Shown here in pieces: positions 1-37,370 of a stretch of 37,370 nucleotides of DNA; positions within the stretch are counted from its first letter, which is position 1; every line of letters begins with the position of its first letter. Both the position numbers and the translations under genes were made by a program. Below the pieces are notes generated by a model. The model did no database searches and had not been told where the DNA came from. It saw only the letters and a list, made by a program, of their open reading frames with translations. This DNA is from Enhydrobacter aerosaccus (GTDB taxonomy: Bacteria; Pseudomonadota; Alphaproteobacteria; Reyranellales; Reyranellaceae), in NCBI GenBank assembly GCA_903915535.1, contig CAIWTJ010000038.1:1-37370 (forward strand). Reading direction: 5' to 3'.

Positions 1-741
1 ATCGCTCTCGTAGGCCGACAGCACCCAGTCGACCAGAGCGTCGCCGTCGCCGCCGCCGCCCGGCGTCACCAGGATGAACGGACGGTCGATCTCGTCGCCT
101 TCGTGCGGCACGTCGGTATGCAACGGCAGCTCGCGGCGCAGGTAGCCGGTGTAGACCATCTTGTGACGTACCGACGGCGGCACGACGATGCCCTGCAGCG
201 GCTTGTTGATCTGGGGCAGGCCATAGATCCAGATCTCGTCATAGAAGTCAGCGAGCGCCGGCACGATGTTCTTGCGCTCCCACTCCTTGGCGAGCTGCTC
301 GGGATCGTCCATGACGTCGCGCAGGCCCATGACGATCGGCGTGCCGCGTTCCTTGAGCATGCGCAGGGTCGGCTCGACCTCGCCGCGCAGGCCCAGCGGC
401 TCCTTGTCGACGATGAACAGGTCGGGACGATAGATGTCGGCCGTATCGCGGATGATACGCGTGCGCATCTCCAGCGTATGCTCCACGCCGACCCGCAGGT
501 TCGCGGAGTCGTACTCGCCGGTGTCGATCTGCTTCACGACGCCGGGAATGCGCACGAAATCGATACCCGAGCGAAATTCGTAGGAGCCGATGACCGCCGA
601 TCCGGAGATGATCAGAACGGAAATCGAACTGTCGGCCTCGACGATGGCATTGGCGATCGTACGGCATCGGCTGACGTGTCCGAGACCGTACGAATCGTGG
701 CTGTACAACAGCACACGCTTTGACCGGCTACTTGCGGGCAT
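1..741 (-). CDS. GT-B-like glycosyltransferase (C-terminus beyond window)
   Basis: The frame is open from an ATG at 741 to the left edge of the window (247 codons visible), so the C-terminus is missing. The N-terminus reads VLLYSHDSYGLGHVSRC, the GxGHxxR glycine loop of MurG-like/COG4671 'predicted glycosyltransferase' proteins. A second glycine-rich stretch (VTPGGGGDGD, about residues 228-237) resembles the start of the nucleotide-sugar-binding C-terminal half of GT-B enzymes. A GGGGAGAGG ribosome site sits just before the start. It is divergent from the ABC/cNMP/methyltransferase operon, with 168 bases between them, so the promoters may be shared. The sugar donor and acceptor cannot be told. 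Family assignment is fairly firm; pathway unknown. Confidence 0.75.
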   Translation of the reverse strand, partial: MPASSRSKRVLLYSHDSYGLGHVSRCRTIANAIVEADSSISVLIISGSAVIGSYEFRSGIDFVRIPGVVKQIDTGEYDSANLRVGVEHTLEMRTRIIRDTADIYRPDLFIVDKEPLGLRGEVEPTLRMLKERGTPIVMGLRDVMDDPEQLAKEWERKNIVPALADFYDEIWIYGLPQINKPLQGIVVPPSVRHKMVYTGYLRRELPLHTDVPHEGDEIDRPFILVTPGGGGDGDALVDWVLSAYESD

Positions 742-909
742 ACAATGCCTCTCCCCCTGGCCGCTTGATATCCGCCCGGCCGGCACTTCGGGCGGGACTA
801 TAGCACACTGCGTCCGCCGCGCGAACCCCCACCCGGTCGCACCCTGCGACGCCAAAAATCGAATGTATTCAAGGGGCTGATCGAATATAGGGTAGACTCC
901 CGGACACCG

Positions 910-3621
910 ATGCAGCGCAATCTCTTCTCCTATATCTGGCGGCACAGCCGGCGCGAGCAGATCGTGATCCTGGGTCTCGTCGTGCTGGCGCAGATCTTCT
1001 ATTTCCTGTCGCTCAGCGTTCCCAAGTCGATCGTCAACAACGGCATCTCGGGCAACGCCTTCAAGGACGCGCCGACCGTCCAGATGCTGTCGATCACGAT
1101 CCCTGTGCCGCGCTTCATCGGCCGCGACATCCATCTGTTCGACGGCTTCACGGCCGACCAGCTCACCTATCTCGTGATCATGAGCTTCGTCTTCCTGGGT
1201 GCGGTGATCATCAACGGCCAGTTCAGGAAGAGCATCAATACGCAGAAGGGCCGCATGGGCGAGCGCATGCTGCGCCGTCTGCGCTACGAGCTCTACGACC
1301 GCATCCTGCGTTTCCCGGCCGCACACTTCCGCAAGGTCAAGCAGGCCGAGCTCGCCACGATGATCAAGGACGAGGTCGAGCCGCTCGGCGGCTTCATCGG
1401 CGACGCTTTCGTTCAGCCGATGTTCCTGGGCGGCCAGGCGCTGACCGCGATCGTCTTCATCCTGATGCAGAACTGGATCCTGAGCCTCGTGGTGATCGTG
1501 CTGCTGGCGGTGCAGATGATGATCGTGCCGCGGTTGCGCAAACCCGTCCTGGTGCTGGGCCGCCAGCGTCAGCTCTCGGCCCGCCTGCTGGCCGGGCGCA
1601 TCGCGGAGACCGCCGACGGCGTGAACGAGATCCATATCCATGGATCGTCGAACTACGAGCGGGCCGACATTTCGGAGCGGCTGGGCCACATCTTCAGGAT
1701 CCGCTTCGAGCTCTACAACAAGAAATTCGTCGCCAAGTTCTGGAACAACATCCTGTCGCAGGCGACGCCCTTCGCGATCTACCTCCTTGGCGGCTACTTC
1801 GCGATCACCGGCAAGATGGACGTGGGCGCGGTCGTGGGCGTGCTGCTCGCCTACAAGGACCTGCCGGGCCCGATCAAGGAACTGATCGACTGGGACCAGC
1901 AGCGCCAGGACGTGCAGATCAAGTACGAGCAGGTGATCGACCAGTTCCAGCCCGAGGGCATGATGCCGCCCGAGCTGCAGACAATGCCGGACGGCCCGCC
2001 GCCGCCGCTCGGCCACGAGCTGGTGCTCGCAGGCGTGACCGTCACCGAAGACGGCCGCGTGAAGCAGCTCGACGCCGTGTCGCTGGTGGTGCCGACCGAC
2101 GCGAAGATCGCCGTGATCGGCGCCTCGAGCTCGGGCAAGGACGTGCTGGGCCAGGTGCTGGCGCGCCTCGTGCTGCCGAACGGCGGCTCGATCAAGATCG
2201 ACGGCAAGGACTTCCTGCAGCTTCCCGAATACCTGCTGGGTTCGCGGCTGGGCTACATCGGACAGGAGACTTATCTCTTTCCGCAAAGCGTGCGGGACAA
2301 TCTTCTGTTCGGGCTGAAGCACCGCCCGATTTCGCCGGCGAAATACGAGGGCGACGTCGCCGCGGCACGCGAGCTGTTCTGGCTGGAGGCCGCGCGCTCG
2401 GGCAACCCGGCGCTCGACCCCAACGCCGACTGGATCGACTACGAGCTGGCGGGCGCCACCGGCCCGGCCGACCTGCTGCCCTGCATGGTGCACGCGCTAC
2501 AGCAGGTCGAGCTCGACGACGACATCTACTCGCTGGGCCTGCGCGGCGCGATCGACGCGGCACTGCGGCCCGATCTCGCCGAGAAGATCCTGAAGGCGCG
2601 GCATACGCTGCATGAGCGCCTCAAGGACCAGAAGAATGCCGGCCTGATCGAGACTTTCGACGCCGACAAGTACAACAAGAACCTGTCTGTCGCGGAAAAC
2701 CTGCTGTTCGGCACGTCGGTCGGCACGGATTTCGACGGCGACAATCTCGCCGCCAATCCCTATGTGCAGACCGTGCTGCTGAAGACCGGGTTGGACAAGG
2801 ACCTGCTCAGCATGGGTCTGTCGATCGCCGAGACAATGGTCGAGCTGTTCTCGGGCCTGTCGCCCGACAATCCGTTGTTCGAGCAGTACAGCTTCATCTC
2901 CGCCGACGAGCTGCCCAACGTCCGCCTGTTGCTGCAGCGGCTGGGTGGCAAGGGCGTCGAGGCCGTGCCGCCGTCCGACCAGGCCCGACTGATGACGCTG
3001 CCGCTGCGATACATCGAGGCCCGCCATCGCCTCGGCCTGATCGACGGTGCGATGGAAGACCGTTTGCTCGCCGCCCGGCGGGCCTTCGCCGAGAACCTGC
3101 CGGCGAATCTGCGCGGCTCGGTCGAATTCTACGATTTCGACCAATACAACAGCGCAGCGACCCTGCTGGACAACATCCTCTTCGGCCGTGTGGTCTATGG
3201 CCAGGCGCAGTCCGAAAGCCGCATCCGTGCCCTGCTCACCGACGTGCTGGCAGAATTGCATCTGCGCGATTCGGTGATCGAGGTCGGTCTGGAGTACAAT
3301 GTCGGCGTCGCCGGACGACGCCTGCCGGCGACGCAACGACAGAAGCTCGGCATCGCCCGGGCGCTGATCAAGCGGCCGCAATTCCTGATCGTCAACGAAG
3401 CGGTCGCCGTGTTCGACGGCCGCACGCAGGATCGCATGCGTGACAACATATTGGCGGCGGCGGACGGCCGCGGCGTGGTGTGGATCGCCAGCCGTCCCGG
3501 CCAGTCCGAGCCGTTCAAGCGGATCGTGGTGATGCAGTCGGGCAAGGTCGTCGAGCAGGGATCGCCCGAGGAGCTGGCCGCGAAGGGCAAGGTATATGCC
3601 GAACTCATGTCGTCGGCTTAG
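910..3621 (+). CDS. ABC exporter-like fusion protein with triplicated, degenerate nucleotide-binding domain
   Basis: 903 residues, about 300 longer than a normal half-exporter. Residues 1-320 form an ABC exporter-type membrane domain with hydrophobic spans near 17-36, 86-103, 172-206 and 285-313. The nucleotide-binding part starts near 370. Its Walker A is GASSSGKDV (404-412): Lys410 is kept, but the middle Gly is Ser and the Ser/Thr after Lys is Asp. The signature is LPATQ (805-809) instead of LSGGQ. Walker B is FLIVNEAVAVFD (825-836), with Asn829 for Asp and Glu830 kept. The usual switch His is Ser861 in IASR. Between Walker A and the signature lie about 390 residues carrying three copies of a Q-loop/NLLFG motif (450-468, 583-601, 741-759). 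It is the first gene of an operon with a cNMP-binding protein and a methyltransferase. It may export a lipid or glycoconjugate (divergent glycosyltransferase), or act as a regulatory pseudo-ATPase; substrate unknown. Confidence 0.85.
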   Translation: MQRNLFSYIWRHSRREQIVILGLVVLAQIFYFLSLSVPKSIVNNGISGNAFKDAPTVQMLSITIPVPRFIGRDIHLFDGFTADQLTYLVIMSFVFLGAVIINGQFRKSINTQKGRMGERMLRRLRYELYDRILRFPAAHFRKVKQAELATMIKDEVEPLGGFIGDAFVQPMFLGGQALTAIVFILMQNWILSLVVIVLLAVQMMIVPRLRKPVLVLGRQRQLSARLLAGRIAETADGVNEIHIHGSSNYERADISERLGHIFRIRFELYNKKFVAKFWNNILSQATPFAIYLLGGYFAITGKMDVGAVVGVLLAYKDLPGPIKELIDWDQQRQDVQIKYEQVIDQFQPEGMMPPELQTMPDGPPPPLGHELVLAGVTVTEDGRVKQLDAVSLVVPTDAKIAVIGASSSGKDVLGQVLARLVLPNGGSIKIDGKDFLQLPEYLLGSRLGYIGQETYLFPQSVRDNLLFGLKHRPISPAKYEGDVAAARELFWLEAARSGNPALDPNADWIDYELAGATGPADLLPCMVHALQQVELDDDIYSLGLRGAIDAALRPDLAEKILKARHTLHERLKDQKNAGLIETFDADKYNKNLSVAENLLFGTSVGTDFDGDNLAANPYVQTVLLKTGLDKDLLSMGLSIAETMVELFSGLSPDNPLFEQYSFISADELPNVRLLLQRLGGKGVEAVPPSDQARLMTLPLRYIEARHRLGLIDGAMEDRLLAARRAFAENLPANLRGSVEFYDFDQYNSAATLLDNILFGRVVYGQAQSESRIRALLTDVLAELHLRDSVIEVGLEYNVGVAGRRLPATQRQKLGIARALIKRPQFLIVNEAVAVFDGRTQDRMRDNILAAADGRGVVWIASRPGQSEPFKRIVVMQSGKVVEQGSPEELAAKGKVYAELMSSA

Positions 3622-3642
3622 GATCAGGAACAGGAGGATACG

Positions 3643-4095
3643 ATGAACCTCAACGAGGAAGTCGAGCTTCTGAAGGGCGTGCCGATCTTCGCCAAGATCG
3701 AGCCGGCCAAGTTGAAGCTGCTGGCGTTCACCAGCGAGCGCATGAATTTCGCCGTCGGCCAGGAGCTCTGCCACCAGGGCGACCCCGGTGACGCGATGTA
3801 CGTCATCCTGGGCGGCGTGGCCGACATTCTGATCGATTCGTCGGCCGGCCAGATCCGCGTCGCCGAGCTCAAGCGCAACGACTTCGTGGGCGAGATCTCG
3901 GTGCTGTGCGACGTGCCGCGTACCGCCACCGTGATGGCGCGCGAGCAGCTCAACACCCTCAAGATCTCGCGCGATACGCTCTACCGGATGTGCGAAGAAG
4001 TCCCGCAGATGGCGATCGAGATGATGCGCGAGCTGGCGCACCGCCTGGAAGACACCAACAAGAAGCTGCAAGCCGCCACCCGGGCCGCCGCCTGA
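3643..4095 (+). CDS. Stand-alone cyclic nucleotide-binding domain protein
   Basis: 150 residues forming one Crp-type beta-roll and C-helix, with no helix-turn-helix after it, so it is unlikely to bind DNA. The phosphate-binding cassette FVGEISVLCDVPRTATV (81-97) is intact: Glu84 would contact the ribose 2'-OH and Arg93 the cyclic phosphate. A strong AGGAGG lies a few bases before the ATG, 21 bases after the ABC gene stop. Co-transcription suggests it gates or senses for the ABC protein or the methyltransferase downstream. A membrane nucleotide cyclase is encoded at 23974 in this window, but any link is inference. Family is certain; role unknown. Confidence 0.88.
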   Translation: MNLNEEVELLKGVPIFAKIEPAKLKLLAFTSERMNFAVGQELCHQGDPGDAMYVILGGVADILIDSSAGQIRVAELKRNDFVGEISVLCDVPRTATVMAREQLNTLKISRDTLYRMCEEVPQMAIEMMRELAHRLEDTNKKLQAATRAAA

Positions 4096-4108
4096 TCGCG
4101 TTCAGAGG

Positions 4109-4597
4109 ATGAGCCGTCTCGACAGTTTCATCGCGCGCATGCAGGCGCAGCGCGATTGCCTGAACTACCTGAAGCCGAAAGTGGACGCGCTCGCCGGCCC
4201 GATCCTCGAAGTGGGCCTCGGCAACGGCCGCACCTACGATCACCTGCGCACGCTGTTTCCCGGCCGCGACATCTATGTGTTCGAGCGCAAGGTGGCGGCC
4301 CATCCCGACTGCATCCCGCCCGACGATCGGCTGTTCCTGGGCGACGCCGACAAGACCATCCCGCAGGCCGCGCTCCGTCTCGGCGCCACGGCGGCGCTGA
4401 TCCACACCGATCTCGGCACCGGCGATCATGCGGCCAACGTGGAGATGGGCAAGTGGCTGGGCCCGGCGCTCGACAGGCTCGCCGCCCCGGGCAGCTACGT
4501 TCTGGCCAACCAGGCCCTGACCGTGGCGCGCTGGCGGCTCTTGCCCGAGCCGCCCGGCGTGCCGAAGGACCGCTACTTTCTCTATCGCGTCGCCTAG
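4109..4597 (+). CDS. Small class I SAM-dependent methyltransferase
   Basis: 162 residues. Motif I reads ILEVGLGNGRT (32-42), followed by an acidic position in the VFER strand near 57-60, as in Rossmann-fold methyltransferases. The short length and overall pattern recall the Pfam family Methyltransf_17, but I cannot search to confirm. The start is 13 bases after the stop of the cNMP-binding gene, and AGAGG abuts the ATG directly, so it may rely on translational coupling. It is the last gene of the ABC operon; its stop is five bases from the convergent YeaQ-type gene. Substrate unknown. Confidence 0.75.
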   Translation: MSRLDSFIARMQAQRDCLNYLKPKVDALAGPILEVGLGNGRTYDHLRTLFPGRDIYVFERKVAAHPDCIPPDDRLFLGDADKTIPQAALRLGATAALIHTDLGTGDHAANVEMGKWLGPALDRLAAPGSYVLANQALTVARWRLLPEPPGVPKDRYFLYRVA

Positions 4598-4601
4598 AGC
4601 A

Positions 4602-4844
4602 TCAGTGCCCGGTGAGGCGGACGAGGGCGAGCAGGACGATCGCGCCCACGACCGAGCCGATGAAGCCCGCCGGGCGTCCGACACGATAGATGCCCAGCGC
4701 CTGTCCGCCATAGGTCGCCAGCACCGACCCCACGACGCCGATCGCCACCGTGATCCAGAAGCCATGGATGTGCGGGCCGGGACCGAGCCAGCGCGCCACC
4801 AGGCCCACGAGGAAGCCGATCAAAATAATGAAGATGATATGCAT
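4602..4844 (-). CDS. GlsB/YeaQ/YmgE-type small membrane protein
   Basis: 80 residues, almost wholly hydrophobic, with three predicted membrane segments separated by Gly-rich turns (IGFLVGLVARWL near the start, then ITVAIGVVGSVLATYGG, then GFIGSVVGAIVLLALVRL). This is the layout of the transglycosylase-associated / YeaQ family, often stress-induced, with no known catalytic activity. I chose the ATG at 4844 over an in-frame TTG at 4859 because GAGGGAGAG lies just before it. It begins 11 bases after the exonuclease III stop, so the two are probably co-transcribed. Confidence 0.85.
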   Translation of the reverse strand: MHIIFIILIGFLVGLVARWLGPGPHIHGFWITVAIGVVGSVLATYGGQALGIYRVGRPAGFIGSVVGAIVLLALVRLTGH

Positions 4845-4855
4845 GGCTCTCTCCC

Positions 4856-5677
4856 TCAAACGTCAAACGTCGCCAGCACCGGCACGTGATCCGACGGCAG
4901 CTCCCAGTCCCGCAAGTCGGTGTCGATCCGGTAGCTCCTGATCGCATCGCCTAGGGCCGGACTGGCCAGGATATGATCGAGCCGCCGGCCGCGGTTGGAG
5001 ACGCGCCAGTCGTTGTTGCGGTAGCTCCACCACGAATAGAGCTTCTTGTCGGCCGGCTCGAAGCGCCGCGGCACGTCGATCCAGTCGAGCGATGCCATCA
5101 TCTTGCCGAACAAATCGACTTCGATGGGCGTATGCGAGACGATCTTCAGAAGCTGCTTGTGGTTCCAAACGTCGTGCTCGAGCGGCGCCACGTTGAGGTC
5201 GCCGACGGCTATGCGTCGCTTGCCCTTGCGCGCGCGCGACGTCGGTTTTCGGTCGGCATACCACCGGGCCATTTCACGATAGAAGTCGAGCTTGTGCGCG
5301 AATTTCACGTTGGCTTCGGGATCGGGAATGTCGCCGCCGGCCGGTATATAAAGGTTGTCGAGCAGGATCGGGTCGCCCCCGACATCGAGCGCGGCCTCGA
5401 TGTGCCGGCAGTCTTCCTTGCCGCAGCGATGATGGACGTTCATCGCCGTGAAGGGCACCTTCGAAAGGATGGCGACGCCGTTATAGGCTTTCATCCCCTG
5501 GATCAGCCGGTGCGTGTAGCCCAGGGCTTCGAACGGCTGGTGCGGGAAGAATTCGTCGGGGCATTTGGTTTCCTGCAGGCACAGCACGTCGGGCTTGCGC
5601 AACTTCAGGAACCGTTCGACGTTGCCGATCCGCAGGCGGACCGAATTGATATTCCAAGTGGCGACGGTCAGGCTCAT
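4856..5677 (-). CDS. xth: Exodeoxyribonuclease III
   Basis: 273 residues, the usual length for the exonuclease III/AP endonuclease family of base-excision repair, which cuts abasic sites and trims 3' ends in a Mg-dependent reaction. All hallmark motifs are present: TWNINS (7-12), LQETK with metal ligand Glu36, Tyr110, GDLNVAP with Asp160 and Asn162, LDHIL (233-237) and SDHVPV with Asp263/His264. It starts with ATG at 5677. The metallopeptidase gene is divergent, only 36 bases away. A small membrane protein follows in the same operon. Confidence 0.95.
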   Translation of the reverse strand: MSLTVATWNINSVRLRIGNVERFLKLRKPDVLCLQETKCPDEFFPHQPFEALGYTHRLIQGMKAYNGVAILSKVPFTAMNVHHRCGKEDCRHIEAALDVGGDPILLDNLYIPAGGDIPDPEANVKFAHKLDFYREMARWYADRKPTSRARKGKRRIAVGDLNVAPLEHDVWNHKQLLKIVSHTPIEVDLFGKMMASLDWIDVPRRFEPADKKLYSWWSYRNNDWRVSNRGRRLDHILASPALGDAIRSYRIDTDLRDWELPSDHVPVLATFDV

Positions 5678-5713
5678 TCGCGGACACTATAGTTAGGGAA
5701 CGGAGACGCTGCC

Positions 5714-6646
5714 ATGGAGTTGGATGGCGACGAGAGCAGTAACATCGAGGATCGCCGCGGCGATGGCGGCGGCGGTGGATTTGGGGGCGGAGGATTCGGG
5801 GGCGGCGGCGGCATCCCGATCCCGCTGGGCGGCGGCCTGTTCAAGGGCGGCTTCGGCCTGATCGCCATCGTCGTGATCAGCCTGATCCTGGGCATCAATC
5901 CGCTGACGCTGCTGGGCGGCTTCGTCGACGGCGGAGGCGGCAGCTACGTGGCGCCGCAGACGCAGCAGCGCACGGCGTCGCGTCCGACAACCAACGATCC
6001 CGAAGAGCGCTTCATCGCGCGCGTGCTCAAGAGCACCGAGGACGTCTGGGGCAGCCAGTTCCAGCAGATGGGACGGCAATACAAGCAGCCGCGTCTCGTG
6101 CTGTTCCGCAACGCCACGCAGACCGCGTGCGGCCAGGGCCAGGCGGCGATGGGGCCGTTCTATTGCCCGCCCGATCAGCGCGTCTATCTCGACCTGTCGT
6201 TCTTCGACGAGCTGTCACAGCGCTTCCATGCGCCGGGCCAGTTCCCGCAGGCCTATGTGGTCGCGCACGAGGTCGGCCATCACGTCCAGAACCTGCTGGG
6301 CATCGAGGCGAAGGTGGCGCAGTTGCGCGAGAGCATGAGCAAGCGCGACGCCAATGCGATGTCGGTGCGCGTCGAGTTGCAGGCCGATTGCCTGGCAGGC
6401 GTATGGGCCTATCACGCGAGCCACGATCCGGGCGGCACGCTGAAGCTCGGCGATCAGGACGTCGAGCAGGCCATAGCAGCAGCGACGTCGATCGGCGACG
6501 ACACGCTACAGAAGCAGTCCCAGGGCCGCATCGTGCCTGACAGCTTCACGCACGGCAGCAGCACCCAACGGGTGCGCTGGTTCCGGACCGGCCTCGACAA
6601 CGGCGACATCCGCCGTTGCGATACGTTCAACGCGAAACAACTTTAG
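5714..6646 (+). CDS. YpfJ-like neutral zinc metallopeptidase
   Basis: 310 residues of the YpfJ/KPN_02809 family. A short acidic N-terminus (NIEDRRGD) is followed by a Gly-rich stretch (17-46), a single membrane segment near 47-70 and an extracytoplasmic peptidase domain. The zinc site HEVGHH is at 185-190 (His185, His189, Glu186 catalytic), with a further conserved acidic segment VELQADCLAG around Glu221, a probable third ligand. The C-terminal SFTHGSSTQRVRWF block is typical of the family. The physiological substrate is not known. The stop codon lies inside a perfect 15-bp inverted repeat. Confidence 0.9.
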   Translation: MELDGDESSNIEDRRGDGGGGGFGGGGFGGGGGIPIPLGGGLFKGGFGLIAIVVISLILGINPLTLLGGFVDGGGGSYVAPQTQQRTASRPTTNDPEERFIARVLKSTEDVWGSQFQQMGRQYKQPRLVLFRNATQTACGQGQAAMGPFYCPPDQRVYLDLSFFDELSQRFHAPGQFPQAYVVAHEVGHHVQNLLGIEAKVAQLRESMSKRDANAMSVRVELQADCLAGVWAYHASHDPGGTLKLGDQDVEQAIAAATSIGDDTLQKQSQGRIVPDSFTHGSSTQRVRWFRTGLDNGDIRRCDTFNAKQL

Positions 6647-6666
6647 CGCTTGCTAAAGTTGTTTCG
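6633..6666 (+). terminator. Perfect 15-bp inverted repeat spanning the metallopeptidase stop codon
   Basis: Arms 6633-6647 and 6652-6666 are exactly complementary with a GCTT loop. The TAG stop (6644-6646) is inside the left arm. No run of T follows, so it is either a hairpin that blocks 3' exonucleases, a factor-assisted terminator, or a protein-binding site. The stem is AT-containing, unlike the surrounding GC-rich DNA. Confidence 0.6.
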
Positions 6667-6804
6667 GGCGGGTGGCAGCGCCTTCTGAGGCGCGAGAGCC
6701 CGCACCCATCAGAAAGAGCATAGGTCGCGTATTCTTGTCTTTCCTGCACCGCGCGAGCTCTCGCGCATATGAATGCGCTGCGCCCGCCCGTGTAGCGCTA
6801 CGCA

Positions 6805-7506
6805 CTACACGTACGTCACGCTCACGGTGCCGCACTTGTCGACGAAGCCCTGCAGCGTGTCGCCCTTGCCAACAGCCGCGACCCCTTCGGGCGTCCCGCT
6901 GTAGATCAGATCGCCGGCGGCGAGCGTCACCAGGCCCGAGAGATACGAGATCGTCTCCGGGATGCTCCAGATCAGCGCGTTGAGATCGGACTTCTGGCGG
7001 GTCTTGCCGTTGACGTCGAGCTGGATGGTGCCCTTGTCGATGTGGCCGACTTCACTGACCGGATAGATCACGCCGATCGGCGCGGACTGGTCGAACCCCT
7101 TGCCCATGTCCCACGGACGGCCCATGTCCTTGGCTTGGTTCTGCAGGTCGCGGCGGGTCATGTCGAGGCCGACGGCGTATCCGTAGACATGGTCGAGGGC
7201 CTTCTCCACGGGGATGTCGGCACCGCCCGATTTCATGCAAACGACCAGCTCCATCTCGTGGTGGAGGTTCTTGGTCGCGGGCGGATAGGGGATCTTGGTC
7301 GGGTTCTTGGGGTCGGCGCAGAGGACGACAGCGTCGGCCGGCTTGGTGAAGAAGAAAGGCGGCTCGCGGTCCGGATCGTGGCCCATCTCGCGGGCATGGG
7401 CGGCATAGTTGCGGCCGACGCAAAAGACGCGGCGGACGGGGAAAAGGTCCTTGCTGCCGTGGACCGGAACGCCGACGGTCGCGGGCGGGGTGATAACGTA
7501 GGCCAT
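6805..7506 (-). CDS. Fumarylacetoacetate hydrolase family protein
   Basis: 233 residues. The FAH-fold metal site is visible as HHEME (82-86; Glu84, Glu86) with Asp115 in VGLDMTRRD, followed by a probable catalytic Lys136 in RPWDMGKGFDQ. The length and the GRPWDMGKGFD pattern are closest to fumarylpyruvate / acylpyruvate hydrolases, which cleave C-C bonds of beta-diketo acids in aromatic or gentisate breakdown. No other aromatic-degradation gene is nearby, so the exact substrate is open. The ATG at 7506 is chosen over a TTG at 7521 because AAGGAG lies seven bases upstream. It is divergent from the L,D-transpeptidase. Confidence 0.85.
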   Translation of the reverse strand: MAYVITPPATVGVPVHGSKDLFPVRRVFCVGRNYAAHAREMGHDPDREPPFFFTKPADAVVLCADPKNPTKIPYPPATKNLHHEMELVVCMKSGGADIPVEKALDHVYGYAVGLDMTRRDLQNQAKDMGRPWDMGKGFDQSAPIGVIYPVSEVGHIDKGTIQLDVNGKTRQKSDLNALIWSIPETISYLSGLVTLAAGDLIYSGTPEGVAAVGKGDTLQGFVDKCGTVSVTYV

Positions 7507-7558
7507 GGCTTTCTCCTTCAAGAGACCGGCTTTATGAAGGGCTGAGGAGTTCGATTCA

Positions 7559-8173
7559 ATGTCAGCTGATGGCGTTTTGACGGTTCAGGCGGATACGGCG
7601 GATTCGTCGCTGGGCTGGGCCACCCTGGGCAGCCATCGCTGGCGCTGCGCGCTGGGCGCGGGCGGTATTCGCGAGGACAAGGTCGAGGGCGATGGCGCCA
7701 CGCCCGCCGGGGAATTCCCGCTGCGCCGCTTCTATTTCCGCAACGACCGGCTGGTCCTGCCGAAGGTCGGCCTGCCCGCCCGGCCGATCTCCCGAAACGA
7801 TGGCTGGTGCGACGACCCGCGCGCGGATGCCTACAATCGCCTGGTCCATGTCCCCAACGACTGGAGCCACGAGAAGATGTGGCGCGACGACGGGCTCTAC
7901 GATCTCGTGGTCGTGGTCGGCTACAACGACGATCCGCCCGAAGGCGAATGGGGCAGCGCGATCTTCCTCCACATCGCGCGTGACGACATGGCCGCGACGC
8001 GGGGCTGCGTCGCCTTCGCCCGCGCCGATCTGCTGGAACTCGTGCCGCTCATCACCAGGGACACGCGCCTGCGCGTGCTGTCCCATCCCGCCAACGAACA
8101 GGCGCCGCCACCTTCCGAGGAAGAAGAACTCGTGAAGGAGTTCGAGGACTTCGACGAGAAGGAGTGGTCCTAG
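7559..8173 (+). CDS. L,D-transpeptidase (YkuD) family protein
   Basis: 204 residues. The YkuD active site is visible as His138 in FLHIARDD and Cys150 in ATRGCVAF, the order and spacing of the HX..(S/T)xGC motif. Such enzymes form 3-3 peptidoglycan cross-links or attach proteins to the wall. No signal peptide or membrane segment is obvious, so export is unclear; the family includes short members of this kind. The C-terminal 25 residues are highly acidic (SEEEELVKEFEDFDEKEW). GAGGAG precedes the ATG. The stop overlaps the convergent hrcA stop by four bases. Confidence 0.85.
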   Translation: MSADGVLTVQADTADSSLGWATLGSHRWRCALGAGGIREDKVEGDGATPAGEFPLRRFYFRNDRLVLPKVGLPARPISRNDGWCDDPRADAYNRLVHVPNDWSHEKMWRDDGLYDLVVVVGYNDDPPEGEWGSAIFLHIARDDMAATRGCVAFARADLLELVPLITRDTRLRVLSHPANEQAPPPSEEEELVKEFEDFDEKEWS

Positions 8174-9270
8174 CCCACCATCCGCCCGATCGTGCGGGCA
8201 GTGTAGTCGACCAGCGGGATGATGCGCGCGTAGTTGAGGCGCGTCGGGCCGATCACGCCGATGGCACCCAGGATGCGTTCCTGCGAATCGCGGAACGGCG
8301 CCACCACCATCGAGCAGCCGGTGTTGGCGAACATCGGATTGTCGGCGCCGATGAAGATCTGCACCCCCGCGGCGCCATTGGCCAGTTCGAGCAGGCGCGC
8401 GAAGCTTTCGCCGCGCTCCAAGGCATCGAACAAAGTCCGCACGCGCTCGAGATCGGACAACGCCGTGATGTCTTCGAGCAGACGCGCCTGTCCGCGCACG
8501 ATCAGGTTGCCGCCCGGTTCGCCCGCCCAGCTCGCGAGACCGGACTCGATCACCCGCGCGGTAAGGTCGTTCAGCTCGGCGCGCTTCAGCTTGAGATCCT
8601 CGACGATCAGCCGGCGCGCATCCTCGAACGTCCGGCCGGTCAGGCGGGCGTTGAGATAGTTGCTGGCCTCGACCAGCGCCGACGCCGGCATGCCGACCGG
8701 CGTGTCGATGATGCGGTTCTCGACATGGCCCGATTGCGTGACGGACACGACCAGCGCACGGCCGGGACCCAGGTTCACGAACTCGATATGCTTCAGCGGC
8801 TGCTCGGTCTTGGGCGCCATGACCAGGCTGGCGCAGCGCGACAGGCCCGACAGCAGCGTCGTTGCCTGTTCCAGCGCCTCGTTGACCGAGCGGCCGACGG
8901 CGGCGCAGCGCGACTCGATGCTGGCCCGCTCGTCCTCCGAGACGTGGCCGACCTCGAGCAGCCCGTTCACGAACAGCTTCAGCCCGGCATCGGTCGGCAG
9001 GCGACCGGCGGAGGTGTGCGGCGCATAGAGCAGGCCAAGATCCTGCAGGTCGGCCATGATGTTGCGGATGGTGGCGGGCGACAGCGCTTCGGTGATCTTG
9101 CGCGTGAGGGCACGCGAGCCCACCGGTTCGCCGGTCTCGACATAGCTTTCCACGACTCCGCGCAAAACCTCGCGGGCCCGGTCGTTAAGCTCTGTGACGG
9201 AAGCAGTTTGCCGCTGACCTGGCGGCGAGTCGGTCAGGCCCCCGGGCAGTCCGAGACGGTGAATGGCCAT
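8170..9270 (-). CDS. hrcA: Heat-inducible transcription repressor HrcA
   Basis: 366 residues. A winged-helix N-terminus (about 27-95) includes TELNDRAREVLRGVVESYV and GEPVGSRAL, and PHTSAGRLPTDAG is a family hallmark. A GAF-like middle domain follows, and the C-terminus contains GAIGVIGPTRLNYARIIPLVDY, another hallmark. HrcA represses groESL/dnaK-type operons at CIRCE elements. No CIRCE is seen upstream of this gene or elsewhere in the window, so its targets lie outside. Start at ATG 9270 (TTG 9276 is an alternative). Divergence from rph is a common alphaproteobacterial arrangement, here with a small membrane-protein gene between. Confidence 0.95.
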   Translation of the reverse strand: MAIHRLGLPGGLTDSPPGQRQTASVTELNDRAREVLRGVVESYVETGEPVGSRALTRKITEALSPATIRNIMADLQDLGLLYAPHTSAGRLPTDAGLKLFVNGLLEVGHVSEDERASIESRCAAVGRSVNEALEQATTLLSGLSRCASLVMAPKTEQPLKHIEFVNLGPGRALVVSVTQSGHVENRIIDTPVGMPASALVEASNYLNARLTGRTFEDARRLIVEDLKLKRAELNDLTARVIESGLASWAGEPGGNLIVRGQARLLEDITALSDLERVRTLFDALERGESFARLLELANGAAGVQIFIGADNPMFANTGCSMVVAPFRDSQERILGAIGVIGPTRLNYARIIPLVDYTARTIGRMVG

Positions 9271-9348
9271 GGGCAAAATGTAGGAACTACAACAGGGCGG
9301 GTCAACGCGCCGCTCCCCCGAATCGCAGGTATCGTGTAAAAGAACACC

Positions 9349-9681
9349 ATGCTGCGGCCCTATCGATTTGAGCACCCGAACACGGAAGAGATGCAGTTGG
9401 TGACCCGCGGGTCGTATGTCGCTGCCGCCTTTCTGGGGCCGCTGTACATCCTGTACCGCAAGACGTCGGGTTTCTGGCCTTCCATGCTCCTGGCCATCGT
9501 GCTGACGGGCGCAGTCGTAGGCTTCTGGGCCGTCGCCCTGACGTTCCTGTCGAACCGGATGCTGCTCGTCGCCTTGCCTGCTGCCCTCGTGATTGCCCTG
9601 ATGATCCAGTCGTCCTTCGTGATCCGGCAGGTTCGCCGGCATTTCCGCCGCCGGGGCTGGCTGGTTCGCGCCCCCTCCTAG
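9349..9681 (+). CDS. Small membrane protein of unknown function
   Basis: 110 residues with three hydrophobic stretches (about 24-38, 46-70 and 73-90) and a very basic C-terminus (RQVRRHFRRRGW). The segment GSYVAAAFLGPLYILY resembles the F-GPLW pattern of DUF2628-like membrane proteins, but this is only a visual match. It is encoded between divergent hrcA and rph, 72 bases before rph. Coding potential is supported by a coherent membrane-protein translation. No function can be assigned. Confidence 0.6.
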   Translation: MLRPYRFEHPNTEEMQLVTRGSYVAAAFLGPLYILYRKTSGFWPSMLLAIVLTGAVVGFWAVALTFLSNRMLLVALPAALVIALMIQSSFVIRQVRRHFRRRGWLVRAPS

Positions 9682-9753
9682 CCCGCCGAGCCGGCAAGCT
9701 TGTCGGGGCCGCCGCTATTGGCCATAAGCCCGTACCCATAAGCAGGAGACAGA

Positions 9754-10473
9754 ATGCGCCCTTCCGGCCGCGCCCCCGACCAGCTTCGCAAGGTTTCCCT
9801 CGAGCCGGGCTTTTCCCGCCATGCCGAAGGTTCGTGCCTGGTGAAATTCGGCGACACCCACGTGCTCTGCACCGCCTCGATCGACGAGCGTGTCCCGCCG
9901 TGGATGCGCAATTCCGGCAAGGGCTGGGTGACCGCCGAGTATGGCATGCTGCCGCGCTCGACCCACACCCGTACCGACCGCGAAGCGGCGCGGGGCAAAC
10001 AGTCCGGCCGCACCCAGGAGATCCAGCGGCTCATCGGTCGCGCCTTGCGCGCGGTCGTCGACTTGCCGGCGATGGGCGAGCGCCAGATCAACATCGACTG
10101 CGACGTTCTGCAGGCCGACGGCGGCACGCGTACCGCGTCGATCACCGGCTCGTGGGTCGCGCTGCATTTCGCTTTCGATCGCCTGATCAAGGAAGGCAAG
10201 CTCACGGCGAGCCCCATGACCGGCCAGGTAGCGGCTGTCTCGTGCGGCCTATGGGAGGGCACCGCCGTGCTCGACCTCGACTATCCCGAGGACTCCAAGG
10301 CACAGGCCGACGCCAACTTCGTGCTGACCGGCGACGGCGGCATCGTCGAGGTGCAGGGCACCGCCGAGGACAAGCCGTTCAGCGAGCCGCAGTTCATGGA
10401 ACTGCTGTCGCTGGCCAAGAAGGGCGTCACCGAACTCACGGGCCTGCAGCGACTGGCCATCGGAAAGGCCTGA
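9754..10473 (+). CDS. rph: Ribonuclease PH
   Basis: 239 residues, full length. This phosphorolytic 3'-5' exoribonuclease trims tRNA 3' ends. Visible features are the N-terminal [11 protein letters not shown], the phosphate-binding GGTRT (123-127), and [10 protein letters not shown] with Asp180 and Asp186, which match the metal/catalytic aspartates of E. coli RNase PH (Asp178/Asp184). AGGAG precedes the ATG. Its TGA shares one base with the rdgB ATG, so it is the first gene of rph-rdgB-hemW-SBP. Confidence 0.97.
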
Positions 10474-11087
10474 TGGCACGGCGCTTCGTCCTGCCGAAGC
10501 TCGTTGTGGCGACCCACAATCGCGGCAAGGCGGGCGAGATCGCCACCATGCTGAAGCCGTTCGGCGTCGAGATCGTCTCGGCCGGAGAGCTCGGACTGCC
10601 GTCACCGGAAGAAACCGGCACGACGTTCGAGGCCAATGCCACGATCAAGGCGCTCGCCGCCACGCGCGCGAGCGGCCTGCCTGTGCTCGCCGACGATTCG
10701 GGCCTGAGCGTGCACGCGCTCGACGACCAGCCCGGCGTCTACACCGCGGACTGGGAAGGCCCGACGCGCGACGCGATGGTCGGCATGAAGCGCATCCAGG
10801 ACGAACTCGCCAAACGCGGCGTGCCGCAAACCGACGCCGCCCGCACCGCCACCTTCCATTGCGTGCTGGTGCTGGCGTGGCCCGACGAGCATCTCGAGCT
10901 ATTCCACGGCACCTGCGACGGCGCGATCGTCTGGCCGATCCGCGGCAGCGGCGGACACGGCTACGATCCCTGCTTCCAACCGGTCGGCGGGACGCGCACG
11001 ACGGCCGAGATGAGCGATGCCGAGAAGAACGCGATCAGTCATCGCGGCCGCGCCTTCCGGATGATGGTCGAGGCGTGCTTCCGATGA
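10473..11087 (+). CDS. rdgB: dITP/XTP pyrophosphatase (RdgB/HAM1)
   Basis: 204 residues. It hydrolyses non-canonical purine nucleotides such as XTP and dITP to monophosphates, keeping them out of DNA. Family motifs are VVATHNRGKAGEI (11-23, nucleotide binding), TTFEANATIKA (50-60), VLADDSGLSV with Asp74/Asp75 at the metal site, GYDPCFQP and the C-terminal SHRGRAF. The start is fixed by the overlap with rph (TGATG). Its own stop overlaps the hemW start as ATGA. Confidence 0.96.
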   Translation: MARRFVLPKLVVATHNRGKAGEIATMLKPFGVEIVSAGELGLPSPEETGTTFEANATIKALAATRASGLPVLADDSGLSVHALDDQPGVYTADWEGPTRDAMVGMKRIQDELAKRGVPQTDAARTATFHCVLVLAWPDEHLELFHGTCDGAIVWPIRGSGGHGYDPCFQPVGGTRTTAEMSDAEKNAISHRGRAFRMMVEACFR

Positions 11088-12247
11088 CGGAGCCGCCCCT
11101 GGCTCCCTTGGGCGTCTACGTCCACTGGCCGTTCTGCAAGTCCAAGTGCCCCTATTGCGACTTCAACAGCCACGTGCGCGACGGCGTCGAGCAGGCGCGC
11201 TGGCGCAACGCGTTGCTGATCGAACTCGAACACGCCGCGCGCGAGGCGCCGGAGCGCCGGGTCGAGACGATGTTCTTCGGCGGCGGCACGCCGTCGCTGA
11301 TGGAGCCCGAGACCGTGGCCGCGCTGATCGCGCGCGCACGCACGCTGTGGGACTGCGCCGCCGACATGGAGATCACGCTCGAAGCCAATCCGACCTCGGT
11401 CGAGGCCGGGCGCTTCGCGACACTGGCGCAGGCCGGCGTCAACCGCGTTTCGCTGGGCGTGCAGGCGATGAGTGCCACGGAGCTGCGTTTCCTCGGCCGC
11501 GAGCACTCGCCGGCCGAAGCACTGGCCGCGCTCGAGACGGCCCGCCAGTACTTCAGCCGGTATTCCTTCGACCTGATCTATGCCCGGCCCGGCCAGACGC
11601 TGGAGGCATGGGCGGGAGAGCTCGGGCGGGCGGTGGCGCTGGCGGGCGAACATCTGTCGCTCTATCAGCTCACCATCGAACGCGGCACACGCTTCTTCAC
11701 CGATCACGCGCGCGGTGCCTTCGTCCTGCCGCCCGAGGAACTGGCGGCCGAGATGTTCGAGCTCACGCAGGCCCGACTCGAAAAAGCGGGACTGCCGGCG
11801 TACGAGATTTCCAACCACGCACGGCCGGGCGCAGCGTGTCGCCATAATTTGATCTACTGGCGGTATCAGGATTACGTCGGCATCGGCCCGGGCGCACACG
11901 GCCGCTTCGGCGACGGCGCGGGCAAGCGGGCCACCCGCCGGCACAGCGGGCCCGAAACGTGGCTGGAAGCGGTCGAGCGCGACGGTCATGGCACGGCTGA
12001 GAGCACGCTGGTGACCGGCCGCGACCTAGTGGAGGAAGCGTTGATGATGGGGCTTCGTCTCAGCGACGGCATCGACCGCACGATCTTCGCGGCCAATGCC
12101 GGCGTCGATCCCGTCGAGTCTTTGGGCGAAGCAGCTCTCGCGCCGCTGATCGGCGCGGGCTTCCTCGAGGTCAGCCCGACGCACCTCACCGCGACCGCCG
12201 CCGGCCGCCAGCGCCTGAACGCCGTGCTGGAGCGGCTGATCGCATGA
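11084..12247 (+). CDS. hemW: Radical SAM heme chaperone HemW
   Basis: 387 residues. The radical SAM cluster motif CKSKCPYCDF supplies Cys18, Cys22 and Cys25. The GGGTPS SAM-binding loop, the VNRVSLGVQ segment and YEISNHARPG are typical of HemW (formerly annotated as oxygen-independent coproporphyrinogen oxidase-like). HemW delivers heme to target proteins and lacks the N-terminal extension of HemN. It overlaps rdgB and the downstream binding-protein gene by four bases each, a strong sign of translational coupling. Confidence 0.95.
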   Translation: MTEPPLAPLGVYVHWPFCKSKCPYCDFNSHVRDGVEQARWRNALLIELEHAAREAPERRVETMFFGGGTPSLMEPETVAALIARARTLWDCAADMEITLEANPTSVEAGRFATLAQAGVNRVSLGVQAMSATELRFLGREHSPAEALAALETARQYFSRYSFDLIYARPGQTLEAWAGELGRAVALAGEHLSLYQLTIERGTRFFTDHARGAFVLPPEELAAEMFELTQARLEKAGLPAYEISNHARPGAACRHNLIYWRYQDYVGIGPGAHGRFGDGAGKRATRRHSGPETWLEAVERDGHGTAESTLVTGRDLVEEALMMGLRLSDGIDRTIFAANAGVDPVESLGEAALAPLIGAGFLEVSPTHLTATAAGRQRLNAVLERLIA

Positions 12248-13080
12248 GGCAGCTTCTCGTTCTTGTAGTGCTGCTGATCGCGGCAACGAGCACCGCTTTC
12301 GCCCAGACTGCGAAGCCCGCGCCGCGCGCGCCGGTGCCCGCAGCCAAGCCCGCCGCGCCCAAGTCGCCGTTCACGCCGCCCGCGTTCAAGATCACCATCG
12401 CCACCGAAGCGGCCTATCCGCCATTCAACTATCTCGATCGCAAGGGACTTCCCGCGGGCTTCGAGATGGACATCGCCCAGGAGGCCTGCATGCGCATGAA
12501 GGCCGAGTGCGAGTTTATCGCCGTCAAGTGGGACGAGCTGGTACCAGGCGTGCTCGACAAGAAGTTCGACATCGTCATGTCCTCGCTCGAGGTGACGGCC
12601 GAACGGCGGCGACGGCTCGGCCTGTCGCGTCGATACTATCTTTCGCCCGGCGCCTTCATCGCCAAGAAGGGCGCGCCGTACGACGGACCGCCGTCGCTGC
12701 TGCGCAACAAGAAGATCGGCATCCAGAAGGACTCCATGCACGCCGACTGGGCCGACAAGAGCTTCCGCCGCTCCGCCCAGCTGAAGCGCTACGCGACCGT
12801 CGACGAAGCGCTGAAGGCGCTGGCCGCCGACGAGGTCGATGCGGTGTTCGGCGACAAGGCGCAGCTCTGGCTGTGGGCGCAGAAGCCGGACGGCAAGTGC
12901 TGCGAACTGATCGGCCAGGACGTCAAGGATACGCAGACACTCGGCATCGGCGTCTCGGCGGGTTTGCGCCGCGAGGACATCAAGCTGCGCGAGGCCTTCA
13001 ACAAGGCGATCGGCGAGATGATGAGCGACGGCACATACAAAAAATTAAACGAGAAATACTTCCCGTTCCCGCTGAACTGA
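12244..13080 (+). CDS. Periplasmic family 3 solute-binding protein (polar amino-acid type)
   Basis: 278 residues. A Sec signal peptide (1-21, ending TAFAQ) is followed by an Ala/Pro/Lys-rich linker (22-46), then a periplasmic binding fold of the SBP_bac_3 family: ITIATEAAYPPFNYLD, GFEMDIAQEAC, WDELVPGVLDKKFDIVMSS and the closing SDGTYKKLNEKYF are all classical. Such proteins bind polar amino acids or opines for an ABC importer. No permease or ATPase partner is adjacent. Its start overlaps the hemW stop as ATGA, an odd attachment to a housekeeping operon. Adjacent Cys pair KCCEL near residue 219 is noted. Confidence 0.9.
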   Translation: MRQLLVLVVLLIAATSTAFAQTAKPAPRAPVPAAKPAAPKSPFTPPAFKITIATEAAYPPFNYLDRKGLPAGFEMDIAQEACMRMKAECEFIAVKWDELVPGVLDKKFDIVMSSLEVTAERRRRLGLSRRYYLSPGAFIAKKGAPYDGPPSLLRNKKIGIQKDSMHADWADKSFRRSAQLKRYATVDEALKALAADEVDAVFGDKAQLWLWAQKPDGKCCELIGQDVKDTQTLGIGVSAGLRREDIKLREAFNKAIGEMMSDGTYKKLNEKYFPFPLN

Positions 13081-13203
13081 GCGGTACGGTTTTCGCCGTT
13101 TAAATACGGCTACGACATCGTCTGCGCGATCCGATGCAATAAAATCAACCTTCCTTCAATGCGTGTTGAAAGAAACCAGCATAAACCGGTGACACGGCCA
13201 ATT

Positions 13204-13431
13204 TCAACGCTCACGCATGTGCTGAATGTCCGGATGCAGTTCCGGAAAGTGCTTCACCACGGGCAGGGTGATCTGCATGTGCGATTCGTGAATCACGTCG
13301 GCTATGAACATGAGCATTCTCTTGCGCTCATCTTCGTCCTCAATTGCACGCACAGCTTTGGTAAGCTGATTGATAGCCAAGTCCATACTTTTCATTGCCT
13401 TGATGATCGGCTCTGCGATTTCCCGTTTCAT
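13204..13431 (-). CDS. Small helical protein of unknown function
   Basis: 75 residues, entirely polar and charged with a helical heptad feel (MKREIAEPIIKAMKSMDLAI, then AIEDEDERKRMLMF). A near-perfect AAGGAGG lies nine bases before the ATG, the best ribosome site in this patch, which argues that it is really translated. Base composition is clearly less GC-rich than the neighbours, which may point to recent acquisition. I do not recognise a family. The region 13081-13203 after it holds no gene that I can support. Confidence 0.65.
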   Translation of the reverse strand: MKREIAEPIIKAMKSMDLAINQLTKAVRAIEDEDERKRMLMFIADVIHESHMQITLPVVKHFPELHPDIQHMRER

Positions 13432-13759
13432 GTTGAACCTCCTTCAGAACCACTCAGTAGTTGAAATCCCCTTTTTCGGCCAGACAAGCTCGAATGCAGA
13501 TTCGCATCAAACTCGACTCGTCCGATCCAGAAAACCATTTTGGCCGCGGCATCTGTCCCATGCTCCATTTCATGGAGCACTCCGCTGCGCATTGCCGGTA
13601 AGCGGCCCTTGGATCTTCCGAAACTTGAGCAAAGTTGGGTGAGCCTGTTCGGACATCGTTTGCTTCGCTCGCCGGTCCCTCTTGAAAGTGGTCATCAGGG
13701 ATCGCGCCTTTAGCGGTGACTTGGGCTCGGGATGCAGCAGCTAAGACTCGGTCGCGCGC
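13432..13759. other. Gene-free stretch with one inverted repeat
   Basis: 328 bases between two minus-strand genes. I see no convincing coding frame. It contains a perfect 8-bp inverted repeat (TGCTCCAT 13561-13568, TTC loop, ATGGAGCA 13572-13579) without a T run. It is less GC-rich than its surroundings and may be a decayed mobile-DNA scar next to the phage-like gene. Confidence 0.5.
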
Positions 13760-14299
13760 TTAAGCAGCGGCGGCATCTTCGAACTCCGCACTCGCCGGCG
13801 CTCCACCTACTCTTGCATGACCCCGCGCGGCGTTCGCGGCGGCGGCACTCAACGCTTCGATCAGATTGTCGTCGCCGTAATGAAGCGCCGCTTCCTTGGC
13901 AAGCAGGTCGATGCGGTCGAGTGCGACCCGGCGCTGCCATTCCTTGCTCTGGTCGGCGGCGTGACGAGCGATGTCGTCACTCGCGAGCGTCATGTGCGCA
14001 TCGAGCGCGGTGCTGAGCCTCTTGCGCTGGTAGTCGTTGGCGAGGCCGTCGAGCAGGGCGCCCTTTATGTCGTGCAGGCGCTGGATCGCTTGTGGCGCGC
14101 TATCGATCGCATCCACGCCCTGCTTGCGATAGTAGGCATCGGGCGCCTCGAACAGCGCGTCCTGCTTGGCGGCAATGAAGCGGTTCAGCTCGCTTTCGAC
14201 ACGAGTGTCGTTGGCGATCTTCTCTTCACGCGCGACGATGGGATCGATCGGCGGCGCGGGTGGGGCGATAGGAATGCCCGTGAAATCGAAGTCTGTCAT
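13760..14299 (-). CDS. Possible phage virion-protein remnant
   Basis: 179 residues. A Pro-rich N-terminus (IPIAPPAPPIDPIV) is followed by long helices with alternating charged and Ala/Leu residues, for example ALFEAPDAYYRKQGVDAI and QSKEWQRRVALDRIDLLAKE. To my eye this resembles the helical segments of large internal or tail proteins of alphaproteobacterial prophages, where similar 'AYYRKQG...QRL' stretches occur; here only a short piece remains, ending in an Ala-rich tail. No other phage gene is present. It could equally be an independent cytoplasmic helical protein. The start is the ATG at 14299; the ribosome site is weak. Confidence 0.5.
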   Translation of the reverse strand: MTDFDFTGIPIAPPAPPIDPIVAREEKIANDTRVESELNRFIAAKQDALFEAPDAYYRKQGVDAIDSAPQAIQRLHDIKGALLDGLANDYQRKRLSTALDAHMTLASDDIARHAADQSKEWQRRVALDRIDLLAKEAALHYGDDNLIEALSAAAANAARGHARVGGAPASAEFEDAAAA

Positions 14300-14459
14300 A
14301 CGCCGAAACTAGGCGCGTCGACCGGAATCACCGATTACGGTCGTTACCGGCGCCATAATGCATCCCGGCTTGAAACGGATGGATCCGGCAGGTCACGGAT
14401 TCCAGCCTGTCGAAGGGCTCAGCCGGACAATTTTCGAAGGAAGGCCAAAGGCAACGCCG

Positions 14460-14485
14460 CTGGGGAGCAGGCGTTATCTCCCCAG
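14460..14485 (+). promoter_or_regulatory. Leader hairpin before the small lipoprotein gene
   Basis: An 8-bp perfect stem (CTGGGGAG 14460-14467, CTCCCCAG 14478-14485) with a ten-base loop ends about 24 bases before the ATG and just before its GGAGG. It could be an untranslated-leader stem that tunes translation or message stability. Confidence 0.35.
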
Positions 14486-14508
14486 ACGCAAATTCTGGAG
14501 GAACAACC

Positions 14509-14733
14509 ATGATCAAGATCTCGATGATGCTGGTGGGTGCATTCGCGCTCGCCACGTCGATCGCCGCCTGCGGCGACCAGGGCTATGGCCCGACGCATTC
14601 ATACAGCGCCCGCGTGGGCAACAACGGTACCGCCGCCGATGCCACCGCCAACAACGGTAGCACGTCGAGCAGCATGGAAGCCCAGCGGCAGAAGGTCGAC
14701 AACTACAACGGCTATCAGCCGGGCTATCGCTGA
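14509..14733 (+). CDS. Small lipoprotein
   Basis: 74 residues. The N-terminus has a lipoprotein signal (MIKISMMLVGAFALATSIAAC) with lipobox IAAC, so Cys21 would be lipidated. The mature part is about 54 residues, rich in Asn, Gly, Ser and Thr (VGNNGTAADATANNGSTSSS), ending NGYQPGYR, and looks unstructured. A strong TGGAGG precedes the ATG. No family recognised. Its low complexity may mean a surface or periplasmic spacer role, which is a guess. Confidence 0.7.
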   Translation: MIKISMMLVGAFALATSIAACGDQGYGPTHSYSARVGNNGTAADATANNGSTSSSMEAQRQKVDNYNGYQPGYR

Positions 14734-14748
14734 GCCGGGGTTCTTAGC

Positions 14749-15405
14749 TCAAGCCGCGTTCGTCGCCGCGAAGGCTTCGAACGCGTCTTCGACCAGGCTG
14801 ACGTGATGCAGCATCGCTGCGTGCGCACCGGCGGCGTCGCCGGAGAGAATCGCGCGCACGACGGCATCGTGTTCCTGGTTGGACCGCACCAGGCGGCCCT
14901 CGACCTGAAATTGTGCCCGGCGAAACGGGCCGACCCTGCGGCGTAGATTCATGGCGTATTCGGCGAGCGGCGCGTTGTGCGACCCCGCATAGATTGCGCC
15001 ATGGAAGGCCACGTTGGCATCCGAGTAGGCCTCGGTCTGGCCGGCGTTCGCCAAAACAAGCATCGCCTCATGCCGCGCCTGCAGTCGCCGGCGTTCGATC
15101 GGCGTCATGCTGATGGCCGCCAGGCGTGCGCAGGTCGCCTCCATCTCGGCCATGGCCACAAACAAACTCTCGACCTGATCCGGCGTCGCCTTGGAGACGA
15201 TGGCGCCCTTGCGCGGCCGCATGTCGATCAGGCCGCTCATCGCCAGCTGGCGCAGCGCCTCTCGCACCGGCGTACGCGACACGCCGTGCTGTTCGGCCAG
15301 ACCCATCTCGTCCAGGCGCGTGCCAGGCTTCAGGGCGCCGCTCAGGATGCCGTCGGCGATCGCCGTCGCCAGTTTGTCGGCCAGCGTAGGGTTTTCCGCG
15401 CTCAT
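14749..15405 (-). CDS. GntR/FadR-family transcription regulator
   Basis: 218 residues. The N-terminal winged helix (about 8-73) includes ADGILSGALKPGTRLDEMGL and the recognition segment GVSRTPVREALRQLAMSGLI. The rest is an all-helical FCD effector domain with likely metal ligands such as the His in VAFHGAIYAGSHN and the HH near HHVSLVEDAF. I chose ATG 15405, since the 106 upstream codons do not look like protein. It is divergent from the BMP importer and biuret-hydrolase-like operon and is probably its local regulator. TTGCATACAAG overlaps its own start region, suggesting autoregulation. Confidence 0.9.
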   Translation of the reverse strand: MSAENPTLADKLATAIADGILSGALKPGTRLDEMGLAEQHGVSRTPVREALRQLAMSGLIDMRPRKGAIVSKATPDQVESLFVAMAEMEATCARLAAISMTPIERRRLQARHEAMLVLANAGQTEAYSDANVAFHGAIYAGSHNAPLAEYAMNLRRRVGPFRRAQFQVEGRLVRSNQEHDAVVRAILSGDAAGAHAAMLHHVSLVEDAFEAFAATNAA

Positions 15406-15412
15406 GGGTCTA

Positions 15413-15424
15413 TTTGCATACAAG
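15413..15424. promoter_or_regulatory. Candidate GntR operator, copy 1
   Basis: TTTGCATACAAG, a near-palindrome of the TTGNATACAA type seen for FadR-subfamily regulators. It ends eight bases from the gntR start codon, placed to block the gene's own translation-start region or promoter. Confidence 0.5.
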
Positions 15425-15483
15425 ATGGATGCCAACGCACACAATTGGCCCGTTAGTGCCCGAAAAGAATGCAATCTGCTGTT

Positions 15484-15495
15484 CTTGCATACATT
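15484..15495. promoter_or_regulatory. Candidate GntR operator, copy 2
   Basis: CTTGCATACATT repeats the nine-base core TTGCATACA of copy 1 in the same orientation, 71 bases away (close to seven helical turns). It lies between gntR and the binding-protein gene, fitting shared control of both directions. Confidence 0.45.
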
Positions 15496-15604
15496 TTCGC
15501 GCCCCGATCTACGCGAAACGTTGATTCTATTGGGCTTTTCGCATGGCACATCCCTTGCTGCCCGGATTTTGGCCGTCCGTGGCCGGGTAATGAGGGGGAG
15601 TCCC

Positions 15605-16720
15605 ATGATCGACAAGTTCAACATCGGGCGTCGTGGCTTGCTGGGCGGCGCTGCCGCCGGTGCGATGACGCTGGGTCTCGGCGGTACGGCCAACGCGCAG
15701 AAGCCTCTGGTGCTCGGCTTCATCTACGTCGGCCCGCGCGACGACTACGGCTACAACCAGGCGCACGCCGAAGCGGCCGCCGTTCTGAAGAAGATGGCTG
15801 GCGTGAAGGTCGTCGAAGAAGAGAAGGTCCCGGAGACGGTCGCCGTCGAGAAATCGATGGAGAGCATGATCAACCTCGACGGCGCCACGCTGATCTTCCC
15901 GACCTCGTTCGGCTACTTCGACCCGCACATGCTGAAGGAAGCGGCGAAGTTTCCCAAGATCGAGTTCCGTCACTGCGGCGGCCTGTGGGCCCAGGGCAAG
16001 CACCCGATGAACACGGGCAGCTACTTCGGCTACATCGACGAGGCGCAGTATCTCTCCGGCATCGTCGCGGGCTCCGTCAGCAAGTCGGGCAAGCTGGGCT
16101 TCATCGCCGCCAAGCCGATCCCGCAGGTCCTGCGCAACATCAATGCCTTCACGCTGGGCGCGCAGTCGGTCAACCCGAAGATCACCACGCAGGTGATCTT
16201 CACCGGCGACTGGTCGCTGCCGGTCAAGGAAGCCGAAGCCACCAACAGCATGATCGCGCAGGGCGTCGACGTCGTGACCTGCCATGTCGATTCGCCGAAG
16301 GTCGTGGTCGAGACGGCCGAGCGCGCCGGCATCTTCACCTGCGGCTATCACTGCAACCAGGCGAAGCTCGCGCCTAAGGGCTACCTCACCGGCGCCGAGT
16401 GGAACTGGGAGCGCGTCTATGTCGACATGGTCGAGTCGATGAAGGCAGGCAAGGCGCCCGGCAACTTCGTGCGCGGCGGCCTGAAGGAAGGCTATGTCCG
16501 CACCTCGGCCTATGGTCCGGCCGTACCGGCGGCGGCAAAGGAAAAGGCGGACGCCGCGAAAACGGCGATCCTCAACGGCAGCCTCGCGATCTACAAGGGC
16601 GCGCTGAAGGACAACAAGGGCAACACGGTCATCCCGGCCGGCACGTCCTATGTCATCACCGAGCCCAAGCTCGAGGGCATGAACTACCTCGTCGAGGGCG
16701 TGGTCGGCTCGACCTCGTGA
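15605..16720 (+). CDS. BMP-family substrate-binding protein of an ABC importer
   Basis: 371 residues. A twin-arginine-like signal (RRGLLGGAAAGAMTLGLGG) ends near TANAQ, so it is exported and periplasmic. The mature part is a Bmp/PnrA-type binding fold (PF02608): GYNQAHAEAA near the start, then a substrate pocket flanked by IFPTSFGYFD and VVTCHVDSPK. Relatives bind nucleosides, purines or related ureides. GGGGGAG precedes the ATG at 15605. Two permease genes, a hydrolase and an ATPase follow on the same strand. A long inverted repeat separates this gene from the first permease, which often marks stronger expression of the binding protein than of the membrane parts. Confidence 0.93.
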   Translation: MIDKFNIGRRGLLGGAAAGAMTLGLGGTANAQKPLVLGFIYVGPRDDYGYNQAHAEAAAVLKKMAGVKVVEEEKVPETVAVEKSMESMINLDGATLIFPTSFGYFDPHMLKEAAKFPKIEFRHCGGLWAQGKHPMNTGSYFGYIDEAQYLSGIVAGSVSKSGKLGFIAAKPIPQVLRNINAFTLGAQSVNPKITTQVIFTGDWSLPVKEAEATNSMIAQGVDVVTCHVDSPKVVVETAERAGIFTCGYHCNQAKLAPKGYLTGAEWNWERVYVDMVESMKAGKAPGNFVRGGLKEGYVRTSAYGPAVPAAAKEKADAAKTAILNGSLAIYKGALKDNKGNTVIPAGTSYVITEPKLEGMNYLVEGVVGSTS

Positions 16721-16742
16721 TCGGCGACGATTTCATTCGCCT

Positions 16743-16879
16743 CCCCCGTCTTCGGGGGAGGTGGCAGCGTCACACGCTGACGGAGGGGGTGCCACGCGAC
16801 CGCCCTCTCCCGTCAGATATCTCGTGTGCGGCACCCCCTCCGTCGCGGATTTCCGCGACACCTCCCCCGGAGACGGGGG
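16743..16879. repeat. Long imperfect inverted repeat (REP/BIME-like intergenic element)
   Basis: Two arms of about 50 bases (16743-16793 and 16830-16879) are near reverse complements around a 36-base centre. Each arm also folds alone (CCCCCGTCTTCGGGGG and CCCCCGGAGACGGGGG). The layout is that of dispersed intergenic elements common in GC-rich alphaproteobacteria. It sits between binding-protein and permease genes, where it could stabilise the upstream message. No second copy is seen in the window. Confidence 0.7.
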
Positions 16880-16890
16880 CGGGATAAAAT

Positions 16891-17928
16891 ATGAACGCCA
16901 CCCTCGAGCGTATCGCCGTTCCGACGCTGGCTCTGCTGGCGTCGGCGGTGCTTTTCGGCCTGCTGCTGGCGTTCTATGCGCATGTCGATCCGCTCGAGGC
17001 CTTCGCGCTGATGTACCAGGGTGCCTTCGGCACCTGGTTCTCGTGGCAGAACACGCTGACGCGCGCGGCACCGTTGATCCTGACCGCCCTCTGCACGGCG
17101 TTGCCGGCGCGGCTGGGACTCGTAATCATCGGCAATGAGGGCGCGCTGGTCGTGGGCGGCGTCGCGGCGGCTGCGGCAGGCATCGCCGTGTCGGGTGCGC
17201 CGCCGCTGGTCGTCCAGACGGCCATGGCAATCGCGGCCATGGTCATGGGCGGTCTCTGGATCGCGTTCGCGGGCGCGCTGCGCCAGTTCCGCGGCGTCAA
17301 CGAGACGATCTCGAGCCTGCTGCTCACCTACATCGCCATCGCGTTGATGAACCACTTCGTCGAGGGGCCGTTGCGCGATCCCTCGAGCCTCAACAAGCCG
17401 TCGACCTGGCCGATCGGCGACGCCAACATGATCGGCACGATCCCGGGCATGGATGTCCATTGGGGCCTCGTGTTCGGCATCCTGGCCTGCCTGCTCTGCT
17501 ATCTCTTCCAGCGCTTCACGACCTGGGGCTTCGCCATGGAAGTGATCGGCGGCAACCCCAAGACCGCGCGCATGATGGGTCTCGATGTCAGCCGCTACGT
17601 GCTGCTGGCTTGCGCCGCGGGCGGCGCGGCGGCGGGCCTCGCCGGCATGGTCGAGGTCGCGGCGATCCACGGCCGCGCCAATGCGTCGCTCGCCGTCGGT
17701 TATGGCTATTCCGGAATTCTCGTGTCTTTCCTTGCGCGCCATCATCCGGCGGCGATCGTGCCGGTCTCGATCCTGCTGGGCGGCATCGGCGCCTCGGGAG
17801 GCCTGCTGCAGCGGCGGCTCGATCTGCCCGATGCCGCCGTCGTGGTGCTGCAGGGCATCATCTTCGTGGCCATTCTCGCCAGCGAGACGCTGTACGGCCG
17901 CCTCCTGAAGCCGAAGGCGGCGACCTGA
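16891..17928 (+). CDS. BMP-type ABC importer permease 1
   Basis: 345 residues, about eight to ten hydrophobic spans, of the BPD_transp_2 permease family used by nucleoside/purine importers (YufP-like, the longer of the usual pair). The segment RGVNETISSLLLTYIAIALM and the coupling-helix region GGNPKTARMMGLDVSRY are typical. It is paired with a shorter permease whose ATG overlaps this stop codon (TGATG). The ribosome site is weak (GGGATA), consistent with lower expression after the inverted repeat. Confidence 0.92.
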   Translation: MNATLERIAVPTLALLASAVLFGLLLAFYAHVDPLEAFALMYQGAFGTWFSWQNTLTRAAPLILTALCTALPARLGLVIIGNEGALVVGGVAAAAAGIAVSGAPPLVVQTAMAIAAMVMGGLWIAFAGALRQFRGVNETISSLLLTYIAIALMNHFVEGPLRDPSSLNKPSTWPIGDANMIGTIPGMDVHWGLVFGILACLLCYLFQRFTTWGFAMEVIGGNPKTARMMGLDVSRYVLLACAAGGAAAGLAGMVEVAAIHGRANASLAVGYGYSGILVSFLARHHPAAIVPVSILLGGIGASGGLLQRRLDLPDAAVVVLQGIIFVAILASETLYGRLLKPKAAT

Positions 17929-18851
17929 TGGCAAGCGACCTCGGTCTCTGGAGCGTACCGCTCGCCATGATCGCTGGTGCGATTCGCGTCAGCACGCCGT
18001 TCATCTTCGTCAGTGTGGGCGAGTGCCTGACCGAGCGCTCCGGCCGCATCAATCTCGGCCTCGAAGGCACGATGGTGATGGGCGCGATGAGCGGCTATGG
18101 CGCGGCGCTCATCAGCGGCTCGCCGTGGCTGGGCGTGCTGGTCGCCGCCCTGGTCGGCCTCATGTTCGGCGCACTGCATGCCGTCATATGCCAATTGCCG
18201 AAGGTCAACGACGTCGCCACCGGCATCGGCCTGATGCTGTTCGGCACCGGCCTCGCCTTCTTCCTCGGCAAGCCGTTGATCCAGCCCAAGGCGCCCAACT
18301 TGGGCGCGATCGATCTCGGCTGGTGGAGCAGCATCCCGCAGGTCCGCCAGGCGCTGCAGGTGAATTACCTCTTCGTGATCGGCATCGTGCTGGCCTTCGG
18401 CATGGCGTGGGCGTTGAAGAACACGCGCTGGGGCCTGATCGTGCGGCTGGCCGGCGAGAGTGTGGACGCGGCGCTCGCTATCGGCGCGTCGGTCGCGCGC
18501 ACGCGCCTGATCGCGACTTCGATCGGCGGCGCCTTCGCCGGCGTCGGCGGCGCCTTCCTGTCGCTCTATTATCCGGGCAGCTGGAGCGAAGGCCTGTCGA
18601 GCGGCCAGGGCCTGATGGCGGTGGCGCTGGTGATCTTCGCGCGCTGGGATCCCATCCGCTGCCTGTGGGCCTCGTTGCTGTTCGGGGCGGCCGGCGCGAT
18701 CAGCCCGGCGCTGCAATCGGTCGGCGTGACGCAGGGCTACTACCTGTTCAGCGCCGCGCCTTACGTCCTCACGCTCGCGCTCATGATCGCGACCTGCTCG
18801 CCCGAGCGCAGCCTCAAGGGTGCGCCCGGCGAGCTGGGCGCCGTCAAATAG
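17928..18851 (+). CDS. BMP-type ABC importer permease 2
   Basis: 307 residues, highly hydrophobic, the shorter partner of the BPD_transp_2 pair (YufQ-like). It has the family's [20 protein letters not shown] and [12 protein letters not shown] near the N-terminus and a coupling segment [19 protein letters not shown]. The start at 17928 is set by the overlap with permease 1. It ends ten bases before the biuret-hydrolase-like gene. Confidence 0.92.
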
Positions 18852-18861
18852 GAGATCCGGG

Positions 18862-19545
18862 ATGGCCACCAAGCACGTCGACTCCCGCCCCTACCTCTGG
18901 CCCTGGAACGGCGACCTCAGGCCCGACAACAGCGCACTGGTCATCATCGACATGCAGACCGACTTCTGCGGCGTTGGCGGTTACGTCGACAAGATGGGCT
19001 ACGACCTGTCGCTGACGCGCGCGCCGATCGAGCCGATCAGGAAGCTGCTGGCCGCCGCGCGCAAGTCGGGCTGGACCGTGATCCATACGCGCGAGGGCCA
19101 TCGCCCGGACCTTTCCGACCTGCCGGCCAACAAGCGCTGGCGGTCGCAGCAGATCGGGGCCGGCATCGGCGATCCCGGTCCCTGCGGTCGCATCCTGGTA
19201 CGCGGCGAGCCGGGCTGGGAGATCATTCCCGATCTCGCGCCGGCTGCGGACGAGCCGATCATCGACAAGCCGGGCAAAGGCTCGTTCTGCGCCACCGACC
19301 TCGAGCTGATGCTGCGCACGCGCGGCATCGACAACCTCGTGCTGACCGGCATCACCACCGACGTCTGCGTGCACACGACCATGCGCGAAGCCAACGACCG
19401 CGGCTTCGAATGCCTGATCGTGGAGGACTGCACCGGCGCCACCGACAAAGGCAACCACGCCGCCGCACTCAAGATGGTCGAGATGCAGGGCGGTGTGTTC
19501 GGCGCGGTCGCGAACTCGGCTGCGGTGATCAAGGCCATTACATGA
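18862..19545 (+). CDS. biuH: Biuret hydrolase-like cysteine amidohydrolase
   Basis: 227 residues, isochorismatase-like hydrolase fold. The predicted triad is Asp30 (VIIDMQTDF), Lys136 ([10 protein letters not shown]) and Cys169 (TTDVCVHTT). These match Asp36/Lys142/Cys175 of the Rhizobium leguminosarum biuret hydrolase with a constant offset of six, and long blocks such as [20 protein letters not shown] and [12 protein letters not shown] are very close to that enzyme as I remember it. The reaction would be biuret to carboxyurea plus ammonia. The gene sits between permease and ATPase genes of the BMP importer (GGAGA ribosome site; stop overlaps the ATPase ATG), so importer and enzyme probably serve one substrate. 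Ureidoacrylate or N-carbamoyl compounds remain possible. The symbol is assigned by motif match only. Confidence 0.75.
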
Positions 19546-21050
19546 ACGCACCCTCCATCGAGCTGATCGGCTTCACCAAGCGCTTCGGCGCCATGGCGGC
19601 GCTCGACGACGTTTCGGTGAAGGTGAAGGCCGGCGCCTTCCACGCGCTGCTGGGCGAGAACGGCGCGGGCAAGAGCACGCTGGTGAAATGCGCCATGGGC
19701 TACTACGCCGCCGACGAAGGCCAGATCCTGCTGAACAACCGCGAGGTTGCCATCGATCATCCGCGCCAGGCCCACGAGCTGGGCCTCGGCATGGTCTACC
19801 AGCACTTCACCCTCGTTCCGAACATGACGGTGCTGGAGAATTTTGTTTTGTCGCGCGGCGACCTGCCGGCGGTGATTGACTGGGCGAGCGAACGCAAGGC
19901 GCTGCACGCCTTCTTTTCGACGACGCCGTTCGCGGTGCCGATCGATCTGCCGGTGGCCGATCTCGCGGCCGGGCAGAAGCAAAAGGCGGAAATCCTGCGC
20001 CAGCTCTATCTCAAGCGAAACCTCTTGATCCTCGACGAGCCGACGTCGGTGTTGACGCCCGACGAGGCCGATGAGGTGCTGTCGACACTCAAGAAGATGA
20101 CCGAGGAGAAGCTCGTCACCATCGTCACCATCACGCACAAGTTCCGGGAGGTGAATGCCTTCTGCGACACCGTGACGGTGCTGCGCCGGGGCAAGCTGAT
20201 CGGCACCAAGCCGACCGCCGAGCTCGACGACGATACCATGGCCGAAATGATGGTCGGCCGCCGCGAGACGCGCGCGGTGGTCGAGCGCGAGCAGCATGCG
20301 CTGGGCAAGACGGTGCTGAAGCTCGACAAGCTCAGCGTCGCCGACAATGTCGGCCAGCTCGCGGTCGAAGATCTGTCGCTCGAAATCAAGGCCGGCGAGA
20401 TCGTGGGCGTCGCAGGCGTCTCGGGAAATGGCCAGCGTGAACTGGTGGAAACGCTGGCAGGCCAACGCCACAAGCAGTCGGGCCAAATGCTCGTGCATGG
20501 CGAAGCTTACGCCGCCACGCGCGCAGAGATGATTCGTCACAAGATCGCCTGCCTGCCCGAAGAGCCGTTGCGCAACGCCTGCGTCGCGGAGATGTCGGTC
20601 GCGGAGAACATGGCATTGCGCTCCTTCGACCAGCCGCCCTCGTCCCCCGACGGCATTCGCCTGAAGCGCGGCCCGATGCGCGATGTCGCGCGGAAATTGA
20701 TCGAGGCCTACCGCGTGAAGACGCCCGGCCCGGACGCCGCAATCAAGGGCCTGTCGGGCGGCAACGTGCAGCGCGCGGTGCTGGCGCGCGAACTGTCGAG
20801 CGAGGGCGATCTGGTGATCGTGGCCAATCCCTGCTTCGGCCTAGACTTCGCGGCCGTGGCGGAAATCCGCGCCCGCATCGTTCAGGCGCGCAATCGCGGC
20901 GCGGCCGTGCTGCTGGTCAGCGAAGACCTCGACGAGATCCTGCAGCTCTCGGACCGGATCGTGGTGATGTTCGACGGCAAGCTGGCGCTACAGCAGGATG
21001 CCGCCCAGGCCGACGTCGGTGCGATCGGCCGCGCGATGGCGGGACACTAG
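19542..21050 (+). CDS. BMP-type ABC importer ATPase (two fused nucleotide-binding domains)
   Basis: 502 residues, two tandem domains. The first has Walker [10 protein letters not shown] (38-46), Q-loop Gln87, signature LAAGQ (141-145), Walker B LLILDEPT with Asp165/Glu166, and switch His199. The second has a reduced Walker A ([10 protein letters not shown], with Gln in place of Lys), intact LSGGNVQR and an altered Walker B ([11 protein letters not shown]). This asymmetry is usual in RbsA/YufO-type ATPases, where only one site is fully active. The start overlaps the hydrolase stop (ATGA). Confidence 0.93.
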
Positions 21051-21064
21051 CGGCCGGCCACCAA

Positions 21065-21706
21065 CTATCTGCTGGCGCGCGGTGCCCCGGCCGGCGGTTC
21101 CCGGTTGCGCGGCAGCATCTGGGTCCAGTTTTCGGCGCGCACGCGCGCGATCAACTCGAAGTTTCCACCGCCACTGGGCTTCAGGACCATCGCCTCGGCC
21201 TCGTGCAGGAACTCGCCGCCCAGCAGTCCGCCGCCGCCGCCGTGTCCCACGATCACGTCGTTGAAGCCGGGCTTGGGGGCCGTGCCCAGGCGGGCCCGCA
21301 GGAGCGCCTTGTCGCCGCCATCGGCCACGTCGGCAGCGGCGTCTACATGGCCGAAGGCGATGCGCGCGGTATCCATGCAGCGGCAGTAGGGACTGGCCAC
21401 CACCTTGTCGATCGGGAAGGCGAGTTCACGGAACGCCGCGGAGATCGATGTGGCCTGCGCACGGCCGAGTTCGTTGAGATTGCGTTGGCGCGGACAGTCC
21501 GCGAAATCCGTCACCGGCGGTTCGGCATAGTCGGGTGTCGTGCCATGGCGGAAGAAGATGATGTAGCCGCCGCCCTTCAACATCTCGATCAGCTGCGGCG
21601 CCTGCGGCGGCACGATCTTGGTATTGCCGACAGGATGTTCCTGCGCGAAAGCCGATGCCGCCACCAACAGCAGCAGCGCTAGCGCGCCGCAAAGCGCGCG
21701 GACCAT
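21065..21706 (-). CDS. Periplasmic histidine phosphatase family protein
   Basis: 213 residues. A signal peptide (1-21, ending ASAFAQ) indicates export. The catalytic RHG is at 53-55 (FFRHGTTP), followed by SPYCRCMDTA and a late IVGHGGG with the second active-site His, the order expected for the histidine phosphatase (phosphoglycerate-mutase-like) fold. The closest described relatives are exported phosphatases of the SixA/Ais type; the substrate is unknown. Its start is two bases after the hspQ stop, so the two are co-transcribed. It converges on the BMP ATPase gene. Confidence 0.85.
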   Translation of the reverse strand: MVRALCGALALLLLVAASAFAQEHPVGNTKIVPPQAPQLIEMLKGGGYIIFFRHGTTPDYAEPPVTDFADCPRQRNLNELGRAQATSISAAFRELAFPIDKVVASPYCRCMDTARIAFGHVDAAADVADGGDKALLRARLGTAPKPGFNDVIVGHGGGGGLLGGEFLHEAEAMVLKPSGGGNFELIARVRAENWTQMLPRNREPPAGAPRASR

Positions 21707-21708
21707 CT

Positions 21709-22077
21709 CTAGTTCAGGGCGCGATCGCGCGAGACGTATTGGCCGCGCTTCAGCTCCTTGAAGAAATGCGGCACTTGCTCGTGGCGCACCGGCTTGCCGG
21801 TTTCATCGGCCAGCAGGTTCTGCTCGGAGACATAGGCCACATAGGTGGTCTGCGCGTTCTCGGCCAGCAGGTGATAAAACGGCTGGTCCCGGCGCGGACG
21901 GACTTCCTCCGGGATCGACGACAGCCATTCCTCGGTATTGGCGAAGACAGGATCGACGTCGAAGATCACGCCCCGGAACGGGTAGATTCGGTGTTTCACC
22001 ACCTGGCCGATGGCGAACTTGGCCTTGCGCATCGGCGGTTCGACGGCAGTACCGGCAGTCTGATTGGCGATGTTCAT
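21709..22077 (-). CDS. hspQ: Heat shock protein HspQ
   Basis: 122 residues. The core from MRKAKFAIGQVVKHRIYPF to about residue 108 matches the HspQ/YccV family: KFAIGQVVKH, GVIFDVDPVF and the late PFYHLLAENAQTTYVAYVSE are diagnostic. HspQ binds hemimethylated DNA in E. coli and is a specificity factor for Lon protease. There is an N-terminal extension of about 15 residues before MRKAKF; an internal start there is possible. Followed directly by the histidine phosphatase gene. Confidence 0.92.
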   Translation of the reverse strand: MNIANQTAGTAVEPPMRKAKFAIGQVVKHRIYPFRGVIFDVDPVFANTEEWLSSIPEEVRPRRDQPFYHLLAENAQTTYVAYVSEQNLLADETGKPVRHEQVPHFFKELKRGQYVSRDRALN

Positions 22078-22251
22078 GGTGAAAGTATCACTCCGAACGG
22101 GGATTCAGGCAACGCACCAGGCGGGGGACGACTACTTGGGGCTCCCGATACAATACGCTGCAAATACCCCGTCAGATTGCCCTTCCCGGCAACAGGCAAG
22201 AATGCGGCCAAAACAGCGGCAATCTCGCTCGGTTGACGCGCGGCCCGGCCT

Positions 22252-23136
22252 GTGGACTCTGTGCCGCAAGGCAGCTTGGGAACCATCTTGGCCGACGGTC
22301 TGAAAGTAAGATTCTGGGGTGTGCGCGGGTCGATCTCCTGCGCGGGGGCGGAGTATGTGCGCTACGGCGGCAATACCTCGTGCCTGGAGGTGACGGCCGG
22401 CGGCCGCCGCCTGATCTTCGACGCCGGCACCGGCATCCGGACTTTGGGCCTCGAACTCGCCCGCCAGGCGCCGCTCGACATCGACATCTACTTCACCCAC
22501 ACGCACCTCGACCATCTGTCGGGGCTCACCTTCTTCGCGCCGCTGTTCGACAAGCGCAATTCGGTGCGCATGTGGGCGGGCCACCTCGAGGCGCCGTACA
22601 CCCTGAAAAAGGTCGTAAGCAACCTGATGCAGGCGCCGATCTATCCGGTGACCCTCGACATCTTCCAGGCGAGCGTCGGCTTCAAGGAATTCAGCGCCGG
22701 CGCGTCGCTTACCTGCGGCGCGGTGACGATGCGTACGGCGCCGCTCAACCATCCGAACGGCGCCACCGGCTATCGCGTCGAGTATGGCGGCAAGTCGATC
22801 TGCTACATCACGGACACCGAGCACCGCGAGGGCGGCCGCGACCAGACGATCGTCGATCTCTGCCGCGGCGCCGACATCATGATCTACGATTGCAGCTACA
22901 CCGACGAGGAATACCCGCGCTACAGGGGCTGGGGCCATTCGACGTGGCAGGAAGGCGCGCGCATCGCCGATGCCGCCGGCGTCGGCACGCTCGCCATCTT
23001 CCATCACGATCCCAGCCACGACGACGCTTTCATGGACGACGTCGCGCGCAAGGCAGCCGAGCTTCGTCCCGGCAGCGCGCCCGGCGGCCTGCCGCGAATC
23101 GTCGTGGCGCATGAAGGGCTGACGCTCGCACCTTAA
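22252..23136 (+). CDS. Metallo-beta-lactamase-fold hydrolase
   Basis: About 282-294 residues. The metal motif HTHLDH (His83, His85, Asp87, His88 counted from the GTG) and later His residues in LNHPNG and the FHHDPSHDD segment mark the MBL fold. The opening KVRFWGVRGSISCAG and RYGGNTSCLEV are typical of the PhnP/RNase Z-like subgroup acting on cyclic phosphodiesters or related compounds. The start is uncertain: GTG 22252, GTG 22261 or TTG 22288 (nearest to the family's usual N-terminus). It is followed by a methyltransferase one base after its stop. Confidence 0.85.
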   Translation: MDSVPQGSLGTILADGLKVRFWGVRGSISCAGAEYVRYGGNTSCLEVTAGGRRLIFDAGTGIRTLGLELARQAPLDIDIYFTHTHLDHLSGLTFFAPLFDKRNSVRMWAGHLEAPYTLKKVVSNLMQAPIYPVTLDIFQASVGFKEFSAGASLTCGAVTMRTAPLNHPNGATGYRVEYGGKSICYITDTEHREGGRDQTIVDLCRGADIMIYDCSYTDEEYPRYRGWGHSTWQEGARIADAAGVGTLAIFHHDPSHDDAFMDDVARKAAELRPGSAPGGLPRIVVAHEGLTLAP

Positions 23137-23137
23137 C

Positions 23138-23974
23138 ATGCCCCAGTCGTTGTCCCTGCGCGGCCGTTGGCGGCGGCTGAAGCTCGGCCTGCCGACGATC
23201 CTCGGCTTCAAGCCCGGCGGCTGGTTCATCCCGCATCGCTATGCCCCGCTGTTGCCGCCGCCAGGTGCGCAGCCGCCCTATCCCGCCATCGAAGCGCTAT
23301 TCGAGCAAAAGCAGGCGGCGTTCACCGCGATGATCGACCTGCTCGACGCGCATGCCGCGGAGCTCGAGAGGCTGGGGCCGCTGCTCGACCAGGCGTGGTT
23401 TCCCTCGCTCGATGCCGCGATGGGCTACGTGCTGGTGCGCGAGCGCAAGCCGCGGCACATCATCGAGATAGGCTCCGGCCATTCGACCCGCGTGCTGGCC
23501 AAGGCCTCGGCGGGGCTGGGCGAGATCACGGCGATCGATCCCGCGCCGCGTGCCGACATCGCTGGCCTTCCCGGCGTCACCATCGTGCCGTCGACCCTGC
23601 AGGCGGCGCCCGCGTCCCTGTTCGACGCGATGCTGCCCGGGGATATGCTGTTCATCGACTCGAGCCACATCCTGATGCCCGGCAGCGACGTCGACTTCCT
23701 GTTCAACCGCGTGCTGCCGCGCCTGCCCACGGGCGCCCTGGTGCATATCCACGACATTTATCTGCCATTCGACTATCCCGCGATGTGGGGCTGGAGAAAC
23801 TACAACGAGCAGCAGGGCGTGGTGCCGCTGCTGACCTCCGGCGCCTACGCCCCGCTCTTCTCCAGTGTCTGGGCCGAGCGCCGGCTCACCGATCGGCTTG
23901 CCCGCTCGGTCGTGGCACGCCTCAAGCGGCCGCCCGACGCGCTGGCCGCCAGCCTCTGGCTCGAGAAGCGGTGA
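23138..23974 (+). CDS. Class I SAM-dependent methyltransferase (Methyltransf_24-like)
   Basis: 278 residues. Motif I is HIIEIGSGHSTRVLAKA, followed by ITAIDPAPR with the acidic ribose-binding residue, and GDMLFIDSSH and LVHIHDIYLP form the later core strands; the pattern resembles the Methyltransf_24 family that often acts on sugars or small molecules. The N-terminus (about 1-90) is a helical cap. It lies between the MBL hydrolase and the cyclase gene, and its TGA shares one base with the cyclase ATG. Substrate unknown. Confidence 0.8.
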   Translation: MPQSLSLRGRWRRLKLGLPTILGFKPGGWFIPHRYAPLLPPPGAQPPYPAIEALFEQKQAAFTAMIDLLDAHAAELERLGPLLDQAWFPSLDAAMGYVLVRERKPRHIIEIGSGHSTRVLAKASAGLGEITAIDPAPRADIAGLPGVTIVPSTLQAAPASLFDAMLPGDMLFIDSSHILMPGSDVDFLFNRVLPRLPTGALVHIHDIYLPFDYPAMWGWRNYNEQQGVVPLLTSGAYAPLFSSVWAERRLTDRLARSVVARLKRPPDALAASLWLEKR

Positions 23975-25329
23975 TGCTCGCGCGACTGCGCGCCTGGCTG
24001 TTCGACGGCGGCGGGCCGGAAAATCTTCCAGAGAGGGTGCGCGAGGCGATCCGCCTCCAGCAGGAGCGCAGCGAGATCCTGATCGCCTGGGTCCAGCTGT
24101 CGATCATCGCCCTGGTCGCGACGGTCTACGAGACGACCTCGATGCCGGGCGGCGTCGTGCAGTACGATTTCTCGTTCGAGACCCAGGTCTTCGCCGCTTA
24201 CGGCGTGTTCTGCGTGGTGCGCCTCGTGCTCGCCTACCGCCGCCTGATGCGCCCCTGGATGCTCTATGTCTCGGTGTTGGCCGACATGGCCCTGCTGATG
24301 GGGCTGATCTTCTCGTTTCCGTTGAAGTACGCCCAGCCGGCCGCCTTCTACCTGAAGGTTCCGACGCTGCTTTACGTGTTCCTGTTCATCGCGCTACGGG
24401 CCCTGCGCTTCGAGGCGCGCTTCGTGCTGTTCACCGGGTTCGTCGCGATCGTGGGATGGATTGCGCTCATCCTATATGTGCTGAGCGGCAAGGGCGGCCC
24501 GGAAGATGTCCGCACCGACGACTTCGTCGAGTACATGACGTCGAACCTGCTGCTCGTGCATGCCGAGGTCGACAAGATCATCGCCATCGCGCTCACGACG
24601 ATCGTGCTGGCCGTCGCCATCGCCCGCGCGCGTCACCTGCTCACGCGCGCCGTCACCGAAAGTGCCGCGGCGCGCGATCTCTCGCGCTTCTTCGATCCCG
24701 ACGTCGCCGACCGCATCCGCTCGGCGCACATCTCGATCAAGGCGGGCGAGGGCGAGTTGCGCGACGTCACCATCTTGACCGTCGACCTGCGCGGGTTCAC
24801 GCGGCTGTCGACAGAACTTGCGCCGGACCAGATCATGAAGCTGCTGCAGGACTATCAGGGCCGCATCTGCCCGCTGATCGTCGGCAACGGCGGCAGCATC
24901 GACAAATTCCTCGGCGACGGCATCCTGGCCTCGTTCGGCGCGGTGACGCCGTCGGCCACCCCGGCGGCCGACGCGATGCGTGCCGCCGATGCGGTGCTGG
25001 AGGCCGCCGACAAATGGATTGCAGAGCGGCAGGCGGCAGGTCTGGCTCCCCTCACGATCGGCATGGGGCTCGCCGCCGGACGGGTGGTTTTCGGCGCCGT
25101 AGGCGATGGCGAGCGGCTTGAATTTACCGTGATCGGCGACGCTGTGAATTTTGCGGCAAAGCTGGAGAAGCACAACAAGGACGAAAAAACGCGGGCGCTG
25201 ACCGACGGCAAAACCTATGCGCTGGCCGAGCAACAGGGTTACACTCCACCCCGGGAGCGCGAGCGACGGCTGGGGCGGCGTGTGGGGGGCGTGTCCGAAT
25301 CGGTCGATATAGTGGTGCTTGGTACGTGA
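23974..25329 (+). CDS. Membrane class III adenylate/guanylate cyclase
   Basis: 451 residues. Six predicted membrane helices (about 34-52, 70-87, 96-114, 126-142, 150-171, 199-219) are joined by a linker helix to a C-terminal class III cyclase domain (about 255-425). The metal-binding Asp271 (VDLRGF) and Asp315 (DKFLGDG) are present, Lys311 and Thr385 fit ATP selection, and Asn392 is in place. The transition-state Arg is Lys396 (VNFAAKLE), a change I recall from a rhizobial subgroup. It would make a cyclic nucleotide, probably cAMP, in response to a membrane signal. It overlaps the preceding methyltransferase stop by one base. The 150-residue cNMP-binding protein at 3643 is a possible receiver. 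Confidence 0.88.
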   Translation: MLARLRAWLFDGGGPENLPERVREAIRLQQERSEILIAWVQLSIIALVATVYETTSMPGGVVQYDFSFETQVFAAYGVFCVVRLVLAYRRLMRPWMLYVSVLADMALLMGLIFSFPLKYAQPAAFYLKVPTLLYVFLFIALRALRFEARFVLFTGFVAIVGWIALILYVLSGKGGPEDVRTDDFVEYMTSNLLLVHAEVDKIIAIALTTIVLAVAIARARHLLTRAVTESAAARDLSRFFDPDVADRIRSAHISIKAGEGELRDVTILTVDLRGFTRLSTELAPDQIMKLLQDYQGRICPLIVGNGGSIDKFLGDGILASFGAVTPSATPAADAMRAADAVLEAADKWIAERQAAGLAPLTIGMGLAAGRVVFGAVGDGERLEFTVIGDAVNFAAKLEKHNKDEKTRALTDGKTYALAEQQGYTPPRERERRLGRRVGGVSESVDIVVLGT

Positions 25330-25384
25330 AAAGCGGCGGGGCCGTTGCCTTGCCCTTTCCATAATCGGGGCTTATGTGACTTTG

Positions 25385-26110
25385 ATGGGCAATAACTACG
25401 ACATCATTCTGATCGGTTTGGTCGCGGTTTTCCTGATCCTGCGACTGCGCGCCGTTCTCGGAAAGCGCACCGGCAACGAGCAGCCGCCGGCGCGCGATCC
25501 GTTCACGCCGCCGACGCCTCCCACCGCGCAGCCGCGGCTGGGCGATGCGCCCGGCGGCAATGACAATGTCGTTCCGCTGCCCACGGCGAACAATCCACCG
25601 CCGCGCACGTCGCAGCCGACCAGCGGTCCCGGGGGCATTCGCGCCACCGTGATGCCGACGGCTGCGGCGGGCGTTGCCGCGATCCGCACCGCCGATCCGA
25701 CATTCGAGCCGATCCCCTTTACCGGCGGCGCTCGTGCCGCCTTCAGCACCATCGTCGAGGCCTTCGCGCGCGGCAATTCCGCGGCATTGCGGCCGCTGCT
25801 CGATGCCCCGACCTTCGCAAGCTTCGACCAGGAGATCCGTGCGCGCGCCGGCCGGCGCGAGAAGCACGAGACGACGTTGATCGGTTTCGAGGCATCCGAC
25901 GTCTCCGCCGCCGAACTGCAGGGCGACGACGCGCTCGTCACGGTCCGCTTCATCAGCGAACAGATACATGTCACACGCGATGCCGAGGGACAGATCGTCG
26001 ACGGCAATCCCAATGAAGTCGTCAAAGCGGTCGACTTGTGGACGTTCCGACGCAATACGAAGTCGAGCGATCCCAACTGGGTGCTGACCAAAACCGAGAG
26101 CGAAGGCTGA
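25385..26110 (+). CDS. Tim44-like domain protein (TimA type)
   Basis: 241 residues. One membrane segment near 6-21 (DIILIGLVAVFLILRLRAVL) anchors it, followed by a Pro/Asn-rich linker (about 30-95) and a C-terminal Tim44-like domain (about 105-238; GARAAFSTIVEAFARGN, then ALVTVRFISEQ and VKAVDLWTFRR). In alphaproteobacteria these proteins are thought to be membrane-associated adaptors related to the mitochondrial import motor subunit. I chose ATG 25385 over upstream codons. It is followed 17 bases later by mltA, a common pairing. Confidence 0.88.
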   Translation: MGNNYDIILIGLVAVFLILRLRAVLGKRTGNEQPPARDPFTPPTPPTAQPRLGDAPGGNDNVVPLPTANNPPPRTSQPTSGPGGIRATVMPTAAAGVAAIRTADPTFEPIPFTGGARAAFSTIVEAFARGNSAALRPLLDAPTFASFDQEIRARAGRREKHETTLIGFEASDVSAAELQGDDALVTVRFISEQIHVTRDAEGQIVDGNPNEVVKAVDLWTFRRNTKSSDPNWVLTKTESEG

Positions 26111-26127
26111 AGGGAGACGAGCCCGGA

Positions 26128-27231
26128 ATGCGCCGTCTCTTCCCGTTCGGCAGCGCTGCCTTGCTTGCGGCCGCCAGCCTTCTATCCGCGTGCGCCGGCA
26201 CCACACCCGCCGATCCGGCCGCCAACGTTGCGATGGAGCCGACGTCGTTCAAGGATATTCCCGGCTGGGCCGACGACCGGCAGAGCGATGCACTCGGCGC
26301 CTTCCGACGGTCCTGCCCGAAGCTCGTCGCCGGCAGCGATACCAAAATCTCGACCGATGGCGGCGTGAAGATTGTCACCGTCGCGGAGTGGAAGACGATT
26401 TGCGATTCCGCCGGCGCGATCAAGGACGGCGACAACAGCGGCGCCAAGCGCTTCTTCGAGGAGAATTTCCGGCCGCTCGTCGTCAAGGTGCCCGGCAACT
26501 TCACCGGCTACTTCGAGCCCGAGATGCGCGGCAGCCGGGCACCCTCGCGCATCTTCACTGTGCCGGTCTATCGCCGGCCGGCCGACCTCACGGATCAGCC
26601 CTACCTGACGCGTGCCGAGATCGAGCAGGGTGCGCTCAAGGGCAAGGGCCTCGAAATCGCCTACGTGCAGGATCCTGTGGCACTGTTCGAAGTGCAGGTG
26701 CAGGGCAGCGGCCGCGTGCATCTGGCCGAGGGCGGGACGCTCAGTCTCGGCTTCGACGGATCGAACAACCGCTCCTACACCGCGATCGGCAACACTCTGG
26801 TCGAGATGGGCGTCCTGCAGAAGGACAAGGTCACGTGGCCCGCCATCCGCGACTGGCTGAAGCGCAATCCCGTCAAGGGACGCGACGTCATGCGTAAGAA
26901 CGAGCGCTACATCTTCTTCAAGGATACCAAGTCGGCCGCGGCGACCGGCTCCGAAGGCGTGCCGCTGACCGCGCAGCGCAGCCTGGCCGTCGACACGATG
27001 TACACGCCGTACGGCACGCCGATCTGGATCGAGACGACCCGGCCCGTCACCGGCAAGCCCAACGCGACCGAAGTCTACCGGCACCTGATGGTGGCGCAGG
27101 ACAGCGGCACCGCGATCAAGGGACCGGCGCGCGGCGACATCTTCTTCGGCAATACGCCCCAGGCCGCCGACTGGGCGGGCCGCATGGTGGGCACCGGCCG
27201 CGCGATCGTCCTGGTTCCGAATCGCAGCTAG
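26128..27231 (+). CDS. mltA: Membrane-bound lytic murein transglycosylase A
   Basis: 367 residues. Lipoprotein signal with lipobox LSAC (Cys22). The MltA barrel begins around GYFEPEMRGSR, and the C-terminal 3D domain has DTMYTPYGTPIWIET and MVAQDSGTAIKGPARGDIFF, with Asp325 and Asp337 as the conserved acidic residues of the active site. It cleaves the glycan strands of peptidoglycan to 1,6-anhydro products during wall turnover. ATG 26128 follows AGGGAGACGAG. Its stop abuts the stop of the convergent secreted-protein gene. Confidence 0.95.
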   Translation: MRRLFPFGSAALLAAASLLSACAGTTPADPAANVAMEPTSFKDIPGWADDRQSDALGAFRRSCPKLVAGSDTKISTDGGVKIVTVAEWKTICDSAGAIKDGDNSGAKRFFEENFRPLVVKVPGNFTGYFEPEMRGSRAPSRIFTVPVYRRPADLTDQPYLTRAEIEQGALKGKGLEIAYVQDPVALFEVQVQGSGRVHLAEGGTLSLGFDGSNNRSYTAIGNTLVEMGVLQKDKVTWPAIRDWLKRNPVKGRDVMRKNERYIFFKDTKSAAATGSEGVPLTAQRSLAVDTMYTPYGTPIWIETTRPVTGKPNATEVYRHLMVAQDSGTAIKGPARGDIFFGNTPQAADWAGRMVGTGRAIVLVPNRS

Positions 27232-28017
27232 TTAGTTGGGAGCGGCCGCCGGTGCGCCGTCGGTCGGCACGCCCGCCATATAGCGGTAGAGCGCCGTCAG
27301 GCGGTTGATATAGGGCGACGTGCTACGCACGGCGATGAAGTCCGAACCCTCACCGACGCCGATTGTCTGATAGTAACCCCATTCTGTCGGGCCGCGCCGC
27401 TCGATGAACGTGGCCGACCGCAGCGCATGCGGCTCGAAGATCGTGAACAGGGAATACTTGATCGGTGTCAGGTTCTCGGTCGACAGCTCGACCTTGTCGG
27501 CCGTGCGGCGTCGCACCGTCAGGTGATGGACGGAACGTCCCGTCCGCGCGTCGATCTCGTAGTAATAGAACTCGCGGCCGGCAACGAAGTCTTCCGGCTT
27601 GAGGTCGGGATAGGTGTAGGTGACGGCCGGCCCATCCGTGAAGCCCGCCTGGTCGACGAACGGCTCCCATGCCTGATGCAATGTCGACCAGAAACGGATC
27701 GACTTGTACTGCGAGAGCGCGCCGTAGCGCGTGAGCAAATCGTCGAGCGACGGCGCGTGGAACACCGCGGCGAGTGCCGTCGCCATCCGCGTGCGGCCCT
27801 CCGTCCAATGGAGACAGGGAGCAAGCTGCCACGCCGCCTTGTTGAGGTCGTCTTCGGACCAACTCGCAATCACCGGCTGACCGCCGGATGCGGCATAGGC
27901 CGGCTGGGGCGGCCCTTCGCACGGGGGCCGCATGGCAAAGCCCTGAAAGGGCGTTTGCGCCCAGGCCGCGGGGGCGGAAAACATCGTCAGCAGGGCGAGG
28001 AAAAAGAACCGATTCAC
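27232..28017 (-). CDS. Secreted protein of unknown function (possible DUF6675)
   Basis: 261 residues from a GTG at 28017; the frame is open farther upstream but the signal peptide NRFFFLALLTMFSAPAAWAQ sets the likely N-terminus. No ribosome site is clear, so the start is tentative. The mature protein has one N-terminal and one mid Cys (PPCEGPP, LAPCLHW) that may form a disulfide, then LLTRYGALSQYKSIRFWST, a Tyr-rich EFYYYEIDARTGRSVHH and GPTEWGYYQTIGVG. The pattern recalls DUF6675 proteins, but this is from memory. No function can be given. It is 62 bases downstream of katG, possibly in its transcript. Confidence 0.7.
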   Translation of the reverse strand: MNRFFFLALLTMFSAPAAWAQTPFQGFAMRPPCEGPPQPAYAASGGQPVIASWSEDDLNKAAWQLAPCLHWTEGRTRMATALAAVFHAPSLDDLLTRYGALSQYKSIRFWSTLHQAWEPFVDQAGFTDGPAVTYTYPDLKPEDFVAGREFYYYEIDARTGRSVHHLTVRRRTADKVELSTENLTPIKYSLFTIFEPHALRSATFIERRGPTEWGYYQTIGVGEGSDFIAVRSTSPYINRLTALYRYMAGVPTDGAPAAAPN

Positions 28018-28079
28018 GGAGTCGATAATGGCACGGGAGGGTGAATGTTGCTTCCCCCTCCCGATATAGTTGCCGCGTT

Positions 28080-30305
<2,226 letters not shown>

Positions 30306-30314
30306 AAGAGGGCG

Positions 30315-30335
30315 GGCGGCCTTTTTTGGGCCGCC
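30315..30335 (-). terminator. Terminator-like hairpin after the TIGR02466 gene
   Basis: A 7-bp GC stem (GGCGGCC 30315-30321 with GGCCGCC 30329-30335) with a T6G loop overlaps the stop codon of the upstream gene. On the minus strand no strong T run follows, so efficiency is uncertain; it separates that gene from the katG promoter. Confidence 0.45.
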
Positions 30336-30988
30336 TAGAGCGTCAGATTGAAGGCGATCGAGATGCGCTCGGCGGTGCCGCGATAAGGGCGTACCTGGTG
30401 CATGATCCACGAGGGGAACATCACGAGCCGACCGGCTTTGGGAGACAGCTTCTCGGTCGACGACAGGCTGCGCGGCAGGGCCATACGCAGGTGCGGTGCC
30501 AGCATCGTGGGGATCGGGCCGCGCGGATCCATGAATTCGAGTTCGCCGCCAAGGGCAGGATCGGCGGCGATCCCACCGTCGTCGACGTAGTAGACGCCCG
30601 ACCAATAGGCGCCGCGGTGGCAGTGGTACTCGTTGCCATGGCCGGTACGGTTGATGTTGGCCCACATGTTGGCCTGCCAGGTGACGGCAAAGAACCCGGG
30701 ATGCGGCCCCTGGCCGGAGTGGCCTTCGGCATCGGTCGTCATACGATTGGCGACGTTACGCCCGATCGCCAGCAGCTTGATCGCCGGCGCTCCGCCCCAT
30801 TTGTCCATGTCCCAGCTCGACTGATAGCCGCCGTTGTTGGAGTGCTGGGTCGTCGGGTGGGTCTTTTCGCGCTGTTCGATCACCCGCCGAAGGTCGGCGT
30901 TCAGGGGGGCCGCGTCAGGCACCTCGTAGATGACGAGGGGTGTCGCAAAGATCGGAACGATCTCGGGGGCGGGAGCGGGTGTCGTCAC
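30335..30988 (-). CDS. Putative 2-oxoglutarate/Fe(II) oxygenase, TIGR02466 type
   Basis: 217 residues. The cupin-like core has HCHRGAYWSGVYYVDD (His122, His124) and MHQVRPYRGTAERISIAFN (His197, Arg203, Arg208), the iron and 2-oxoglutarate ligands expected for the PF13759/TIGR02466 group of putative 2OG dioxygenases. Substrates of this group are unknown to me. The start is ATG 30988. It lies on the katG strand, just upstream of katG, separated by a hairpin and the Irr box. An iron-dependent oxygenase next to an Irr site is suggestive but not proof of co-regulation. Confidence 0.8.
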   Translation of the reverse strand: MTTPAPAPEIVPIFATPLVIYEVPDAAPLNADLRRVIEQREKTHPTTQHSNNGGYQSSWDMDKWGGAPAIKLLAIGRNVANRMTTDAEGHSGQGPHPGFFAVTWQANMWANINRTGHGNEYHCHRGAYWSGVYYVDDGGIAADPALGGELEFMDPRGPIPTMLAPHLRMALPRSLSSTEKLSPKAGRLVMFPSWIMHQVRPYRGTAERISIAFNLTL

Positions 30989-31102
30989 GAGAGCAAACTA
31001 CAGCGGGGCTTGGCAGGGCGGCAATTGCGGCGTCTATTTTAACAGGAGGAATTCTAGACAAGCCCCGTTGCACGGCATTTTTGCGGCTGCCATGGTGACC
31101 GA

Positions 31103-31888
31103 GTGTCCACATCCCCTTCCCGCCCGCATCGCGTTGCCCTCTTCGTTACCTGCCTGGTCGACCTGTTCCGGCCGTCGGTCGGATTCGCCGCCATAAAACT
31201 CCTGGAAGACGCCGGCTGCACGGTGGAAGTCCCGCCGCTCCAGGTCTGCTGCGGCCAGCCGGCCTACAATTCGGGCGACCGACAGACGACCAAAGCCATT
31301 GCGACCCAGGTCATCGACGCCTTCGAGGGCTACGAGGCCGTCGTGGCGCCGTCTGGCTCCTGCGGCGGCATGCTGTCCCATCACTATCCTGGCCTGTTCG
31401 ACGACGATCCGGCGATGAAGCTCCGGGCAGAAAATCTCGCCGGGCGCAGTTACGAGCTGATGGCGTTCCTGGTCGACGTGCTGGGGGTCGAAAAGGTCGC
31501 CGCCCGCTACGACGGCACCGTCACCTATCACGATTCCTGCTCGGGACTGCGCGAACTCGGTGTGAAGGCGCAGCCCCGCCGGCTGCTCGGATCGGTCGAG
31601 GGACTTCGCATCAGCGAGATGAAGACTCCAGAGGTCTGCTGCGGTTTCGGTGGCACCTTCTGCGTGAAATATCCTGAAATATCGAACGCCATGGTTGGCG
31701 AGAAATCGGCCGATATCGCCGCGACCGGCGCCGGCACCCTGTTGGCCGGCGACCTCGGCTGCCTGATGAACATGGCGGGCAAGCTGCAACGCGAAGGCAG
31801 CACTGTGCAGGTGCGGCATGTGGCCGAAGTGCTGGCGGACATGGGCTCCATCGCACCGATCGGCGAACCCGACGCGGTGAAGCGCTGA
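31103..31888 (+). CDS. lutA: Lactate utilization protein A (CCG-domain Fe-S protein)
   Basis: 261 residues. The paired Cys-rich CCG motifs are present: Cys49-Cys50 in VCCGQPAYNSG and Cys179-Cys180 in VCCGFGGTFC, with further Cys17, Cys87, Cys146 and Cys187. This is the LutA/GlcF-like electron-transfer subunit of the LutABC L-lactate dehydrogenase. The only usable in-frame start is GTG 31103 with a weak GGTGA upstream; an upstream TAG at 31055 limits extension. Its TGA shares one base with the lutB ATG. Confidence 0.9.
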   Translation: MSTSPSRPHRVALFVTCLVDLFRPSVGFAAIKLLEDAGCTVEVPPLQVCCGQPAYNSGDRQTTKAIATQVIDAFEGYEAVVAPSGSCGGMLSHHYPGLFDDDPAMKLRAENLAGRSYELMAFLVDVLGVEKVAARYDGTVTYHDSCSGLRELGVKAQPRRLLGSVEGLRISEMKTPEVCCGFGGTFCVKYPEISNAMVGEKSADIAATGAGTLLAGDLGCLMNMAGKLQREGSTVQVRHVAEVLADMGSIAPIGEPDAVKR

Positions 31889-33321
31889 TGGAATCGACCG
31901 CCCACGACTTCAAGAGCAACGTCGACAGCGCGCTCGCCAATCCCAATCTCCAGGACTCGCTGGCCATGCTCAAGGTCGGCTTCTCCGAACGCCGGCGCCT
32001 TGCGGCCGAGCGGTTGCCGGAGTTCGAGGTGCTGCGCGACAGGGCACGCGACATCAAGAACCACGCGCTGGCCAATCTCGATTTCTATCTCGAGGAATTC
32101 GAGCGCAAGGTGATCGGCCTGGGCGGCCACGTCCATTGGGCCCCGACCGCCGCCGACGCGCGGCGCATCATCACCGACCTCTGCAAGAGTGTGGGCGCAC
32201 GGACCGTCGCCAAATCGAAGTCGATGGTGGCCGAAGAGATCGCGCTCAACGAGCATCTCGAGAAGGCCGGCATCGCGCCGATCGAGACCGATCTCGGCGA
32301 ATACATCATCCAGCTGCGCAACGAGCCGCCCAGCCACATCATCGCGCCTGCGGTCCATCTCACCAAGGACCAGGTCGCCGATACCTTCCTCGAGCATCAC
32401 GGCCCGCTGGGGTTCACCAAGCGCCTGACCGAACGCAACGATCTGGTCGCCGAAGCGCGCTACGTGCTGCGCCAGAAATTCCTCGATGCCGATGTCGGCC
32501 TGACTGGCGCCAATTTCCTGGTGGCCGAGACCGGCTCGTCGATGCTGGTGACCAACGAGGGCAACGCCGATCTCTCGAACACCTTGCCCAAGATGCACAT
32601 CGTGCTGGCCACGATCGAGAAGGTGATCCCGACGCTGGAAGACGCCGCTGTGTTGCTGCGTGTGTTGGCGCGCTCGGCGACGGGCCAGGAATCCTCGGCC
32701 TACACGACACTCAACACCGGTCCCAAGCGCGACGGCGATCTCGACGGTCCGTCGGCCTATCACGTCGTCATCCTCGACAACGGCCGCTCCTCGGTGCTGG
32801 GCACCGAGATGCAGGAGATCCTGCGTTGCATCCGCTGCGGCGCCTGCATGAACCACTGCCCGGTCTACGGCGCGATCGGCGGTCATGCCTATGGCTGGGT
32901 CTATCCCGGCCCGATCGGGGCGGTGCTGACGCCGCAGCTGATCGGCGTCGAGGAAGCCGGCAACCTTCCCAACGCCTCGACCTTCTGCGGCCGCTGTGAA
33001 AGCGTCTGCCCGGTGCGCATTCCGTTGCCCAAGCTGATGCGCCATTGGCGCGAACGCGAATTCGAGCGGCATCTCACGCCCAAGGCCGTGCGCCAGGGTC
33101 TCGCCCTTTGGAGCTTCTTCGCACGGCGTCCGAAGCTCTACCGGCGCCTGACCGGGCTCGCCAATCGCGTGCTGTCGTTGTTCGGCCGCGCGCAGGGCCG
33201 CTACGACGCGCTGCCGCTGGCCGGCGGCTGGACGCGCTTCCGCGATTTCCCCGCGCCGCAGGCCGGCGGGACGTTCCATGCGCAATGGGCAAGGCACGGC
33301 GGAACACGGACCCGGCCATGA
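31888..33321 (+). CDS. lutB: Lactate utilization protein B (Fe-S oxidoreductase subunit)
   Basis: 477 residues. An N-terminal LUD-type domain (about 60-300; LTGANFLVAETGSSMLVTNE) is followed by two four-iron four-sulfur motifs: Cys314, Cys317, Cys320, Cys324 (CIRCGACMNHCPV) and Cys367, Cys370, Cys374 (CGRCESVCPV). It is the LutB subunit of the L-lactate oxidising complex feeding electrons into the respiratory chain. It overlaps lutA and lutC by short stop/start overlaps. Confidence 0.95.
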   Translation: MESTAHDFKSNVDSALANPNLQDSLAMLKVGFSERRRLAAERLPEFEVLRDRARDIKNHALANLDFYLEEFERKVIGLGGHVHWAPTAADARRIITDLCKSVGARTVAKSKSMVAEEIALNEHLEKAGIAPIETDLGEYIIQLRNEPPSHIIAPAVHLTKDQVADTFLEHHGPLGFTKRLTERNDLVAEARYVLRQKFLDADVGLTGANFLVAETGSSMLVTNEGNADLSNTLPKMHIVLATIEKVIPTLEDAAVLLRVLARSATGQESSAYTTLNTGPKRDGDLDGPSAYHVVILDNGRSSVLGTEMQEILRCIRCGACMNHCPVYGAIGGHAYGWVYPGPIGAVLTPQLIGVEEAGNLPNASTFCGRCESVCPVRIPLPKLMRHWREREFERHLTPKAVRQGLALWSFFARRPKLYRRLTGLANRVLSLFGRAQGRYDALPLAGGWTRFRDFPAPQAGGTFHAQWARHGGTRTRP

Positions 33322-34004
33322 GCGACACCGAGAGCAGCGCGCGTTCGCACATCCTGAACGGCATTCGCCGGTCGCTGCAGCGCGGACCCCTGACGGGTGA
33401 AGCGCGCCACGCGGTCGAAGGACGGCTGGCCGCGCCGCCGCGTGGACCCGACGTGGCGCGTGCGCGATTGGCGCAGCCGGAGAAGATCGCCCTCTTCTGC
33501 CAATGGGCGGAAACCAATAACGCCACCGTCGCGCGCGTGGCCGCGGGCGACGTGGCCGGCGAGGTCACCGCCTATCTCGCGCGCAACAACCTGCCGGCGC
33601 GCGCCGTGATGGCGCCCTCGCCGCTGCTCGACGGCTACGATTGGGAAAGCCAGAAGATGCTGTCCTTGCGGCGCGGCCGCGGCGAAGGCAGCGACCAGGT
33701 GTCGATCACCGGCGCGTTCGCGGCCATCGCCGAGACCGGCACGCTGGTGATGGCGTCGGGGCCCGATCATCCCGTTACGCTCAACCTGCTGCCCGACACG
33801 CATATCGTCGTGCTGCGCGAAGCCGATATCGTGGGCGGTTACGAGGATGTGTGGGCGCGCCTGCGCGAGCGCTACGGCAAGAACCTGATGCCGCGCACGG
33901 TGAACACGATCACGGGCCCGTCGCGCACCGGCGACATCGAGCAGGCCATGGAACTGGGCGCGCACGGACCGCGGCGCATGCACATCGTGGTGGTGCGGGA
34001 ATGA
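33318..34004 (+). CDS. lutC: Lactate utilization protein C (LUD domain)
   Basis: 228 residues, one LUD domain. The core is visible as VSITGAFAAIAETGTLVM, then TLNLLPDTHIVVLREADIVG and a C-terminal GPSRTGDIEQAMELGAHGPR, which is the hallmark end of LutC/YkgG proteins. It completes the LutABC set for growth on lactate. The start at 33318 overlaps the lutB stop (ATGA), and its own stop overlaps the methyltransferase ATG. Confidence 0.95.
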   Translation: MSDTESSARSHILNGIRRSLQRGPLTGEARHAVEGRLAAPPRGPDVARARLAQPEKIALFCQWAETNNATVARVAAGDVAGEVTAYLARNNLPARAVMAPSPLLDGYDWESQKMLSLRRGRGEGSDQVSITGAFAAIAETGTLVMASGPDHPVTLNLLPDTHIVVLREADIVGGYEDVWARLRERYGKNLMPRTVNTITGPSRTGDIEQAMELGAHGPRRMHIVVVRE

Positions 34005-34765
34005 CGGCCGCCGGCGGCGCCTCCCCTTCCAATCACAAGGGAGAGTTACGCGTCGTCGGCACGAGCGTCACGCGCGAGGTCGAATTGCTGCTGGAGCGCG
34101 TGGCTTCCTCGCTCGGCAAGCGCCCGCCGCGCGTCCTTCAGGTGGGCTCGCGCTCGCTGGTGTCGGACCGCAACGAGCGCAATTGGCGCAATCTGGTGAC
34201 GAAGCGGTTCGGCGAGCGTTCGGCGTTCATTGGTATCGATCTTCTCGAAGGCAGCAATGTCGATTGTGTGCTCGATATCTGCTGCCCGCCCTCGGCGCTC
34301 AAGGCGAAGCTGGGCGAGGAGCCGTTCGACCTTGCGATCTGCTGTCACGTTCTGGAGCACACGCGCGACCCGATGCGCGCCGCGCGCAACATCGAGAGCG
34401 TGCTGCGGCCGGGCGGAATAGCCTTCATCGCCACACCGTGGTCGCAGGCGTTCCATGCCACGCCCGATGATTACTGGCGCTTTTCGGTGCGTGGCCTGAT
34501 GTTGCTGTTCGAGGGGCTGGAGATCCAGTCGTCGTTCTACAGCGGCGGCGATGTCGGCCTGGATGTCGCCTACAGGGTCGAACGCGATGGTGCTCCGGAG
34601 CTCGACTCCCGTGCGGGAGCCGTCGAGCAGGGCTTGTTCCAGCTCGTTCTGGATCATGAGGACAATCGCGCCGTGCTGGCACGCCAGGCAACCGAGCGCC
34701 TGCCGGTGTCACGCACGTACATGCCCACGCTGTTCGTCAACGTGGTGGGGCGCAAGGCGTCGTAG
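34001..34765 (+). CDS. Class I SAM-dependent methyltransferase linked to lutABC
   Basis: 254 residues. SAM-fold strands are seen as RVLQVGSRSLVS (a diverged motif I without the usual GxGxG), AFIGIDLLEG, FDLAICCHVLEHTRDP and VLRPGGIAFIATPWSQ, the last two being typical of Methyltransf_11. The start codon overlaps lutC (ATGA), so it is translated with the lactate genes, which is not part of the standard lut operon. Substrate unknown. The transcript end is not obvious: the nearest hairpin (34818) is oriented for the porin gene but could act in both directions. Confidence 0.78.
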   Translation: MTAAGGASPSNHKGELRVVGTSVTREVELLLERVASSLGKRPPRVLQVGSRSLVSDRNERNWRNLVTKRFGERSAFIGIDLLEGSNVDCVLDICCPPSALKAKLGEEPFDLAICCHVLEHTRDPMRAARNIESVLRPGGIAFIATPWSQAFHATPDDYWRFSVRGLMLLFEGLEIQSSFYSGGDVGLDVAYRVERDGAPELDSRAGAVEQGLFQLVLDHEDNRAVLARQATERLPVSRTYMPTLFVNVVGRKAS

Positions 34766-34817
34766 GACCCGTGCCGGAAAGCCGGCAACTCGACACGATA
34801 CGTAGTGCACAAAAGAA

Positions 34818-34841
34818 AAGAGCGGGCTTGCGCCCGCTCTT
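34818..34841 (-). terminator. Rho-independent terminator of the porin gene
   Basis: Perfect 10-bp stem (AAGAGCGGGC 34818-34827, GCCCGCTCTT 34832-34841) with a TTGC loop. Read on the minus strand it is followed by a T-rich run (TTCTTTTG), 25 bases after the porin stop. It may also end the lut operon from the other side. Confidence 0.85.
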
Positions 34842-34866
34842 CCCAGTTCGCTCAGGTCCGTAAGGA

Positions 34867-36246
34867 CTAGAAGCGGAAGTCCATGCCCAGCAGGGCGGCC
34901 CAAGACTGGCCGGCGACCGCGTTGGTCGGTCCCTGGAGGTTGTTGTAGATGAAACCGCCCATCATCTTGACGCCCGGTCCGATCGCGTAGTTGGCGCCAA
35001 CTTCGAGCTTGGTCGCCGTTTCCGTACCGAACTGGAGAGCGCCAGCCTGCGGGTTGCCGCCGAAGGCGATGCCGGTCGTCGTCGGAGCGGTGGTGCTGCA
35101 GGCGCTGCCGCCCACGGTGCAGGCCGTGACCGTCAGAGTACCGTTGCCGTTGTCGTTGTAGGAAACGACGCCGCCAACCGAGAGCTGCCACGGGCCGGTC
35201 TCGTACATGAGAGCCAGAGCGTAGGAGCGGGTGTCGTTGTTGAGGCCGGTGTAGTAGTTCGTGCCCATGCCGTTGTTGTCCCAGCCGAACGAACCACCCA
35301 GGGTGAACCCTGCGTAGCTCAGCTGAGCGCCGGCGACGAACTGCTTCCAGTTGCCGAGGTTGGCACCGGTCACCAGGTTAGCGGCGGTTGCCGAGAACTG
35401 GTACGCCGGGACGAACGCCATGCTGGAGTACGACACGTAGGCAGCGACCGAGACGTCGCCGAACTTGTTCAGGTAGTTGGCGCCGACGACCCAAGCGTCC
35501 TGCCACGAATTGTCGTTCGTGGGGCAGCCGTTGGCCGTCGTTGCGTCGTTGAAGCCGCAAACGCCGCCGGTGTTGGCGCCCGGACCCGAGGCGAGACCCG
35601 ACGTGCCGAACACGGTGGTGGGAGCGTTGATCTTCGGAGCGTAGCCGACACCGATCTGCAAGCCGGCGAAGCGCGGCGTGTAGTAGTTGATGCGGTTGAC
35701 GTCCTGATACTGACCGTCGATCGTCTGGGTCGAGATGCGGAACGCCGCCTTGTTGTTGGTGTTCGCAGTCGGGTTGGTCCAGCTGAACGACGAGTTGTGC
35801 TGGAAGAAGCCGAAGCCGAGCAGGGCAGACGGCGCGCCGTAGTACATGATGTAGCCGGCGTCATCCTTCGAGCCGAACTCGACGCGGCCCCAGTCGCCGA
35901 AGGCGAACAGGTAGGCTTCGTCGATCTGACGCGCGTTGGAAGCGGTACCGGCAGTGCTCACAGTGCCCGGGTTCCAGGCTTCGAGCTCGACGCGGACGCC
36001 GATCGTGGTGCCGTTGTCCATCTTCGACTGGCCGACGAAATGAATTTCACCTTCCTGGATGAACTGCAGCCCCTTGTACTGCACCGAGTTGCCGTTCGTG
36101 GCGTAGGTGCCTTCAATAGAGCCGGCAAGTGCGTAGAACTGGTAGTAGCCACCAACACCCATCTTGATGGGGTCGGCTGCCATGGCGGGGGCGGCCATGA
36201 GACCACCAACGGCCAGGGCGGTCGAGCCTAGCAAAAGCTTTTTCAT
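34867..36246 (-). CDS. Outer-membrane porin
   Basis: 459 residues. Signal peptide MKKLLLGSTALAVGGLMA to about APAMA, then a beta-barrel with alternating aromatic/polar strands (VGGYYQFYALAG, IHFVGQSKMDNGTTIGVRVE, AWGRVEFGSKDDAGYIMY-like loop) and the C-terminal Phe (LLGMDFRF) required for outer-membrane assembly. It is an alphaproteobacterial general porin for small solutes. I prefer ATG 36246 (GGGAGA at good spacing); 36249 and 36261 are in-frame alternatives. Two loops each carry a Cys pair (GVCGFNDATTANGCP and TACTVGGSACS), unusual for porins. A strong terminator follows. Confidence 0.9.
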   Translation of the reverse strand: MKKLLLGSTALAVGGLMAAPAMAADPIKMGVGGYYQFYALAGSIEGTYATNGNSVQYKGLQFIQEGEIHFVGQSKMDNGTTIGVRVELEAWNPGTVSTAGTASNARQIDEAYLFAFGDWGRVEFGSKDDAGYIMYYGAPSALLGFGFFQHNSSFSWTNPTANTNNKAAFRISTQTIDGQYQDVNRINYYTPRFAGLQIGVGYAPKINAPTTVFGTSGLASGPGANTGGVCGFNDATTANGCPTNDNSWQDAWVVGANYLNKFGDVSVAAYVSYSSMAFVPAYQFSATAANLVTGANLGNWKQFVAGAQLSYAGFTLGGSFGWDNNGMGTNYYTGLNNDTRSYALALMYETGPWQLSVGGVVSYNDNGNGTLTVTACTVGGSACSTTAPTTTGIAFGGNPQAGALQFGTETATKLEVGANYAIGPGVKMMGGFIYNNLQGPTNAVAGQSWAALLGMDFRF

Positions 36247-36644
36247 CATTCTCCCTCTCATTGATCAGAGACTGGTACGTACCTTAAGGCCTGTCCGACC
36301 GGCGACCGCGGTGCCCTCAACCAAGAACACGTGCTACCTCGCCAATGCGACTGAGGGATAAAACACGTGGGGAAAAGCCGGGTCAAGAAATGGTCGCGCG
36401 GCCATCGGAATCTCTCCGCACCTGTGGCGGGTTTGTCACAATTTCAACGCCCCCTGAGCACGGCAGGGCACATCTAGTGCCTCTAAATTCTATGATGGTT
36501 AGTATTTATTAAGGACTTATTGCGTTGCTAAAAAAGACTGATTGGGTGTGCCTTTATTCCACCGCTTGCAGTGCCCTTTGCGTCCGCTTATGGTCCGCCC
36601 GCCGCGCTTCTGCGCCGCTGCCGGTTGATCTCCCATAGGGTCCA
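36247..36644. promoter_or_regulatory. Divergent intergenic region, porin / DUF3576
   Basis: 398 bases without a supportable gene. It contains two identical AACACGTG octamers (36326-36333 and 36362-36369, 36 bases apart) on the porin side. An AT-rich stretch around 36480-36540, unusual in this DNA, is a likely promoter zone for either direction. I see no sigma-factor box I would commit to. Confidence 0.45.
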
Positions 36645-37235
36645 ATGAACGCCATCGACAAGCTAAACAAGAGCCCGCGAAGGTCGTTTGGTGCCCGCCC
36701 GATGCTGGCGATCCTTGCCGTGGCCGGCTTGGCAGCGTGCGGTGGAGACCCGAGTGCGGTCAAGGATCGCGACTACGGCGCCGGGCGCGAAGCCAAGCAA
36801 CAGGCCGCCCAGGGCCTTGGCGGCCAAACCCGTGAAACCGGGAGCCTTTTCGGTCCCGGCGGGCTGTTCGGCTCCAAGAGCTCCGAAAAGGGCGAGGGCG
36901 GCACCGGCGTGGCGGTCAACGCCTACCTGTGGCGCGCCAGCCTGGACACGATCAACTTCATTCCGCTGGTCTCGGCCGACCCGTTCGGCGGCGTGATCAT
37001 CACCGACTGGTACACGCCGTCGGAGGCACCGAACGAGCGCATGAAGGTCCAGGTCACCATCCTCGACCGCGAATTGCGCGCCGACGGCGTGCGCGTTGCG
37101 GTGTTCAAGCAGCAGGCAAGCGCCAAGGCCGGCGGCTGGGTCGACGCGCCGGTCGATCCGCATACCAATACCGACATCGAGAACGCGATCCTCACGCGCG
37201 CCCGCCAGCTTCGCATCGCCCAGGGTGGTACCTGA
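36645..37235 (+). CDS. DUF3576 lipoprotein
   Basis: 196 residues. After a short basic start (SPRRSFGAR) comes a lipoprotein signal ending LAACGG, so the Cys near residue 32 is probably lipidated. A Gly-rich linker (about 55-88) leads to the DUF3576 domain: GVAVNAYLWRASLDTINFIP, GGVIITDWYTP and RVAVFKQQ. The function is unknown, but the gene is regularly found directly before leuS and LPS-transport genes in alphaproteobacteria, which may place it at the outer membrane. Confidence 0.88.
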   Translation: MNAIDKLNKSPRRSFGARPMLAILAVAGLAACGGDPSAVKDRDYGAGREAKQQAAQGLGGQTRETGSLFGPGGLFGSKSSEKGEGGTGVAVNAYLWRASLDTINFIPLVSADPFGGVIITDWYTPSEAPNERMKVQVTILDRELRADGVRVAVFKQQASAKAGGWVDAPVDPHTNTDIENAILTRARQLRIAQGGT

Positions 37236-37274
37236 GGGCGGCGCCTGAAGTCTCGTCGAATACTTGACTTGAGG

Positions 37275-37300
37275 GGCCGCAGCTTGCACTCGCTGCGGCC
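37275..37300 (+). terminator. Rho-independent terminator after DUF3576 gene
   Basis: A 9-bp perfect stem (GGCCGCAGC 37275-37283, GCTGCGGCC 37292-37300) with an 8-base loop is followed by TCTGTCGTTTT. It lies between the DUF3576 stop and the leuS start, so leuS likely has its own promoter or depends on read-through. Confidence 0.7.
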
Positions 37301-37323
37301 TCTGTCGTTTTGGGAGTCCTTCC

Positions 37324-37370
37324 GTGTCGTCGTCGTCCCCCGCGTCCGAACCCAAGCGCTATAACTTCCG
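37324..37370 (+). CDS. leuS: Leucyl-tRNA synthetase, N-terminus (cut by window end)
   Basis: Only 15 full codons are visible, from GTG 37324. The segment PKRYNFR fits the conserved N-terminal RYN(P/F)R start of LeuS, and a DUF3576 gene directly upstream is the usual context. GGAG lies ten bases before the GTG. The call rests on these few residues plus gene order. Confidence 0.7.
   Translation, partial: MSSSSPASEPKRYNF

Follow-up and report, generated by a model that had tools for sequence, protein, structure and literature searches.

An ABC exporter homologue with three homologous Q-loop units in one nucleotide-binding domain and a conserved cyclic-nucleotide-binding partner

We find that an ABC-exporter-like protein encoded in the window (the whole stretch of DNA analysed, 37,370 nucleotides, which is an entire contig of a 5.8 Mb genome) carries three homologous Q-loop units within a single nucleotide-binding domain (NBD), and that its gene is followed directly by one for a cyclic-nucleotide-binding protein. 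The closest named relatives of the window's genome are, among the matches listed in a protein search and a contig scan, Reyranella and Enhydrobacter. Our preferred reading, to which we give a probability of roughly 45%, is that the protein is an MsbA-type homologue that has acquired a three-unit NBD, has lost several ATPase residues and likely serves as a cyclic-nucleotide-controlled translocator of glycoconjugates. The features on which this reading draws are collected in Table 1.

Table 1. Features of the ABC gene, its mapped parts and the adjoining genes (positions in the window)
Feature	Position	Strand	Basis or remark
ABC-exporter-like protein, 903 aa, enlarged NBD	910..3621	+	ORF; PF00664 and PF00005 over cut-off; AlphaFold2 model
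ABC_membrane domain, residues 19-311	964..1842	+	PF00664 match; no other large region is better conserved in the family
Degenerate Walker A GASSSGKD, residues 404-411	2119..2142	+	Asp in place of Ser/Thr after Lys
Motif copy 1, residues 450-468, Q-loop and DNLLFG	2257..2313	+	aligns with canonical Q-loop segment
SLGL segment of unit 1, residues 541-544	2530..2541	+	sequence position
Helix-strand before motif 2, residues 554-582	2569..2655	+	AlphaFold2 model; matches helix-strand before motif 3
Motif copy 2, residues 583-601, inserted unit	2656..2712	+	profile comparison; N597 in 143/143
SMGL segment of unit 2, residues 634-637	2809..2820	+	sequence position
Helix-strand before motif 3, residues 713-740	3046..3129	+	AlphaFold2 model, profile comparison
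Motif copy 3, residues 741-759	3130..3186	+	continues into helical stretch and signature matching ordinary NBDs; N755 in 143/143
EVGL segment of unit 3, residues 791-794	3280..3291	+	sequence position
Degenerate signature RRLPATQRQK, residues 803-812	3316..3345	+	LSGGQ glycines mostly lost in family
Degenerate Walker B FLIVNEA, residues 825-831	3382..3402	+	Asn for Asp
Cyclic-nucleotide-binding protein, stand-alone, 150 aa	3643..4095	+	PF00027; conserved partner gene
Glycosyltransferase-like gene, N-terminal part, cut by contig end	1..741	-	divergent from ABC gene; start at 741
Methyltransf_17 protein, next downstream gene	4109..4597	+	Pfam; matches in 23/80 named loci (best 80 of 479)

Results

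Three homologous units

A first-pass annotation of this DNA had reported three ungapped 19-residue matches at residues 450-468, 583-601 and 741-759, and all three lie at exactly these positions in the 903-residue open reading frame. Their ungapped BLOSUM62 scores are 31 (copies 1 and 2), 26 (1 and 3) and 51 (2 and 3), and neither the best pair nor the triple was matched in 200 shuffles of residues 360-903. The annotation had further placed a short segment ending in GL some 60-75 residues behind each copy (about 25-30 in its third-to-second comparison); the segments are present, beginning at residues 541, 634 and 791, but a spacing of 60-75 fits only the first, with 72 residues between motif end and SLGL against 32 before SMGL and 31 before EVGL. 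Its observation that only the third copy leads into the signature and Walker B was borne out.

Are the three motifs related to one another? In profile-profile comparisons based on 143 sequences (an alignment that omits, from the second set of 65 loci described below, the window's own protein, L006, an ordinary ABC protein, L066, and the truncated L029), unit 1 matched unit 2 with a probability of 92.8% (E = 3.9e-7), unit 2 matched unit 3 with 98.3% (E = 2.3e-14 over 64 columns) and unit 1 matched unit 3 with 93.2% (E = 3e-7). Column-shuffle controls, 20 per unit pair, never exceeded 2.8%, and 12 control comparisons against segments from the family's own membrane domain stayed at or below 1.6%, so that the profile self-comparison proposed earlier finds the repeat significant for all three pairs, far above the shuffled controls. 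The 19-residue motifs are the cores of homologous units. Units 2 and 3 also share the helix-strand element just ahead of the motif (97.5%, E = 4.9e-12), and this element gave no match to the true signature/Walker B segment in profile comparison.

The motif Asn residues N464, N597 and N755 are kept in 141/143, 143/143 and 143/143 sequences and, among non-redundant members, in 66/68, 68/68 and 68/68; judging from these aligned relatives, in which the motif Asn is kept, the tripled repeat is ancestral. Homologs with a Walker A to signature distance of roughly 390 residues had been suggested as a further check, and they exist: from the Walker A Lys to the signature Gln, the 143 relatives span 365-471 residues with a median of 399, and the long spacing is therefore a trait of the family.

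Relation to ordinary NBDs

We built a profile of ordinary NBDs from six exporter-like NBDs out of 13 collected. It matched unit 1 at 91.4%, aligned at the Q-loop, and unit 3 at 98.6% (E = 1.1e-15) from that segment on through the signature and Walker B. Unit 2 gave a weak match to the Q-loop segment of the profile (8.4%, E = 0.004) that beat 200 of 200 column shuffles, and a longer stretch of unit 2 compared with 18 ordinary NBDs reached 17.8% (E = 0.0014) and beat 100 of 100; the alignments of unit 2 to ordinary NBDs fall in the expected register. By BLAST, one of the 18 ordinary NBDs matched unit 2, namely that of L066, an ordinary ABC ATPase whose single Q-loop/ENMFLG segment (258-266) matches 460-468, 593-601 and 751-759 alike. 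Those exporter profiles that match best from the N-terminal side stop just beyond the unit 1 motif (for example MsbA, 78-478), and other exporter profiles match best starting at the unit 3 motif (for example NF008056, 735-896).

In the AlphaFold2 model of the whole protein, computed from an alignment of 80 chosen sequences, the core NBD is predicted to be complete, the ComA NBD being aligned over 240 of 240 residues at 2.2 Å in structural comparison, and the structural matches of the model include SUR chains. Unit 2 alone, aligned from 105 of 106 computed references (L138 omitted), gave no clear match in a structural search, its likeness to NBDs or helical subdomains being weak, and no match at E <= 1 among PDB sequences. 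The earlier suggestion of a tandem expansion of the helical subdomain thus holds in so far as the units are homologous, but unit 2 alone resembles helical subdomains weakly in structure. The simplest account is that the NBD was opened after its Q-loop segment and that units of the same kind were added, only the last of which continues into the signature.

Decay of the ATPase motifs

Both Pfam domains of the ABC protein exceed their cut-offs (PF00664 at 62.7 bits, PF00005 at 53.2 bits), with the membrane domain fused to the NBD. Of 68 non-redundant members, 31 retain the Walker A Lys and 7 the Ser/Thr behind it, 9 the Q-loop Gln, 5 and 6 the two signature glycines, 14 the Walker B Asp, 27 the catalytic Glu and 17 the H-loop His. 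The window protein itself reads LPATQ at the signature and Asn-Glu at Walker B, with Ser at the H-loop. The Walker A Lys and Ser/Thr and the Walker B Asp and Glu occur together in a single member (L054), which lacks the LSGGQ and H-loop residues despite its intact Walker A and B. ATP hydrolysis is accordingly predicted, from these residues, to be weak or absent; ATP binding would be possible, since the window protein retains the Walker A Lys, the Q-loop Gln and the Walker B Glu.

The membrane domain (residues 8-345) is the most conserved large region, with a mean entropy of 1.58 bits; motifs 2 and 3 stand at 1.22 and 1.43 bits, and the remaining NBD stretches at 1.99-2.25 bits. Since the lowest entropy falls in the membrane domain and the motifs while the ATPase motifs have decayed, selection appears to maintain the membrane domain and the repeat over catalysis. 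The protein is thus an ABC exporter by its predicted fold, with an NBD that departs in sequence from those of working exporters.

The cyclic-nucleotide-binding partner

The partner gene begins 21 bases past the ABC stop, and its product matches PF00027 with E = 1.8e-18 and 66.7 bits against a cut-off of 27.5. It lies directly downstream of the ABC gene in all 80 named loci, which are the best 80 of 479 matches in the contig scan; there, in reading frames taken from stop to stop, the partner profile match starts at a median distance of 31 bases past the ABC stop, at -30 to +250 in 73 loci and between -342 and +284 in the rest. In a second set of 65 loci, which may overlap the first in genomes, the partner is downstream in 53, fused to the C terminus of the ABC protein in 6 and absent in 6. 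The last group consists of L066, which is no member of the family, and five divergent members of one family (L055, L056 and L058-L060), in which no cyclic-nucleotide gene was found within about 1.1 kb downstream; this divergent subfamily is 41-44% identical to the window protein in the insert, and L055 is 27% identical overall.

A branch with SH-aLRT support of 95% separates the six fused forms from the other sequences (in a tree that omits L055, L056, L058 and L068 from the 68 rows). The fused forms carry three motifs too, which is why triplication and partnership are likely old. Walker A is strongly altered in the fused forms L063 and L070 (G190) and L064 and L069 (G423); these two genomes belong to one family and hold two or three insert matches each, two of which were fetched per genome.

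In the partner, the phosphate-binding cassette shows strong conservation (G83 in 81/81, E84 in 79/81, R93 in 81/81 and A95 in 81/81), and Pfam found no DNA-binding domain in the 150-residue protein. The partner likely controls the adjacent ABC protein.

Neighbouring genes

Of the named loci with at least 3 kb of upstream sequence (70 of the best 80 of 479), 59 carry GT28-type glycosyltransferases upstream and 58 contain glycosyltransferases of GT4 type. As glycosyltransferases are linked to the pair, the substrate may be a lipid-linked sugar or a polysaccharide. GT28-type genes are absent from 11 of the 70 loci (L080, L084, L088, L090, L091, L093, L114, L125, L135, L136 and L144), and the substrate assignment is therefore not valid for all loci. 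Of these, L084, L088, L090, L091 and L093 include four labelled betaproteobacterial, and L114, L135, L136 and L144 come from rhizobia or other Alphaproteobacteria. The glycosyltransferase-like gene of the window has relatives in 64 of the 80 named loci (best 80 of 479), and a full-length relative in L076 matches PF04101.

Neighbour genes were called with a crude gene caller in 81 regions. A cluster of class III cyclase-like genes lies near 6 of the 80 loci (best 80 of 479), and PF00211 matched in 5 of 6 such neighbours tested. Among the loci of this type, L093, L110, L114 and L144 gave no glycosyltransferase match (L110 is too short upstream to count), and L096 has both a class III cyclase-like gene and a glycosyltransferase match. 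The window's genome holds 23 PF00211 matches, one of them at residues 532-676 of a 720-residue ORF in the window (23167-25329, + strand), roughly 20 kb away from the ABC gene and its partner gene. At G000:C285:6329-7454, two identically scoring cyclase domains lie on opposite strands within 1.2 kb, possibly an assembly palindrome.

An MBL-fold hydrolase recurs near the pair in 24 of 81 regions (for example L093, 3020-3841; PF12706 in 4 of 4 tested) and might act on the same signal as its phosphodiesterase. In 14 of 81 regions, many of them from Mesorhizobium, the pair has a DUF3095-type protein nearby (for example L096, 12207-13373; Pfam match in 3 of 3 tested), and the sequence includes a stretch that to us resembles class III cyclases, ATTDIVGSTRAI; the full-text literature searched yielded no mention of the term DUF3095. 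With the same gene caller, no second ABC exporter gene was found conserved across the 80 named loci (best 80 of 479).

Spread of the family

Of 7995 candidates scored in the protein search, 3362 matched at E <= 0.001. The insert is present in 40 of 61 genomes comprising the window's and its relatives. Sampling of the class gave 98 genomes with the insert out of 289, and a phylum sample gave 26 out of 299, none of which lies outside that class; in one of the 26, G369, the match is L066, an ordinary ABC protein. Rhizobia are among the named carriers (best 80 of 479). Six family-carrying metagenome-assembled genomes (L084, L090, L091, L093, L101 and L110) are labelled Nitrosomonadales, Betaproteobacteria, Burkholderiales or Rhodoferax, and their fetched stretches gave no glycosyltransferase match.

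Discussion

How might such a protein work? In ABC exporters, a single Q-loop/helical module per NBD couples ATP to the membrane domain. In the mechanism that we propose, the extra units would broaden the NBD surface that, in ordinary exporters, contacts the coupling helices of the membrane domain, and the partner would dock on this enlarged NBD as a regulatory subunit. Binding of cAMP or cGMP by the partner would then shift the membrane domain between states, so that the cyclic nucleotide, and not ATP hydrolysis, would set its state; the cargo would be a glycoconjugate.

Three other explanations have to be weighed. The protein might be the degenerate half of a heterodimer, with an ordinary half-transporter encoded elsewhere providing the ATPase site, while the cyclic-nucleotide protein and the extra units would only tune the complex. 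ABCB-type heterodimers often include a degenerate half, the core NBD is modelled as complete and the same genome has other ABC exporter-like ORFs; such halves are, however, usually co-encoded, and the sole neighbour that the crude gene caller found in 80/80 named loci (best 80 of 479) is the cyclic-nucleotide protein and no second exporter. We consider this arrangement somewhat unlikely. Alternatively, the protein might not pump at all, its NBD being a ligand-operated switch and its membrane domain a cyclic-nucleotide-gated channel or scramblase that is independent of ATP. The loss of many catalytic residues, a conservation that is highest for the membrane domain and repeat motifs, and a 150-residue partner with a conserved cyclic-nucleotide cassette and no DNA-binding domain found are consistent with such a switch, but the Walker A Lys persists in 31/68 members and the Walker B Glu in 27/68, and we judge it unlikely.

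Convergence of the middle segment on a short motif within an unrelated insert would fit the modest profile matches of unit 2 to ordinary NBDs (E = 0.0014 and 0.004) and its want of a clear structural match or of a PDB sequence match at E <= 1. It is nonetheless highly improbable, given the match between units 2 and 3 (E = 2.3e-14 over 64 columns) and between their preceding helix-strands (E = 4.9e-12), the success of unit 2 against 200/200 and 100/100 column shuffles in the expected register, and the ordinary ATPase L066, which matches all three units.

The cyclic-nucleotide-controlled translocator remains our preferred reading. A bolder version, which we consider unlikely, is that of an exporter family spread across the Alphaproteobacteria in which a second messenger has replaced ATP: catalysis would have been lost and the fold kept, and the three-unit platform would seat a cAMP/cGMP sensor that opens the membrane domain. 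A tripled module, decaying ATPase residues and a constant cyclic-nucleotide receptor would together make a natural experiment in rewired coupling, and the protein would be a bacterial transporter under second-messenger control. It may matter for surface glycans, because glycosyltransferases lie upstream in most testable loci, the insert occurs in 98/289 genomes sampled from the class, and rhizobia are among the named carriers.

Comparison with known systems

Of the 148 NCBIfam models that the window ABC protein matched, the 25 best all stay below their cut-offs, and with four relatives the same is true of every model at E <= 1e-20; full-text literature searches found no description of the present family. 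The MsbA model TIGR02203 gives the window protein 188.7 bits, below its cut-off of 602. An ordinary ABCB exporter has one Q-loop/helical segment and about 100 residues from Walker A to the signature. Compared with MsbA-like ABCB exporters (of which MsbA, TM287/288, TmrAB and ComA have solved structures), the present protein is longer by about 270 residues in the interval from Q-loop segment to signature and has three Q-loop/ENLLFG units instead of one, and its Walker A, Walker B, signature and H-loop are degenerate.

The NHLP/NHLM bacteriocin export systems (TIGR03796, TIGR03797 and TIGR03896) likewise combine, by their model names, an ABC exporter with a cyclic-nucleotide-binding domain; both window proteins score with these models, but far under the cut-offs (145.1 against 853.3, 138.8 against 709.4 and 45.7 against 161.05 bits, respectively). 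The partner has the conserved phosphate-binding cassette in common with Crp/Fnr-type proteins (PF00027) and differs from them in its length of 150 residues, in which Pfam found no DNA-binding domain. CFTR and SUR also combine degenerate ATP sites with a membrane domain that answers to another control. Both are full-length proteins of eukaryotes, under regulation by phosphorylation or ADP/ATP, and neither is known to have three Q-loop units or a comparable partner protein that binds cyclic nucleotides. If the second-messenger gating outlined above is true, it would be the bacterial counterpart of the way in which CFTR and SUR have turned transporters into regulated gates.
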